DNA of 64,000 bases, taken from NCBI RefSeq assembly GCF_016809835.1, contig NZ_JAFBIL020000006.1, positions 248,001 to 312,000 on the forward strand, read 5' to 3'. Both the position numbers and the translations under genes were made by a program. Below are positions 1 through 64,000 of this stretch, piece by piece. Under the pieces are notes generated by a model. The model searched no databases and was not told the DNA's origin. It saw nothing but the letters and a program-made list of their open reading frames with translations. The stretch comes from Massilia soli. Its GTDB lineage: Bacteria > Pseudomonadota > Gammaproteobacteria > Burkholderiales > Burkholderiaceae_D. Each line of letters begins with the position of its first letter. Positions within the stretch are counted from its first letter, which is position 1.

Positions 1-480
1 GCCGCCCAAACCGGCCACATGGTGTTCTCGACGCTGCACACCAACGACGCGCCGTCGACGCTGACGCGCCTGATGAACATGGGCGTGGCGCCATTCAACA
101 TCGCCTCGTCGGTGATCATGATTACCGCCCAGCGCCTGGCGCGCCGCCTGTGCACCTGCAAGCAGCCGGCCGACACCAGCCGCGAAGTGATGCTGGCGGC
201 GGGCTTCCGCGACCACGAGCTGGAAGGCGACTGGAAGCCGTACAAGCCGGTTGGCTGCGAGCGCTGCCTGGGCAGCGGCTACAAGGGCCGGGTCGGCATC
301 TATCAGATCATGCCGATCACTCCGGCGATTGAAAAAATTATTCTTGCGCACGGCAATTCGATGGAAATCGCGGCGCAGTCGGAAGCGGAAGGCGTCAAGT
401 CCTTGCGTCGTTCAGGCCTGATGAAGGTCAAGCAGGGATTGACCAGCCTGGAAGAAGTGCTCGGCTGCACCAACGAATAG
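1..480 (+). CDS. pilB: Type IV pilus assembly ATPase PilB, C-terminal fragment (5' end outside window)
   Basis: The reading frame is open from base 1, so only the last 159 residues of the hexameric cytoplasmic ATPase that powers pilus extension are present. The fragment begins inside the GspE/PilB core with TGHMVFSTLHTND, the conserved His-box region after Walker B. A zinc-type cysteine pattern follows (LCTCKQ and GCERC), then GSGYKGRVGIYQ, typical of PilB. The stop lies 11 bp before pilC, which fits co-transcription as pilB-pilC. The N-terminal domain and Walker A are not visible. Confidence 0.95.
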   Translation, partial: AAQTGHMVFSTLHTNDAPSTLTRLMNMGVAPFNIASSVIMITAQRLARRLCTCKQPADTSREVMLAAGFRDHELEGDWKPYKPVGCERCLGSGYKGRVGIYQIMPITPAIEKIILAHGNSMEIAAQSEAEGVKSLRRSGLMKVKQGLTSLEEVLGCTNE

Positions 481-491
481 GAAACAGAACC

Positions 492-1718
492 ATGGCAACG
501 TCACAAACGAAAGCGGCCGGCGCGGTCAAGGAAAGCGTCTACGTCTGGGAAGGCAAGGACAAATCCGGCAAGACCGTGCGCGGCGAACTGCGCGCCGGCG
601 GCGAAGCCATCGTCAACGTCACCTTGCGCCGCCAGGGCGTGATGGTGACCAAGGTCAAGAAAAAGGTCCAGCGCAGCGGCAAGAAGATTACCGACAAGGA
701 CATCTCGATGTTCACGCGCCAGCTCGCGACGATGATGAAGGCCGGCGTACCGCTGCTGCAATCGTTCGACATCGTCGGCAAGGGCCACGCCAACCCGTCG
801 ATGGCCAAGCTGATCATGGACCTGCGCAGCGACATCGAGACCGGTACCAGCCTCAACAACGCATTCCGCAAATACCCGCTCTACTTCGACCCGCTGTTCT
901 GCAACCTGGTCGGCGCCGGCGAACAGGCCGGTATCCTGGAAGACCTGCTGACCCGCCTGGCGATCTACAAGGAAAAAACCATCGCCATCAAGGCCAAGAT
1001 CAAGTCGGCGCTGATGTATCCGATCTCGATCCTGGCGATCGCCTTCGTGGTGACTGCGGTCATCATGATCTGGGTGGTGCCGGCGTTCAAATCGGTGTTC
1101 CAGAGCTTCGGCGCCAACCTGCCGGCGCCAACCCTGATGGTGATGGCGATTTCCGAATTCTTCGTGCAATGGTGGTGGCTGATCTTCGGCGGCATCTTCG
1201 GCGCGGTGTACTTCTTCTTCCAGGCCTGGCAGCGCTCGCTCAAAGTGCAGCGCTTCATGGACATCACGCTGCTGAAAGCGCCGATCTTCGGCTCGGTGAT
1301 CCGCAAGGCGACGATCGCGCGCTGGACCCGCACCCTGGCAACCATGTTCGCCGCTGGCGTGCCGCTGGTCGAAGCGCTCGACTCGGTCGGCGGCGCGGCC
1401 GGCAACGCGGTCTACCTCGACGCCACCCGCAAGATCCAGAATGAAGTCTCGACCGGCACCAGCCTGACCTCGGCCATGCAGAACGCCAACGTGTTCCCGA
1501 ACATGGTGACCCAGATGGTGCAGATCGGCGAAGAATCCGGCTCGCTCGACGCGATGCTCGGCAAGGTGGCCGACTTTTACGAAGAAGAAGTCGACGAAGC
1601 CGTCGGCGCGCTGTCGTCGCTGATGGAACCGCTGATCATGGTGATTCTTGGCGTGCTGATCGGCGGTTTGGTAATTGCGATGTACCTGCCTATCTTCAAG
1701 CTCGGCTCGGTGGTCTAG
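492..1718 (+). CDS. pilC: Type IV pilus inner-membrane platform protein PilC
   Basis: This 408-residue protein is the inner-membrane platform on which PilB and PilT act to insert or remove pilins. It shows two T2SSF domains (about residues 70-195 and 275-400), each starting with a helix such as FTRQLATMMKAGVPLLQSF or WTRTLATMFAAGVPLVEAL, and three membrane segments near 175-195, 225-245 and 380-402. Length matches the family. The start follows AGGAAACAGAACC-ATG. In most betaproteobacteria pilD follows directly. Here pilC ends at a strong terminator and pilD is about 10.9 kb downstream. Confidence 0.96.
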   Translation: MATSQTKAAGAVKESVYVWEGKDKSGKTVRGELRAGGEAIVNVTLRRQGVMVTKVKKKVQRSGKKITDKDISMFTRQLATMMKAGVPLLQSFDIVGKGHANPSMAKLIMDLRSDIETGTSLNNAFRKYPLYFDPLFCNLVGAGEQAGILEDLLTRLAIYKEKTIAIKAKIKSALMYPISILAIAFVVTAVIMIWVVPAFKSVFQSFGANLPAPTLMVMAISEFFVQWWWLIFGGIFGAVYFFFQAWQRSLKVQRFMDITLLKAPIFGSVIRKATIARWTRTLATMFAAGVPLVEALDSVGGAAGNAVYLDATRKIQNEVSTGTSLTSAMQNANVFPNMVTQMVQIGEESGSLDAMLGKVADFYEEEVDEAVGALSSLMEPLIMVILGVLIGGLVIAMYLPIFKLGSVV

Positions 1719-1745
1719 GGCGGTCGGTCGCGCCGCGGCAGCGGC

Positions 1746-1777
1746 AATGGGGCCGGCACGTCGGCCCCATTTTCTTT
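1746..1777 (+). terminator. Rho-independent terminator after pilC
   Basis: A perfect 10-bp stem (AATGGGGCCG, 1746-1755, pairing with CGGCCCCATT, 1762-1771) with a 6-base loop is followed by TTTTCTTT. It would end pilB-pilC transcription before the convergent GGDEF-EAL gene. Confidence 0.85.
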
Positions 1778-1820
1778 GGCTACAGCACCGTTACGTGTGG
1801 AATGGCGATCCACCGCCACT

Positions 1821-1850
1821 CGTCGTTCCCGCGGAAGCGGGAACCCATAC
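1821..1850. repeat. Short palindromic intergenic repeat (GTTCCCGC-GGAA-GCGGGAAC)
   Basis: Arms at 1825-1832 and 1837-1844 form a perfect 8-bp inverted repeat, preceded by CGTC and followed by CCATAC. Relatives occur at 15186-15256 and 26127-26155. This copy lies between the convergent 3' ends of pilC and the GGDEF-EAL gene. Confidence 0.75.
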
Positions 1851-1877
1851 CCAGTCCGTATTCGCGGGGGAGCGCGG

Positions 1878-3626
1878 CTATCTTTCGACCAGCCAGGCCA
1901 CCAACGCCTCGGTCGTCAGGGGACGGCTGAACAGGTAGCCCTGCCCTTTATCGCAGCCAAGTTCGCGCACCACGGCGGCCTGCTCCGCGGTTTCGATGCC
2001 CTCCGCCACAGTCGACATGCCCAGGCTGCGCGCCACCATGACGGTCGCTTCCACCAGCGTGCGGTGGTGCGGGCTGGTGTCGACCTGGCTGACAAAGCTG
2101 CGGTCGATTTTGACTGTGTTCACCGGCAGCAGGTGCAGGCTTGACAGCGATGAATAGCCGGTGCCGAAGTCATCCAGCGCCAGCGTCACCCCGAGCGCCC
2201 TGAGCGCATGCAAGCCGCTGGTCACCGATTCATCCTGTGCGGCCAGGCTTTCCGTCACTTCCAGCTGCAGCGCCCCGGCGCTCATGCCGTACGCCGCGAG
2301 AATCTCCTTGACCGTGTCGGCCCATCCCGGTTTCGCCAGCTGGGCGCGCGACAGGTTGACGGCGATCAGGCGAGGCGCCCGTGCACCGAGTTCGGCCTGC
2401 CAGCGCATGAAATCGCGGCAGGCGCGCTCCAGCACAAAGTCGCCCAGCGCGCCAATCAGGCCGCTCTGCTCGGCGATGTCGATAAATTCGATCGGCGACA
2501 CCAGCCCACGCACCGGATGCTGCCAGCGCACCAGCGCTTCAACGCCGGCCGAATAATCCGGACCGTGATCGCCGCGCAGGCCAACCACCGGCTGGTACAC
2601 AACGAACAGCTGCTCCTGCAGCAAGGCCACGCGCAAATCGGATTCGATGTCGCCACGGCGCGCGCTGCGTTCGCGCATTGCCGGTTCGAATACCAGCGCG
2701 CGGCTGCCGCCATCGCGCTTGGCGTCGGCCATCGCGATGCTGGCGTCGCGCAGGATCTCGTCGGCCTCGGCGGCGGCCGCATCGGCCAGCACGATGCCCA
2801 TGCTGACCGGGCAGCTGATGCTGTGGCCATCGACGCGGTAGGGATTGCCAAGCGCCTTGAGCAGGCGCAGCGCGACACTGTGGACGTCGTCGGCGCTGCG
2901 CATCCCGTCGAGCACCACGACAAATTCATCGCCGCCGATGCGCGCCGCCATCTGGGCCGGACCGGATACGGTGAAGATCTGGTCGGTGGGCGGGCGCAGC
3001 GTGGTGCGGATGCGTTCGGCGACCATCATCAGCACCTGGTCGGCGGCGCCATGGCCGAAGGCGTCGTTGATCTGCTTGAAGCGGTCGCAATTGATGAACA
3101 GGACGGCGAAACCGGCCTGCTGGTCCACGCTGCCGCGCTCCAGGATGCGCTGCAGTTGTTCCTGCACCGCGCGGCGGTTCGGCATCTGGGTCAGCGCGTC
3201 GATGCGCGCCGCACTGTCGAGACGGCGCGCCAGCGTTTCCTGCTCGCGCCGCACTTCTTGCGTGACATCCGACAGCGACGCCATGATGCGGCCGCCGTCG
3301 ACCTTCAGCAAGCTGACCGACAGCACCTCGGTGCCGCTGGCGGCCGAACGCAGGTGGCGCAGGTCGACCCGCAGCGCTTCGCAGATCACGCCGGAACTGG
3401 CGGGAAAGGCCGCCGCCATCGGCTGCAGCGTGGGCGCCACGCCGGACAAGACGTCAAACAGGTTGTCCAGGTTACCGTCGGGTGCGAGCGGCATCAGGAG
3501 ATTGGACGACATCGGGTTGAGCATTTCGATCGTCCCGTCGAGGGCGATCTGCACCAGGCCGATCGGGGCCCGGTACAGGAACTGCATCAATGCCTCGTAT
3601 GCGTCGGCATGGTCATTCATGGTCAT
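1878..3626 (-). CDS. PAS-like/GGDEF/EAL cyclic-di-GMP turnover protein
   Basis: A 582-residue cytoplasmic protein with no membrane segment. Order: N-terminal PAS-like sensor (about 10-125), GGDEF domain (about 140-305; GGDEF at 231-235), EAL domain (about 320-575). The EAL domain keeps the catalytic set: E363 of EAL, N424 (VNLS), E456 (EVTE), D485-D486 (DDFGTG), K506 (VKID) and E542 (AEGIE), so phosphodiesterase activity is likely. The GGDEF motif is intact, but no RxxD inhibitory site precedes it. It is the last gene of a pyp-GGDEF-GGDEF/EAL operon, 9 bp after its partner. The first 120 residues resemble those of that partner. ATG at 3620 is an alternative start. Confidence 0.93.
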   Translation of the reverse strand: MTMNDHADAYEALMQFLYRAPIGLVQIALDGTIEMLNPMSSNLLMPLAPDGNLDNLFDVLSGVAPTLQPMAAAFPASSGVICEALRVDLRHLRSAASGTEVLSVSLLKVDGGRIMASLSDVTQEVRREQETLARRLDSAARIDALTQMPNRRAVQEQLQRILERGSVDQQAGFAVLFINCDRFKQINDAFGHGAADQVLMMVAERIRTTLRPPTDQIFTVSGPAQMAARIGGDEFVVVLDGMRSADDVHSVALRLLKALGNPYRVDGHSISCPVSMGIVLADAAAAEADEILRDASIAMADAKRDGGSRALVFEPAMRERSARRGDIESDLRVALLQEQLFVVYQPVVGLRGDHGPDYSAGVEALVRWQHPVRGLVSPIEFIDIAEQSGLIGALGDFVLERACRDFMRWQAELGARAPRLIAVNLSRAQLAKPGWADTVKEILAAYGMSAGALQLEVTESLAAQDESVTSGLHALRALGVTLALDDFGTGYSSLSSLHLLPVNTVKIDRSFVSQVDTSPHHRTLVEATVMVARSLGMSTVAEGIETAEQAAVVRELGCDKGQGYLFSRPLTTEALVAWLVER

Positions 3627-3635
3627 GTGCTGTTG

Positions 3636-4976
3636 TTATCGTGGGTGTTGCGCGTCTGGGTCTGCCGACCAGCAGCTGGTGCGATTGCGGCCGCCGTTCT
3701 TGGCGCGGTACAGCGCCTGGTCGGCGCGCTTCATCAAGGGATCGAGGCTGTCGTCGGCGCCATCGAGGATGGCGATGCCGGCGCTGACCGTGTAGGCCAC
3801 GGCGACGCCGTCAACCATCGCCGGCTGCGCCGCCACCAGTGCCAGCACCCGCTCGGCGCCGGCCAGCGCGCCGGCCTGGTCGGTCGAGGGCATCAGCACG
3901 CCGAATTCCTCGCCGCCGGTGCGCGCGACGATATCGACCTCGCGGAAGGCCGCGGTCAGCACCGCGGCGAAATGGCACAGCACCTGGTCGCCGCCGGCGT
4001 GGCCATGGCTGTCGTTGACCGACTTGAAGTGGTCTAGGTCGAACATGACCAGGGCGGTCGGGCGCGGCACCCGTTCGGAGCGTTTGAGTTCGAGCTCGGC
4101 CTGCTCGAAGAAGGCGCGGCGGTTGCCGATGCCGGTCAGGAAGTCGCAAAATACCGCGCGCTGGCGCGCTTGCGTCGCTTCGCGCTTGTCGGTGATATCG
4201 CGGATGATCAGGCAGTACGCCGCGTCCTTCAGTCCTTCGGCGTCAACCAGCGGCGCGGCCGCGTCGCGGTCCGGCAGCGGCGCCAGCAGCGCGCTGCCCC
4301 AGAACCGGCTGCCGTCGGCGCGCTGGCGCGTTCCCTCTTCCATGCACCAGCCGTTGCGGTCGGCCTCGTGCAGGCGGTCGAGCAGCCCGGCCTCGGTAGT
4401 CGCGTCAGGCGCCGAGAACATCGAGAACGGCTTGCCGATGACGTCGGCGGCGCTAAAGCCTGTGACCCGCCCGATGCTGTCGTTCCAGCCGCGCACGCAG
4501 CCGGCGGCATCGAGCCCGATCAGGGCGTAGTCGGTGATATTGGTCAGGATCGCGTTGAGCCAGGCGTCGCTCTGGCGCAGCTGGCGTTCGCGCTGCACCT
4601 GCTGCGTCACGTCGCTGAGCACCGCCATGATGCGCAGGTGATCGAGCTTGACGATGGTCAGCGACAGGATCATCGGCTGCGCCTTGCCATGTGGCGCGGC
4701 GTTGACCGGAATCTGCAGCGCGTCGCAGATGGTGCCGCTAGGCGGCGCGTAGCCGGCGCACATCGGGCGCAGGTCGGGGGCCACCGATTCGAGCGCCGCG
4801 AACAGGTTCGACAGGTCGCCGCCGCGCGCCAGTGGCATCAACAGCTGCGCCGAGATCGGATTGATCATGCTGATGGCGCCGTCGATGTCGGCTTGCACCA
4901 GGCCCACTGGCGCAAGGTACAGGAACTGGATCAGCGCTTCGTGCTCGAGGCTCATGCCTGGCATGGGATCGTTCAT
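3636..4976 (-). CDS. PAS/PAS/GGDEF diguanylate cyclase, coupled to the PYP gene
   Basis: A 446-residue soluble protein: an N-terminal PAS-like domain (10-125) homologous to that of the next gene, a second PAS domain (about 135-265, including VRGWNDSIGRVTGFSAADVIG), and a GGDEF domain (270-435). The signature is GGEEF (354-358) with the canonical inhibitory site R345-E-V-D348 five residues upstream, so it should synthesise c-di-GMP with product feedback. The start was set at MNDPMPGM because the upstream stop and this ATG share one base (TAATG), implying translational coupling to the PYP gene. A longer in-frame start would run antisense-like through PYP in another frame and was rejected. Confidence 0.93.
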   Translation of the reverse strand: MNDPMPGMSLEHEALIQFLYLAPVGLVQADIDGAISMINPISAQLLMPLARGGDLSNLFAALESVAPDLRPMCAGYAPPSGTICDALQIPVNAAPHGKAQPMILSLTIVKLDHLRIMAVLSDVTQQVQRERQLRQSDAWLNAILTNITDYALIGLDAAGCVRGWNDSIGRVTGFSAADVIGKPFSMFSAPDATTEAGLLDRLHEADRNGWCMEEGTRQRADGSRFWGSALLAPLPDRDAAAPLVDAEGLKDAAYCLIIRDITDKREATQARQRAVFCDFLTGIGNRRAFFEQAELELKRSERVPRPTALVMFDLDHFKSVNDSHGHAGGDQVLCHFAAVLTAAFREVDIVARTGGEEFGVLMPSTDQAGALAGAERVLALVAAQPAMVDGVAVAYTVSAGIAILDGADDSLDPLMKRADQALYRAKNGGRNRTSCWSADPDAQHPR

Positions 4977-5365
4977 TAATGACGCTGCACGAGCACGTAG
5001 CGGATCGCCGCGCCGGGAGCCGCCAGCAGGCGCAGCGCAACCTTCACCGGCCGCATGCGCAAGGTCAGCACGTAGTCGATCGTCGCATCGAGCGCCTCGC
5101 CGGCGTCGAGCGCGTCGTCGAAACGCTGCGCCACCATGAAATTGTTCATGCACGGCGCCACCACCGTAAACAGCGGCTGGCCAAGCACCCGAGCCATGCC
5201 CAGGCCGGCCGCATCGGACTCGAACTGGTTGTACTGGCATACCACGGTATCGGCGTCGAATCCAATCACGCCAAAGCCGAGCTGGTCACGCTCGGCGTCC
5301 GTCATCGCGCCGAGCGCCGAAATCACATCAGGGGAAGAAAAGACGGGCAATTCGCGCTCAGACAT
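4976..5365 (-). CDS. pyp: Photoactive yellow protein (PYP) family blue-light photoreceptor
   Basis: A 129-residue single PAS-fold protein, close to the 125 residues of Halorhodospira halophila PYP, alignable nearly end to end. The chromophore cysteine is C72 in VVAPC (PYP C69). The hydrogen-bonding pair is Y45 and E49 in QYNQFES (PYP Y42, E46). A Met in LRMRPVKV matches M100. PYP T50 and R52 are replaced by A53 and L55. The start MSERELPVF was chosen for CCCGGAG 8 bases upstream; the longer open frame upstream lacks similarity. A 4-coumarate--CoA ligase is divergent and two c-di-GMP genes follow. In known PYPs the p-coumaryl thioester isomerises under blue light. Confidence 0.88.
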   Translation of the reverse strand: MSERELPVFSSPDVISALGAMTDAERDQLGFGVIGFDADTVVCQYNQFESDAAGLGMARVLGQPLFTVVAPCMNNFMVAQRFDDALDAGEALDATIDYVLTLRMRPVKVALRLLAAPGAAIRYVLVQRH

Positions 5366-5540
5366 ACATAACTCCGGGTGATCTTGAGAACTACAAATAC
5401 TATGTTGCAGCCTAGAAACTGATCGTGACATAGGACGTGTCGCAGTGTCAAACGAGCGGACTGATCGCGTCACACAATCGTCCAAGCCGTTGCGCGCTTG
5501 ATACAATCGCTTCCCCTATCGCGCCTCCTGGAAGACAGCC
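5366..5540. promoter_or_regulatory. Divergent control region between pyp and the coumarate ligase gene
   Basis: This 175-bp gap must hold the promoters of both the pyp operon (minus) and the ligase gene (plus). On the plus strand TACAAT (5502-5507) is a plausible -10 about 34 bases before the ligase start, but no good -35 is visible. The pyp ribosome-binding site CCGGAG lies at about 5373-5378 on the minus strand. No clear operator palindrome was found. Confidence 0.4.
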
Positions 5541-6776
5541 ATGCAGCCAGTAACGAGCATCAATGGCGCCGTGCCCCGCTGGTGGGACGACGGCGCCGCG
5601 GTCCGCTTTGTCGCCGACCTGGTGGCGGCCGAACTGGCCCGCCTGCGGCCCGGCACGGCGTTGCCCGCGTTGCCATGGCCGCGCAGCTGCGACCTGGCGC
5701 GCGACCTGGGCGTCGATTCGCTGGAACGCATGGCGCTGGCCAGCGCATTGTCGGCGGCGCTGCAGTTGCACCGCGCCGGGGCCGGCGACGCGCTGGCCGC
5801 CGGACAGACCATCGGCGCGTGGGCGGACGCCGCCAGCGCCGGCCTGGCCCTGCATTCGCACGAGATCACCTTCCGTACCTCGGGCAGCGCCGGCCAGCCC
5901 AAGCCTTGCCCGCATACGCTGGCCTCGCTGTGGGCCGAAGTCGGCGAACTGGCGGCGCTGCTGCCTGGCCACGCGCGCATCCTGTGCGCGGTGCCGTGCC
6001 ATCATATTTACGGCTTCCTGTTCTCGATACTGCTGCCGCGCGCCCTCGGCCTGCACCCTGACGCGGTGCGCGATGTACGCGCCGCCTCGCCAGGCATGCT
6101 GGCGCGCGAGGCGCGCGCGGGCGACCTGGTCGTCGCCTATCCGGACTACTGGCGCGCCGCGCTGGCGGCAGGGCCATTCGCGCCCGGCGTCACCGGCGTC
6201 ACTTCGACCGCACCGTGCCCGCCCGGACTGGCGCAGGATCTGGAAGCGCATGGCCTGGCGCGGCTGCTGCAGGTGTACGGCAGCTCGGAAACCGGCGGCG
6301 TCGGCTGGCGCGACAGCCACGCGCAACCATTTACCGCCTTGCCGTACTGGCGCCGCGATCCCGACGACGCGGCCGTGCTGCTGCGCAGCGGCGCCGGGGC
6401 CGGCAGCTACCCGCTGCAGGACGTTCTGGCGTGGCAGGGCGAACGCCAGTTCCTGCCGGCCGGGCGCATCGACCAGGCGGTGCAGGTGGGTGGCATCAAT
6501 GTGTTCCCCGAACGGGTGGCGCAAGTGCTGCGCGCGCACCCCGCCGTAGCGGCGGCGTCGGTACGCCTGATGCGCAGCGACGAGGGCAGCCGCCTGAAAG
6601 CCTTCGTGGTGCCGCATGCTGGCGCGCAGTCGCCGCAACTGCTTGGCGCAGAACTGCGCCAGTGGGCCGCGGCGCGCCTGTCCGGCCCGGAACTGCCGGC
6701 CGCGATCGCGATCGGCGCCGAGCTGCCGCGCAGCGCCAGCGGCAAGCTGGCCGACTGGATCATCGATGCGGCCTGA
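5541..6776 (+). CDS. pcl: 4-coumarate--CoA ligase, PYP-activation type
   Basis: A 411-residue adenylate-forming enzyme, shorter than plant or general acyl-CoA ligases (about 550). The core has P-loop TSGSAGQPK (113-121), YGSSETGG, GRIDQ, QVGGINVFP and catalytic K402 in SASGK. Short enzymes of this type form the PYP-associated 4-coumarate--CoA ligase family, which makes p-coumaroyl-CoA for attachment to the PYP cysteine. The divergent PYP gene 175 bp away supports this over a general acyl-CoA ligase. Residues 51-62 read DLARDLGVDSLE, resembling a phosphopantetheine site with S60. The substrate assignment rests on context and family, not on substrate-pocket residues. Confidence 0.87.
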   Translation: MQPVTSINGAVPRWWDDGAAVRFVADLVAAELARLRPGTALPALPWPRSCDLARDLGVDSLERMALASALSAALQLHRAGAGDALAAGQTIGAWADAASAGLALHSHEITFRTSGSAGQPKPCPHTLASLWAEVGELAALLPGHARILCAVPCHHIYGFLFSILLPRALGLHPDAVRDVRAASPGMLAREARAGDLVVAYPDYWRAALAAGPFAPGVTGVTSTAPCPPGLAQDLEAHGLARLLQVYGSSETGGVGWRDSHAQPFTALPYWRRDPDDAAVLLRSGAGAGSYPLQDVLAWQGERQFLPAGRIDQAVQVGGINVFPERVAQVLRAHPAVAAASVRLMRSDEGSRLKAFVVPHAGAQSPQLLGAELRQWAAARLSGPELPAAIAIGAELPRSASGKLADWIIDAA

Positions 6777-6853
6777 CGAACGGACATAGATAAAGAATTA
6801 AGTTTCCGCATGCCACTAGGGGTATACTTCGCCTCAAGCAATTTACGGCCCCT

Positions 6854-8842
6854 ATGAAAATCGACCACGACATGACCGCGCTGGCGCCCGCCGCCAGCAG
6901 CGTCGCCCTCTCCGCGCACCCTGTCTACCGCAGCGACATCGATGGCCTGCGCGCCATCGCCGTCCTGGCGGTGGTGGTGTTTCACGCCTTCCCCGCGCTG
7001 ATTCCCGGCGGCTTCACCGGGGTCGACATCTTCTTTGTCATTTCGGGCTTCCTGATCTCGACCATCCTGGCCAAATCGCTGGCGCACGGCAGCTTCAGCT
7101 TCGCCGGGTTCTACGCGCGCCGCATCAAGCGCATCTTCCCGGCGCTGCTGGCGGTCATGGCGGCGACGCTGGCGTTTGGCTGGGTTGCGCTGTTCCCCGA
7201 CGAACTTGCGCAACTGGCGCGCCACATCACCGGCGGGGCCGGCTTCCTGTCCAACCTGGTCCTGTGGAACGAGGTTGGCTACTTCGACCGCGGCGCCGAC
7301 ACCAAACCTTTGCTGCACCTGTGGTCGCTGGCGATCGAGGAGCAGTTCTACATTCTCTGGCCGGTGGTCCTGCTGCTGGCCTGGAAGCGCCGCGTGTCGC
7401 TGCTGGCCGCCGCCGCGGTCCTGGCCGCGCTGTCGTTCGCGGTCAATGTCGGCGGCATCCATGCCTTCCCGAGCGCGACATTCTATTCACCGGCGAGCCG
7501 CGCATGGGAACTGCTGGCCGGGGCGATGCTCGCGTGCGCCTTGCTGCGCCCGGTTCCGTCGCTGACGCGGGCGGTGGCGCTGCTGCCGCCCAACGCGTGG
7601 TCGGCGCTCGGCGCGCTGTTCCTGACCCTCGGCTTCGCACTGATCACCGCGAAGCACCGCTTTCCGGGCTGGTATGCGCTGCTGCCGGTTGCCGGCGCGG
7701 TCATGCTGATCGGCGCCGGACCGCGTGCCTGGTTCAACCGTGTGGTGCTGTCGAACCGGCTGCTGGTCTGGGTCGGCCTGATCAGCTACCCGCTGTACCT
7801 GTGGCACTGGCCGCTGCTGTCGTATGCGCATATCATTGAAACCGGCACCCCCGCGCCGCAACTGCGCGCGGCACTGATGGTGCTGGCGGTGGTGCTGGCC
7901 TGGCTGACGTACCGGCTCATTGAGCGGCCGCTGCGCTTTGGCGAGGGCCGCTATAAGGTCGCGGTGCTGGCCGGCCTGATGGTGGCGCTGGGGGCGGGCG
8001 GCGCATGGATCGCCAGGCAGGGCGGCATGCCGCAACGCGCAGCGGTGCTTGAAAATGCACGGCACCAGAAATCGCTGGTGCTGGTGGAGGACGTGCAGAA
8101 CGCGGCCGCCTGCAAGAAGCGCTATGGTTTCGATTCGCTGTACGAATACTGCCTGATCGGCGATGTCACCCGCGAGCCGACCGTGGCGCTGGTGGGCGAC
8201 AGCCACGCCTACCATGTGGTGGCCGGCCTGACCAAGTACTACGCGAGCCGCGGCGAGAACCTGGTGATGTTCGGCACCCGCCACCCTTACTGGGGCGTGA
8301 AGCCTGGCGACGACCCGTACCAGCAGGCCACCCAGCCGATGCTGGAACTGGCGCTGGGCATCCCGAGCATCAAGACCCTGGTCATCTCGACCCACATCCA
8401 GTTCGACACCAGCTCGCCCGACGGGCGCGTCATGTACAACGCGGCGCGCGACACGATCCGCCGGTTTACCGAAGCGGGCAAGGCGGTGATCATGATGGAA
8501 GACGTGCCGTTGCTGAGTTTTGATCCGCGCGCGTGCATCAAGCGGGCCGGGATCGTCTCGTCGGCGACGCGCGCGCCATGCGCACTGCCGCGCAGCGAAG
8601 TCGAGAAGCGCTCACCCCAGAACGAGGCACTGGTCGCCGGCCTGCTGCAAGAGTTCCCCGGCACTGCCCTGTTCCGTACCAGGGACCTGCTGTGCGACGT
8701 CACGCTGTGCTGGGCGATGAAGGATGGCAACCTGCTGTACCGCGACAATAACCACCTGAGCTACGAAGGCGATCTCTACATCGGCGGCAAGTTCGCCGCC
8801 TGGGATGCGCTGCGCCAATCGCGCATGGACGGGCCGCGCTAG
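6854..8842 (+). CDS. OafA/YrhL-type membrane acyltransferase with C-terminal SGNH domain
   Basis: A 662-residue integral membrane O-acyltransferase. The acyltransferase-3 domain (about 25-380) starts with YRSDIDGLRAIAVLAVVVFH, carrying the family His, and has about ten hydrophobic segments. It is followed by a periplasmic SGNH hydrolase-like domain (about 430-655) with GDSHAYH (nucleophile Ser) and a C-terminal DNNHLSYEG (Asp/His). Such proteins acetylate O-antigen, exopolysaccharide or peptidoglycan sugars; the substrate cannot be told. No glycan cluster is nearby. It lies 77 bp after the coumarate ligase with a possible TATACT -10 at 6823-6828, so it is probably transcribed separately. Confidence 0.9.
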   Translation: MKIDHDMTALAPAASSVALSAHPVYRSDIDGLRAIAVLAVVVFHAFPALIPGGFTGVDIFFVISGFLISTILAKSLAHGSFSFAGFYARRIKRIFPALLAVMAATLAFGWVALFPDELAQLARHITGGAGFLSNLVLWNEVGYFDRGADTKPLLHLWSLAIEEQFYILWPVVLLLAWKRRVSLLAAAAVLAALSFAVNVGGIHAFPSATFYSPASRAWELLAGAMLACALLRPVPSLTRAVALLPPNAWSALGALFLTLGFALITAKHRFPGWYALLPVAGAVMLIGAGPRAWFNRVVLSNRLLVWVGLISYPLYLWHWPLLSYAHIIETGTPAPQLRAALMVLAVVLAWLTYRLIERPLRFGEGRYKVAVLAGLMVALGAGGAWIARQGGMPQRAAVLENARHQKSLVLVEDVQNAAACKKRYGFDSLYEYCLIGDVTREPTVALVGDSHAYHVVAGLTKYYASRGENLVMFGTRHPYWGVKPGDDPYQQATQPMLELALGIPSIKTLVISTHIQFDTSSPDGRVMYNAARDTIRRFTEAGKAVIMMEDVPLLSFDPRACIKRAGIVSSATRAPCALPRSEVEKRSPQNEALVAGLLQEFPGTALFRTRDLLCDVTLCWAMKDGNLLYRDNNHLSYEGDLYIGGKFAAWDALRQSRMDGPR

Positions 8843-8942
8843 GCGCCGATTTGCAACTGACTTCGCTCGGTTTGTCATAACGAATACTGAACCTAATTGT
8901 AGGCAAAATCCTACACACGCATTGCCAGAAACCCAATTTATG

Positions 8943-8972
8943 TTGCGGGCTTGAAATTGGTTTGTCTATAAT
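8943..8972 (+). promoter_or_regulatory. Candidate sigma-70 promoter of the envelope lipoprotein cluster
   Basis: A perfect TATAAT at 8967-8972 is preceded, 18 bp upstream, by a weak TTGCGG at 8943-8948. It lies 35 bp before the first gene of the cluster in an AT-rich stretch that contrasts with the high-GC surroundings. Confidence 0.45.
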
Positions 8973-9006
8973 TTGCCATATCAACAATTATAGGGAAACC
9001 CTGAAA

Positions 9007-9531
9007 ATGAAAACCGCACTTGTACTCGCACTCGCCCTGGCCGTCACCGGATGCGCCACTTATCAAGCACCGCAGATGGCGGCGCCAACCGCGATCCTCG
9101 CGCCAAAGCCAATCCTGGGCAACGGCGGCAAATACATGTCGCCGTACACCGAAGACGGCACCGTCGCGGTTTGGGTGGAAAAAGGCCGTAGTGCGAGCGC
9201 CGGTTCGGCCGTTGGTGGTTTCCTGGGCGCCCAGGCTGGCCAGAAAATGGCTGAACAAATCCCATTCTTCGGCGGCATCATCGGCCAGGCCGTCGGCGAA
9301 AAGGCCGGCCGCGCGGTGGCACTGCAGATGGTTGGCGGCGAAGAATTCATCCGCGCCAACTCGGACCTGTCGTTCAACACCGTGCAAGACCTGGCCGTCT
9401 ACATGTACGCCAAGAACTCGGCGCACAAGGATTTTGCGGAAGCGCTCAAACTGACCCAGGAAATCTACCCGGAGCTGAAGACTGCGTACTATCCGGCGAT
9501 CTACGCCGCGCCGACCATCGCCGCCAAATAA
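9007..9531 (+). CDS. Putative outer-membrane lipoprotein with glycine-zipper-like region, unknown function
   Basis: A 174-residue protein starting MKTALVLALALAVTGC: a lipoprotein signal peptide with lipobox VTGC, so the mature protein begins at C16. A Gly/Ala-rich stretch (about residues 62-105, SAVGGFLGAQAG and GIIGQAVGEKAG) looks like a glycine zipper. No family is recognised with certainty. It is the first gene of a five-gene cluster with LpoB-, COG3014- and YcfL-like genes and a periplasmic hypothetical, pointing to an envelope role. ATG 9007 was preferred over one at 8962 because the signal peptide starts there. Confidence 0.8.
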   Translation: MKTALVLALALAVTGCATYQAPQMAAPTAILAPKPILGNGGKYMSPYTEDGTVAVWVEKGRSASAGSAVGGFLGAQAGQKMAEQIPFFGGIIGQAVGEKAGRAVALQMVGGEEFIRANSDLSFNTVQDLAVYMYAKNSAHKDFAEALKLTQEIYPELKTAYYPAIYAAPTIAAK

Positions 9532-9543
9532 TCGGGACCGACG

Positions 9544-10179
9544 ATGATCAGCAAACTTATTCCAGCTGTCGTGCTGGGCGCCGCCTTCCTGACCGGCTGC
9601 GCCACGCCGGCTGTCGATAACAGCCCCGGCCGCCGCGTCATGTACCAGGATGTTGCATCGACATCGGCCACCGTGGCCGGCGTCGGCGTCGAGTCGCAGG
9701 ACGTGGTCTCAATGACCGACAAGATGGTGCGCGACATCCTGTCGAACCCGCAGATTTCGGGCCGCGCCACGGCGCCGCGCGTGATCGTCGATTCCGAGTA
9801 TTTCACCAACGACAGCTCGTCGCGGATGAACAAGAACGCGATCACCAACCGCCTGCGTGTCGAATTGAACCGTGCGTCCAACGGCCGCCTGGTGTTTGTC
9901 GCCCGCCACTTCGGCAACATGGTCGAGAACGAACGCGAAGCCAAGCGCAGCGGACAAGCCGACAAGGGCACCATCCGCAGCACCAAGGCGCAAGCCGGTG
10001 GCGACTTCCGTCTCGGCGGCAGCATTACCTCGATGGACGCCGCATCGACTAGCAGCGGCAACGTATCGCGCTACCACCAGATCACGTTCGAGCTGGTGGA
10101 CCTCGAGTACGGCACGATCGTCTGGTCGGGCATCTACGAGTTCAAGAAAGAAGCGCGGGATGACATCCTTTACCGCTAA
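9544..10179 (+). CDS. LpoB-like lipoprotein (penicillin-binding-protein activator family)
   Basis: A 211-residue lipoprotein with lipobox LTGC (mature from C20), then an LpoB/CsgG-like fold: SMTDKMVRDILSNPQISG, a central VIVDSEYFTNDSS strand and the end YEFKKEARDDILYR. In E. coli, LpoB crosses the peptidoglycan to stimulate PBP1b and neighbours ycfL. The next genes here are COG3014-like and YcfL-like, a gene set also seen in vibrios. The mature N-terminal linker is short, so whether it activates a PBP is unproven. Its 3' end overlaps the next gene by 20 bases. Confidence 0.82.
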   Translation: MISKLIPAVVLGAAFLTGCATPAVDNSPGRRVMYQDVASTSATVAGVGVESQDVVSMTDKMVRDILSNPQISGRATAPRVIVDSEYFTNDSSSRMNKNAITNRLRVELNRASNGRLVFVARHFGNMVENEREAKRSGQADKGTIRSTKAQAGGDFRLGGSITSMDAASTSSGNVSRYHQITFELVDLEYGTIVWSGIYEFKKEARDDILYR

Positions 10180-11314
10180 ACCGCTGGCCGGCGCTCTGCT
10201 GGCTGCGGCGCTGTGCGCACCGCAGCTGGCGCACGCCGATTACGCGGCCGAGCTGGCGCGCATGAAGGCGGCGCCGCAGAAGGATGCGACGCTGGTGACC
10301 TTGCAGGCCGGCCTGGCAGCACTTTCTGAGAACCGCCTGCCCGAAGCGCGCCGCCATTTCGACGATGCACTAGACGTCATCGAAGGGATGTTCGCCAACA
10401 CCCAGGCCGCCGCCAACGCGCGCTCGCTGTGGTACGAAGAAGGCGCCAAGGAGTTCAAGGGCGAGCCGTACGAACGCGCGATGGCGTTCTATTACCGCGG
10501 CCTGGCTTACCTGATCGAGGCCGACTACGAAAACGCGCGCGCGTCGTTCCGTTCCGGCTTGATGCAGGACGCCTTCGCCGAGGAGCAGCAGAACCGCTCC
10601 GACTTCACCAGCCTGATGCTGCTCGAAGGCTGGACCAACCAGCTGCTCGGCGCAAAAAGCCAGGCTGGCGAGGCTTACCAGGAAGCGGTCCGCCTGCGTG
10701 CCGGTTTGCCGGTACCGCCGGCCGGCGCCAACGTGCTGGTCATCGCTGAACTGGGTGGCAGTCCACGCAAGGTAGGCGACGGCATCGACAACCAGGAGAT
10801 CGTCTACCGCGGCCCCAAGCGCACACCCGAGCGCAGCGTCAGCATCGATATCGACGGCAAGGCTGTCAGGCCGGTGCTGATCGAGGATGTGTTCTTCCAG
10901 GCGTCGACGCGTGGCGGCCGGCCGATCGACCGCTTGATCGCGGGCAAGGCCAGCTTCAAGGAGACCTCCGGCGAAATCGGCATGGCGCTGACCTCGCTCG
11001 CTTCCGAAAGCAGCCTGATGATGTCGGCGGTCGGCGGCAAGGGCGGCGGCAACGTGATGGGTGGCCTGGCCGCCATCGGCGCGATTTCGTCGATCATTTC
11101 GGCCAACGTCAAGCCGCGCGCCGACGTCCGCTACTGGAACAACCTGCCTGAAACGCTTCACGCCACCGCGTTCACGCACACAGGGCTTCCAGCCAACATC
11201 AGCGTCAAGCTGTTCGACGACAGCGGCAACGCAGTGCAGTCGGACAAGCTGGCAATTAACAAATGGATCGACCGGAACGGCAACGTTCTTATCTGGATCA
11301 AGAGCAGAACTTAA
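10160..11314 (+). CDS. COG3014-like periplasmic protein
   Basis: A 384-residue exported protein with a Sec signal peptide ending in AHA (cleavage near residue 23) and no lipobox cysteine. The first half is helical and repeat-like (LAALSENRLPEARRHFDDAL, ERAMAFYYRGLAYLIEADYE), resembling tetratricopeptide repeats. The second half has a Gly-rich hydrophobic stretch (GGKGGGNVMGGLAAIGAIS). It resembles the COG3014 family, usually next to LpoB and YcfL genes. The start is at MTSFTAKPL, overlapping the LpoB-like gene by 20 bases, which suggests translational coupling. The biochemical role is unknown. Confidence 0.75.
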   Translation: MTSFTAKPLAGALLAAALCAPQLAHADYAAELARMKAAPQKDATLVTLQAGLAALSENRLPEARRHFDDALDVIEGMFANTQAAANARSLWYEEGAKEFKGEPYERAMAFYYRGLAYLIEADYENARASFRSGLMQDAFAEEQQNRSDFTSLMLLEGWTNQLLGAKSQAGEAYQEAVRLRAGLPVPPAGANVLVIAELGGSPRKVGDGIDNQEIVYRGPKRTPERSVSIDIDGKAVRPVLIEDVFFQASTRGGRPIDRLIAGKASFKETSGEIGMALTSLASESSLMMSAVGGKGGGNVMGGLAAIGAISSIISANVKPRADVRYWNNLPETLHATAFTHTGLPANISVKLFDDSGNAVQSDKLAINKWIDRNGNVLIWIKSRT

Positions 11315-11329
11315 CATCAAAGGATCACT

Positions 11330-11770
11330 ATGAAACTCGTCGCCGCATGTGTGGCAGCCGTCGTGCTGCTGGCCGGATGCCAGGCCCCGTATCAGGAAGG
11401 CGCCCAGATGGGCTTGCGCGTCAACGACCAAATGGCGCCGAACGCGCGCATCCAGTACGACCAGGTCGTCATTCTCGACAAGGTGCTGCAAAATAGTAAA
11501 AGCGGCAAGATCGCCGTCGAACAGCAGGGCGCGCGCCGCAATCCCACCGGCACCCTCAAAGTGATCGCGATGCTGCGCAACCGCACCGACTTCCCGCAAG
11601 TGCTGGAAGCGCGTACCAGCTACTTCGACAATGGCTTCGCGCCGACCGAAAAGCCGTCGTCGTGGACCCGCATCCACATGGACCCGAACGGCGTCGCGAG
11701 CTATGAAGAGTCGTCGATGGCGGCGCAGGCCGTGGCCCACTACCTGGTCGAGGTCAGGGAGGCGCGCTGA
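11330..11770 (+). CDS. YcfL-like (DUF1425) lipoprotein
   Basis: A 146-residue lipoprotein, MKLVAACVAAVVLLAGC, with lipobox LAGC and mature Cys17. The body has a beta-rich DUF1425/YcfL pattern (KVIAMLRNRTDFPQVLEAR, then ASYEESSMAAQAVAHYLVEV). E. coli ycfL is adjacent to lpoB, matching this order. Its stop overlaps the next start (TGATG), so the two are likely coupled. Function is unknown; an accessory role in LpoB-linked envelope assembly is inferred only from context. Confidence 0.8.
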   Translation: MKLVAACVAAVVLLAGCQAPYQEGAQMGLRVNDQMAPNARIQYDQVVILDKVLQNSKSGKIAVEQQGARRNPTGTLKVIAMLRNRTDFPQVLEARTSYFDNGFAPTEKPSSWTRIHMDPNGVASYEESSMAAQAVAHYLVEVREAR

Positions 11771-12477
11771 TGAAATCACTCATTCTCGCCACCTTGCTGG
11801 CTTGCGCCGGCGTGGCGCAGGCCCAGAACCTGGCGCTGCCGGAACCAATGAAGCTCGCGCCGCTGACCGGCCCGAGCGCGATGGACCCGGCCGAAACGCC
11901 CATGCTGGCGCAAGACGCCGGCAGCGGCGACTTCCGCACGTGGTACACCAGCCAGAAACGCCCTGCGATGGCGGTCTATTTCAACCGTGAACTTGACCAG
12001 CTGCCGCCCGGCTGGGAAGGCCGCAGCCGCCTGCTGATCGAAGACACCATCGTCGCCGGCAAGGAAGTCGACGCCCGCACGATCAGCGTCGGCGTCCAGC
12101 AGAATACCCAGCGCCAGTCGCGCGCACGGTCGCAGCTGGCCAGGCTGTTCGAGCAGTCGCTCGGCGCCGAGCTGAAAAAGCAAAATGTGCACCTGGTCGA
12201 TAGCACGGTGCTGCACCGCAAGCTGGCCGCATCGAACCGCGACACGCGCACCGACATCGAATACGACTCGCTCAGCCGCGCCGCGCGCTTCGTACTGGAA
12301 GTCGAACTGGTGTGCCTGAACGGCGAGTGCGAGGCGGTCGCCAATCTGAAGGACATCCGTAACGGCGACGTTCCGGCCACGGTCAGGCAGAAGATCGGCA
12401 CCCTCGACAACTCGTCCGAGATCGACCGGATCAGCCGCGCACTGGTGCAACGCCTGATGCAGTTCAAAGTAGTTTAA
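11770..12477 (+). CDS. Exported protein of unknown function in the LpoB/YcfL cluster
   Basis: A 235-residue protein with a cleavable signal peptide (LLACAGVAQAQ, cleavage near residue 19). No lipobox or membrane segment follows. The C-terminal half (SRARSQLARLFEQSLGAELK to FVLEVELVCLNGECEAVANLKDI) resembles the CsgG/LpoB-like alpha-beta layout, which would make it a diverged relative of the upstream LpoB-like protein; this is a weak inference. Its start shares one base with the ycfL-like stop. It is the last gene of the cluster. Confidence 0.7.
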   Translation: MKSLILATLLACAGVAQAQNLALPEPMKLAPLTGPSAMDPAETPMLAQDAGSGDFRTWYTSQKRPAMAVYFNRELDQLPPGWEGRSRLLIEDTIVAGKEVDARTISVGVQQNTQRQSRARSQLARLFEQSLGAELKKQNVHLVDSTVLHRKLAASNRDTRTDIEYDSLSRAARFVLEVELVCLNGECEAVANLKDIRNGDVPATVRQKIGTLDNSSEIDRISRALVQRLMQFKVV

Positions 12478-12553
12478 GCAATGCGATGCCGCCGGCCTCG
12501 CCGGTGGCTATTCTCCCCTCCCCGCACACAATTATTTGCCCACAGGTAAGCAT

Positions 12554-12587
12554 TAGGGGTGCCAACGCGACCAGAAACCCCTACAAT
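12554..12587 (+). promoter_or_regulatory. Candidate pilD promoter with embedded inverted repeat
   Basis: GTGCCA (12559-12564), a 17-bp spacer and TACAAT (12582-12587) form a plausible sigma-70 promoter 44 bp before the pilD ATG. A perfect 7-bp inverted repeat, TAGGGGT (12554-12560) and ACCCCTA (12577-12583), overlaps both elements and could be an operator. Confidence 0.45.
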
Positions 12588-12631
12588 AGAACGATGTAGG
12601 GCACTGCCCGTTGACTCGACTGTGGAGCACC

Positions 12632-13501
12632 ATGCTACCGGAAACACTTCTGTTCGCCCCTGCTGGCTCGATCGGCGCCACGCTCGCCGCCGCCCTGTTC
12701 GGCCTGCTGATCGGCAGTTTCCTGAACGTTGTCATCTACCGCATTCCGAAAATGATGCAGCGCGAGTCCGACAACTACGTGGCGAGCGAAAGCGGCAAGG
12801 AACTGCCGCATACCGACCGCTTCAACCTGATGGTGCCGCGCTCGGCCTGCCCGCACTGCGGGCACCAGATCACGGCGATGGAAAACATCCCGGTGATCAG
12901 CTGGCTGGCCCTGCGCGGCAAATGCCGCGCCTGCAAGGCGCCGATCTCGCCACGCTATCCAGCCATTGAACTGCTCACCGGCGTGCTGTCGGCGCTGATG
13001 GTGTGGACCTTCGGCAGCGGCGAAGCCGGCCTGGCCACCCTGGTGTTTACCTGGCTGCTGATCGCGATGACCTTCATCGACTTCGACACCCAGCTGCTGC
13101 CTGACGACCTGACCTATCCGCTGCTGTGGCTTGGCCTGCTGGTCAACCTGCACGGCATGTTCGTACCGCTGCATGAGGCGGTGATCGGCGCGGCGGCCGG
13201 CTACATGATCTTGTGGAGCATCTACTGGCTGTTCAAGCTGGTGACCGGCAAGGAAGGCATGGGCTACGGCGACTTCAAGCTGCTAGCCGCGCTCGGCGCC
13301 TGGCTCGGCTGGGGCATGCTGCCGACGATCATCCTGCTGTCCTCGGTGGTCGGCGCGGTGGTCGGCATCAGCCTGATCGTCTTCACCAAACATGGCCGCG
13401 ACAAGCCGATTCCTTTCGGTCCCTACCTGGCTGCGGCCGGGCTGATCGCCCTGCTGTTCGGAACCCAGATTTCCGGGTTCACCCAGGGCCTGCTGGCTTA
13501 A
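12632..13501 (+). CDS. pilD: Prepilin leader peptidase / N-methyltransferase PilD
   Basis: A 289-residue inner-membrane aspartic protease that cleaves prepilin leaders and methylates the new N terminus. It shows [12 protein letters not shown], the N-terminal four-Cys zinc motif (CPHC and CRAC), and both catalytic aspartates ([13 protein letters not shown] and GYGDFKLL), with about eight membrane segments. ATG 12632, preceded by GGAG, gives normal length; an in-frame TTG at 12611 is the alternative. pilD lies about 10.9 kb from pilC with its own apparent promoter, 2 bp ahead of coaE. Confidence 0.96.
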
Positions 13502-13503
13502 GC

Positions 13504-14163
13504 ATGGCAAGCGGCGCCGCCACCACTCCCCAGCGCCGTTTCAGCGTCGGCCTGACGGGCGGCATCGGCTGCGGCAAGACCACGGTGGCGAACATGTTCG
13601 CCGCACTGGGCGCATCGGTGATCGACACCGACGAGATTGCCCACTCCCTGACCGCGCCGCATGGCGCCGCCATGGCGGCCATTGTCGGCGAGTTCGGCGC
13701 CGCCTTCGCCACCGCAGACGGCGCGCTTGACCGCGCCGCGATGCGCGCGCTGGTCTTCTCCGACAGCACCGCGCGCCACCGGCTCGAAGCGATCCTGCAT
13801 CCGCGCATCCGCGACGCCGCATATGCGGCCGCGGCGATCGCCACCGGCAGCTACCTGATCTTCGTGGTGCCGCTGCTGATCGAATCGGGCACGTGGCGCG
13901 AGCGGGTCGACCGCATACTGGCCATCGACTGCCCTGAAGACGTCCAGGTCGCACGCGTGATGGCGCGTAACGGCATGCCCGAAGCGCAGGTGCGCGCCAT
14001 CATGGCGACCCAGGTGACGCGTGCGCAAAGACTGGCGGCAGCGGACGATGTGGTCGTCAATGACGATGGACTAGACCTTTTGACGCCGCAAATCGCGTCT
14101 TTACACGCGAAATATCTGGGTTTTTCCGAAAGAATGTCCCGATTGCCGTTGGAGCATTTGTAA
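13504..14163 (+). CDS. coaE: Dephospho-CoA kinase
   Basis: A 219-residue kinase for the last step of coenzyme A synthesis (3'-phosphorylation of dephospho-CoA). The P-loop is [12 protein letters not shown] (about 17-28), followed by [12 protein letters not shown] and the lid/substrate region LHPRIRDAA. It starts 2 bp after the pilD stop, the usual pilD-coaE-zapD arrangement. Length and motifs are standard. Confidence 0.95.
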
Positions 14164-14227
14164 TTTTGTCTCGCTTGGTTCAGAATCACGTGATTGTCGT
14201 TCAGCCTACATTTACAGGGATGTCACT

Positions 14228-14983
14228 TTGATCGTCTACGAATATCCTTTCAATGAGCGAATTCGCACATTGTTGCGGCTGGAAGACTTGTACGAGAAGT
14301 TTAAGTTCTTTGTGAACCAGGAACACGCGATGCAACACCACGTTGCATTGGCCACCATCTTCGACATGCTCGAAGTTGCCGGCCGCGCCGATCTTAAATC
14401 CGACCTGCTCCAGGAACTGGAGCGCCAGAAGCAAAGCCTGCTCAGTTTCCGATCCAACCCGAAGGTCGTCCCCGAGATGCTCGACGCGGTGCTCAACGAG
14501 CTGGAAACCGTCGCCAGCGCGCTGGTTGGCGCGCAAGGCAAGACCGGGCAGAACATCCGCGACAACGAATGGCTGATGAGCATTCGCGGCCGCACCATCA
14601 TTCCGGGCGGCGCCTGCGAGTTCGACCTGCCGTCGTACTACGCCTGGCAGCAGCGGCCCGCGCAGCAGCGCTACGACGACATCGCCAACTGGTTCGCACC
14701 GCTGGCGCCGTTGTTCGACGCGCTCTCGCTGGTGCTGCGCCTGTTGCGCGATTCCGGCGGCCCGGTCAAAATGATCGCCCTCACGGGAAGCTACCAGCAA
14801 ATGCTGCAGGGGAAGGTGTATCAGATGCTGCGCCTGACCCTGGACGAATCGATCGGCGCGATCCCCGAGATATCCGCCAACAAATACATGTTGTGGGTTC
14901 GCTTCACAACGCAGGGCGGCGATATGAAACCGAAGCCGCTGGAAGACGATGTGCCGTTCGAGCTCACGCTTTGCAACTTTTAA
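14228..14983 (+). CDS. zapD: Cell division protein ZapD
   Basis: A 251-residue cytoplasmic protein that cross-links FtsZ filaments. It begins [19 protein letters not shown], the conserved N terminus of the ZapD (DUF1342) family, with the helical first half and beta-rich second half of the fold. The start codon is TTG (14228), supported by AGGGA 7 bases upstream and by the family N terminus; no ATG fits. It lies between coaE and yacG as in most proteobacteria. Confidence 0.94.
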
Positions 14984-14998
14984 CGCTGTGAGTTAATC

Positions 14999-15181
14999 AT
15001 GCCAGTAGTAGCCTGCCCCACCTGCGGCAAGAAGGTCGAATGGACCGAAGCCAACAAGTACCGCCCGTTCTGTTCAGAGCGCTGCAAACAGATCGATCTC
15101 GGCGCCTGGGCCGAAGAGAAGTTCGTGATTCCGGGACCGTCGATTGACGACGAGCCGTTGCCTGACAAGGACAACGGGTGA
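14999..15181 (+). CDS. yacG: DNA gyrase inhibitor YacG (zinc-binding)
   Basis: A 60-residue protein with the four-Cys zinc finger [10 protein letters not shown] ... [15 protein letters not shown] diagnostic of YacG. In E. coli YacG binds GyrB and inhibits gyrase. It follows zapD by 15 bp and is the last plus-strand gene of the pilD-coaE-zapD-yacG run; mutT converges on it across a palindromic repeat. Confidence 0.95.
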
Positions 15182-15185
15182 TGAT

Positions 15186-15256
15186 ATCGTTCCCGCGAAA
15201 GCGGGAACCTATGCTGAGCGTGCCCGGTATGGATTCCCGCCTGCGCGGGAATGACG
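15186..15256. repeat. Composite palindromic intergenic repeat, two facing hairpins
   Basis: Two palindromes, GTTCCCGC-GAAA-GCGGGAAC (15189-15208) and ATTCCCGC-CTGC-GCGGGAAT (15233-15252), face each other, and the outer ends (ATCGTTCC and GGAATGACG) are roughly complementary, so the whole 70-bp unit can fold into a larger structure. It exactly fills the gap between the convergent yacG and mutT genes and probably also acts as a transcription barrier. Confidence 0.8.
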
Positions 15257-15664
15257 TTATTGGTAACGGACCTTATCCAGCCACGCCAGCAACGGTATCG
15301 TCGCCGGCAACAAGGGCTCCACGCCCACCGTCCCCTGCCATGCGAATGCCTGCCCCTCAAGGCTCTGCGGCTCGCCGCGCCATTCGCGGCTGATGAAGAA
15401 ATGCAGCCGCACATGCGCGTGTTCGTACACATGCTCGATGCCGCACCACTCCTGCGCGCTGACCACCTCGATGCCCAGCTCTTCGACAAACTCGCGCTTG
15501 AGCGCCTGCAGGATCGATTCGCCCGGATCGACTTTCCCGCCCGGGAACTCCCAGTAGCCCGCATACGGCTTGCCATCGGGCCGCTGCCCGAGCAGCACAT
15601 CGCCATTCGGCTTCATCAAGATTCCAACGGCCACGTCGATCGGGCGTGCCTGTGCCTCACTCAT
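15257..15664 (-). CDS. mutT: 8-oxo-dGTP diphosphatase MutT (Nudix)
   Basis: A 135-residue Nudix hydrolase that removes oxidised dGTP from the nucleotide pool. The Nudix box is complete: GGKVDPGESILQALKREF followed by VEELGIEV. The start MSEAQARPIDVAVGILM overlaps the 3' end of the upstream DUF815 gene by 8 bases; longer in-frame starts would run through that gene. Length matches E. coli MutT (129). Confidence 0.93.
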   Translation of the reverse strand: MSEAQARPIDVAVGILMKPNGDVLLGQRPDGKPYAGYWEFPGGKVDPGESILQALKREFVEELGIEVVSAQEWCGIEHVYEHAHVRLHFFISREWRGEPQSLEGQAFAWQGTVGVEPLLPATIPLLAWLDKVRYQ

Positions 15665-16535
15665 TCGGGTGCTTCCCTGCGTAATCCTTGGCGAACTGCC
15701 ACGCCACGCGGCCCGAGCGCGAACCGCGCTGCAAGGCCCATTGCAGCGCCTCGGTGCGCGCCGCCTCGACCTGCTGCGCATCACAGCCGAAGCTGCCCAG
15801 CCAGTGCGCCACGATGTCCAGATAATCATCCTGCTTGAACGGATAGAACGACAACCACAGTCCGAAGCGCTCCGACAGCGAGATCTTCTCTTCGACCGTC
15901 TCGCCCGGATGCAGGTCGCCGTCGCCAACATGCTTGTAGCTGGCGTTATCGGACATCTTCTCGGGCATCAGGTGGCGGCGGTTGGAGGTCGCGTAAATCA
16001 GCACATTGTCCGACTGCGCGGAGATGCCGCCGTCGAGCGCCACCTTGAGCGCCTTGTAGCCGCTCTCGCCTTCTTCGAACGACAGGTCGTCGCAGAAGAT
16101 CACGAAGCGCTCGGGACGCCCGGCCACCAGCTCGACGATGTCGGCCAGCTCGGCCAGGTCTTCCTTGTCCACTTCGATCAGGCGCAAGCCATCGCCCGCG
16201 AACTGGTTCAGGCAGGCCTTGATCAGCGATGACTTGCCGGTGCCGCGCGCGCCGGTCAGCAGCACGTTATTGGCCGGCCGGCCCTGCACGAACTGGCGCG
16301 TATTCTGCTCGATCTGCCGCTTCTGATTGGCGATGTTGTGCAGGTCATCGAAACCGATCGACGACACGTGCGTCACCGGCTGCAGGTAGCTGGCGCCGCC
16401 GCTGGTGCGCTTGCGCCAGCGGAAGGCAAAGCTGCGCTTCCAGTCCGGCTCGCGCGGGTACGACGGCGGCAGCACCGCTTCCACCCGCTGCAGCAGCGCC
16501 TCGGCGCGCAGCAGGAACTGTTCGAGCGGCGTCAT
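15657..16535 (-). CDS. DUF815-family P-loop ATPase
   Basis: A 292-residue soluble AAA-like ATPase. Walker A is GARGTGKSS (about 94-102), Walker B-like FVIFCDDLSFE, and YATSNRRHLMPE (sensor-1-like) is characteristic of the DUF815 family. No biochemical role is established. The gene sits between argJ and mutT, as in other Burkholderiales, and overlaps mutT by 8 bases. Confidence 0.9.
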   Translation of the reverse strand: MTPLEQFLLRAEALLQRVEAVLPPSYPREPDWKRSFAFRWRKRTSGGASYLQPVTHVSSIGFDDLHNIANQKRQIEQNTRQFVQGRPANNVLLTGARGTGKSSLIKACLNQFAGDGLRLIEVDKEDLAELADIVELVAGRPERFVIFCDDLSFEEGESGYKALKVALDGGISAQSDNVLIYATSNRRHLMPEKMSDNASYKHVGDGDLHPGETVEEKISLSERFGLWLSFYPFKQDDYLDIVAHWLGSFGCDAQQVEAARTEALQWALQRGSRSGRVAWQFAKDYAGKHPNE

Positions 16536-16541
16536 GTGGGC

Positions 16542-17780
16542 TTACGAGCGGTAGTCGGCGTTGATGGTGACGTAGTCGTGCGACAGGTCGCAGGTCCAGA
16601 CCGTGGCGGCGGCATCGCCGCGCGCCAGCTTGACGCGCACCGTGATCTCGCTCTGCTTCATCACGCGCTGGCCGTCCGCTTCCTGGTAGTCAGGATTACG
16701 GCCGCCGTTCTTGGCGACCCAGACGTCGTCGAGGTACATGTCGAGCTTGGTCACGTCGAGGTCGTCCACGCCGGCGTAGCCGATCGCCGCGAGAATGCGG
16801 CCCAGGTTAGGGTCCGACGCGAAGAACGCGGTCTTGACCAGCGGCGAGTGGGCGATCGAGTAGGCGATCTTGCGGCATTCTTCAACGCTGCCGCCCTCTT
16901 CCACGGTGATGGTGATGAACTTGGTGGCGCCTTCGCCATCGCGGATGATCTGCTGGGCGAGGTTACGCGAGATGTCGGTAACGGCTTCCTTCAGCGCTTC
17001 GTATTCCGGCGTGCCGGCCGCATCGATGACCAGGCTGCCGGCGCCGGTGGCGATCAGCATGAACGAATCGTTGGTCGATGTGTCGCCGTCGATGGTGATG
17101 CAGTTGAACGAGTGGTCGGCGGCATGGCGTACCAGCTGGTCGAGCACAGGCTGCGCGACCTTGGCGTCGAACGCCAGGTAGCCCAGCATGGTGGCCATGT
17201 TCGGCTTGATCATGCCGGCGCCCTTGCTGATGCCGGTCATGGTGACGGTGTGCCCGCCAATCGTAACGGTGCGCGACGCGGCCTTCGGCTGCGTGTCGGT
17301 GGTCATGATGGCTTCGGCCGCGTTGTACCAGTTATCGGGCTGCAGGTTCGCCACCGCGTCAGGCAGGCCGGCGACGACCTTCGCCACTGGCAGCGGCTCG
17401 AGGATCACGCCGGTCGAAAACGGCAGGATCTGCTGCGGCTGGCAGTCGAGCAGCTTGGCCAGCGCGGCGCAAGTGGTTTGTGCGTTGGCCAGGCCGGATT
17501 CCCCGGTGCCCGCGTTGGCGTTGCCGGTATTGACCAGCAGCGCAACGATCTTGTCGCCGCCCGCTCCGGCGGTGGCCAGGTTTGCCTTGCTGATCTGGAC
17601 CGGCGCGGCGCAGAAGCGGTTTTTGGTGAACACGCCCGACACGGTGGCCGTCGGCGCCAGCTTCATTACCAGCACGTCCTTGCGGCCCGGCTTCTTGATG
17701 CCGGCTTCGGCGAAACCGATTTCGATGCCCTGGACAGGCTTCAGGTTCTCGGCGACGGGGAGTGGGGAATTGACGGCCAT
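16542..17780 (-). CDS. argJ: Bifunctional glutamate N-acetyltransferase / N-acetylglutamate synthase ArgJ
   Basis: A 412-residue arginine-biosynthesis enzyme that recycles acetyl groups from N-acetylornithine to glutamate. It shows [13 protein letters not shown] and the autocleavage site [16 protein letters not shown], where the Thr of MAT becomes the nucleophile of the beta chain. The C terminus [12 protein letters not shown] is typical. The start MAVNSPLPV is the family-like N terminus; a further upstream ATG (17879) adds unsupported residues. It ends 6 bp before the DUF815 gene. Confidence 0.95.
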
Positions 17781-17994
17781 GGCGGGTTCTCTAGCAGTGG
17801 AAATGAAGCCGCTATTGTACGCCTCACTCGCAAGAATGAGAATTCGACCACGTTGCCCGCTATTCAGACCAACTGACATGAGTTCAATGTGAAATTAAAC
17901 AATAACATCCGTTCCATTTACGCAACATTTACTACTTTCGATCACTTTTTTGGATAGAATTGGCGCTTTTTTCAGCAATGGAGTGACCTTCGCA

Positions 17995-19593
17995 ATGTTT
18001 CAACAGATGAAAATCGGCACCAAGCTAAGCTTGGGATTCGGCGCGCTTGTACTCCTGATGCTGATCCTGGCGGCCATGTCCCTGTTCCGGCTGTCCGCAA
18101 TTTCCACCGCCGTGAGCAACCAGGAAGTCGTCCAGCAGCAAAAGCTCGATCCGTTGTTTGCCACGCGAGAGGCGCTCGCGCAGACTGGCCTGGCGGCGCG
18201 CAACGCGTTTATCTTCGCCGACCCCCAGCAAGCAGCTGCCGAACTGGCCATCCTCGACCAGCAGAAAGCCATCTACCTGGCAAAGATTGAAGAGCTGCGG
18301 CCGCGCCTCGCGGGCAATGCGCAATTTGACAAGGTCCGCCAGGGCCTGCTGGTGATGGCGCGCGAACTCGAGCGGCCGCGGGCCTTCCGCGCTGCCGGAC
18401 AGATGACCGAGTATGGGGAATTCCTGGTCAACGACTGCAGCCCGCTGCGCCGCCAGATCGTCACCGACATCGACGCGCTGCTCAAGTCGCTGCAAGCCGA
18501 AGTGACGATTGCCAATAACACTGCGCACGGCGTGTTCGACCAGTCGCTGATGATGGTCTCCGGCCTCACCTTGTTGACGTTGCTGGCCTGCGTCGCCATC
18601 GCGATCATGATCACCCGCGGACTGCTGCGCCAGCTCGGCGGCGAGCCTGCCTATGCGGCGGAACTGGCGGGCCGTATCGCGAACGGTGAACTGTCCGTCA
18701 GCGTTGCGACCCGCGCTGGCGACCAGGCAAGCCTGGTCTACGCCATCAGCACCATGCGCGACAACCTGGCCGGGATCGTTGGCCGTGTACGCAAGGGCAC
18801 GGACGCGATTGCCACCGCATCGGAAGAAATCGCCTCCGGCAACCAGGACCTTTCCGCGCGCACCGAACACCAGGCGTCGGCGCTGGCGGAAGTGGCAACG
18901 CTGATGGACCAGCTCACGGCAACGGTGCGACAGAACGCCGACAACGCGCACGCGGCCAACACGCTGGCGCAGTCGGCGTCGGAAGTGTCGGCCGAAGGGG
19001 GCAAGGTGGTCGAACGCGTGGTCGAGACCATGGGTTCGATCAACGCGTCGTCGCGCAAGATCGTCGATATCATCGCGGTCATCGACGGCATTGCGTTCCA
19101 GACCAATATCCTGGCCCTGAATGCCGCTGTCGAAGCGGCGCGCGCCGGTGAACAGGGCCGCGGCTTCGCCGTGGTCGCGGCAGAAGTGCGCAACCTCGCG
19201 CAGCGCTCCGCGGCCGCCGCCAAGGAAATCAAGGGACTGATCGACGATTCGGTCGACCAGGTGGAACTGGGATCGCGGCTGGTCGAGGAAGCAGGCAGCA
19301 CAATGAACAAGGTCGTCGACAGCGTGGGCAAGGTCACCGGCATCATGGCAGAGATCAGCAGTGCCAGCCGCGAGCAAAGCGCCGGCATCGAGCAGGTCAG
19401 CGGCGCGATTGGCGAAATGGATGCCATGACCCAGCAAAACAGCGCGCTGGTCGAACAGGCCGCCGCCGCCGCGCAGGAAATGCGCGGACAGGCAGCCGCG
19501 CTGGCTGCCACCGTTGGCTTGTTCAAGCTCGCCAGCGGCGCAACTGACGGCATGCCTCGCCGCGCCGCCCCGCTGGCGATCAGAGCGAACTGA
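17995..19593 (+). CDS. Methyl-accepting chemotaxis protein
   Basis: A 532-residue receptor: membrane segment 1 (about 11-32), a small periplasmic four-helix-bundle-type sensor (about 33-183), membrane segment 2 (184-206), HAMP (about 208-260) and a long cytoplasmic coiled coil. The signalling tip has [20 protein letters not shown] (about 371-390). No C-terminal CheR-binding pentapeptide of the NWETF type is seen. The start [16 protein letters not shown] is typical of this class; ATG 17950 is less likely. No ligand can be inferred. Its 3' end overlaps a convergent small gene by 14 bases. Confidence 0.94.
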
Positions 19594-19828
19594 CCTCGCT
19601 GCGCGATGCGCTCGACCAGACCTGCATGCACTGGCCATCGGTCCAGCTGGTGCCTTCAGGGCAGGCGCACAGCTTGTTGTCGAGTTTGGTATTGGCTGGA
19701 CACTGCGCCTGCTCCTGCGCCTTGAGGCTGCCGCCCACGTCGACCTGGTGGCGCGGCGGCTGCACGCCCCACCACAGGGCAACCAGCAAACCTGCGACGA
19801 CAACTCCCGCGGTGCGAACTGAGTTCAT
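19580..19828 (-). CDS. Small membrane-anchored Cys-containing protein, unknown function
   Basis: An 82-residue protein beginning [20 protein letters not shown], a single N-terminal membrane anchor or uncleaved signal. The remaining 55 or so residues should be periplasmic and carry four cysteines: [14 protein letters not shown] and GQCMQV. The start has a strong ribosome-binding site (GGAGGA, 6 bases from the ATG), the main reason to accept this short gene. No family is recognised. Its end overlaps the convergent chemoreceptor gene by 14 bases. Confidence 0.6.
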
Positions 19829-19987
19829 GGCATCCTCCGAATCAGCGAACGATGCCCTTAGATTGCAGTATGCGGGCGGAACTGGGTTGCGCCTTGTCAA
19901 CCTCGTGTCAGCCAGCAAGCAATCCATGCACGGTTGCCACGCCAGTCCCGCGTCCAGACGCCGCCCCAAGTCCGGCAACACGCGCGG

Positions 19988-20030
19988 ATAAAAAAAGGGA
20001 GGAAAAGCTTTCGCTCTTCCTCCCTTTTTA
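19988..20030 (-). terminator. Terminator downstream of secA (probably bidirectional)
   Basis: A 13-bp stem (AAAAAGGGAGGAA paired with TTCCTCCCTTTTT) with a loop of about ten bases is flanked by A and T runs, so it can work in both directions. It lies 15 bp past the secA stop. Confidence 0.85.
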
Positions 20031-20044
20031 TTCGGCGCTTCGCT

Positions 20045-22804
<2,760 letters not shown>

Positions 22805-23018
22805 GCTTGAATTCTTGAAAAAGACGCCGAAAAAGAAACCCGGATGATAGCAAAATTACATCACCCTGAGGCCGAGTGTGGCAAAAAGACGGTGATTTTA
22901 TCATGCGAACCCGACGCAAATGGGGTTTATGGTCTGGATAACAAGGTGTGCCGAGTATAAACACTTCGCATTTCGCGGCCATACGCGCAGCGGCGGCAGC
23001 TGTGATATGTTTCGCGCT

Positions 23019-23480
23019 ATGCATATTTATGGTACCAAGACCTTCAAGACGTTCGGCGCCACCGACTTCTTGCGCAAGAACGACCGTCTGGCCAGCCTGA
23101 TGCCGGCGGCGATGCGCATGGCCCGCTTGCAGAAAGACTGCGCCGATGCGCTGCCGCCGCTGTTTTCCAGCTGCGACGTGATGGCGTTCGAGCAGGGCCA
23201 GCTGCTGCTGGCAGTGCCGACCTCGGCATTGGCGGCGCGCCTCAAGCAGCAGTTGCCGAAACTGCAGGGCGATCTTCAGAAGCGCGGCTGGCAGGTCGAT
23301 GCGATCAAGCTGAAAGTGCAGGTGACCCGCGCGGCCGGACCGGTGGTCGAAATCCGCAAGCTGTCGATGCCGGATAACGCGGTGACGGCCTTCGAGGAGC
23401 TGGGCGACGCCCTGGAAGCGACGCCGCAGAACGAAAAACTGATCGCCGCCATCAAGTCGATGGCGGCCAAGCGGCGCTAG
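23019..23480 (+). CDS. dciA: DUF721/DciA-family protein (DnaB helicase recruitment)
   Basis: A 153-residue protein with the DUF721 domain in the first half (DFLRKNDRLASLMPAAMRM ... LPPLFSSCDVMAFEQGQLLL), a KH-like fold. DciA proteins recruit or load the replicative helicase in bacteria lacking DnaC. The location next to secA and lpxC fits other betaproteobacteria. The start is uncertain: ATG 23019 or 23007 both fit and neither has a clear ribosome-binding site. The stop is 2 bp from the convergent lpxC stop. Confidence 0.8.
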   Translation: MHIYGTKTFKTFGATDFLRKNDRLASLMPAAMRMARLQKDCADALPPLFSSCDVMAFEQGQLLLAVPTSALAARLKQQLPKLQGDLQKRGWQVDAIKLKVQVTRAAGPVVEIRKLSMPDNAVTAFEELGDALEATPQNEKLIAAIKSMAAKRR

Positions 23481-23482
23481 GC

Positions 23483-24418
23483 TTAGGTCAGCGACCACTC
23501 GCTGGTCATCTGGCGCTGGTACGACGGTGGCGCCTGGTCGATCGAATCGAACGAGACGATCTCGTAGGCGCTTGGGTCCTTCAGCAGTTCCAGCAGCAGC
23601 ATGTTGTTAAGCGCATGGCCCGACTTGTGGGCGTGGTAGCTGGCCACCAGCGGATGTCCTACCAGGTACAAGTCGCCGATCGCGTCGAGGATCTTGTGGC
23701 GCACGAACTCGTCTTCGTAGCGCAGGCCGTCCGAATTGAGGATCCGGTATTCATCCATTACGATCGCGTTTTCCAGCGAACCGCCGCGCGCCAGGCCCAT
23801 GCCGCGCAGGCTTTCGACGTCCTGCATGAAACCGAAGGTGCGCGCGCGCGCCACATCATGCACATACGAGACGTCGCCAAAATCGACCTTGGCGCGCTGC
23901 ATCGTGCCATCCACCGCCGGGTGATTGAATTCGATGAAGAAGTCGAGCTTGAACCCGTCGTGCGGCGACAGGCGCGCCCACTTTTCGTTGTTGCCGCTGC
24001 CCTGGCGTACTTCCACGTCCTTGAGCACACGGACGAACTTCTTGGCCGCGCCCTGCTCTTCCACGCCGGCCTGCTGCAGCAGGTAGACGAACGACGATGC
24101 CGAACCGTCCATGATGGGAATTTCTTCGGCCGACACGTCGATGTACAGATTGTCAATGCCAAGGCCGGCGCACGCCGACATCACGTGTTCGACGGTCGAC
24201 ACGCGCGCGTCGTCCTTGATCAGCACCGACGCCATGCGGGTGTCGCCGACGATTGATGGGGTCGACGGAAACTCGACGATCGGGTCGAGGTCGACGCGGC
24301 GGAACACGATGCCGGTACCGATCGCCGCCGGGCGAAAGGTCAGCACGACCTTGGTGCCGGAGTGCAGGCCGACACCGGTGGTGCGGACCTCTTGTTTGAC
24401 GGTTCTTTGTTTAAGCAT
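23483..24418 (-). CDS. lpxC: UDP-3-O-acyl-N-acetylglucosamine deacetylase
   Basis: The 311-residue zinc enzyme of the committed step of lipid A synthesis. Zinc ligands lie in TVEHVMSA and in [11 protein letters not shown] (His and Asp). The catalytic His is in [12 protein letters not shown]. The start [11 protein letters not shown] is the usual N terminus, chosen over ATG 24487. It is at the distal end of the dcw region, behind the EamA and peroxiredoxin genes on the same strand. Confidence 0.97.
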
Positions 24419-24458
24419 GCCCAGATTATATCCGGGTTGAAATCCCCCTGCTGAACGC

Positions 24459-25355
24459 CTAGGGATGTTCACTTTCCGCATGAACACGTTCGTGGCGGAT
24501 CAGGTAAATGCCGCTGCCGATGATGATCGCCGCGCCCAGCAGCGTGTACTCGTCGGGCAGGGTCTGCCACAGCAGCCAGTCGATCGCCACGCCCCAGGCC
24601 AGCGCCGAGTATTCAAACGGCGCCACGCTCGACGCCTCGCCCGAGCTGAACGCTTCGGTGATGGCGATCTGGCCGAGGAAGCCGCTGATCGCCAGGCCCA
24701 CCAGCAGCCAGGCGTCGGCCATGCGCAGGTTGACCCAGTTCGGCGCGGCGACGATGGTCGCGCCAAAGCCCATCAGCATGATCAGCCAGAACATCACGTG
24801 TTCGGAGCGGTCGGTGCGCGCCAGGATGCGCGCGGCGATGGCCGAAATCGCATACGCCACGGCCGAACCGAGGATGGCCAGGCCGCCCAGGGTCATCATG
24901 CCCTCGCCGGTCGGACGCAGCACCACCAGCACGCCGGCCAGGCCGACCGCGATCGCGATCCAGCGCGTCGCGTCGACGGTCTCCTTCAGGAACACCACCG
25001 ACAGCGCGGTGATCAGCGCCGGGGCGATGAAGAAGATCGTGTAGGCCTCGGCCAGCGACAGGTTTTTGAGGCCGAAGGCGAACAGGCCAAGCATTGCGAT
25101 GCCAAGCACGCCGCGCAGCACGTGCAGCGGCCAGCGCACCTGGGTGAGGTTGCGGAAGGCGCCGCGCCATGCCATGTAGGCAAGCAGCAGCGGCATCGAC
25201 GACAGCGCGCGCAGCGATGCCACCTGCACCGGCGGATAGATCTGGGCCAGCAGCTTCATGGCCGTGTCCATCAGCGAAAACATGGCGACGGCGATCAGCA
25301 TCGCGTAGATGCTGCGCAGGTTGCCGTTGACGGCTGTTGTTCTTGTTTGATTCAT
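24459..25355 (-). CDS. EamA/DMT-family transporter
   Basis: A 298-residue inner-membrane protein with ten hydrophobic segments in two EamA repeats (about 20-150 and 165-290). [20 protein letters not shown] joins the halves. Substrate unknown; relatives export metabolites or amino acids. The start could be ATG 25370 (five residues longer), and neither has a clear ribosome-binding site. It stands between lpxC and the peroxiredoxin, where most betaproteobacterial dcw regions have no transporter, and a large palindrome lies just upstream of it. Confidence 0.88.
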
Positions 25356-25376
25356 AAAACACGCATTCAAATGAAA

Positions 25377-25459
25377 GTAGGGCGGAAGAGCGGAGCGTTA
25401 TCCGCCATGAGCCGCGTTGGCGCATGCATGGCGGATGACGCTTCGCTCTTCCGCCCTAC
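25377..25459. repeat. Large palindromic intergenic repeat with 33-bp arms
   Basis: The left arm starts GTAGGGCGGAAGAGCG at 25377. The right arm ends at 25459 as its reverse complement. The arms match over about 33 bp with two mismatches and enclose about 17 bp. It resembles the dispersed palindromes seen in many betaproteobacterial genomes. It lies between the 3' end of the peroxiredoxin gene and the start of the EamA gene and could also terminate transcription. Only one copy is in this window. Confidence 0.8.
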
Positions 25460-25487
25460 CAGAGCGGACAACGAAGTGGCTTAAAGC

Positions 25488-25994
25488 TTAAGCCAGTTGC
25501 TTCAGCATCGTTTCGGCATTCGAGACTTCGAAGCCGCCGCCCTGCTCGACGTTCAGCTGCTTGACGACGCCGTCTTCGACCAGCATCGAGTAGCGCTGCG
25601 AGCGCGTGCCCATGCCGAATTTCGAGAAGTCGGCATCCAGGCCGAGCGCCTTCGAGAATGCCGCGTTGCCGTCAGCCATCATGCGGACGATGCCGGTGGC
25701 CTTCTGGTCACGGCCCCACGCGCCCATGACGAACGCGTCATTGACCGAGATGCACCAGATTTCGTCGACGCCGGCGGCCTTGAACTCGGCTGCGTGCTGG
25801 ACATAGCCAGGAACGTGCTGTGCCGAGCAGGTCGGGGTGTAGGCGCCAGGCAGGCCGAAGATCGCGATCTTCTTGCCTTTAACCAAGTCAGCAACCTGGA
25901 ACGTGTTCGGGCCGAGCGCGCAACCTTCGGTCTCGGTCTCTACGAATTCAGCCAGGGTGCCTTCCGGGAGGCGGTCGCCGATGTTGATGGTCAT
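25488..25994 (-). CDS. Peroxiredoxin, Prx5 (redoxin) family
   Basis: A 168-residue thiol peroxidase reducing H2O2 or organic peroxides in the cytoplasm. The peroxidatic site is GLPGAYTPTCSAQHVPGY, with the Cys, Thr and Pro of the PxxxTxxC motif. The second Arg region is MGTRSQRYSML. Another Cys (EIWCISVND) is in a position not typical of a resolving Cys, so a 1-Cys or glutathione-dependent mechanism is possible. A peroxiredoxin between ftsZ and lpxC is common in Burkholderiales. Confidence 0.93.
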   Translation of the reverse strand: MTINIGDRLPEGTLAEFVETETEGCALGPNTFQVADLVKGKKIAIFGLPGAYTPTCSAQHVPGYVQHAAEFKAAGVDEIWCISVNDAFVMGAWGRDQKATGIVRMMADGNAAFSKALGLDADFSKFGMGTRSQRYSMLVEDGVVKQLNVEQGGGFEVSNAETMLKQLA

Positions 25995-26080
25995 GTATGA
26001 CTCCTTCTAGTGTGTTGGGGAACGGTAATGTCGTTGATTGAATAGTATGCCTGATCCGCCATTTTTCTGCTCGATGGCGC

Positions 26081-26123
26081 CCAAAAAACAAACGGCGGAC
26101 GGGCAAGTTGCCGGTCCGCCGTT
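26081..26123 (-). terminator. Rho-independent terminator after ftsZ
   Basis: On the minus strand a perfect 10-bp stem (AACGGCGGAC, 26123-26114, pairing with GTCCGCCGTT, 26100-26091) is followed by TGTTTTTTGGG. It lies 36 bp after the ftsZ stop and would end the dcw transcript before the peroxiredoxin gene. Confidence 0.85.
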
Positions 26124-26126
26124 CGA

Positions 26127-26155
26127 CGTCGTTCCCGCGCAAGCGGGAATGGCGT
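26127..26155. repeat. Short palindromic intergenic repeat (GTTCCCGC-GCAA-GCGGGAAT)
   Basis: Arms at 26131-26138 and 26143-26150, preceded by CGTC, match the copies at 1821-1850 and 15186-15256. It lies between the ftsZ stop and the ftsZ terminator. Confidence 0.75.
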
Positions 26156-26158
26156 CAT

Positions 26159-27364
26159 TTAGTCAGCTTGCTTGCGCAGGAACGCTGGAATGTCGTAGGT
26201 CTCGACGCCATTGCGCTGCATCGCCTGGACCTGCTCGGAGGCCTGCTCGCGGCGCCATACGGCTGGCTGCTTCATGCCGTCCATCGCGCCGCCTGCCGAA
26301 GCCGAACCCATCGTCACGCCGGCCGACGCCGCGCCCATGCCGCCCGACGCCATCATCGGCTGGTTGTGGGTACCGGTGCGCAGCATCGGAGTCTGGACCA
26401 GCTGCATCGCCTTCTTGGCTTTGCCCAGACCCGTGGCCACCACGGTGACGCGGATGTCGTCGCCCATGTCGTCGTCGTACGCGATACCTTGCGCGATCGA
26501 TGCGTCCGGCGCCGCGAACGCGCGCACCGCCGCCATGACTTCCTTGATTTCCTTGCCCTTCAGGCCGCGGCTGGCGGTGACGTTGACCAGCACGCCGCGC
26601 GCGCCGGACAGGTCGATACCGTCGAGCAGCGGCGACGCCACTGCCTGCTCGGCCGCGATGCGCGCACGGTCCACGCCGGAGGCGGTCGCGGTGCCCATCA
26701 TGGCCTTGCCCTGCTCGCCCATGATGGTCTTGACGTCGTTGAAGTCGACGTTGATATGGCCAGGGACGTTGATGATCTCGGCGATACCGGCCACCGCGTT
26801 GTTCAGCACGTCGTCGGCGTGCTTCATCCAGTCGAGCATCGATTCATCTTCGTAGATGTCTTCCAGCTTTTCGTTGAGGATGATGATCAGCGAATCGACG
26901 TGCTGCGACAGGGCTTCGAGGCCTTCTTCAGCGATGTCCATGCACTTCTGGCCTTCGTACGAGAATGGCTTCGATACCACGGCCACGGTCAGCGCGCCCA
27001 TCGACTTGGCGATTTCCGCCACGATCGGCGCGGCGCCGGTGCCGGTGCCGCCGCCCATGCCCGCGGCGATGAACACCATGTGCGCGCCGCGCAGCGAGTC
27101 TTCGATGCGGTTGCGCGATTCTTCGGCCAGCTGGCGGCCGACCGACGGCTTCATGCCGGCGCCCAGGCCGGTCTCGCCGATCTGGATGATGTTGTGGGCC
27201 GACGATGCCGCCAGCGCCTGGGCATCGGTATTTGCAGCGATGAACTCGACGCCCGAAACGCCCTTGTTGATCATGTGCTGAACCGCATTGCCACCTGCGC
27301 CGCCGACGCCGACGACTTTGATGACGGTTCCGAGTGCTGCGTTATCAACCATATCGAACTCCAT
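26159..27364 (-). CDS. ftsZ: Cell division protein FtsZ
   Basis: The 401-residue tubulin-like GTPase that forms the Z ring. The tubulin signature GGGTGTGAAP and GVGGAGGNAV are intact. The GTPase core (about 12-315) is followed by a Met/Gly/Ala-rich linker and the conserved tail peptide YDIPAFLRKQ, which binds FtsA and ZipA. The start MEFDMVDN has AGGAGT upstream. It is the last cell-division gene of the cluster, 137 bp after ftsA and closed by a terminator. Confidence 0.98.
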   Translation of the reverse strand: MEFDMVDNAALGTVIKVVGVGGAGGNAVQHMINKGVSGVEFIAANTDAQALAASSAHNIIQIGETGLGAGMKPSVGRQLAEESRNRIEDSLRGAHMVFIAAGMGGGTGTGAAPIVAEIAKSMGALTVAVVSKPFSYEGQKCMDIAEEGLEALSQHVDSLIIILNEKLEDIYEDESMLDWMKHADDVLNNAVAGIAEIINVPGHINVDFNDVKTIMGEQGKAMMGTATASGVDRARIAAEQAVASPLLDGIDLSGARGVLVNVTASRGLKGKEIKEVMAAVRAFAAPDASIAQGIAYDDDMGDDIRVTVVATGLGKAKKAMQLVQTPMLRTGTHNQPMMASGGMGAASAGVTMGSASAGGAMDGMKQPAVWRREQASEQVQAMQRNGVETYDIPAFLRKQAD

Positions 27365-27501
27365 GATGTACTCCTGATGAATTTGCCGTTTCCAAGCGCC
27401 AGGGCTCTTATTAATATGAAACCTGGAGATTGAAAACTGCGGTTATTTATTAAAAATCTGAAAAAGAATCCCGTATCCTGCTGCCCGCCCTGCCCTGCAA
27501 C

Positions 27502-28734
27502 TTAAAAATTACCCAAGAACCATTCCTTCATACGCTGCCACACCGCCTTTACCGAGCCATCCTGACGCGTCACAATGTGGCCCCGCAAATACTGTTTCTT
27601 CGCTTCCAGCAGCAGGCCGAGCACAGTCGCATAACGCGGACTGCGCACGACGTCAGCCAGCTGGCCGCGGTAGTCCGGCACGCCAAGGCGCGCCGGCTTG
27701 AGGAAAATGTCTTCGGCCATTTCGGCCATGCCCGGCATGATCGAGGTGCCGCCGGTCAGCACGATGCCCGACGACAGCACGCCTTCGTAGCCGGAATCGC
27801 GCACCGCCTGGTGCACCATCGCGAACAGTTCTTCGACGCGCGGCTCGATCACGGCCGCCAGCGCCTGGCGCGACAGGGCGCGCGGCCCGCGGTCGCCGAG
27901 GCCCGGCACTTCGAGCGTCTCGCCCGGATCGGCCAGCACCTGCTTGGCCACGCCGTAGCGGATCTTGATCTCTTCGGCTTCCGAGGTCGGGGTGCGCAGC
28001 GCCATCGCGATGTCGTTGGTGATCTGGTCGCCGGCGATCGGGATGACCGCGGTGTGGCGGATCGCGCCGTCCGAGAACACCGCGATGTCGGTGGTGCCGC
28101 CGCCAATGTCGATCAGGACCACGCCCAGTTCTTTTTCGTCGGCCGTCAGCACCGCGTCGGCCGAAGCCATCGGCTGCAGGATCAGGTCCGACACTTCCAG
28201 CCCGCAGCGGCGCACGCACTTGACGATGTTCTGCACCGCCGATACCGCGCCGGTGACGATGTGCACGCGCACTTCCAGGCGCACGCCGCTCATGCCGATC
28301 GGCTCGCGCACATCTTCCTGCTTGTCGACGATGAATTCCTGCGGCACCGTGTGCAGCAGCTGCTGGTCGGTCGCGATGGTGACGGCCTTGGCGGTCTCGA
28401 TCACGCGCGCCACGTCGGTGGCGGTAACTTCCTTGTCCTTGATCGCGACCATGCCGCTCGAATTGAACGAGCGGATATGGCTGCCCGCGATACCGGCATA
28501 CACATTGCGGATCTTGCAGTCGGCCATCAGCTCGGCCTCTTCGAGCGCGCGCTGGATCGACTCGACGGTGGCCTCGATGTTGACGACGACGCCTTTCTTC
28601 AGGCCTTTCGACTCGTGCTGTCCGAGTCCGATGACCTCATGCCGTCCGTCGGCCATCACCTCGGCCACCACCGCCACCACCTTGGAGGTGCCGATGTCGA
28701 GTCCGACGATCAGATTTTTCGCGTCTTTTGTCAT
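27502..28734 (-). CDS. ftsA: Cell division protein FtsA
   Basis: A 410-residue actin-like ATPase tethering FtsZ to the membrane and activating the divisome. VGLDIGTSKVVAVVAEV (phosphate 1), IDIGGGTTDIAVF (phosphate 2) and VLTGGTSIMPGM are present. The C-terminal amphipathic membrane helix is WQRMKEWFLGNF. It follows ftsQ by 9 bp. Confidence 0.97.
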   Translation of the reverse strand: MTKDAKNLIVGLDIGTSKVVAVVAEVMADGRHEVIGLGQHESKGLKKGVVVNIEATVESIQRALEEAELMADCKIRNVYAGIAGSHIRSFNSSGMVAIKDKEVTATDVARVIETAKAVTIATDQQLLHTVPQEFIVDKQEDVREPIGMSGVRLEVRVHIVTGAVSAVQNIVKCVRRCGLEVSDLILQPMASADAVLTADEKELGVVLIDIGGGTTDIAVFSDGAIRHTAVIPIAGDQITNDIAMALRTPTSEAEEIKIRYGVAKQVLADPGETLEVPGLGDRGPRALSRQALAAVIEPRVEELFAMVHQAVRDSGYEGVLSSGIVLTGGTSIMPGMAEMAEDIFLKPARLGVPDYRGQLADVVRSPRYATVLGLLLEAKKQYLRGHIVTRQDGSVKAVWQRMKEWFLGNF

Positions 28735-28743
28735 TTTGCTGGC

Positions 28744-29568
28744 CTACTGTTTATTCCGGTTTGTGCTGCTCGTTGAAGTCGTTTTTTTTGTTACAGCCTT
28801 GACTGGCTTGGTTATGTCGTTCGGCACCGACAAGCCGTGAGCCGATAACGCCAGCCCGTTCTGGTACCGCATGTCCACCGTCGCGATCCCCTCTTTCAGC
28901 AGGTTCGACAACTGCGGATAAATCCCCACCAGCCGGTCGACCCGCGTCTTGAGCGTCGCCGCATCCTGCTCCCTGCCCAGCGCCACCTGCATGCCGTTGC
29001 TGAACACCACCGTCCAGGCATAGCGCGACGACAGGTTCAACTCCGCCGGTATCAAACTCACCGGCGCGAACCAGTCGCGCAAGTTGAGGAACCGTGCCAG
29101 CACTTCCTTCTCGCTGCCCTTCGGGCCATCGAACGCCGGCAGCTCATGGTCTTCGTCCGCCTCCGCCAGGTTGGCGGTGAAGATATCTCCCTTCACCGAC
29201 AGCAGCTTGCCATCCGCGCCCCAGGTGCCAAGCGCTTCATGTTCTTCCACTTCCACCACCAGCTGGTCCGGCCACTCGCGCCTGACCGTTGCGCGCCGTA
29301 CCCAGGGCACCTGTTCAAACGCGCCGCGGACTTCTTCCAGGTCGGTGGTGAAGAAATTTCCCTTCACCTTGCCCAGCATGCCCTGCGTGAGCGTCAGCCT
29401 GTTCACATGCTTCAGGTCCATCCCGTACATGTGCTGCACATACACCGTTCGCAGGTCGAACATCGGACGCTGCGAGATCCACCAAACGCCTGAACCCAGC
29501 AATGCGATGACAACCAGCGCAATTAAAGTGTTCGCCGTTGCGTTCAAGGCCCTTACGTCTTGCCACAT
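28744..29568 (-). CDS. ftsQ: Cell division protein FtsQ
   Basis: A 274-residue bitopic divisome protein: cytoplasmic N terminus, membrane helix (about 12-32, NTLIALVVIALLGSGVWWI), POTRA domain (about 37-110) and a beta domain ending near 250. The C-terminal tail is basic and Ser/Thr/Lys-rich (TKKTTSTSSTNRNKQ). FtsQ recruits FtsB and FtsL. It lies between ddl and ftsA with gaps of 6 and 9 bp. Confidence 0.96.
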   Translation of the reverse strand: MWQDVRALNATANTLIALVVIALLGSGVWWISQRPMFDLRTVYVQHMYGMDLKHVNRLTLTQGMLGKVKGNFFTTDLEEVRGAFEQVPWVRRATVRREWPDQLVVEVEEHEALGTWGADGKLLSVKGDIFTANLAEADEDHELPAFDGPKGSEKEVLARFLNLRDWFAPVSLIPAELNLSSRYAWTVVFSNGMQVALGREQDAATLKTRVDRLVGIYPQLSNLLKEGIATVDMRYQNGLALSAHGLSVPNDITKPVKAVTKKTTSTSSTNRNKQ

Positions 29569-29574
29569 TCGCGC

Positions 29575-30534
29575 TTAGCCCTGCCCTTTCGCCATCTTCA
29601 GGCGTGCCGAGCGCAGGATTTCCACGCACAGGTCTTCGTAGCTGATGCCCAGCGCGCGCGCCGCCATCGGCACCAGCGAGTGCGAGGTCATGCCTGGCGA
29701 AGTATTTGCCTCGATCAGGAACGGCTTGTTGTCCGATACGCGCAGCATGAAGTCGATGCGCCCCCAGCCTTCGCAGCCAAGCGCGTTATACGCCAGCACC
29801 GCAAGGCGCTGCATTTCGGCGCTGGTCGCTTCGTCGATCACGGCCGGGCAGAAATACTTGGTGTCGTCGGTGAAGTACTTGTTCTGGTAGTCGTAGTTGC
29901 CGCCCGGCGCGACGATCTCGACGATCGGCAGCGCACGGGCGCTGCGGCCCTTGCCCAGCACCGCGACAGTGAACTCGCGGCCGGTCACGAACTGCTCGGC
30001 CAGCACCACGTCGCCCAAGCTTGCGGCCAGGTCGACCGCGGCCTGCAGCTCGGACTCCGCCATCACCTTGGTGATGCCGATGGTCGAGCCTTCGAGCGGC
30101 GGCTTGATCATCACCGGCAGGCCCAGTTCGGCCACCACCGACGACAGGTCCGACTTCGCATCCAGCGTCGCGTATTGCGGCGTCGGCAGCTTGTTCATCA
30201 GCCAGATCATCTTGGTATAGACCTTGTCCATGCCGATCGCGCAGGCCATCACGCCGCTGCCGGTGTATGGAATGTTCAGCTGTTCCAGCGCGCCCTGCAG
30301 GCTGCCGTCTTCGCCGAAGCGGCCGTGCAGCGCGATGAATACGCGGTCGAACTTTTCGGCGGCCAGTTCGGCGATGCTGCGCTCGCCCGGGTCGAACGCG
30401 TGGGCGTCCACGCCCTTGGCTTTCAAGGCTTCCAGCACGCCGGTGCCGGACATCAGCGACACTTCGCGCTCGGCGGAGCGTCCGCCGAACAGCACGCCGA
30501 CCTTGCCGAATTCAGTAGTGGTAGTTGCGCTCAC
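29575..30534 (-). CDS. ddl: D-alanine--D-alanine ligase
   Basis: A 319-residue ATP-grasp enzyme forming the D-Ala-D-Ala dipeptide used by Mur[22 protein letters not shown] opens the protein, with [21 protein letters not shown] and [14 protein letters not shown] as the ATP/Mg and substrate motifs. It overlaps murC by 4 bases. Corresponds to ddlB of other dcw clusters. Confidence 0.97.
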
Positions 30535-31928
30535 TTCGAGGCTTCTCCGTAGGTTGTCAGTTTGTTTGGAATGCCGCTGATCGAGCCGGCGCCCATCGTG
30601 ATGACCACATCGCCGTCGCGCACCAGGCCCATCAGGGTGTCCGGCATGTCGGCCATCGCTTCAACGAAGATCGGTTCAACCTTGCCGCCCACGCGCAGCG
30701 CATGCGCCAGCGCGCGGCCATCGGCGGCCACGATCGGCTGCTCGCCTGCCGCGTACACCTCGGACAGCACCAGCACGTCGGGCGCGGACAGCACCTTGAC
30801 GAAGTCTTCGAACAGGTCGCGCGTGCGGCTGTAGCGGTGCGGCTGGAACGCCAGCACCAGGCGGCGGCCCGGGTAGGCGGCGCGCGCGGCTTTCAGTGTG
30901 ACTTCGGTTTCCACCGGATGGTGGCCGAAGTCGTCGACCAGCGCGAAGGTGCCGCCGCCAGGAATGGCCACGTCGCCGTAGCGGGTGAAGCGGCGGCCAA
31001 CGCCGCGGAATTCGGCAAGTCCCTGCTGGGTCGCCTCGTCCTCGATACCGAGTTCGCGCGCAATCGCAATCGCCGAGCAGGCGTTCTGCACATTGTGCAT
31101 GCCAGGCTGGTTCAGCACGAAGTCGGTGTCCGGATAGCCATCCTGGATGACGGTGAAGTGCATCTGCAGGCCTTCGGCGCGCGCATTCACGGCGCGAACC
31201 TGGGCATCTTCCGAGAAGCCGTAGGTGGTGATCGGCTTGGTCACTTCCGGCAGGATCGAGCGCACGTGCACGTCGTCGATACACAGCATCGCGCGGCCAT
31301 AGAACGGCAGGCGGTGCGTAAAGTGCACGAAGGCGGCCTTGAGCTTTTCGAAATCGTGCTCGTAGGTGTCCATGTGATCGGCATCGATGTTGGTGATCAC
31401 TTCCAGCATCGGCGTCAGGTTCAGGAACGAGGCGTCCGATTCGTCGGCTTCGGCCACGATATATTCGCCGGTGCCCAGTTTGGCGTTGGCGCCGGCGCTG
31501 GTCAGGCGCCCGCCAATGACGAAGGTCGGGTCAAGGCCGCCCTGCGCCAGCACCGATGCGACCAGGCTGGTGGTGGTGGTCTTGCCGTGGGTGCCGGCAA
31601 TCGCGATGCCGCGCTTGAGGCGCATCAGTTCACCGAGCATGATCGCGCGCGGGACGATCGGGATCATCGCGGCGCGCGCTGCGACCACTTCCGGGTTGTC
31701 CGCCTGTACCGCGGTCGAGGTGACCACCGCATCGGCTTGCGCCACGTTGGCTTCCGAGTGGCCCAGCATGACGGTCGCGCCAAGTTCCTCAAGGCGCTGG
31801 GTCGCTGCGTTGGAGCCCAGGTCCGAGCCCGACACGGTGTAGCCGAGGTTGAGCAGCACTTCGGCGATGCCGCTCATGCCGCTGCCGCCGATACCGACGA
31901 AATGAATATTCTTGATCTTGTGTTTCAT
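30531..31928 (-). CDS. murC: UDP-N-acetylmuramate--L-alanine ligase
   Basis: A 465-residue cytoplasmic ligase adding L-Ala to UDP-MurNAc. [20 protein letters not shown] is the UDP-binding N terminus, [14 protein letters not shown] the ATP P-loop, DDFGHHPVE and FQPHRYSRT are family motifs. It overlaps murG and ddl by 4 bases each. Confidence 0.98.
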
Positions 31929-33010
31929 GCTCTTTTGTCCGTTCCAGCCAGTTGTTCCAACACGTTGGCGATCGCTTCATTCGCGTCGCGCTTGCCGACC
32001 AGCTTCGCCGCCGCCGCCATGTCCAGGCAGTCGTTGCGGGTCAGCGATTGCAGCAAGGCCGCCATACTCTTTGCACTCAATTCGGTTTGCGGCAGGTGAA
32101 TCGCCGCATGCTGCTTTGCCATCCACACCGCGTTGTCGCGCTGGTGGCCGGTGGTCGACGCCATGAACGGCACCAGCACGCTGGCCACGCCCGCCGCTGT
32201 CAGTTCCGACACGGTGATCGCGCCGGCGCGGCAGATCACGATGTCGGCTTCAGCGTAGGCGGCGGCCATGTCGTCGATGAAGTCCACCACGTTCGCTTGC
32301 ACGCCGGCGGCGGCGTACGACGCGCGCAGCGCCTCGATGTTTTTCTTGCCCGACTGGTGGGTCACCAGCGGACGCTGGTCCGGCGCGAACATCGCCAGCG
32401 CGGCCGGCACGCTGTCGTTGAGGACCTTGGCGCCCAGGCTGCCGCCGACCACCAAAATGCGCAGCACGCCGGTGCGGGCCGCGAAACGCGACTCCGGCGC
32501 CGGCATATCGAGAATCTCCTTGCGTACCGGGTTACCGGTGACGATGGCCTTGCTGGCGGCGCGGCCGAAATCGGCCGGGAAGCCGAACATCACGCGCTGC
32601 GCGATCGGCGCCAGCGTCTTGTTCGACAACAGCAGCGCCGCATCGGCGTTGACCAGTGCCAGCGGCACGCCGGCGCAGCGCGCCATCATCCCGCCGGGCA
32701 CGCACACATAGCCGCCCATGCCCAGCACCACGTCCGGCTTGCGCAAACGGATGATGCGCATGCAGGTGGCGAAGCTGGCCGCCATCTTGAAGGCGCCGCG
32801 CACGGTGTGGCCGAGGCCCTTGCCGCGCATGCCGGCGAAATCGATGGTATCCATCTCGATGCCGTTCTTCGGCACCAGGTCGGTCTCCATGCCGTGCGAG
32901 GTGCCAAGCCAGCTCACTTCCCAGCCGCGCTGGCGCATGGTCTGCGCGATCGCGATGCCAGGGAAGATATGCCCGCCGGTGCCGGCCGCCATGATCATCA
33001 GGCGCTTCAT
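31925..33010 (-). CDS. murG: UDP-GlcNAc:lipid I N-acetylglucosaminyltransferase MurG
   Basis: A 361-residue GT28-family enzyme converting lipid I to lipid II on the inner membrane face. [17 protein letters not shown] is the first Gly-rich loop, [12 protein letters not shown] the second, and [15 protein letters not shown] the donor-binding motif. The start is at [10 protein letters not shown], overlapping ftsW by 4 bases. Confidence 0.97.
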
Positions 33011-34215
33011 GTGCGGCCTCCGCGCATCATCACCCGGTTTTCGTAATCGATGCGCAGCAGGATCGCCAGGCCAACGCAATTGAACAGCACGCCCGAACCG
33101 CCGTAGCTCATCAACGGCAGGGTCAAGCCCTTGGTTGGCAGCAGGCCGAGGTTGACGCCCATGTTGATGAAGGTTTGCACGCCGATCCAGATGCCGATGC
33201 CCTTGGCGGTCAGGCCCGCGAACACCTGGTCGATGGCGATCGCCTGGCGGCCGATGTCGAACGCGCGCTTGACCAGCCAATAGAACATCGCGATCACGAT
33301 CAGCACGCCGGCCAGGCCGAGTTCTTCGCCGATCACGGCCATGATGAAGTCGGTGTGGGCTTCCGGCAGGTAGTGCAGTTTCTCGACGCTGCCGCCCAGG
33401 CCCACGCCAAAGAATTCGCCGCGTCCGAAAGCAATCAAGGAATGCGTGAGCTGGTATGCCTTGTCGAGCGCATTGTCTTCCTGCCACGGGTCGAGGTAGG
33501 CGAACATGCGCGCGCGGCGGAACGGCGACAGCGCGATGATCGCGCCAAACGTCGCCACCAGCAGCATCACGATGCCGCCGAACCAGACGATGTTGATCCC
33601 GCCCAGGAACAGGATGCCCATGGCGATACAGACGATGACGCCGAAGGCGCCAAGGTCGGGCTCGAGCAGCAGCAGGCCACCGATCAGGGTGATCGCGGCG
33701 GCCATCGGCATGAAGCCCTTGGTCAGCTTGTGCATGTATTCCTGCTTGCGCACCGTGTAGTCGGCCGCGTACAGCACGGCGGCGATCTTCATCACTTCGG
33801 ACGGCTGCAGGTTGAAGATTTTCAGGTTCAGCCAGCGCTGCGCACCGTTGACCGAGACGCCAATGCCTGGAATGAGCACGATCGTCAGCAGCACCAGCGT
33901 ACCGACGAACATGAGCGGCGCGTAGCGCTGCCAGGTCGCGATGCGGATGCGGAACACAAACAGCGCGGCAATCACCGAGACCACGATGAAGATCGCCTGG
34001 CGCTGCACGAAGTAGTTGTTCTTGTAGTTCGCGAACTTCGGCGAGTCGGGCAGCGCGATGGAGGCGGAGTACACCATCACCATCCCGAACAGCATCAGCA
34101 GCAGGGTCACCCAGACCAGCGGCTGGTCATATTCCATCATTTTCGACGGATTGCGTCCACCCGACAGCGCGTCCGACGACGATCCGGAAAACTTGAATGG
34201 AAGCTGGATGGCCAT
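33007..34215 (-). CDS. ftsW: Septal peptidoglycan glycosyltransferase FtsW (SEDS)
   Basis: A 402-residue polytopic SEDS protein that polymerises lipid II at the septum together with FtsI. About ten membrane segments, with typical motifs [44 protein letters not shown] and [10 protein letters not shown]. The start MAIQLPFKF shares one base with the murD stop. The N-terminal cytoplasmic tail is about 37 residues. Confidence 0.97.
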
Positions 34216-35711
34216 CAGATGTCCTGTCCTTTTTCCAGCGCCAGCTCGCGCACCGCGTCGACGAACACCTGCGCGCGGTGCGCGTAGTTGGTGAACATGT
34301 CCATGCTGGCGCATGCGGGCGACAGCAGCACGCAATCGCCGCCTTGCGCCAGCTTTGCGGCGCGCTGCACAGCTTCCGGCAGGGTTGCGCAGTCGATCAT
34401 GTCGACGCCGGCAGGCTCGATCGCGCTGCGCAGCAGCGGCGCGTCGCGGCCGATCAGCACCACCGCGCGCACATGGCGCGACACTGGTTCGGCCAATGGA
34501 TCGAATTCCTGGCCTTTGCCGTCGCCGCCGGCGATCAGCACAATTTTCTGGTTATCGCCGCCGAACGCCTTGCCCAGGCCATTGAGCGCGGCGACGGTCG
34601 CGCCGACATTGGTGCCCTTGCTGTCGTCATAAAATTCGACGCCGTCGATGGTCGTCACCAGTTCGACGCGGTGCGGCTGGCCCTGGAATTCGCGCAGGCC
34701 GTGCAGCAGCGGCGCGAACGGCAGGCCGATGGCGCGGCACAAGGCCAGCGCGGCCAGCGCGTTCGATGCGTTGTGGATGCCACGGATGCGCAGCGCGTCG
34801 GCCGGCATCAGGCGGTTGAGGATGCAAGGCACCTCTTCCACCGGCTCGTTCTTGCGGCGCTTCTTTTCGCTTTCTTCGCCAGGCGCACCGAAGGCGAGCC
34901 ACAGCACGCCGCGTTCGTTCTGCAGGCCGAACGATCCGGCTTGTGCCGGCTCGCTGGTGCCGAAGGTGACCACATCGGCGGTCGCGTCGGCCATGCGCAT
35001 CACCGCGGCGTCGTCGCGGTTCAACACGCGCACAGTGTGTGCGCCAAAGATGCGCGCCTTGTCGTTGGCGTACGAGGCCATGTCGCCGTGCCAGTCCAGG
35101 TGATCCTGGGTGACGTTCAACACGGTCGCAGCGTCGGCGTCGAGGCTGAAGGTCGCGTGCAGCTGGAAGCTGGACAGCTCAAGGATCCATGCCTGTGGCA
35201 GTTCGCCGGCGTCGAGCACTTCACGCAGCACGTCGAGCGCCGCCGGGCTGATGTTGCCGGCAACGCGCGTCGTCAAGCCTGCGCGCTCGCACAGCTGGCC
35301 GGTCAGGCTGGTGACGGTGGTTTTGCCGTTGGTGCCGGTGATGGCGATGACCTTCGGCGCATAGCCGCGCTCCTGCTTCAGGTGCGCGAGTGCCTGCGCG
35401 AACAGTTCGATCTCGCCCCATACCGGGATATTCTTTTCCTGAGCGGCTGGCGTAATGTCGGCCAGCTCGCGCTGCGGCATCAGGCCGGGGCTCACCGCAA
35501 CGAAGTCGACGCCGTCGACCAGGCTGGCGGCCAGCGGACCGCCGACGAACTCGGCGCCGGGCACGGATTCGCGCAAGGCAGGCAAGCGCTGTGGCTCGGC
35601 GCGCGTGTCCGCCACGCGCACGGTTGCCCCGCAGCGTGCCAGCCATTGCGCCATTGCGAGCCCGGATTCCCCGAGCCCCAGCACCAGTGCCTTTTTGCCT
35701 TCGTAGATCAT
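34215..35711 (-). CDS. murD: UDP-N-acetylmuramoyl-L-alanine--D-glutamate ligase
   Basis: A 498-residue ligase adding D-Glu. [20 protein letters not shown] is the nucleotide-sugar fold, [13 protein letters not shown] the ATP loop, [11 protein letters not shown] and [16 protein letters not shown] are family motifs. It is longer than E. coli MurD (438), partly through a charged insertion near residues 275-295 ([15 protein letters not shown]). Overlaps mraY and ftsW by one base each. Confidence 0.97.
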
Positions 35712-36880
35712 TAGCGAAGCTTCAGTGTGGACAGGCCGATCAGGACCAGCATCATCGTGATAATCCAGAAGCGGACGACGACCTGGGTCTCTTTCCAGCC
35801 TTTTTGCTCGAAGTGGTGGTGCAGCGGCGCCATCAGGAATACCCGCCGCCCCACCCCGTAGCGCTTCTTGGTGTACTTGAACCAGCTCACCTGGATCATC
35901 ACGGAGATGGTCTCGGCGACGAAGATGCCGCCCATGATGAACAGGACGATTTCCTGGCGCACGATGACCGCGATGGTGCCCAGCGCGCCGCCCAGTGCCA
36001 GCGCGCCGACGTCGCCCATGAACATTTGCGCGGGGTGCGCGTTAAACCACAGGAAGGCCAGGCCCGCGCCAGCCATCGCGCCGCAGAAGATCAGCAGTTC
36101 GCCGGCGCCGGGAATGTGCGGGATGAACAGGTAGCGGGAGTAGTTCGCGCTGCCGGTCAGGTAAGCGAACAGGCCGAGCGCCGAGCCGACCATCACGGTT
36201 GGCATGATGGCCAGGCCATCGAGGCCGTCGGTGATGTTGACCGCGTTGCTCGAGCCGACGATGACGCAGTAGGTCAGCGCGATGAAGCCCCAGACGCCGA
36301 CCGGGTAGCTGATGGTCTTGAAGAACGGGACGATCAGGTCGGCCTTCGGCGGCAGGTCCATCGAGAAGCCCGACTGCACCCACGCGAAGAACAGCTCCCA
36401 CACCTTGGCCGGCGTCGCGGCGGACACCGAGAACGCCAGGTACAGCGCGGCCGCGATGCCGATCAAGGACATCCAGAAATACTTTTCGCCCGAGCGCATG
36501 CCTTCCGGGTCCTGGTGCACCACTTTGCGGTAGTCGTCGACCCAGCCGATCGCGCCATAACCGAGCGTGACGACCAGCACAGGCCAGATCAGGCGGTTCG
36601 ACAAATCGGCCCACAGCAGGGTCGACACGCCGATCGCGATCAGGATCAGCACACCGCCCATGGTGGGGGTGCCGTGTTTTTTCAGGTGGGTCTGCGGACC
36701 GTTGGTGCGCACTGCCTGGCCGACCTTCATCCGCACCAGCATGCGGATGACGAACGGACCTGCGATCAGGCCGATCAATACCGCCGTAATGGTGGCGAAC
36801 ACCGCACGGAAGGTGATGAAGTTGAAAACGCGCAGCGGACCGATTTCGTCCTGGAAGAATTGTGCGAGCCAGAGCAGCAT
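35711..36880 (-). CDS. mraY: Phospho-N-acetylmuramoyl-pentapeptide transferase
   Basis: A 389-residue, ten-segment membrane enzyme making lipid I from UDP-MurNAc-pentapeptide and undecaprenyl phosphate. GWVDDYRKV (DDD-type active-site pair), [22 protein letters not shown] and [12 protein letters not shown] (His box) are intact. The start MLLWLAQFF gives the usual N terminus; ATG 36916 lies inside murF and was rejected. Confidence 0.97.
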
Positions 36881-36881
36881 A

Positions 36882-38276
36882 TTAGTGGGCTTCCTTGCCA
36901 GTGGTGTGTTGTCCAAGAAGGTGTTGAACCACGCGCTCCATCTTCATGAAACGCGAGCCCTTCACCAACACAGTTGCGTCAGATTTGGTGCCCAGCTTGT
37001 GTTCCAGTGCCGCCAATAACTCGTCAAACTGCTCAAAATGTTGTGCGCCAGCGCCCGCCATGTGGCGCGCCAGCTCGCCGGTCGCCAGCACGGTCTTGAC
37101 GCCGCGGCTGGCAGCGTATGCTGCGATCTCTTCGTGGAACTCGCGTCCCTGCGTGCCGACTTCGCCCATGTCGCCGAGCACCAGGATGCGCGGCTCGGCC
37201 GCTTCGGCCAGCACGTCGATCGCGGCGCGCACCGAATCGGGATTGGCGTTGTAGGTGTCGTCGATGACGGTGGCGCCGCACACGGCCAGCTTGCGCTGCA
37301 GGCGGCCGCTGACCGGCGCGAAGGCTTCGATGCCGCGCACGATGGCGTCGCGCTCGATGCCTGCAGCTACCGCGCAGGCGATCGCCGCAAGCGCGTTGCG
37401 CACGTTGTGCAGGCCGAATGCCGACAGCTGCACGGTAAAGGTGCCGTCTTCCTTGCCGGTGCCGGCCACGGTGACGTCAAGTTCGCTGCCTGCGCCCGAT
37501 GCGCGGTGCGCGCAGCTGACGTTGGCGGCGTTATTCAGGCCGAAGGTAATGATTTTGCGCTGGCCGCGCGCTTGCGCGAGGCTAAGCCACAGGCCGGTGT
37601 AGGTATCGTCCGCCGGGAACACCGCCACGCCATTGGCCGGCAAGCCCGCGATGACAGCGCCGTTTTCCTGCGCGACCGCTTCCACGGTGTGCATGAATTC
37701 CTGGTGCTCGCGCTGGGCGTTGTTCACCAGCCCGATGCCGGGTTGGGCAATCGCGGTCAGGCGCCCGATCTCGCCCGGGTGGTTCATGCCCAGTTCAACG
37801 ACTGCGGCCTTGTGCGCTTCGGTCAGGCGCATCAGGGTCAGCGGCACGCCGATTTCGTTATTCAGGTTGCCGCGCGTGGCAAGACGGCCTTCTTCACCGT
37901 GCGCCGCCGCCAGGATCGAGGCGATCATTTCCTTGACCGTCGTCTTGCCGTTGCTGCCGGTGACGCCGATGACTGGCATGTCGAACTGCGCGCGCCAGAA
38001 ATTGGCGATCTGTCCCAGCGCGACCAGGGTGTCCGGCACCACGATGGCAGGCAGCTTCAGGCCCGGCGGGAGTTCTTCGACGACGACCGCGGCCACGCCG
38101 CGCGCGGCGACCTGTTCGAGGAAATCGTGACCGTCGAAATTCTCGCCGCGCAGCGCGACGAACAGCTCGCCGGCGCCGGCGCTGCGGCTATCGGTGGTGA
38201 CGGAGTCGAACGCCGCGTTCTGCGTCATGCGAGCGCCCGCGATGGACGGGACCATCAGTGCCAGTGAGCCGCGCAT
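36882..38276 (-). CDS. murF: UDP-N-acetylmuramoyl-tripeptide--D-alanyl-D-alanine ligase
   Basis: A 464-residue ligase adding D-Ala-D-Ala to complete the pentapeptide. [18 protein letters not shown] is the ATP loop, [21 protein letters not shown] and VLGDMGEVG are family motifs. The start MRGSLALMV shares one base with the murE stop; longer readings run antisense-like through murE. Confidence 0.97.
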
Positions 38277-39817
38277 CAGTGGGTCCTCATCATCGTAACG
38301 CGCGCCGCGAAGGCCAGCGCAGCATGGTCGGCGTCGGAAAACGGCATCTTCTTGCCCTTGATTTCCTGGTATGCCTCGTGGCCTTTGCCGGCGACGAGGA
38401 TGACATCCTGCCTGGCCGCGTGCTTGACCGACGACAGGATGGCCGCAGCGCGGTCTTCGATCGCCTGGAAGGTCGACGAAGGATGATCCTTGTCCATGCC
38501 GCCGACGATCTGCCTGATGATCTCGGCCGGATCTTCGCTGCGCGGATTGTCGCTGGTGACCAGCACATGCTGGGCGATTTGCGAGATGGCGCCCATCTGC
38601 GGGCGCTTGCCCGGATCGCGGTCGCCGCCGCAGCCGAACACGCACCACAGCTGGCCGCCGCGTTCATCGGCCACCTGGCGCAGCGCCTGCAGGGTTTTTT
38701 CCAGCGCGTCCGGGGTGTGCGCGTAGTCGATGACGACCATCGGCGCATCCTGGCCGCCAAGCTGCTGCATGCGGCCCGGGGCCGGGCTCAAAGCTTCGAG
38801 CGCATCGACACCGGCCTTCAGCGCAGTGCCTTTGGCCAGCAGGGCGCCAAGCACCGCCAGCGCATTGCTGATGTTGAAATGGCCGACCAGCTGGGTCTTG
38901 ACGTTGGCCGCGCCGTACGGCGATTCGAGATGGAAGTCGGTGCCGGCATGGCGGCTGCGGAACTGCGAGGCGCGCAGGATCGCCACGCCATCGAGCGCTG
39001 GCTGGGCCGCGGCATCGCGCAGCGTGTAGCCGATCAGCGCGAGCGCGTCGCCGAACTTGGCGCGCAGGTGCTCCACGAGGCGCAATCCGGCTGGGTCGTC
39101 CAGGTTAAGTACAGCTGTCTTCAGGTGAGGCCATTCAAACAATTTAATCTTGGCCGCTTCGTAGCTGGCCATGTCGCCGTGATAGTCGAGGTGGTCGCGC
39201 GTCAGGTTGGTGAACAACGCGACATCGAAATGCATGCCGGACGTACGGCCCTGCTCCAAACCAATCGATGATACCTCGATCGCCAGCGAGGCAGCGCCCG
39301 CTTGGCGTACTTGCGCGAGCTTTCCTGCAAGCAGCACCGCGTCGGGGGTGGTGTAGCCGGTGACGTCGTATTCAGGCTCGCCGCGGCCGCTGAACAGGCC
39401 TACGCCGAGCGTGCCGATGACGGCGGCGGGGCTGCCGAGGCGCGCCAGGGCCTGGCCGAGCCAGACCGCGCAGGAGGTCTTGCCGTTGGTGCCGGTGACG
39501 CCTACCGTGAACATCTGCGCGTCCGGCATGCCGTAGAACGCATGCGCGATCTCGCCGGCGTGGCGCTTGAGGTGCTCGACGGCCAGGTGCGGCACGTCGA
39601 GCGCGCTATCCCAGGCGAAGTCGGTGGCTTCGAACACCACCGCGGCGGCGCCCTGCTCGACCGCGGTGCGGATGTAATCGCGGCCGTCGCTGCCCTCGCC
39701 CTTGTAGGCGAAGAACACGTCGCCGGCCTTGATGCGGCGCGAATCGGATGCCAGCTGCGCGTTGGGCGCAGTGTCGCGGATCCACTGGCAGATGTCCTGG
39801 ATGCTTACCGGGGTCAC
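38276..39817 (-). CDS. murE: UDP-MurNAc-L-Ala-D-Glu--meso-diaminopimelate ligase
   Basis: A 513-residue ligase adding the third residue of the stem peptide. VTGTNGKTSCAVWLGQAL is the ATP loop and TSDNPRSEDP contains the DNPR motif specific for meso-diaminopimelate over lysine, as expected of a Gram-negative. Overlaps ftsI by 4 bases and murF by one. Confidence 0.98.
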   Translation of the reverse strand: MTPVSIQDICQWIRDTAPNAQLASDSRRIKAGDVFFAYKGEGSDGRDYIRTAVEQGAAAVVFEATDFAWDSALDVPHLAVEHLKRHAGEIAHAFYGMPDAQMFTVGVTGTNGKTSCAVWLGQALARLGSPAAVIGTLGVGLFSGRGEPEYDVTGYTTPDAVLLAGKLAQVRQAGAASLAIEVSSIGLEQGRTSGMHFDVALFTNLTRDHLDYHGDMASYEAAKIKLFEWPHLKTAVLNLDDPAGLRLVEHLRAKFGDALALIGYTLRDAAAQPALDGVAILRASQFRSRHAGTDFHLESPYGAANVKTQLVGHFNISNALAVLGALLAKGTALKAGVDALEALSPAPGRMQQLGGQDAPMVVIDYAHTPDALEKTLQALRQVADERGGQLWCVFGCGGDRDPGKRPQMGAISQIAQHVLVTSDNPRSEDPAEIIRQIVGGMDKDHPSSTFQAIEDRAAAILSSVKHAARQDVILVAGKGHEAYQEIKGKKMPFSDADHAALAFAARVTMMRTH

Positions 39818-41589
39818 AGGCTGTCCTCCAGCGGGTTTTCAGGAATGATGATGTCGACGACGGTCGAATCGGGCGGCACGTTGGCCGCGCGCAGCGCATT
39901 GGCCGCCAGCGCAGCGAAGGTCGGCGCCGCGACCCAGCCGCCGGTGCGGTAGACGCCACTGACGTCGTCAAGCATCACCGCGATGATGAAGCGCGGGTTC
40001 GACATCGGCGCGATGCCGACGAACGAGCCGATGTTGCGGTTGTGCGAATAGCGGCCATTGATCAGCTTTTGCGCGGTGCCGGTTTTGCCGCCGACGCGGT
40101 AGCCAGGCACCTGCGCCTTGGAGGCGGTGCCTTCGGGGCCGACCACGCTTTCGAGCATGGTGCGGATCTGGCGCGCGGTCTGCGGGGAAATGACCTGCTG
40201 GCCGACCGGCGGCTCGGTGACTTTCTGGAACGACAGCGGGATGATGTCGCCGTCGCGCGCGAAGATCATGTACGAACGCGCCAGCTGCAGCAGCGAGACC
40301 GAAATGCCGTGGCCGAACGCCATGTTGGCCTGCTCGATCGGCTTCCACGATTTGTACGGGCGCACGCGGCCGGCGACGGCGCCGGGGAAGCCGAATTTCG
40401 GCTGCTGGCCGAAGCCGGACTTGGTGAACATTTCCCACATCTCTTGTGGCGGAATCGGCAGCGCGATCTTGGCCATGCCGATGTTGGATGACTTCTGGAT
40501 GATGCTGCTGACCGACATGGTGCCGTAGGTGTGCATGTCGCGGATGCGGCGGTCGCCGATCACCATGAAGCCAGGCGCGGTTTCGTACATCGTGTCGGGC
40601 GTGACGCGCTTGGTGTCGAGCGCCAGCGCCACCGTAAACGGCTTGAGCGTCGAACCCGGTTCGAAAGTATCGGTCACCACGCGGTTGCGCAGCTGTTCGC
40701 CGGTCAGCTTGCGGCGGTCGTTCGGGTTGTAGGTCGGGTAGTTGGCCAGCGCCAGCACTTCGCCGGTCCTCACGTCCAGCACCACGGCGGCGCCTGCCTT
40801 GGCGTTGAACTTCTCGACCGCCTCCTTGATGCTGGAAAAAGCGATGTACTGCAGCTTGCTGTCGACCGACAAGGTCAGGTCGCGGCCGTCATGCGGCAGC
40901 TTCGACAGGCCGACGTCTTCGACGATGCGGCCCAGGCGGTCCTTGATGACGCGGCGCGAGCCGGTAGCACCCTGCAGCGTCTTTTGCTGCGCCAGCTCCA
41001 TGCTCTCCTGGCCGGCGTCTTCGACGTTGGTGAAGCCGACCACGTGGGTCATCACTTCGCCCTGCGGGTAGAAGCGCTTGTATTCCTTGCGGGTGTCGAG
41101 GCCGGCGATTTCCAGCTTGTCGATCTGGGCGATCACGTCCATCTCGACCTGGCGCTTCAGGTAGACAAAGGTGCGGTCCGAATCGAGCTTCTTGCGCAGG
41201 TCGGCGCTGCTCATGTCGAGCAGGCGCGCCAGCTCGGCCAGCTTGGCAGGCGGCGACTTGAGTACGTCTTCAGGAATCGCCCACACCGCCTTGACCGGCA
41301 GCGACGAGGCCAGCACCTGGCCGTTACGGTCCATGATCTTGCCGCGCGTGGCTGGCAGCTCGATGGTGCGCTCGTAGCGGCTCTTGCCCTGCTTTTGCAG
41401 GAACTCGTTGGACATCCCCTGCAGCCAGACGGCGCGCACGGCCAGCGCCGCGAACGCGGCGAACAGCACAAACAGCACGACGCGCGAACGCCAGATCGGC
41501 AGGCTGACCGCCAGCACCGGGCTTTTCGAGAACGACACCCCTTTCGAGGCGGCGACCCGCGAGTTCACGCCATGTCCGCTGCGCTTCAT
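39814..41589 (-). CDS. ftsI: Septal transpeptidase FtsI (PBP3)
   Basis: A 591-residue class B penicillin-binding protein: short cytoplasmic N terminus, one membrane anchor (about 30-52), pedestal domain with RGKIMDRNGQVLA, and transpeptidase domain with EPGSTLKPF (STLK, nucleophile Ser), SSN in IQKSSNIG, and KTGT in GGKTGTAQK. It works with FtsW in septal wall synthesis. Overlaps ftsL and murE by 4 bases each. Confidence 0.98.
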   Translation of the reverse strand: MKRSGHGVNSRVAASKGVSFSKSPVLAVSLPIWRSRVVLFVLFAAFAALAVRAVWLQGMSNEFLQKQGKSRYERTIELPATRGKIMDRNGQVLASSLPVKAVWAIPEDVLKSPPAKLAELARLLDMSSADLRKKLDSDRTFVYLKRQVEMDVIAQIDKLEIAGLDTRKEYKRFYPQGEVMTHVVGFTNVEDAGQESMELAQQKTLQGATGSRRVIKDRLGRIVEDVGLSKLPHDGRDLTLSVDSKLQYIAFSSIKEAVEKFNAKAGAAVVLDVRTGEVLALANYPTYNPNDRRKLTGEQLRNRVVTDTFEPGSTLKPFTVALALDTKRVTPDTMYETAPGFMVIGDRRIRDMHTYGTMSVSSIIQKSSNIGMAKIALPIPPQEMWEMFTKSGFGQQPKFGFPGAVAGRVRPYKSWKPIEQANMAFGHGISVSLLQLARSYMIFARDGDIIPLSFQKVTEPPVGQQVISPQTARQIRTMLESVVGPEGTASKAQVPGYRVGGKTGTAQKLINGRYSHNRNIGSFVGIAPMSNPRFIIAVMLDDVSGVYRTGGWVAAPTFAALAANALRAANVPPDSTVVDIIIPENPLEDSL

Positions 41590-41858
41590 TTGTCGCCTTC
41601 CGTGAGGTACTGCGTACGTGCCGGGGACAGCGGCGCCATGTTCAGTTCAGTGCGCGCGATCTGCTCGATGCGCGCGTTCTTGCCCAGGGTGGACTGGTCG
41701 AGCTGAAGCTGGGACCAGTCGATGTCGAGCTGGCGCGACTGCTGCTGCAGTTTTCCCAGTTCGATGAACAGGTTGCGCGCCTTGTACTGCGAGTTCACCA
41801 GCGCCAGCGCGCAGCTCACCAGCAGCGCGGCGAGGACGATGTTGATCTTGAAGCTCAT
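41586..41858 (-). CDS. ftsL: Cell division protein FtsL
   Basis: A 90-residue bitopic protein: N-terminal membrane helix (about 3-21, [19 protein letters not shown]) and a short periplasmic coiled coil ([20 protein letters not shown]). It forms the FtsQLB complex that activates FtsWI. Identified from size, topology and the position between rsmH and ftsI, overlapping both by 4 bases. Confidence 0.93.
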
Positions 41859-42820
41859 GCGCCGGCTCCGGCAAACGGCAGGCGTTCGGCCACCCGCAAG
41901 ACCGCCGAGCGCGAGCGCGGGTTGTCCTTGACTTCCGCGTCGGACGGCTTGATCTTGGCGATCAGCTTCATCAGCGGCTGCGGCAGGTCGACGGCGCGGA
42001 TCGGCAGGCGGCGGTCCGGCTGCTCGACCTTGGCTTTACTGGCCAGAAATTGCTTGACCATGCGGTCTTCCAGCGAATGGAAGCTGATGACCGACATGCG
42101 CGCGCCAGGCGCCAGCAACGCGTATGCCTCGCTTAAGCCTGCTTCGAGATCTTCAAGCTCTTTATTGACGAAAATCCGGATAGCCTGAAAGGTACGGGTG
42201 GCCGGATCCTTGCCCTTTTCGCGGGTCTTGACCGCGTTTGCCACGATACCGGCAAGCTGTCGTGTGGTTGAAATTGGTTGGACTGCCCGGCCAGCAACAA
42301 TCGCCTTTGCAATCTGAAAAGCAAACCGTTCTTCCCCATAATCGCGCACTACCTTTTCCAGTTGTTGTTCGGTTGCCGTTGCCAGCCACTCGGCCGCCGA
42401 GACGCCGCGCGTGGTATCCATGCGCATGTCGAGCGGACCATCTTTTTGAAAGCTGAAACCGCGCGCGGCGTCGTCCACCTGCGGCGACGAGATGCCCAGG
42501 TCGAGCAGGATGCCGTCCACGTGGGATACGCCGCGTTCGGCAAGCGCGCTCTTCATGGTGGCGAAGCTGTCGTGCACGATCTCGAAACGGGGGTCGTCGA
42601 TCTGATTTGCGGTGGCAATTGCCTGCAGGTCCTTGTCGAAACCGAACAGGCGACCCTTCGGCCCCAGCTTCGACAGGATCAGGCGGCTGTGGCCGCCGCG
42701 GCCGAAGGTGCCATCTATATAGATACCGTCGGCGCGCACGCCTGTGATGTCGAGCGCATCGACCGCTTCGTTGAGCAGCACCGTCCGGTGCTGAAACTCA
42801 GGCGCCGCCACTGTCGTCAT
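41855..42820 (-). CDS. rsmH: 16S rRNA (cytosine-1402-N4)-methyltransferase RsmH (MraW)
   Basis: A 321-residue SAM-dependent methyltransferase acting on 16S rRNA C1402. [13 protein letters not shown] opens the protein, [15 protein letters not shown] is the SAM site, [20 protein letters not shown] and [16 protein letters not shown] are family signatures. It follows mraZ by 12 bp. Confidence 0.97.
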
Positions 42821-42832
42821 TCGCTGGCGCCT

Positions 42833-43261
42833 TTAAAAAGAGAAATTGGAAAGCACGTCGGGCATGCCGCCGGCGACGGCTTCCTGCTCGTTGTCGGCCA
42901 GCTTGGCGGCATCCCAGATTTCGAAGTGGGTGCCCATGCCGAGCAGCATCACATCACGCGTCAGGCCGACAGCCTGGCGCAGTTCTGGCGAAATAAGGAT
43001 GCGCCCTGCCGAATCCATCTCGACATCGCAAGCATTACCGAGGAAAATCCGCTGCCACGCACGGGCGGACATTGGCCAGGCGGCGATCTGGTCGCGATGC
43101 GATTCCCAGACCGGGCGCGGGAAGAACAGCAGGCAGCCGTGCGGGTGCTTGGTAAGCGTGAGCCGTCCTTCGCACTGGACTGCGAGTGCGTCACGATGCT
43201 TGGCAGGAATAGACATCCTGCCTTTCGCATCGAGGTTGATTGCGGACGCGCCTTGAAACAC
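42833..43261 (-). CDS. mraZ: Transcriptional regulator MraZ
   Basis: A 142-residue AbrB-like DNA-binding protein with two MraZ repeats, each with a DxxxR motif ([13 protein letters not shown] and [13 protein letters not shown]). In E. coli MraZ represses its own dcw promoter through spaced GTGGG-type repeats, and four such repeats lie 60-100 bp upstream here. First gene of the dcw cluster. Confidence 0.96.
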
Positions 43262-43320
43262 GTTTTAGCCTAGTTCTGGATTGAATTATGTAACTGCTTT
43301 TTTAGCTTGGGAAGCTGATT

Positions 43321-43360
43321 TCTCTCCCACAAAACTACACTTTTTCACACTGTTGCCCAC
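43321..43360 (-). promoter_or_regulatory. MraZ operator: four direct repeats with 10-bp period
   Basis: On the minus strand four decamers follow each other exactly: GTGGGCAACA, GTGTGAAAAA, GTGTAGTTTT, GTGGGAGAGA. Each starts GTGKN with a 5-bp spacer, the layout of MraZ boxes upstream of mraZ in other bacteria. They lie 60-99 bp before the mraZ start. A weak promoter, TTCCCA and CATAAT with a 17-bp spacer, can be read just downstream. Confidence 0.8.
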
Positions 43361-43605
43361 TTTAGTGGAAGCAAGGAAGTGGGTCAAGCGGTTTCCGTAT
43401 CGAAAATCGGAATTTTTCTAATGAAGTCAATGACTTAGCGCACTTCGTTGAAGCAGCCTCTGGCGAAAATGTGTCAAAAAACAGGCACTTAGAAAAGACA
43501 TTGAATGTGCTACTTCATCTGCAAATTGGACTTTTCCGGGAGTTTGCGCTATCACAAAATAAATACGAGCTTACTTTTTAGCAACAGCATGGTTCACGGG
43601 TGAAA
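43361..43605. other. Low-GC intergenic stretch between the dcw operon and the AAA ATPase gene
   Basis: The full gap between mraZ and the divergent ATPase gene is 416 bp (43262-43677). Apart from the MraZ repeats and the ATPase promoter, this part is clearly AT-richer than the surroundings and holds no open frame with a plausible start and no convincing hairpin with a T-run. It probably contains the upstream dcw promoter region. Confidence 0.5.
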
Positions 43606-43634
43606 TTGCACGCTGGCCGTAGCCGAGTTAGGAT
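43606..43634 (+). promoter_or_regulatory. Candidate promoter of the AAA ATPase gene
   Basis: TTGCAC (43606-43611), 17 bp, then TAGGAT (43629-43634), giving a leader of about 37 bases before the ATG at 43678. Confidence 0.4.
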
Positions 43635-43677
43635 AAAGGCGCAGGCAGCAGGCAAACCTTAGTGCCAGGAGGACGTC

Positions 43678-44628
43678 ATGAACATCACCCTCGCCCGTAC
43701 CCGCGCCGTGTACGACCTGAGTGAAGTGCAAGGCGCCCTTGAGCGCAGCAAGGGCCGCTCGCCCGAGCTCGACGCCTTCTACGAACGCATGCTCGACAAC
43801 GGCGCCGAGCGTTTCGTCACCACGCCCTCGTCGGCCGACGCACTCTCTCCGCTAGTGGATGAATGTCCCAACTTCGACCAAGTGGTGAGCGACCTGCGCC
43901 GCTACGTGGCGCTGGCCAACGCCGGCGACGGCGGCATTAACGTCATGCCGATCCTGCTGCTGGGCGACCCGGGCGTGGGCAAAACCCACTTTGCCAAGCG
44001 GCTGGCCAAGGCGATGGCCACCGACCGCGAGTTAATCAGCATGAATGCGCTGTCGGCCGGGTTCGTCATCACCGGCAGCTCGGCCAGCTGGAAAGGCGCG
44101 AAATGCGGCAAAGTGGCCGAGCGCCTGGTGCGTGGGCAGTATGCCAATCCGGTGGTGGTGCTCGATGAAGTGGAAAAGGCCAGCGGTTCGTCGCAGTCCG
44201 ATCCGCTGGCGGCGCTGTACCAGTTGCTTGAGCCGGAGACGTCGCGGGCGTTTCGCGACGAGTTTATCGACGTGGAGATCGATGCCAGCCAGATTTTCTG
44301 GGTGCTGACGGCCAATAGCACCGATGGCATCCCCGCTCCGCTGCTCAACCGGATGGCGGTGTACGACGTGCCGGCGCCCACGCCCGCGCAGGCGGCGGGG
44401 ATCGCGCAGCGGATCTATGCAGGGCTGGTGTCCGAGCTAAAACTGGCCAGGTTCGCGCACCAGCTCGCGCCCGCGGTGCTCGACAAGCTGGCCGGGGTGT
44501 CGCCGCGCGACATGCGCAAGACCTTGCTCGATGGTCTCGGCTATGCGGCGGCGGGCGGACGCGATGACGTGACCGTACAAGATATCCGCCTGAAGGCGAC
44601 GCCGGGAAAGTCGCGGATCGGCTTTTAG
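43678..44628 (+). CDS. Stand-alone AAA+ ATPase resembling the Lon ATPase module
   Basis: A 316-residue protein: a short N-terminal region (1-75), then an AAA+ domain with Walker A LLLGDPGVGKTHFAKRLA, Walker B VVVLDEVEKAS, sensor 1 WVLTANSTDGIP and the lid motif SPRDMRKTLLDGL. This order resembles the ATPase part of Lon, but no Lon N-domain or Ser-Lys protease domain follows. The start has a strong AGGAGG. It is alone between the dcw operon and an oxidoreductase gene. Its function is unknown; a chaperone-like or remodelling role is a guess from the family. Confidence 0.85.
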   Translation: MNITLARTRAVYDLSEVQGALERSKGRSPELDAFYERMLDNGAERFVTTPSSADALSPLVDECPNFDQVVSDLRRYVALANAGDGGINVMPILLLGDPGVGKTHFAKRLAKAMATDRELISMNALSAGFVITGSSASWKGAKCGKVAERLVRGQYANPVVVLDEVEKASGSSQSDPLAALYQLLEPETSRAFRDEFIDVEIDASQIFWVLTANSTDGIPAPLLNRMAVYDVPAPTPAQAAGIAQRIYAGLVSELKLARFAHQLAPAVLDKLAGVSPRDMRKTLLDGLGYAAAGGRDDVTVQDIRLKATPGKSRIGF

Positions 44629-44640
44629 ACCGATTCCGCG
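44612..44640. terminator. Possible hairpin between convergent AAA ATPase and oxidoreductase genes
   Basis: CGCGGATCGG (44612-44621) can pair with CCGATTCCGCG (44630-44640) with one bulge. It overlaps the ATPase stop codon, and no T-run follows in either direction, so termination would be weak. Confidence 0.3.
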
Positions 44641-44650
44641 CTTCGGTCAC

Positions 44651-45667
44651 TCAGCTGGTGTGGAAATTTTCGAGCACGATCTTGCCGACGGCGCGGCCGC
44701 TCTCGATAAGGGCATGGGCCCGGCGCAGGTTCCCGGCCGAGATCACGCCGAAGTGCTCACCCAGCGTGGTGCGCAAGGTCCCGTCGTCGATCATCGCCGA
44801 CACGCGATTCAACAACTCATGCTGCTTGATCATGTCCGGCGTCTCGAACATCGAGCGCGTGAACATCAGCTCCCAGTGCAGCGAGATCGACTTGCGCTTG
44901 AGCGCCAGGACGTCGATCTGGGCCGGGTCGTCGATCAATGCGAGCTGGCCCTGCGGCGCCAGCACGTCGACGATGGCCGGAAAGTGCTTGTCGGTGTGCG
45001 TCAGGCTGATGACGATGTCCACCGCCGGGATGCCAAGCGCCTCGAGCTGTGGGCGCAGCGCTTGCGTGTGGTCGATCACGTGGTGGGCGCCGAGTTCGCG
45101 CACCCAGTTGCGGGTTTCCTCGCGCGAGGCGGTGCCGATGACGGTCAGCTTGGTGAGCTTGCGCGCCAATTGGAGCAAAATCGAACCGACCCCGCCAGCC
45201 GCGCCGATCACCAGCAACGACTGGCCGGCGCCGCCCCCTTCGGCCACCCTGAGGCGGTCGAACAGCAGCTCCCAGGCCGTGATCGAGGTGAGCGGCAGGG
45301 CCGCCGACTGGGCATGGTCGAGCGTCGCCGGCTTGCGCCCGACGATGCGCTCGTCCACCAGTTGGAACTCGGCGTTCGATCCCGGGCGCACGAGCGAACC
45401 GGCGTAAAACACTTCATCGCCTTCCTTGAACAGGGTCACGCTGCTGCCGACGGCGCGCACGATGCCGCTCGCGTCCCAGCCCAGCACGCGCGGTTCCGTG
45501 ACCGGGGCGCCCAGGCGGATCTTGGTATCGATCGGATTGACCGACACCGCGCGCACTTCGACCAACAGGTCGCGCGGGCCGGCCAGCGGCATCGGCAGCT
45601 CGATCTCCTGCAGGGATTGGGCGTCGCTGATGGGGAGGCCGTGCTGGGTATACACTACTGCTTTCAT
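44651..45667 (-). CDS. Zinc-less quinone-oxidoreductase-like dehydrogenase (MDR family)
   Basis: A 338-residue medium-chain dehydrogenase/reductase: GroES-like domain (about 1-125; VSVNPIDTKIR and GWDASGIVRAVG) and NADPH-binding Rossmann domain (about 130-290; LLVIGAAGGVGSILLQLA). The structural zinc cysteines are absent, as in quinone reductases. Substrate unknown; likely an enone or quinone. It is divergent from a LysR-type regulator 102 bp away, the usual sign that the regulator controls it. Confidence 0.88.
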   Translation of the reverse strand: MKAVVYTQHGLPISDAQSLQEIELPMPLAGPRDLLVEVRAVSVNPIDTKIRLGAPVTEPRVLGWDASGIVRAVGSSVTLFKEGDEVFYAGSLVRPGSNAEFQLVDERIVGRKPATLDHAQSAALPLTSITAWELLFDRLRVAEGGGAGQSLLVIGAAGGVGSILLQLARKLTKLTVIGTASREETRNWVRELGAHHVIDHTQALRPQLEALGIPAVDIVISLTHTDKHFPAIVDVLAPQGQLALIDDPAQIDVLALKRKSISLHWELMFTRSMFETPDMIKQHELLNRVSAMIDDGTLRTTLGEHFGVISAGNLRRAHALIESGRAVGKIVLENFHTS

Positions 45668-45769
45668 GTTGAATCTCCATTAAGTTTTAGGCTTGATGGC
45701 GATTCTACGGCGAAGTCTTCCCAGTAAAAACCCGGCTGGCGCGATTTCACTTTCACAGCTGGAGAGAAA

Positions 45770-46675
45770 ATGATCAGGTTAGATGACCTTGCAGTATTCG
45801 TCCGTACCGCCGCCCTCGGCAGTTTTTCGAAGGCCGCGCGCGAGGTTAACCTGTTGCCCGGACAGGCCAGCGCAGCGATTGGACGTCTCGAACGCGAGCT
45901 CGAAGTCCGCCTGTTCGCCCGCTCGACGCGCAGCCTGCGCCTGACCGAAGAAGGCAAGCGCTACCTGCCTTTCGCGCAGGACGCGCTGCAGGCCATGCGC
46001 GACGGCGTCGACGGCATTCGCGGCGACGCAAACTGCCTGACTGGCACGCTGCAGATCGCTGCGCCTTCGGACTTCGGCCGTAACCTGCTGCTGCCGTGGA
46101 TCTCGGAATTTCGCCGCGCGCACCCCAGCCTCGACATCCATCTGATGGTGTCGGACCAGGTAACGGACGTGTTCCGCGATCCCGTCGACATCGCCCTTCG
46201 CTATGGACAGATCGATGATGCCAGCTATGTCGCGCTGCCGGTAGCACCCGGCAACCGCCGCGTGCTCGTGGCGTCGCCCGATTACATCGCGCGGCACGGA
46301 CAGCCAGCCACGCTCGCTAGCCTGGACGAGCACAACTGCCTGCAATTCCGGCTGCGCGGCCGTGCCCATGACCGCTGGTCGTTTTATCCGCCTGCGGGTG
46401 AGCGTGTTGTCCAGGTCGCGGGACGGCTGGTGAGCGACGATGCCGAGGTGGTGCGGCGCTGGGCGCTGGCCGGCGAGGGCATCGCGTACAAGTCGTGGCT
46501 CGACGTCAGCGCGGATGTGGCCCAAGGGCGCCTGCAGGTGCTGCTGCCTGAGCTGCCGGGCGAAGCGGCGCCGCTGAACCTGGTCTGCCCGCACCGCCGG
46601 CAGTTCTTGCCGGCGGTGAAGCTGCTGCACGCGCTGGTCGAGGAGCGCTGCCGCCCCCTCGCGCGCACCACCTGA
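45770..46675 (+). CDS. LysR-family transcriptional regulator
   Basis: A 301-residue regulator: N-terminal winged helix-turn-helix (about 1-60; FSKAAREVNLLPGQASAAI and RLFARSTRSLRLTEEG) and a periplasmic-binding-like effector domain (about 90-290). Divergent from the oxidoreductase gene across 102 bp that should hold both promoters and the operator. The effector is unknown. The start at GGAGAGAAA-ATG is well placed. Confidence 0.92.
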   Translation: MIRLDDLAVFVRTAALGSFSKAAREVNLLPGQASAAIGRLERELEVRLFARSTRSLRLTEEGKRYLPFAQDALQAMRDGVDGIRGDANCLTGTLQIAAPSDFGRNLLLPWISEFRRAHPSLDIHLMVSDQVTDVFRDPVDIALRYGQIDDASYVALPVAPGNRRVLVASPDYIARHGQPATLASLDEHNCLQFRLRGRAHDRWSFYPPAGERVVQVAGRLVSDDAEVVRRWALAGEGIAYKSWLDVSADVAQGRLQVLLPELPGEAAPLNLVCPHRRQFLPAVKLLHALVEERCRPLARTT

Positions 46676-46788
46676 GCTCGGGCTCGTCGAAACGTCGATC
46701 AAGTTGCAAAAAGTTAAACTTTAGTTAATACTCGACGTGTGTCGCGTCACGGGCATCCCTTCTCGAACCTTCCCTTCGCCGGAGACCC

Positions 46789-47973
46789 ATGCGCCACTTC
46801 CTGTTCGCAGTCCTGTTCGCCGCCGTCAGTGTGGCCCATGCCCAATCGTTGTTTTCCTTTTCAAACCAGCCGGGTGAACACGGCGTGGGCGTTCGCTTTG
46901 TCAAACAATACGATGGCAGCAGGCCATTCGCGAAATCGCGCAGTTTCTGGGCTGGCGGACGTGCAAAGGACGACTTAGGCCGCCCGATCCAGACCGTGAT
47001 CTGGTACCCCGCCGCCAAAGGCGGCAAGGCGGTCCAGTGGAACGATTACCTGTCGCTGATCGGCTGGGAAACCAACTTCAACCTCAGCGGCGCCGAGGAA
47101 AAGCGGCTTGTCGATGGGTGGATCGAGATGGTCACCGATGGGAAGCGCCCGGCGCAGGTTGCGGCTGAACGCGCCAAACCGATGTGGGCAGTACGCGGGG
47201 CGGTCCCGACGAACGGCAAATTTCCGGTCGTGATTTACGCGCCCAGCATCAATAACACCGCCTTTGAAAACGCCGACCTGGCGGAGTTTTTGGCCAGCCA
47301 CGGCTATATCGTGATCTCCAGCCCGACGATTGGCGCGGCCCGCCGCTTCATCAAATGGGATCTGGCGAATGCGGAAATGCAGGCCGACGATATCCGCTTC
47401 CTGATCGATTATGCGAAGACGCTGCCGCAGGCGGACATGTCGCGCGTGGCGGCGGCAGGCTTCAGCTGGGGCGGGTTTACCAATATTCTCGCAGCCGTGA
47501 AAGACCCGCGGATCAAGGCGCTGGTGTCCATGGACGGCACGCTCAGGTACTACAATGCGCTGGTGGCCGAGGCCAAATACGCCGTACCGGAGAACATCAA
47601 AACGCCACTGCTCTACCTGGCGCAACGCCCCGCATCGGTGGAAGAGAATATCCGCATCGAGCAGGACCTGACCGGCAGTTTCATCGGCCGCATGTCGAAG
47701 GCGGATGTCTATATGCTCACCATGCACCCGATGGAGCATGTCCATTTCGGCTCGGCGTTCATTCGTTTGGACGACGCCGCCGACTACCAGGAATACACGG
47801 CGGACGAAGTATCGTTCGCGTATAGCCTGGGGGCGCGTTATGTCCTCAATTTCCTCAACGGGTATTTGAAAGGCGACCGTTCCGGCCTGGCCTACCTGAC
47901 AAATCGGCCAGTGAAAAACGGCGCGCCGCCGCATAGCCTGGTAATGCAATTCACTCCGGCCAAATACAAATAG
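46789..47973 (+). CDS. Exported alpha/beta hydrolase (dienelactone-hydrolase-like)
   Basis: A 394-residue protein with a signal peptide (cleavage after VAHA, near residue 18). The hydrolase fold shows GFSWGGF as nucleophile elbow and a late His in MEHVHFGS. FPVVIYAPSINNTAFENADL fits the oxyanion strand. Substrate unknown; likely a periplasmic esterase. GGAGACCC precedes the ATG. It converges on the cupin gene. Confidence 0.82.
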   Translation: MRHFLFAVLFAAVSVAHAQSLFSFSNQPGEHGVGVRFVKQYDGSRPFAKSRSFWAGGRAKDDLGRPIQTVIWYPAAKGGKAVQWNDYLSLIGWETNFNLSGAEEKRLVDGWIEMVTDGKRPAQVAAERAKPMWAVRGAVPTNGKFPVVIYAPSINNTAFENADLAEFLASHGYIVISSPTIGAARRFIKWDLANAEMQADDIRFLIDYAKTLPQADMSRVAAAGFSWGGFTNILAAVKDPRIKALVSMDGTLRYYNALVAEAKYAVPENIKTPLLYLAQRPASVEENIRIEQDLTGSFIGRMSKADVYMLTMHPMEHVHFGSAFIRLDDAADYQEYTADEVSFAYSLGARYVLNFLNGYLKGDRSGLAYLTNRPVKNGAPPHSLVMQFTPAKYK

Positions 47974-47975
47974 GA

Positions 47976-48386
47976 TTACTTGGCCAGCACGACGATCGGC
48001 TTGCCCTTCTCGACCAGGTAGGTGGCCAGTTCAGAACCAACGCCGTCGCCAGCGTTGCGCGCGGCGTGTACTGCGCCAGCGGGGATATACAGCGACTCGC
48101 CGGCCGTCAGGCGGATCGTTTTTCCGTCCATCGCGTATTCCAGGGTTCCGCTCAATACGTAGGCGATTTCCACGCCAGGGTGGGAGTGGGCCGGGAACGA
48201 TGCGCCATGGGCAAAGTCCACTCGCACCTGGATCGCCTCGTTCTTGTGGTCGTAGTCGTGGCGTACCGACTCGGTGCGGGCGATGCCCTGGTCATCGAAC
48301 TTCTGGGCGTGGGCGGCGGGCAGCAGGACTGCACTGGCGATCAGTGCGGCGGCGGCGCTACGGGCAAGCGTCTGGATAAGTTTCAT
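47976..48386 (-). CDS. Exported cupin-domain protein
   Basis: A 136-residue protein with a Sec signal peptide (ending PAAHAQ, near residue 28) and one cupin barrel. The first cupin motif HSHPGVEIAYVLSG supplies His, His and Glu metal ligands; the second contains LYIPAGAVHAARN. Function unknown: a metal-binding or small-molecule-binding periplasmic protein. GGAGAACCACC precedes the chosen ATG; longer in-frame starts lack a signal peptide. Confidence 0.85.
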   Translation of the reverse strand: MKLIQTLARSAAAALIASAVLLPAAHAQKFDDQGIARTESVRHDYDHKNEAIQVRVDFAHGASFPAHSHPGVEIAYVLSGTLEYAMDGKTIRLTAGESLYIPAGAVHAARNAGDGVGSELATYLVEKGKPIVVLAK

Positions 48387-48567
48387 GGTGGTTCTCCAAT
48401 AAGGCGCCGGTTGCGCAGTCGGCCGGAATAGCGGACTGGAACGCGGCAAGCTCATTAGACCGCCCGAATGTGTACCGTGAATGTCGAAAACCGGCGGCTG
48501 CAGGCGCGAAGTGTATCTGCGCGGCCGGCCGATACACGCGGATACAGGCGGGGCGTGCCCGATCTTG

Positions 48568-50049
48568 CTAAGCCCAGCCCTTCGACCTGCCAACCGCCTG
48601 GTCCCAGCGCGCCATCAAAGCGCGCCGCTGGTCCTCGCCGATCGACGGTTCGAACCTGCGCTCGGCCTGCCACTGCGCCGCGATCTCCTGCTGCGACTCC
48701 CAGAAGCCGACCGCCAGCCCGGCCAGGTAGGCCGCGCCCAGCGCCGTGGTCTCGGTCACCTTCGGCCGCACCACCGGCACGCCGAGCAAATCGGCCTGGA
48801 ACTGCATCAGCAGGTCGTTGCGCGCCGCGCCGCCATCGGCGCGCACTTCGGCCACCGGCACCGCCGCGTCCTTGCACATCGCCGCCAGCAGCTCGGCGCT
48901 CTGGTAAGCGATCGCCTCCACCGCCGCGCGCGCGATATGCCCCTTGTTGGTCCCGCGCGTCATGCCCACCAGCGTGCCGCGCGCGTATGGATCCCAGTGC
49001 GGTGCGCCAAGCCCGGCAAAGGCCGGTACCAGGAACACCCCGCCGTTATCGGGCACGCTGGCCGCCAGCGCCTCCACCTCGTGCGAGGCGTTGATGATTC
49101 CAAGGCCATCGCGCAGCCACTGCACCGTGGCGCCGCCCATGAACACGCTGCCTTCGATCAGGTAGTCGGTCGTGCCGCCCACGCGCCAGCCCACCGTCGA
49201 CAGCAGCCGGTTGTGCGACAGCGCCGGCTTCTGCCCGGCGTGCATCAGCATGAAACACCCGGTCCCGTAGGTGTTCTTGACCATGCCGGGCTGGTGGCAG
49301 GCCTGGCCGAAGGTGGCCGCCTGCTGGTCGCCGGCGAGGCCGGCGATGGCAACCGGCCCGCCGAGCCACTCGCTTGAGGCGACGCCCACCTGCCCGGCGC
49401 TGTCGACCACTTCGGGCAGCATCGACGCAGGAATGCCGAACAGGTCGAGGAGTTCCGGGTCCCAGCGCATGTCGTGGATATTGAACAGCATCGTGCGCGA
49501 CGCGTTGCTCACGTCGGTGACGTGGGCCCCGCTCAGCTTGAACACCAGCCAGCTGTCGACCGTGCCGAAGGCCAGCTCGCCGCGCTCGGCGCGTGCGCGC
49601 ACGCCCGCCACGTGCTCCAGCAGCCAGGCCAGTTTGCTGGCCGAGAAATAAGCGTCCAGTTCAAGCCCCGTGCGCTGGCCAATGCGCTCGGCCTTGCCTT
49701 GCTCGCGCAGGCGCTCGCATGCTCCGGCGGTGCGCCGGTCTTGCCAGACGATGGCGTTGGCCACCGGCTCTCCGGTCTTGCGGTCCCATACCAGCGTGGT
49801 CTCGCGCTGGTTGGCGATGCCGATGGCGGCCACCTGCGCATGCGTGACGTGGCATGCGCGCAGCACTTCGCGCGCCACCTTCAGCTGGCTGTTCCAGATA
49901 TCGCGGGGGTCGTGCTCGACCCAGCCAGGCTGGGGAAAATGCTGGGGAAATTCCTGCTGCGCGGTGCCGCGGATACGGCCTTCGCGGTCGAACAGGATGG
50001 CGCGGGAGCTGGTGGTGCCCTGGTCAAGGGCGAGGATGTATTGAGTCAT
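48568..50049 (-). CDS. glpK: Glycerol kinase
   Basis: A 493-residue FGGY-family kinase making sn-glycerol 3-phosphate. It begins [20 protein letters not shown], the phosphate-1 motif, with [17 protein letters not shown] and the FGGY signature [16 protein letters not shown]. Length is normal. No glpF, glpD or glpR is next to it. It starts only 50 bp after the 3' end of rnpB on the same strand, with GGGGA before the ATG. Confidence 0.97.
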
Positions 50050-50099
50050 CAAGGTCCCCGGCGCATGGCCCGCGGACGTGCCGGGGCCGGAATAAAAGT

Positions 50100-50453
50100 G
50101 TAAAGCAGGCCGATAGGCCGGATTCTGTATACGGCGAACGCCCTTGCGAACGTTCGCTATGACAGCCATTCCTCTAGGCGCCGAATTACTCCGGCGCTCA
50201 AGCTTCCTACCCGCACGCTCCGCGAGCAACATCAACGCGTGCCTATTTGGAATTGCTCCAGGTGGAGGTTACCGCGTTTCACCGTAACTTAATACGCTCG
50301 TCTCTGTGGCCCTATTCCTCGCCTTATACCCCCGGCTTGCGCCGGGAAGCTTTCAGCGGACGGCCGTTAACCGTCACCCTGCTCTATGGAGTCCGGACCT
50401 TCCTCCCGCCGACGCATTACACGCCAGCCAGCGGCTGCCTTGGCCTGCTTCAC
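50100..50453 (-). ncRNA. rnpB: RNase P RNA, bacterial class A
   Basis: About 354 nt. On the minus strand the ends pair as P1 (GTGAAGCAGGCC at 50453-50442 with GGCCTGCTTTAC at 50111-50100). The conserved P4 region GAGGAAGGTCCGGACTCC is near the 5' end, and ACAGAATCCGGCC closes the 3' end. A TACAAT -10 (50466-50461) places the start near 50453. It is the catalytic RNA that matures tRNA 5' ends. Open frames across this region on both strands are spurious. Confidence 0.95.
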
Positions 50454-50460
50454 GGGCGCT

Positions 50461-50466
50461 ATTGTA
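50461..50466 (-). promoter_or_regulatory. -10 element of the rnpB promoter
   Basis: TACAAT on the minus strand lies 7 bases before the first P1 base of RNase P RNA. No good -35 hexamer is seen at 16-18 bp. Confidence 0.55.
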
Positions 50467-50587
50467 ACAGGTGCCCAGGCAGCCTATGCCCGATGGTATG
50501 GCAAGGGGCTTTGCTACAGGCATGTTTTCTGCGACACTCAGCCGTTCAATTTATCTTCGTCATTTTGCAACCCAGAAGGAAATCCTT

Positions 50588-52159
50588 ATGTCTGTACAAG
50601 CTGCGCCGGCAAAAGCGGGATGGTTGTCCCGCGCCCTGAATGTGATCGAAGTTGTCGGCAACAAGTTGCCCGACCCGGCAGTCCTGTTTGCCCTGTTGAT
50701 GGCCGTCGTCTGGTTCGCGTCGTGGGCCTTGTCGGGCGTGAGCTTCAATGAGATCGATCCGCGCTCGGGCCAGGCGATCCAGATCAAGAACCTGCTGGCG
50801 CCGGTGGCACTGACCGATTTCGTCTCCAAACTGGTCAATACCTTCGTCACCTTCCCGCCGCTGGGCGTGGTGCTGGTCGCCATGCTGGGCCTGGGCGTGG
50901 CCGAATATACGGGCTACATCAACGCCGGCTTGCGCTCGATCTTGTCGGTCACGCCGAAAGTCCTGCTCACGCCGGTACTGGTTGCCGTAGGCGTGCTGAG
51001 CCACGTGGCGGTCGATGCCGGCTACGTGCTGGTCATTCCGCTGGGCGCCGTGATCTTCTACGCCGCCGGCCGCCATCCGCTGGCCGGCATCGCCGCCGCC
51101 TTCGCCGGCGTCTCGGGCGGTTTCTCGGCCACCTTCTTCGTGCCGTCCAGCCTGGACCCGCTGCTGGCCGGCCTGACCCAGGTCGCCGCCCGCCTGTCCT
51201 CGGACCCGGCGGCCGCCAATATCGTCATCAACCCGCTGAATAACTTCTTCTTCACGTCGGCCTCGACCCTGCTGGTCGTGCTGATCGGATGGGTCCTGAC
51301 CGACAAGTTCATCGAGCCGCGCCTGAAAGCCACCGCGGTCGATGGCGATGCGGCCGACCTGCCCAAGATGGACCCGTTGCAGGCCAATGAGCGCAAAGGC
51401 CTGCGCTGGGCCACCGCCGCGATGTTCGCCAGCCTGGTGCTGCTGGTCTGGTCGTTTATTCCTGAAACCTCGGCATGGCGCTCGCCCACCAACAACCAGC
51501 TGACCCACTCGTCGGCGCCGCTGATGCAGTCGATCGTGGCGATCATCTTCGTGTTCTTCCTGATTCCCGGCGTGGTGTATGGGTATGTGGCCGGCACCGC
51601 CAAGAACCATCGCGACATCATCAAGGGCATGAGCCAGGCCATGAGCGGCATGGGCTACTACATCGTCATGGCGTTCTTCTGCGCCCAGTTCATCTTTGCG
51701 TTCGGCCAGTCGAACCTGGGCGCGCTGATGGCGATCAAGGGCGCGATGTGGCTCAAGGATATGGCGTTCCCGATGGGCGTGACGCTGGTAGGCATCGTGC
51801 TGCTGTCCAGCTCGGTCAACCTGCTGGTCGGTTCGGCCTCGGCCAAATGGGCGCTGATCGGCGCGGTCATGGTGCCGATGCTGATGGAACTGGGCGTCTC
51901 GCCCGACCTGACCCAGGCCGCGTACCGCGTGGGCGACTCGTCGACCAACATCATCACCCCGCTGCTGCCGTATTTCCCCCTGATCGTGGTGTTCTGCCGC
52001 AAATACGTGAAGTCGACCGGTATCGGCACCCTGATCGCGCTGATGCTGCCGTATTCGATCGCCATGCTGGTGCTGTGGACCTCGTTCCTGCTGGGCTTCT
52101 GGGCGCTCGACATTCCGCTGGGCATAGGCTCGACCTATACCTACCCGTCAGCAAGCTGA
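50588..52159 (+). CDS. AbgT-family transporter
   Basis: A 523-residue inner-membrane transporter with about ten or more hydrophobic segments. Family motifs include GNKLPDPAVLFALLMA, LGVAEYTGYINAGLR and GDSSTNIITPLLPYFPLIV. E. coli AbgT imports p-aminobenzoyl-glutamate; related proteins export sulfonamides, so the direction here is open. No abgA/abgB peptidase is near. AAGGAA precedes the ATG. Confidence 0.92.
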   Translation: MSVQAAPAKAGWLSRALNVIEVVGNKLPDPAVLFALLMAVVWFASWALSGVSFNEIDPRSGQAIQIKNLLAPVALTDFVSKLVNTFVTFPPLGVVLVAMLGLGVAEYTGYINAGLRSILSVTPKVLLTPVLVAVGVLSHVAVDAGYVLVIPLGAVIFYAAGRHPLAGIAAAFAGVSGGFSATFFVPSSLDPLLAGLTQVAARLSSDPAAANIVINPLNNFFFTSASTLLVVLIGWVLTDKFIEPRLKATAVDGDAADLPKMDPLQANERKGLRWATAAMFASLVLLVWSFIPETSAWRSPTNNQLTHSSAPLMQSIVAIIFVFFLIPGVVYGYVAGTAKNHRDIIKGMSQAMSGMGYYIVMAFFCAQFIFAFGQSNLGALMAIKGAMWLKDMAFPMGVTLVGIVLLSSSVNLLVGSASAKWALIGAVMVPMLMELGVSPDLTQAAYRVGDSSTNIITPLLPYFPLIVVFCRKYVKSTGIGTLIALMLPYSIAMLVLWTSFLLGFWALDIPLGIGSTYTYPSAS

Positions 52160-52281
52160 AAAACACGATGAAGGGTGCAGTCAAGAAAGGTTGATTCTGA
52201 AATTTGGTGTCGTTATTTCAAAAGCCCGGCCGCCAGCGGCTCGCATAGAATGAGGCATACCAAAATTAAGAGGCAACGCAC

Positions 52282-53985
52282 ATGACGCACCCTTCCCGTA
52301 CCGGCGGCCAGATCCTGGTCGATGCGCTCAAGATCCACGGCGTGGACACCGCCTTCGGCGTGCCCGGCGAGAGCTATCTTGACGTGCTCGACGCGCTGCA
52401 TGATTCGAGCATCCGCTTCATCGTCAACCGCCAGGAAGGCGGCGCCGCGTTCATGGCCGAGGCCTACGGGAAGATGACGGGCCAGCCGGGCATCTGCTTC
52501 GTCACCCGCGGCCCGGGCGCCACCAACGCGTCGATCGGCGTGCACACCGCCTACCAGGATTCGACCCCGATGATCCTGTTCATCGGCCAGGTCGGCGGCG
52601 ACTTCACCGACCGCGAAGCGTTCCAGGAAATCGACTACCGCCGCATGTACGGCCAGATGGCCAAGTGGGTCACCCAGATCGACCGCGCTGACCGCATTCC
52701 CGAATACATCGCACGCGCATTCCAGGTGGCCACCAGCGGCCGCCCTGGCCCGGTGGTGCTGGCACTGCCGGAAGACATGCTGATCGAGACCGCCAGCGTA
52801 GCAGACACGCGCCGCTACCAGCCGGTGCAGGCGTCGCCGTCAGCGGCGCAGATCGACACCTTGCGCGGCATGCTGGCCGCGGCCCAGCGTCCGCTGGTGC
52901 TGCTGGGCGGCGGCACCTGGAACGCCCAAGCCTGCGCCGACCTGCGCAGCTTCGTCGAAGCGAACGCGCTGCCGGTTGGCTGCGCGTTCCGCTTCCAGGA
53001 CCTGCTCGATAACGCGCACCCGAACTACATCGGGGACGTCGGCATCGGCATCAACCAGAAACTGGCCGCGCGCGTCAAACACGCCGACCTGCTGATCGCC
53101 ATCGGCCCGCGCCTCGGCGAGATGACGACCGGCGGCTACACCTTGCTGGCCTCGCCGGTGCCGCAGCAAAAGCTGGTGCACTTCCATTGCGATGCCGAAG
53201 AACTGGGAAGCGTCTACCAGGCCGACCTGATGATCAACAGCGGCGCGCCGCAGGCCTGCGCGATGCTGGCGGCGATGGCGCCGGTCGATGCCGGCGCGTG
53301 GCGCTCGAGCGTGCCGGATGCGAAGGCCGAACTGGCCGCGTACCAGGAACAACCGCCGATCTTCAAGGACGGCCAAGCGCCGCTCGACCTGTGGCAGGTC
53401 GTGCAGGAGCTGATGCGGCAGGTCCCGCATGACACCGTCGTCACCAACGGCGCCGGCAACTACGCGTCGTGGGCGCACCGCTTCTACCGCTACGGCGGCA
53501 TGCGCACGCAGCTGGCCCCGACCAATGGCGCGATGGGTTACGGCGTGCCGGCCGGCGTCGCGGCAAAGATCGTCAACCCCGACCGCACCGTCGTGACCTT
53601 CGCGGGCGACGGCGAATTCATGATGAACGGCCAGGAGCTTGCCACCGCCGTGCAGTACAAGGCCGGCGTGGTCATCATCGTCTTTAACAATGGGATGTTC
53701 GGCACGATCCGCATGCACCAGGAACGCGACTACCCGGGCCGCGTGTCGGGCACCGATTTGCACAATCCCGATTTCGCGGCGCTGGCACGCGCTTACGGCG
53801 CGCACGGCGAGCAGGTCGATACGACGGCGGACTTCGGCCCGGCGCTGGCGCGCGCGATCGAACACGCGCGCGTCAACAATTTGCCGGCGCTGATCGAACT
53901 GCGCTACGACGGCAACCTGATCACGCCGAACGCGACGCTCGCGACCATCCGCCAGAACGCGCAGGCTTCACAAGCGGCGCAGTGA
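52282..53985 (+). CDS. Thiamine-diphosphate enzyme, acetolactate-synthase large-subunit-like
   Basis: A 567-residue ThDP enzyme with the three expected domains: Pyr (about 7-175), central (about 190-325), PP (about 370-555). Catalytic E52 is in NRQEGGAAF, and the ThDP-Mg motif is GDGEFMMNGQEL ending near VFNNG. No ilvH or other branched-chain gene is adjacent, so it is more likely a catabolic or uncharacterised member than the biosynthetic enzyme. It lies 122 bp after the AbgT gene on the same strand. Confidence 0.9.
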   Translation: MTHPSRTGGQILVDALKIHGVDTAFGVPGESYLDVLDALHDSSIRFIVNRQEGGAAFMAEAYGKMTGQPGICFVTRGPGATNASIGVHTAYQDSTPMILFIGQVGGDFTDREAFQEIDYRRMYGQMAKWVTQIDRADRIPEYIARAFQVATSGRPGPVVLALPEDMLIETASVADTRRYQPVQASPSAAQIDTLRGMLAAAQRPLVLLGGGTWNAQACADLRSFVEANALPVGCAFRFQDLLDNAHPNYIGDVGIGINQKLAARVKHADLLIAIGPRLGEMTTGGYTLLASPVPQQKLVHFHCDAEELGSVYQADLMINSGAPQACAMLAAMAPVDAGAWRSSVPDAKAELAAYQEQPPIFKDGQAPLDLWQVVQELMRQVPHDTVVTNGAGNYASWAHRFYRYGGMRTQLAPTNGAMGYGVPAGVAAKIVNPDRTVVTFAGDGEFMMNGQELATAVQYKAGVVIIVFNNGMFGTIRMHQERDYPGRVSGTDLHNPDFAALARAYGAHGEQVDTTADFGPALARAIEHARVNNLPALIELRYDGNLITPNATLATIRQNAQASQAAQ

Positions 53986-54017
53986 TTTGATGGAGCAGGT
54001 AGCTGGCGGAACGGGGC

Positions 54018-54209
54018 TTATTCGAGCCCGAGTTCCGCCGGCATCGGCAACGGCGCATCGAACACGCTGACCAGGTAGGCCGGTGATGTTGCCAGCAATG
54101 CGACAAGCACGATGAACACGCCGCACACCACATATTTAATGGCCACGGCGCCAAACGAGCGCACTTTTTGAAGTGCAATTTGCGCCTGCAAATGATCGTA
54201 GTCTTTCAC
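54018..54209 (-). CDS. Small membrane protein, unknown function
   Basis: A 63-residue protein starting at GTG with GGAGAG five bases upstream. The first 20 residues are polar, then one membrane helix (about 22-47, VAIKYVVCGVFIVLVALLA). No family is recognised. It lies downstream of the light-linked minus-strand operon but 110 bp away, so it probably has its own promoter. Confidence 0.6.
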   Translation of the reverse strand: MKDYDHLQAQIALQKVRSFGAVAIKYVVCGVFIVLVALLATSPAYLVSVFDAPLPMPAELGLE

Positions 54210-54319
54210 AATCTCTCCAAGCTGTTACAACGTGCTAAGTAGTTGATTTAAAGGACATCCCTGACCAGAATCTTAGCGGATTGCGGGCACGCTGTCACAG
54301 CAGTAGCCCTAATATTTTT

Positions 54320-54754
54320 CTATCGTGCGGCAGCGCGTTTTAGCATTCTCATGAAAGCGCCCAGCAGCGGCAACTTTTCGTACAGCTCTTCCGCTGCGTC
54401 CCAGTAATCCCGATGCAATGTCACCAGCCCACGCTCATCGAACAGGATGTGGGTCGCGCCACGAATGCATTGCTCGTCCGTCCGATAGCGCTTCATGCGG
54501 AAGCGAAACTCCCAGGTCAGGAACGCCTCCCCATCCTGTTGAATTCCGCTAATAACGTGAAAGCTCGGCTGATTTACCTGATGGAACATATGGGTGAAGA
54601 TATGCGCGATGGCGCCATGCCCCTTCACATCGTTGAACGGGTCCTTGAAATGGGCGTCCGTCGCGTATACCGATGCCAGCTCCTCATGCAAGGTGGCGGG
54701 ATTGATCGCCTCATAAAAACGCACCAGGCGCGCGAGCTCGGGTGACCGGTTCAT
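54320..54754 (-). CDS. NTF2-like/SnoaL-type protein
   Basis: A 144-residue cone-shaped NTF2-like fold: LVRFYEAINPATLHEELASV, DAHFKDPFNDVKGHGAI and the C-terminal strands WEFRFRMKRYR and HRDYWDAAEELYEKLP. Such proteins are small-molecule-binding or isomerase-like. It is the last gene of an eight-gene operon starting at the FAD oxidase gene and overlaps the SDR gene by 4 bases. Confidence 0.85.
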   Translation of the reverse strand: MNRSPELARLVRFYEAINPATLHEELASVYATDAHFKDPFNDVKGHGAIAHIFTHMFHQVNQPSFHVISGIQQDGEAFLTWEFRFRMKRYRTDEQCIRGATHILFDERGLVTLHRDYWDAAEELYEKLPLLGAFMRMLKRAAAR

Positions 54755-55518
54755 AAACCTGTCACCTTATGGATCAGCCAGAAATACATCCGGTAGGGCA
54801 GCAGGCGCGCAAAGCGCAGCGCGTTGGTGAACCGGCGCGGGAAGTGGATGTGAAACTGGCCACGTTCGAGCCCCTCGACCAGCGCCAGCGCCGCATTGTC
54901 GGGCGACATCAGGGCCGGCATCGGGAAGTCGTTATTCGCCGTCAACGGCGTTTCGACGAAGCCCGGATTGATCTGGTATACGGCGATGCCGCGCGGGCGC
55001 AGGTCGAGGTATAGCGACTCCGACAGGTTGATCAGCGCCGCCTTGGTCGGGCCGTACACCAGCGCCTTCGGCAGGCCGCCGAATCCGGCCACCGACGCGA
55101 CGATGCCGACACCGCCGTAGCGCTGCCTGAGCAACTGCGGCAGCACTACATCGAGGCAGTTGAACGTGCCGCGCAGGTTCAGGTCCACCAGCGCGTTGGC
55201 GGCGTCCAGGTCGAAGGTATCGGCGCGCATCTCGTTGTAGCCGCCGGCGACCAGCAGCACCAGGTCGATGCCGCCCCATTCACGGAGCACCCGCTCGCTG
55301 GCGTCCATCAGGCTGGCATGGTCGGTTACGTCGAGCGGCACGGCGATGGCGCGCGGCATGCCGGCCACCGCGCTGTGCAGCTTGCCGGCGCTGCGTGCCG
55401 ACAGCGCGACCGTGGCGCCGAGCGCGTGCAGCAGTTCGGCGGTGGCCTTGCCGATGCCCGTCGAGGCGCCGACCACCCATACCCGCTTGCCGTTCCAGTC
55501 GGAGATGCGCGGGTTCAT
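54751..55518 (-). CDS. Short-chain dehydrogenase/reductase
   Basis: A 255-residue Rossmann-fold oxidoreductase: GASTGIGKA coenzyme motif near residue 17, catalytic Ser in VASVAGF, and YGPTK (Tyr/Lys). The C-terminal extension (LLPYRMYFWLIHKVTGL) is hydrophobic and could associate with the membrane. Substrate unknown; the neighbours suggest lipid-linked chemistry. Overlaps both adjacent genes by 4 bases. Confidence 0.9.
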   Translation of the reverse strand: MNPRISDWNGKRVWVVGASTGIGKATAELLHALGATVALSARSAGKLHSAVAGMPRAIAVPLDVTDHASLMDASERVLREWGGIDLVLLVAGGYNEMRADTFDLDAANALVDLNLRGTFNCLDVVLPQLLRQRYGGVGIVASVAGFGGLPKALVYGPTKAALINLSESLYLDLRPRGIAVYQINPGFVETPLTANNDFPMPALMSPDNAALALVEGLERGQFHIHFPRRFTNALRFARLLPYRMYFWLIHKVTGL

Positions 55519-56051
55519 GGCGACCGTTTGGAAAACGAGAGAGTGACGTTACCGAGATCGACGCCAAACTTGCTCATCGCGGTCCGGTTCAGCATGACCT
55601 TGTCATCGATCAGGAACATCCAGTCATCCATGTGGACGTCGATGATGCGCTCGCCGACCGGCAGCGACAGCACGTAGCGCCAGCGCAGGGAATTGCCCGA
55701 CACGATGCCCTCGGCGGTGCCGACGACGTCCGGGGCAGTCGCCGTGAAGGTGGTCGGACTGGTCTTGCGCAAGGTCCAGACGCGCTTTTGCTTGGTGCCG
55801 TCCGAGTAGACGAAGTCTTCATCGAGCGTGCCCACGTCGCCCACCCAGGTGCAGCGCATGACCACCACGAAGCGCTTGACCACCTTGCCGAAGCGGTCCT
55901 GGAACATGCCGTGGGCGTCGAGCGTGCCGTTAAAGTAGGTCTGCACGTCGAGCGCCGGCTTTTCGTTCGCGTATTGGGATGGCTGCGGGGCGGTACAGGC
56001 GCTGAGGGTGACGACGGCGGCAGCCGCGATCAATGCAGTAGAGATTCTCAT
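55515..56051 (-). CDS. DUF3833 lipoprotein
   Basis: A 178-residue lipoprotein with lipobox LSAC (mature Cys19). The DUF3833 body includes YFNGTLDAHGMFQDRFGKVV and MDDWMFLIDDKVMLNR. Biochemical function unknown. DUF3833 genes recur in clusters with Cfa-type methyltransferase, DUF1365 and FAD-oxidase genes, as here. It follows the MFS gene by 18 bp and overlaps the SDR by 4. Confidence 0.87.
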   Translation of the reverse strand: MRISTALIAAAAVVTLSACTAPQPSQYANEKPALDVQTYFNGTLDAHGMFQDRFGKVVKRFVVVMRCTWVGDVGTLDEDFVYSDGTKQKRVWTLRKTSPTTFTATAPDVVGTAEGIVSGNSLRWRYVLSLPVGERIIDVHMDDWMFLIDDKVMLNRTAMSKFGVDLGNVTLSFSKRSP

Positions 56052-56069
56052 GATGGTTCCTTTAAATGG

Positions 56070-57305
56070 TCAGCAATCGCGTAAGGGGGCGCGCCACAGC
56101 ATTGCGGCGGCCAGTACTTTCAGGACGCATGGAAGGAGCGCATAGGCGGCGGCAAGCGCCCCCGTCCCAGCGCTGCTGCCGGGTACGTAGCCCAGCCAGT
56201 CGAGCAAAGGCAGCGAGATTCCCGCAGCCAGCGCCAATGTGATTTGCACTCCCCAGTTCCAGATCCCGAAGTAGGCGGCCTCGCGCTGGCCGGAGTCGCC
56301 GCCTTTGGCGATCACGCCTGCCAGCAGCGCGGGCGGCAGCGCCAGGTCGGCGCCGAGCGCAAAGCCGGACAGCAGGCAGATCGCGCCAAAGGCCATCGCA
56401 TCGCCCTGGCCCAGCGCAAAAGCCCATACGAATACCAGCGCCGACAGCAGCATGCCGCCGGTCCAGGCGCGCGCCTCGCCAACCCTGCGCGCGGCAGCGA
56501 CCCACGGCGCCACGGAAGCGGCGGCGGCGCCGAAGTACAGGATCAGAAACAGCCCCGCCATGCTGCCGAGCCCCAGCCGGTCGGAGGCGAAGAACAGGAA
56601 CAGCGTGGCCGGAATGGCCGACGCCACGCCGTTGACGATCAGGACCGCGAACAGCGACCGGAATCGCCGGTTGGCAAACGGTGCGGCCATCGCGCCGATG
56701 CCCGGCGCGGCGGCGGCAACACCGGCCATGGCGGGACGCGGCGATTTGACGGACAGCAGCAGCACGCCGGCGGCCAGCGCCAGCGCGAACGACAGCGACA
56801 GTGCGCCGTAGCCCGCGCCGCTGGTCACTGCGGCAGCGAGCACCACGCCGGCCAGCGCGAATGCCTCGCGCACGCCGGACACCCGGGCGCGTTCCTCGGG
56901 CGCCTGCGTCAACGCGGCGCCCCAGCTCTGGTGGGCGATCGTCACCAGACCGAAGCCGAGATACACCAGCATCAGCGTGCCGAGGAACCATGCCAGCGCG
57001 GCAGCGCCGTCCAGTACCGGCGGATGGAACAGCGCCACGAACCCGGCCAGCAGCAGCGGCGCACCGAACAGGACAAAGCGCCCGAAGGCGCCGCGCCCGC
57101 GCTCGATCCAACAGCCGAGCAACGGGTCGAGGAAAGCGGCGCCGACGCGCGCGGCCAGCAGCGCGCTGCCGATCAGCGCCAGCGACAGGCCAGTGCGTTC
57201 GGCGTAGAACTTCGGAAGATAAACGTAAATCGGCAGCGCGACCATCGCCAGCGGCAGGCCAAGCAGGCCATACGCCATCAGCTGGGGCATGGCCAGCCGG
57301 GTCAT
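56070..57305 (-). CDS. MFS transporter (GPH-like)
   Basis: A 411-residue protein with about twelve hydrophobic segments. AFLDPLLGCWIERGRGAFGR is the loop 2-3 motif of the GPH/major facilitator group. Substrate unknown; within this operon a role in moving a lipid or precursor is possible but only inferred. Overlaps the chalcone-isomerase-like gene by 4 bases. Confidence 0.88.
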   Translation of the reverse strand: MTRLAMPQLMAYGLLGLPLAMVALPIYVYLPKFYAERTGLSLALIGSALLAARVGAAFLDPLLGCWIERGRGAFGRFVLFGAPLLLAGFVALFHPPVLDGAAALAWFLGTLMLVYLGFGLVTIAHQSWGAALTQAPEERARVSGVREAFALAGVVLAAAVTSGAGYGALSLSFALALAAGVLLLSVKSPRPAMAGVAAAAPGIGAMAAPFANRRFRSLFAVLIVNGVASAIPATLFLFFASDRLGLGSMAGLFLILYFGAAAASVAPWVAAARRVGEARAWTGGMLLSALVFVWAFALGQGDAMAFGAICLLSGFALGADLALPPALLAGVIAKGGDSGQREAAYFGIWNWGVQITLALAAGISLPLLDWLGYVPGSSAGTGALAAAYALLPCVLKVLAAAMLWRAPLRDC

Positions 57306-57832
57306 TGGCGCGCCGCTTCCTTGAGAAGCGCTTCGCGCAGCTGCGGCGCGGTGGTGCGGGGGCTGAGCCAGATACCGGCGAAGGCCTGCGCGAAGCCCGG
57401 CTCGGAGATCGTGCCAAGCACCGCCTCGTCAAGGTGGAAGCGCACCGCGCCGCCCGGCAGGAACACGCCGGTGATCCGGCTGCCTTCCTTCACGTCCGGG
57501 AAAATGGCGCGCATCTTGCCGAGCCAGAGCGCGCGCTGGGCCTTTGTTCCGCCGCCGGTTTTTTCCATCTGGTCGGCGCTGGCGTCGGCGATCCGCACGC
57601 CGCTCAGCGCGCGGGCATAGCGCAGTTCGAGCGCAAACGGCGCGCCCGGCGCATACCCGGCCTCGCCTACCCACAGGCTGGCGTCGTAGATCTTCATGCC
57701 GAACCAGGTGAACTTGCCCTGTCCGGACACCCGCGCGCCCGGCAGGTCCGGCGCGACCTGCGGCATGGCAGCCTGCGCGGCGCTGGCGAACACGGTGGAC
57801 ATCAGGGCGACAAGCAGCAGGCGGGCCATCAT
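57302..57832 (-). CDS. Chalcone-isomerase-like exported protein
   Basis: A 176-residue protein with a signal peptide (ending SAAQAA, near residue 21). The body (GQGKFTWFGMKIYDASLWV, AFALELRYARALSG-like strand, GVFLPGGAVRFHLD) matches the bacterial CHI-like family, whose fold resembles fatty-acid-binding proteins. It is not expected to be a flavonoid enzyme. ATG 57832 (overlap of 4 with the cfa-like gene) or ATG 57829 are both possible starts. Confidence 0.85.
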   Translation of the reverse strand: MMARLLLVALMSTVFASAAQAAMPQVAPDLPGARVSGQGKFTWFGMKIYDASLWVGEAGYAPGAPFALELRYARALSGVRIADASADQMEKTGGGTKAQRALWLGKMRAIFPDVKEGSRITGVFLPGGAVRFHLDEAVLGTISEPGFAQAFAGIWLSPRTTAPQLREALLKEAARQ

Positions 57833-59064
57833 ATTTTCTCCAGCGTGAAGTGCATGACGCTGGTATTCCTGGCCCTGAACGCCGCTTCGCAATAGGCCAG
57901 GTAGAAGTCCCAGGTACGGATGAACGGCTCGTCGAAGCCCTGCCCGCGCACCGCCTCCAGGTTGGCGTGGAACGCCGTGCGCCACATTGCCAGGGTATCG
58001 GCGTAGTCGATGCCGAAGTCGAATTCGCGGGTGACAAGCAGGCCGCGCTCCTGCGCCATGCGCTTGAACACCTCGGGTGACGGCAGCATCCCGCCGGGGA
58101 AGATGTACTGCTGGATGAAGTCGGTGCCCTTGCGATAGCGGTCGAACAGTTCATCCGCAATCACGATGGTCTGCACGCACGCGCGTCCGCCCGGCTTCAG
58201 GTTGCGCGCCACGCAGTCGAAGTAGCTTGGCCAGTAGGCCTCGCCCACCGCTTCGAACATCTCGATCGACGCGATCGCGTCGTACTCGCCCTCGCTGTCG
58301 CGGTAATCGCGCAGCTGCAGGTCGACCATCTGGTCGAGCCGCGCATCCTTCATGCGCTGGGTTGCGAAAGCGAGCTGCTGTTCGGACAAGGTGAGGCCGG
58401 TGACGTAGACGCCTGCTTCGCCCGCCGCCATCTCGGCGAATCCACCCCAGCCGCAACCGATTTCAAGCACCCGCTTGCCGGGGCGCAGGCGCAGCTGGCC
58501 GAGCACGGCGCGGTACTTTTCCGCCTGCGCCAGCGCCAGGTCGGCGCCGCTGGCAGGCGTGAACAGTGCGCTCGAATAGGTCATCGACGGGTCCAGCCAC
58601 AGCTTGTAGAACGCGTTGCCGATGTCGTAGTGGGCGTGGATGTTCTTGCGGCTGCCGTTACGGCTGTTGCGGTTCAGCAGATGGCGCACGCGGTACGCCA
58701 GCCTGCCCCACCAGCTGCCATACAGCGCCGACTCGACCTGCGCGCGGTTGTTGGCCAGCAGTTCGAGCAGGCCGGCCAGGCTGCTGGTATGCCAGTCGCC
58801 GGCGATGTAGGTCTCGGCAAAGCCGATATCGCCCGAGCGCAGCGCGGCGGCAAACACGTCCCAGCTCTGCAGTTCCAGCGTGACCGGCACGCCGCCGCTG
58901 CCGAACACCAGCTGTTCGCCGTCGGGGGTGCGCAGGTGCAGCGTCCCGTGCTGGAGCTTGTCGAGCAGGCGCAGGACGATCGCCGCGGAGGTTGGGACGG
59001 GCTGCTTGCGCGTGCGCGCCGGTACGGCGATCGGGGCCGCGGACTGGAAAGAATCGGAACTCAT
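57829..59064 (-). CDS. Cyclopropane-fatty-acid-synthase-type SAM methyltransferase
   Basis: A 411-residue enzyme: an N-terminal domain of about 110 residues and a class I methyltransferase domain with VLEIGCGWGGFAEMAA (SAM motif I) and AHYDIGNAFYKLWLD, the Cfa signature. Cfa enzymes transfer methylene to unsaturated phospholipid acyl chains. Relatives in light- or singlet-oxygen-induced clusters instead make methylated or furan fatty-acid precursors, so the exact product is open. Overlaps DUF1365 by 4 bases. Confidence 0.9.
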   Translation of the reverse strand: MSSDSFQSAAPIAVPARTRKQPVPTSAAIVLRLLDKLQHGTLHLRTPDGEQLVFGSGGVPVTLELQSWDVFAAALRSGDIGFAETYIAGDWHTSSLAGLLELLANNRAQVESALYGSWWGRLAYRVRHLLNRNSRNGSRKNIHAHYDIGNAFYKLWLDPSMTYSSALFTPASGADLALAQAEKYRAVLGQLRLRPGKRVLEIGCGWGGFAEMAAGEAGVYVTGLTLSEQQLAFATQRMKDARLDQMVDLQLRDYRDSEGEYDAIASIEMFEAVGEAYWPSYFDCVARNLKPGGRACVQTIVIADELFDRYRKGTDFIQQYIFPGGMLPSPEVFKRMAQERGLLVTREFDFGIDYADTLAMWRTAFHANLEAVRGQGFDEPFIRTWDFYLAYCEAAFRARNTSVMHFTLEKI

Positions 59065-59846
59065 CGGCTAACCTTTTGTTCAGGTGGAGCGGGTTTGGAA
59101 TAAAAAGGCACGCGGCGCAGCCACAGGCGCAAGGCCTGCCAGTGGATGCGCGCGACGACGCCGAAAGTCATCAAGGGGAAAGCGAAAAATGCCCGTGCCA
59201 CGCTGGCGTCGCACAGGCGTGCGGCCACGCCCGATACGCTGGTCTCGAGCAGCAGGCCGTCGGCGTCGTGGTAATCGATGCGCGCCAGCGTGTGCTCCGA
59301 CTGGCCGCGCGCGGCGCGCATGAAGCGGAACCGGTAGCCGCCTTCGATTCGGCAGAACGGCGACACGTGGAACACCTTGCGGGCCCGCAGTTCGCTGCCG
59401 TTGGCGATCGCCGCGCCGGTATCGAGCAGGTAGAAGTGGCGCTCGCCGAAGGTGTTGCGCACGTCGCACAGCACCGCGCGCAAGGCGCCGTCGGCGCGGT
59501 GGCAGAACCAGAACGAGACCGGGTTGAACGCGTAGCCGAGCACGCGCGGCATTGCCTGCAGCCAGATCTCGCCGTCGGCGTCGGACACGCCTTCGGCTTC
59601 AAGCAGCGTATCGATCCACTCGATCAGCGGGCGTTGGCCGTCGCCATGGTCGGCATCGAAGAACGACAGCAGGTTGAAGCGGTTGCGCGACACCAGGTGC
59701 GCGTTGAAACCCTGGCTGCCCAGCGAACGGATTGGAAGGCGCAGGTAGTAGCTGGCGTAGGCGAACGCGTTCGCGCTCGGACGCATACGGCGGTGCCGCA
59801 CCTGGCCGAAGCACAGCTGCGGCGCTGAAACGTCAGGCGGCCGCAT
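59061..59846 (-). CDS. DUF1365 protein
   Basis: A 261-residue protein starting MRPPDVSAPQLCFGQVRHRR. Family features: RHRRMRPSANAF, LGYAFNPVSFWFCH and VRNTFGERHFYLL. DUF1365 proteins nearly always sit between a FAD amine-oxidase-like gene and a Cfa-type methyltransferase gene, as here. Biochemistry unknown. It overlaps the FAD gene by 14 bases, so translation is probably coupled. Confidence 0.9.
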   Translation of the reverse strand: MRPPDVSAPQLCFGQVRHRRMRPSANAFAYASYYLRLPIRSLGSQGFNAHLVSRNRFNLLSFFDADHGDGQRPLIEWIDTLLEAEGVSDADGEIWLQAMPRVLGYAFNPVSFWFCHRADGALRAVLCDVRNTFGERHFYLLDTGAAIANGSELRARKVFHVSPFCRIEGGYRFRFMRAARGQSEHTLARIDYHDADGLLLETSVSGVAARLCDASVARAFFAFPLMTFGVVARIHWQALRLWLRRVPFYSKPAPPEQKVSR

Positions 59847-61122
59847 CGCCCTGCCCTGCCATGCGCGCCGCCAGCGCCGCTGCCACTGCGAGGCCGGATG
59901 CCAGGCCGTCTTCGTGGAAGCCGTAGCCAGTCCAGGCACCGGCGAACCAGGTCCCCTGCACCCCCTGCAGCGCCTGCAGGCGGCCTTGCGCGGCGACCGC
60001 CGCGGCGTCGAATACCGGGTGCGCGTAGTCGAACTCGCCCAGCACCAGGCGCGGGTCCGGCTGGTCGATCGGGTTGAGCGACACAATCACCGGGGTCGAA
60101 CATGGCAACGGCTGCAGCTTGTTGATCAGGTAGTGGACGCAGACCTCGGGCGTCGCCGACGCGGTGCTCTGGTAGTTCCAGGCCGACCAGGCGCGCCGGT
60201 TCTCGGGGAGGCAGCTGGCGTCGGTATGCAGCACCGCGCGGTTTGGCTGGTAGCCGATCGCGCCCAGCAGCGCGCGTTCGTCGTCACGTGCATCGCCCAG
60301 CAGGGCCAGCGCCTGGTCGCTGTGGCAGGCCAGCACGACCTGGTCGAACTGCTCGGCGCCGGCGCCGGTGTCGACCCGCACCGAGCGCGCCCCGCCAGCG
60401 GCTGCGCGGGTGACCGAACGCACCGGCGTGACCAGGCGGCGCGATGGAATCGCCGCCAGCATCTTGTCGACATACACGCGCGAGCCGCCGCGTACCGTGC
60501 GCCACTGCGGCCGGTCGCTTACCTGCAGCAGGCCGTGGTTGTGGCAGAAGCGGATGAAGGTCGCCGCCGGGAAGGCCAGCATCTGCCCGGCCGGGCATGA
60601 CCAGATGCAGGCGGCCATCGGCAGCAGGTACCAGTTGCGGAACGCGTCGCTGTAGCCGCGCTCGGCCAGGAAGGCGCCGAGCGACTGCGCCGGCATCGGG
60701 CCGGCGCCGGTGGCCAGCGCGGTGGCTTCCTTATTAAAGCGCAGGATGTCGCGCACCATCCCCAGGAAGCGCGGGTTGAACAGGTTGCGGCGCTGGGCGA
60801 ACACGGTGTCCAGGTTGCTGCCAGCCCATTCCAGCGTGCGGCCCGGCAAGGGCAGCTTGACCGAGAACGACATGTCGCTGCCGACGCTTTCCACGCCAAG
60901 CTCTTCGAACAACGCGATCAGCTTCGGATAGGTGCGCTGGTTGAACACCAGGAATCCGGTGTCGACGCCGAAGCGGAAGCCATCGACATCGACGTCGACT
61001 GTATTGCTGTGCCCGCCGAAATAGCTCCCGGCCTCGAACAGCGTCACGTCCGCCCCCGCCTGGACCAGGCGGTAAGCACTCGACAAGCCGGAAATGCCGG
61101 CGCCAATCACAGCGATTTTCAT
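59833..61122 (-). CDS. FAD-dependent amine-oxidase-like protein
   Basis: A 429-residue flavoprotein with the dinucleotide-binding motif AVIGAGISGLSSAYRL (about 4-19), the ribose-binding acid in LFEAGSYFGGHSN, and a C-terminal flavin motif FAGAWTGYGFHEDGLASG. It belongs to the group next to DUF1365 and Cfa genes, proposed to act on fatty-acyl chains. First gene of the eight-gene operon, divergent from the LitR/CarH-like regulator, so it is probably the gene directly under light control. Confidence 0.9.
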   Translation of the reverse strand: MKIAVIGAGISGLSSAYRLVQAGADVTLFEAGSYFGGHSNTVDVDVDGFRFGVDTGFLVFNQRTYPKLIALFEELGVESVGSDMSFSVKLPLPGRTLEWAGSNLDTVFAQRRNLFNPRFLGMVRDILRFNKEATALATGAGPMPAQSLGAFLAERGYSDAFRNWYLLPMAACIWSCPAGQMLAFPAATFIRFCHNHGLLQVSDRPQWRTVRGGSRVYVDKMLAAIPSRRLVTPVRSVTRAAAGGARSVRVDTGAGAEQFDQVVLACHSDQALALLGDARDDERALLGAIGYQPNRAVLHTDASCLPENRRAWSAWNYQSTASATPEVCVHYLINKLQPLPCSTPVIVSLNPIDQPDPRLVLGEFDYAHPVFDAAAVAAQGRLQALQGVQGTWFAGAWTGYGFHEDGLASGLAVAAALAARMAGQGDAAA

Positions 61123-61140
61123 GTTTTATCCAAACTTTGT

Positions 61141-61302
61141 TTTGTCCATGACAAAGAAGTCGTCATTGGCATATTCTACAAATACTAGGTAATTGTCAAT
61201 CGTTTTGTCCTGAACAAATATGTCGCAATCACGGCTTTTCTTTCGCGTTTCGTGGCAAAATCCCTGTTGATACGCTTACAATGAATAAACTGTCCTATAC
61301 AG
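61141..61302. promoter_or_regulatory. Divergent control region of the light-linked operon and litR-like gene, with palindromes
   Basis: Three inverted repeats: TTTGTC-CAT-GACAAA (61141-61155), TTTGTC-CTG-AACAAA (61204-61218, one mismatch) and CTGT-CCTAT-ACAG (61290-61302). On the minus strand a perfect TTGACA (61199-61194) lies between the first two, with an uncertain -10 such as TAGAAT. On the plus strand GTGGCA (61252-61257) and TACAAT (61277-61282) are spaced by 19 bp, the long spacer typical of MerR-controlled promoters. The palindromes are candidate operators of the adjacent regulator. Confidence 0.55.
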
Positions 61303-61310
61303 GCCCACTC

Positions 61311-62258
61311 ATGAGCACGACAAACAACGACGACCGCATGACCACCATCAGCGAGGTAGAACGCGAAACCGGCATTGCCAAGGAAACCCTGCGGGTATGG
61401 GAACGCCGCTATGACTTCCCCAAGCCAGGCAGGGATGCCAACGGTGAACGGATATATACGTCGGAGCAACGCATTCGGTTGCAACTAATTAAGCGGCTGA
61501 TCGACAACGGCTACCGGCCTGGCAAAATTGTCAATCTTTCTGGCGAAGAGCTCGATGAACTGGCCCGGCTGGCGGCACGCAAGTCATCCATTCCGGCGCC
61601 AAATGCCGATGACCCGCTGTTGGCGGATTGCATGGCGATGATCAGGGCGCATCGGGTGCCCGAGTTGCGCCAGCTGATGATGCAGGCGCAGCTGCGACTG
61701 GGACTGCGCGCGTTCGTCACGGACCTGGTGGCCCCGATGACCACCCTGGTCGGGAATGAATGGGCGGCCGGGCGGCTGGCCATTTTTGAAGAGCACCTGT
61801 ACGCTGAAACGCTGCAAGGCGTGATGCGCGCGGCAATCTTCAGCGCCAGCCAGCAAACCGACCGCGAGCACGCCGCCCCGCGCATCCTGCTGACCACCGT
61901 ACCGATAGAGCGGCACGGCCTGGGCCTGCTGATGGCCGAGGCCCTGTTCGCGCTGGAAGGAGCCTGCTGCATCTCGCTGGGTGTGCAGACACCTTTATCC
62001 GACATCGTGACGGCCGCCAAGGTGCACCGGGCGGACGTGGTGGCGCTGTCGTTCTCGTCCGCGGTATCGGGCCGCGCGGCGATGGACAATATCCTGCAGC
62101 TGAAGGAGCGGCTCGACGGTGCGGCCGAGGTCTGGGTGGGCGGCGCCTGCGCCGCACAACTGATACGCCAGCTCGGTCCGGAATGCGTGATCGACCTCGA
62201 AGGCATTGCCCCGAGCATCGAGCGCTGGCGCAGGACGCGCGTCCAGCTCGCCGCTTAG
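61311..62258 (+). CDS. litR: MerR-family B12-dependent photoreceptor regulator, LitR/CarH-like
   Basis: About 315 residues: MerR-type DNA-binding domain (12-80; ETLRVWERRYDFPKPGRDAN), a helical bundle (95-180) and a B12-binding Rossmann domain (190-310). Two signatures of light-sensing members are complete: W151-x9-E161-H162 in the helical cap, and E200-x-H202-x-x-G205 (ERHGLG), whose His is the lower cobalt ligand. In CarH/LitR, adenosylcobalamin photolysis releases DNA. Divergent from the lipid-modification operon. The start is uncertain: ATG 61281 overlaps a likely -10, so 61311 was chosen; 61338 is possible. Confidence 0.86.
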   Translation: MSTTNNDDRMTTISEVERETGIAKETLRVWERRYDFPKPGRDANGERIYTSEQRIRLQLIKRLIDNGYRPGKIVNLSGEELDELARLAARKSSIPAPNADDPLLADCMAMIRAHRVPELRQLMMQAQLRLGLRAFVTDLVAPMTTLVGNEWAAGRLAIFEEHLYAETLQGVMRAAIFSASQQTDREHAAPRILLTTVPIERHGLGLLMAEALFALEGACCISLGVQTPLSDIVTAAKVHRADVVALSFSSAVSGRAAMDNILQLKERLDGAAEVWVGGACAAQLIRQLGPECVIDLEGIAPSIERWRRTRVQLAA

Positions 62259-62366
62259 ACAGGATGACAAGAAGCACGGGCCCTGCTCTGGTAAAATACG
62301 CGCGATCCAATTCATCGTTCCCCGCAACCGGGGGAATGTGCATGCAGCGCCCGCCGATACAGACCC

Positions 62367-63803
62367 ATGTTTAGTTTCTTCAAGAAAATTCTTCGCTCGG
62401 AAGAGAGTCCGGCGCCTGAGCAAGTCGCGCCGCCAACACCGCCTGCTCCCGCTCCTGTTCCTGCTCCTGTTCCTGTTCCTGCGCCTGCGCCTGCGCCTGC
62501 GCCGGCTGAACCTGTGCGCATCGCGCCGCCAGTTGTCGCAGTGCCGCCAGTCGCACTGGCGCCAGTGCCGGTGCCAGCTCCGGTCCCGGCGCCAGCCCCT
62601 GCTCCTGCTCCTGCACCTGCTCCTGCACCTGTCGCCGCACCTGCGCCGATTGCCCCGCCAGCGCCGGTTCCAGCACCATCGCCCGTCCAGGTAGCGGCAC
62701 CATCACCGGCACCCGCACCGTCGGGCATGTCGCGCCGCTACGGCACCACCTCGACGTTTTCGCCACCGCCAGTGCTGCAGCCGGCGCCGGTCGCGCCGCC
62801 GCCGGTAATCCAGCCGCCTGCACCAGTGCCGGTCCCCGAGCCAGTCGCGCAAGCCGCGGAGCTGATTCCCGAGACCGCCGAGCGCCTCGGCAGCGAAGCA
62901 GACCGGAAAAAATCCTGGATGGACCGCCTCAAGGCCGGCCTGTCGAAGACCTCCAGCAATCTGAGCCTGTTGTTCGTCGGCGCGCGCATCGACGAGGACC
63001 TGTACGAAGAACTCGAAGCGGCGCTGCTGATGTCCGACGCCGGCATGGACGCCACCCAGTACCTGCTGGATGCGCTGCGCAAGAAGGTCAAGGAAGACAA
63101 GCTGCTCGACGCCGCCGAGGTCAAGGCCGCGCTCAAGGTCTTGATGACCGACATGCTGCGCCCGCTCGAGAAACCGCTCGAACTGGGCCGCTACGAACCG
63201 CTGGTGATGATGATCGCGGGCGTCAACGGCGCCGGCAAGACCACCACCATCGGCAAGCTGGCCAAGCATATGCAGACCTACCACCAGTCGGTGCTGCTGG
63301 CTGCGGGCGACACCTTCCGCGCCGCCGCGCGCGAACAGCTGATGGTCTGGGGCCAGCGCAACAACGTCACCGTGATCTCGCAGGAGTCGGGCGACCCGGC
63401 TGCCGTCGCCTTCGATGCGGTCCAGTCGGGCAAGGCGCGCAAGATGGACGTGGTCATGGTCGATACCGCAGGCCGCCTGCCGACCCAGCTGCACCTGATG
63501 GACGAACTGCGCAAGATCAAGCGCGTGATCGGCAAGGGCATGGAAGGCGCCCCGCACGAAACCCTGCTGGTCATTGACGGCAATACGGGACAGAACGCGC
63601 TGGCGCAGGTCAAGGCCTTCGACGACGCGCTGACCCTGACTGGCCTGGTCATCACAAAACTCGACGGCACCGCGAAAGGCGGCGTGCTGGCGGCGATCGC
63701 ACGTACCCGCCCGGTGCCTGTTTATTTCATCGGCGTAGGCGAGAAAATCGAAGACCTGCAGCCATTCAAGGCTGACGAATTTGTCGAAGCGCTGCTCGGA
63801 TAA
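62367..63803 (+). CDS. ftsY: Signal recognition particle receptor FtsY
   Basis: A 478-residue SRP GTPase directing ribosomes to SecYEG. It begins MFSFFKKILRSEE, a basic amphipathic membrane-targeting start. Residues 15-165 are almost only Pro, Ala and Val (PAPAPAP, PVPVPAP). The NG domain follows from about 180 with GVNGAGKTTTIGKLAKH (G1), DTAGRLPTQ (G3) and TKLDGTAKGGVL (G4). The A domain is usually acidic; here it is a Pro/Ala linker. It ends 6 bp before ftsE. Confidence 0.97.
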   Translation: MFSFFKKILRSEESPAPEQVAPPTPPAPAPVPAPVPVPAPAPAPAPAEPVRIAPPVVAVPPVALAPVPVPAPVPAPAPAPAPAPAPAPVAAPAPIAPPAPVPAPSPVQVAAPSPAPAPSGMSRRYGTTSTFSPPPVLQPAPVAPPPVIQPPAPVPVPEPVAQAAELIPETAERLGSEADRKKSWMDRLKAGLSKTSSNLSLLFVGARIDEDLYEELEAALLMSDAGMDATQYLLDALRKKVKEDKLLDAAEVKAALKVLMTDMLRPLEKPLELGRYEPLVMMIAGVNGAGKTTTIGKLAKHMQTYHQSVLLAAGDTFRAAAREQLMVWGQRNNVTVISQESGDPAAVAFDAVQSGKARKMDVVMVDTAGRLPTQLHLMDELRKIKRVIGKGMEGAPHETLLVIDGNTGQNALAQVKAFDDALTLTGLVITKLDGTAKGGVLAAIARTRPVPVYFIGVGEKIEDLQPFKADEFVEALLG

Positions 63804-63809
63804 GGCCTC

Positions 63810-64000
63810 ATGATCGAATTTCAATCGGTGTCAAAGCACTACTCCGCCGATGCGGTCGCGCTACGCGACGTGTCCCTCAGTATCGCCAAGGGCGAGCTGG
63901 CCTACCTGGCCGGCCCGTCCGGCGCTGGCAAATCCACCTTGTTCAAGATGATCGCCGCGATCGAGCGTCCGACCAGTGGCAAGGTGCTGGTCAACGGCCA
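63810..64000 (+). CDS. ftsE: Cell division ATP-binding protein FtsE, N-terminal fragment (3' end outside window)
   Basis: The first 63 residues are present. The start MIEFQSVSKHYSADAVALRD is typical of FtsE, and Walker A is GPSGAGKSTLFKMI. FtsE pairs with the membrane protein FtsX to activate septal wall hydrolases. It follows ftsY by 6 bp, the conserved ftsY-ftsE-ftsX order. Confidence 0.95.
   Translation, partial: MIEFQSVSKHYSADAVALRDVSLSIAKGELAYLAGPSGAGKSTLFKMIAAIERPTSGKVLVNG

Follow-up and report, generated by a model that had tools for sequence, protein, structure and literature searches.

How could a free-standing photoactive yellow protein (PYP) obtain its chromophore and pass a light signal to c-di-GMP enzymes encoded beside it? 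This question is raised by a locus in Massilia soli (assembly GCF_016809835.1, contig NZ_JAFBIL020000006.1, positions 248,001-312,000 of the forward strand); the whole stretch analysed, 64,000 nt, is referred to here as the window. PYP is a model photoreceptor whose signalling partners form a gap in knowledge, as the available text of PMC12826048 acknowledges. The pyp gene (4976..5365, minus strand) encodes 129 aa. It is followed on the same strand by the gene of a 446-aa diguanylate cyclase (3636..4976), whose ATG shares one base with the pyp stop codon (junction TAATG), and by the gene of a 582-aa GGDEF-EAL protein (1878..3626), which starts 9 bp past the cyclase stop. An intergenic stretch of 175 bp (5366..5540) separates this operon from a divergent gene for a PYP-type p-coumarate ligase of 411 aa (5541..6776, plus strand). 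A previous interpretation made from the letters of the DNA (the sequence-only reading) had proposed this four-gene layout, and all its coordinates, the overlap, the 9-bp gap and the divergent orientation of the ligase were reproduced. The layout recurs in many genomes, which, like the profile matches of PYP and ligase given below, marks it as more than chance.

The landmarks by which the 129-aa protein had been recognised as a PYP, Y45, E49 and C72 within VVAPC (Cys72 codon at 5152-5150, minus strand), were confirmed. A profile search, proposed earlier as a check, agrees with this identity: the protein matches TIGR02373 over positions 9-128 (72.6 bits, E 2.9e-20), though below the curated cut-off of 143.05, and its best match to solved PYPs has an E of 4.8e-15. 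We also searched 294 genomes of the window's family with TIGR02373. There were 64 genomes with matches; six of these (G063, G081, G100, G104, G162 and G215) had only weak matches inside open frames of 687-1322 aa (E 8.5e-9 or weaker) and were left out, giving 58 PYP genomes. The scores form two grades, i.e., a canonical one, with one PYP over the cut-off in each of 15 genomes (179-198 bits), and a divergent one (about 61-91 bits). It should be noted that missing the cut-off was rejected as proof against a PYP, since divergent PYPs throughout the family sample miss it too; the TIGR02373 model covers about 20% of homologues, as stated in the available part of PMC9664959.

The two grades differ in their neighbours, which we counted in 74 family stretches and 80 named ligase loci, telling the grades apart by a profile of each. 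The two sets overlap in genomes, and the ligase loci are the best 80 of 555 confirmed ones, hence they lean towards the query. Next after a canonical PYP stands the ligase, in 14/14 cases in the family stretches and in 33/38 cases among these best 80 of 555 ligase loci, and never a protein carrying the N-terminal domain shared by the window's two c-di-GMP enzymes (0/14 and 0/38, respectively). One further canonical PYP (L035) is absent from the count, its open frame exceeding the 260-aa limit. After a divergent PYP, a protein with the shared domain follows in 59/61 cases in the family stretches and in 31/34 cases among the best 80 of 555 ligase loci. Of the five misses, two lie at contig ends (L104 and L134), one has a long cyclase frame running over the PYP (L056), and the remaining two (L137 and L139) involve PYPs to which the two grade profiles give similar scores. 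The layout is therefore not special to this genome but the rule for divergent PYPs in the sample of the window's family.

We also rejected novelty of the layout for the family, given these counts and published precedent. The available text of PMC12826048 (Dohmen 2025) reports GGDEF downstream of pyp in 29 of 113 predicted pyp operons and proposes blue-light control of c-di-GMP, and that of PMC9664959 (Xing, Gumerov and Zhulin 2022) places clade C PYPs next to GGDEF/EAL genes. Thus, the earlier view that blue light is read by this PYP and passed to c-di-GMP turnover is well supported with respect to PYP identity and the operon link, but its claim to novelty is not, because the link is already published, as a prediction.

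The residues of the divergent PYPs bear on which group the window PYP belongs to. Equivalents of Tyr42, Glu46, Cys69 and Tyr94 are invariant in all 88 distinct divergent PYPs, whereas other positions are substituted: Thr50 by Ala (83/88), Arg52 by Leu (85/88), Phe96 by Leu (85/88), Tyr98 by Leu (82/88) and His108 by Arg (88/88). Clade C PYPs are described in the available text of PMC9664959 as free-standing, having lost Phe92 and Phe96, retaining Tyr42, Glu46 and Cys69 equivalents, being richest in Burkholderiales, lying near GGDEF/EAL genes, and having no characterised member. Because the residue pattern, the taxonomy and the GGDEF and EAL neighbours fit this description, we assign the window PYP to clade C; the assignment is our own and does not come from placement on the published tree. 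The PYP of Idiomarina loihiensis, for which a role in regulating biofilms is reported (van der Horst et al. 2009, as cited by both PMC9664959 and PMC12826048), is likewise a free-standing PYP beside a GGDEF protein; it belongs, however, to clade A according to the part of PMC9664959 available, whereas the window PYP belongs to the divergent group.

The source of the chromophore was approached through a PF00221 profile search of the genome, which is rated 100% complete. The search gave a single hit, a HutH-like protein scoring 606 bits against a histidine ammonia-lyase of solved structure, with flanking open frames that we take to be hutU and hutG; no tyrosine ammonia-lyase was detected. Interpreting this single aromatic ammonia-lyase as a tyrosine ammonia-lyase was rejected by its HutH similarity, the substrate being judged by similarity. 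The sequence-only reading had counted against itself a genome with neither a tyrosine ammonia-lyase nor a p-coumarate source, and half of this applies, as only the HutH-type lyase was found. Therefore, the cell would need to take up p-coumarate or make it by a side activity, and judging from gene content an outside origin is probable. One could argue instead that the window PYP does not work as a p-coumarate photoreceptor, having no chromophore source of its own and an altered pocket, in which Ala50 and Leu52 prevail. We regard this as very improbable, since the Cys69, Tyr42 and Glu46 equivalents are kept throughout the divergent PYPs and an intact ligase gene adjoins pyp. Moreover, in the available text of PMC12826048, a set of 984 PYPs has Ala50 and Leu52 as consensus residues, absorption at 435-465 nm is given for four PYPs carrying Ala50, and a tyrosine ammonia-lyase gene is present in only 5% of predicted pyp operons.

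How a PYP signal might reach the c-di-GMP enzymes is suggested by their N-terminal parts. The first ~115 residues of the two enzymes are alike (52% identical, BLASTP E 1e-38), and the similarity also shows as a DNA-level repeat (3457-3598 and 4801-4942, 72%). The shared domain is encoded at 4605..4958 in the cyclase gene, supported by alignment, AlphaFold and Foldseek, and at 3261..3596 in the GGDEF-EAL gene, supported by BLASTP to the cyclase copy and by the repeat (both minus strand). With E up to 0.01, no Pfam family, PAS or other, was matched by any of 26 members; the AlphaFold model has a PAS fold (pLDDT 89.8), and PAS domains occupy the top Foldseek rows (best E 1.9e-4). This domain went unnoticed in the sequence-only reading.

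The distribution of the shared domain follows that of PYP. It is present in 59 of the 294 family genomes, comprising 58/58 genomes with PYP and 1/236 others (hypergeometric p 4e-61, a value that ignores kinship). The exception, G072, carries an orphan copy (L186) and no detected PYP. Among 329 genomes of the phylum, strong matches were found in two, including the window's own, each with a gene for a free-standing PYP; one more match is weak (29 bits), and three other PYP genomes of this sample have PYP within open frames of ~900 aa. Five further copies (L187-L191) lie away from any PYP in stretches of ~12 kb, and one (L192) sits on a 4-kb contig. Two loci (L078 and L090) encode domain-PAS-domain-GGDEF-EAL in one open frame, as if both c-di-GMP partners had fused. 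PAS domains often form dimers. Accordingly, the shared domain might only pair the cyclase with the GGDEF-EAL protein or bind a ligand of its own, with PYP acting elsewhere, e.g., on the second PAS domain of the cyclase; the presence of the domain in both partners, the two loci that fuse them and the G072 copy would all be consistent with this. Nevertheless, we consider this reading rather unlikely, because the domain is found in every PYP genome of the family sample and almost nowhere else in it, and because loci with a single c-di-GMP partner (L047, L068, L086 and L088) carry it as well, which a link to PYP fits better than pairing alone.

Both enzymes carry the catalytic motifs of their classes. 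The cyclase combines the shared domain, a second PAS domain (Pfam, E 3.8e-9) and a GGDEF domain (E 1e-42) with the active site GGEEF at 354 and the I-site REVD at 345. The GGDEF-EAL protein matches EAL (E 1.3e-69) and GGDEF (E 2.4e-36), and the catalytic EAL motifs are present (EALVRW, VNLS, LEVTES, DDFGTG, VKID, AEGIE and GQGY). The same division is seen in the 145 distinct open frames with the shared domain, of which 73 are cyclase-like, 63 long and 9 of other length: GG[DE]EF occurs in 70/73 cyclase-type frames and the I-site in 69/73, and the long frames have EAL and DDFG in 63/63, GG[DE]EF in 46/63 and the I-site in 0/63. From these motifs we infer that the two types would form a synthase and hydrolase pair working together under PYP.

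The ligase raises the question of how the chromophore would be attached. It had been described as a divergent short 4-coumarate-CoA ligase, and the profile identifies it as PYP-type: it scores 319.3 bits with TIGR02372 (E 2.7e-95, 9-386 of 386 aligned, i.e., near full length), below the curated cut-off of 334.7, and matches the Pfam AMP-binding domain (E 1.3e-13) and C-terminal domain (E 3.3e-10). A PYP or PYP domain is encoded in 74/80 ligase loci (the best 80 of 555), and in four of the six misses the ligase lies at a contig end. The N-terminal domain (5580..5864, plus strand) is modelled by AlphaFold as a four-helix fold (pLDDT 90.7), in which the attachment-type motif D59-S60-L61, of DSL type, stands at the start of helix 2 (60-73), opened by Ser60 (codon 5718-5720). 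Such a fold and motif position are those of acyl carrier proteins, to which structure and profile matches also point, and the domain appears to be acyl-carrier-protein-like, a putative carrier arm. In peptide synthetases, adenylation and carrier domains also occur in one chain; in the ligase, by contrast, the carrier-like part precedes the adenylation part. It occupies the place of the first ~150 residues of feruloyl-CoA synthetase, as the profile of the latter aligns from position 110 to ligase chain residue 151. This domain, too, was overlooked in the sequence-only reading.

Conservation of the motif speaks for a carrier function. DS[LIM] is kept in 38/38 rows of an alignment, in 78/82 rows of a larger one and in 6/6 complete ligases of a further sample. 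The four exceptions comprise L172 and one of two L181 pieces, in which the region is missing, L180 at a contig edge, and L170, which is of full length, the last two lacking DSL; the conservation set of 78 rows omits these four, its figures of 100% are partly by construction, and conservation is best quoted as 78/82. Column identity across the region averages 43%. One AcpS-type transferase is encoded in the genome. The textbook alternative is that apo-PYP reacts with free p-coumaroyl-CoA produced by the ligase, whose carrier-like domain would bear no phosphopantetheine and be a relic, a lid or a docking element. We hold it to be a possible but less than probable explanation. The match to PF00550 (17.6 bits) falls short of the Pfam gathering score of 20.8 (8/20 members match at E up to 0.1, best 1.2e-4), the L170 ligase lacks the attachment serine, TIGR02372 bears the name of a CoA ligase family, and CoA-ligase activity has been shown according to the available text of PMC12826048. 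Conversely, a purely structural part is not expected to keep just the Asp-Ser motif at 78/82 in a region of such low overall identity, and the available part of PMC3992019 from 2014 cites the PYP ligase only as a hint of 4CL activity.

We found no description of the shared partner domain or of the carrier-like ligase domain in the open-licence main texts searched, and they are apparently two undescribed features. They set the window apart from the clade C description in the available text of PMC9664959, and from PMC12826048, whose available text shares with the window GGDEF downstream of pyp but treats the ligase as an ordinary CoA ligase and has no shared partner domain.

The genomic setting suggests how the module arrived. 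In 16 congeners, two of them less than 85% complete, neither PYP nor the shared domain was found, and a blastn comparison with five congeners gave no match to window positions 1781-6820 at the site. In two of these five, pilC is directly followed by pilD; in the window, the block sits between a pilC-like gene on its left border (492..1718, plus strand, PF00482) and a pilD-like prepilin peptidase gene (12611..13501, plus strand, PF01478 and PF06750). The best homologues found are about 56-74% identical. The block is an insertion between pilC and pilD, probably gained horizontally.

Taken as a horizontally acquired module through which blue light acts on c-di-GMP, with carrier-arm loading and shared-PAS signalling, which we judge slightly more probable than its negation, the locus would work as follows. 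The ligase would adenylate p-coumarate and transfer it to a phosphopantetheine arm, added by AcpS, on Ser60 of its own N-terminal domain; thioester exchange would then pass it to Cys72 of apo-PYP, free coumaroyl-CoA not being needed. Blue light would isomerise the chromophore and produce the signalling state, as is established for other PYPs. PYP, itself a PAS protein, would bind the N-terminal PAS-fold domain that the cyclase and the GGDEF-EAL protein share; the two enzymes may also use this domain to pair. Binding of PYP would shift, in one direction or the other, the balance between synthesis and breakdown of c-di-GMP. The broader proposal, that PYP ligases family-wide charge their own carrier domain and hand the chromophore to the PYP cysteine without free CoA, and that clade C PYPs signal via a dedicated partner PAS domain, is put forward tentatively, at just short of an even chance. 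If true, one short domain would mark those c-di-GMP enzymes that respond to divergent PYPs, including enzymes whose genes lie outside the pyp locus, and the search for PYP partners would reduce to a binding assay with two proteins. For chromophore attachment, the carrier-like domain would likewise change the current view and account for the ligase being short and divergent: photoreceptor maturation would be carrier-protein chemistry rather than depend on free CoA, and production of holo-PYP in a foreign host would require a phosphopantetheinyl transferase. Both domains are directly testable.

PYP is also coupled to c-di-GMP domains in the Ppd fusion proteins (PYP-phytochrome-GGDEF-EAL) of Thermochromatium, whereas the window PYP is encoded on its own, in a locus where we saw no phytochrome. 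Among the best 80 of 555 ligase loci, Ppd-type fusions adjoin PYP-type ligases in five (L156, L161, L163, L167 and L171).

Two loci from other genomes (L078:6491-9049 and L090:6124-8916) each contain a single open reading frame with two copies of the N-terminal PAS-fold domain that the cyclase and the GGDEF-EAL protein have in common (the shared domain). The order in both is domain-PAS-domain-GGDEF-EAL and, judging by this architecture, these proteins look as if a GGDEF-less cyclase had been fused to its partner. In an Acetobacteraceae MAG, two divergent PYPs, i.e., members of the low-scoring TIGR02373 grade, were found in tandem (L157:128-3506), each followed by a shared-domain protein; the first of these (370 aa) contains a PAS domain and no GGDEF match.

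The gene order also varies. In three Methylobacterium loci (L182, L183, L184), a separate 269-aa EAL protein is followed by the divergent PYP, the shared-domain cyclase and then the ligase, all on one strand. We also observed two PYP systems side by side in L043 and L044, where a canonical PYP, accompanied by a ligase and an ammonia-lyase gene, is located no more than approximately 3 kb from a divergent PYP that is likewise accompanied by the two c-di-GMP genes; L106, a named Glaciimonas record, is given alongside these two loci. Genome G072 encodes a cyclase with the shared domain (L186:4985-6352), and no PYP was detected in this genome; candidate readings are PYP loss, an assembly gap or another use.

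The serine motif is absent from the TIGR02372-type ligase of a Pseudodesulfovibrio MAG (L170:2254-3462, 268.6 bits), and this enzyme is possibly a natural CoA-only form.

In the window, an insertion interrupts a type IV pilus operon (1781-12610): pilB/pilC-like genes are separated from a pilD-like gene by a stretch that contains, besides the pyp block, an acyltransferase gene and further genes, whereas pilC and pilD are adjacent in two congeners. A REP-like palindrome occurs in three copies (1825-1844, 15189-15208 and 26131-26150), compared to none expected by chance, and one copy is located at the edge of the pyp block.
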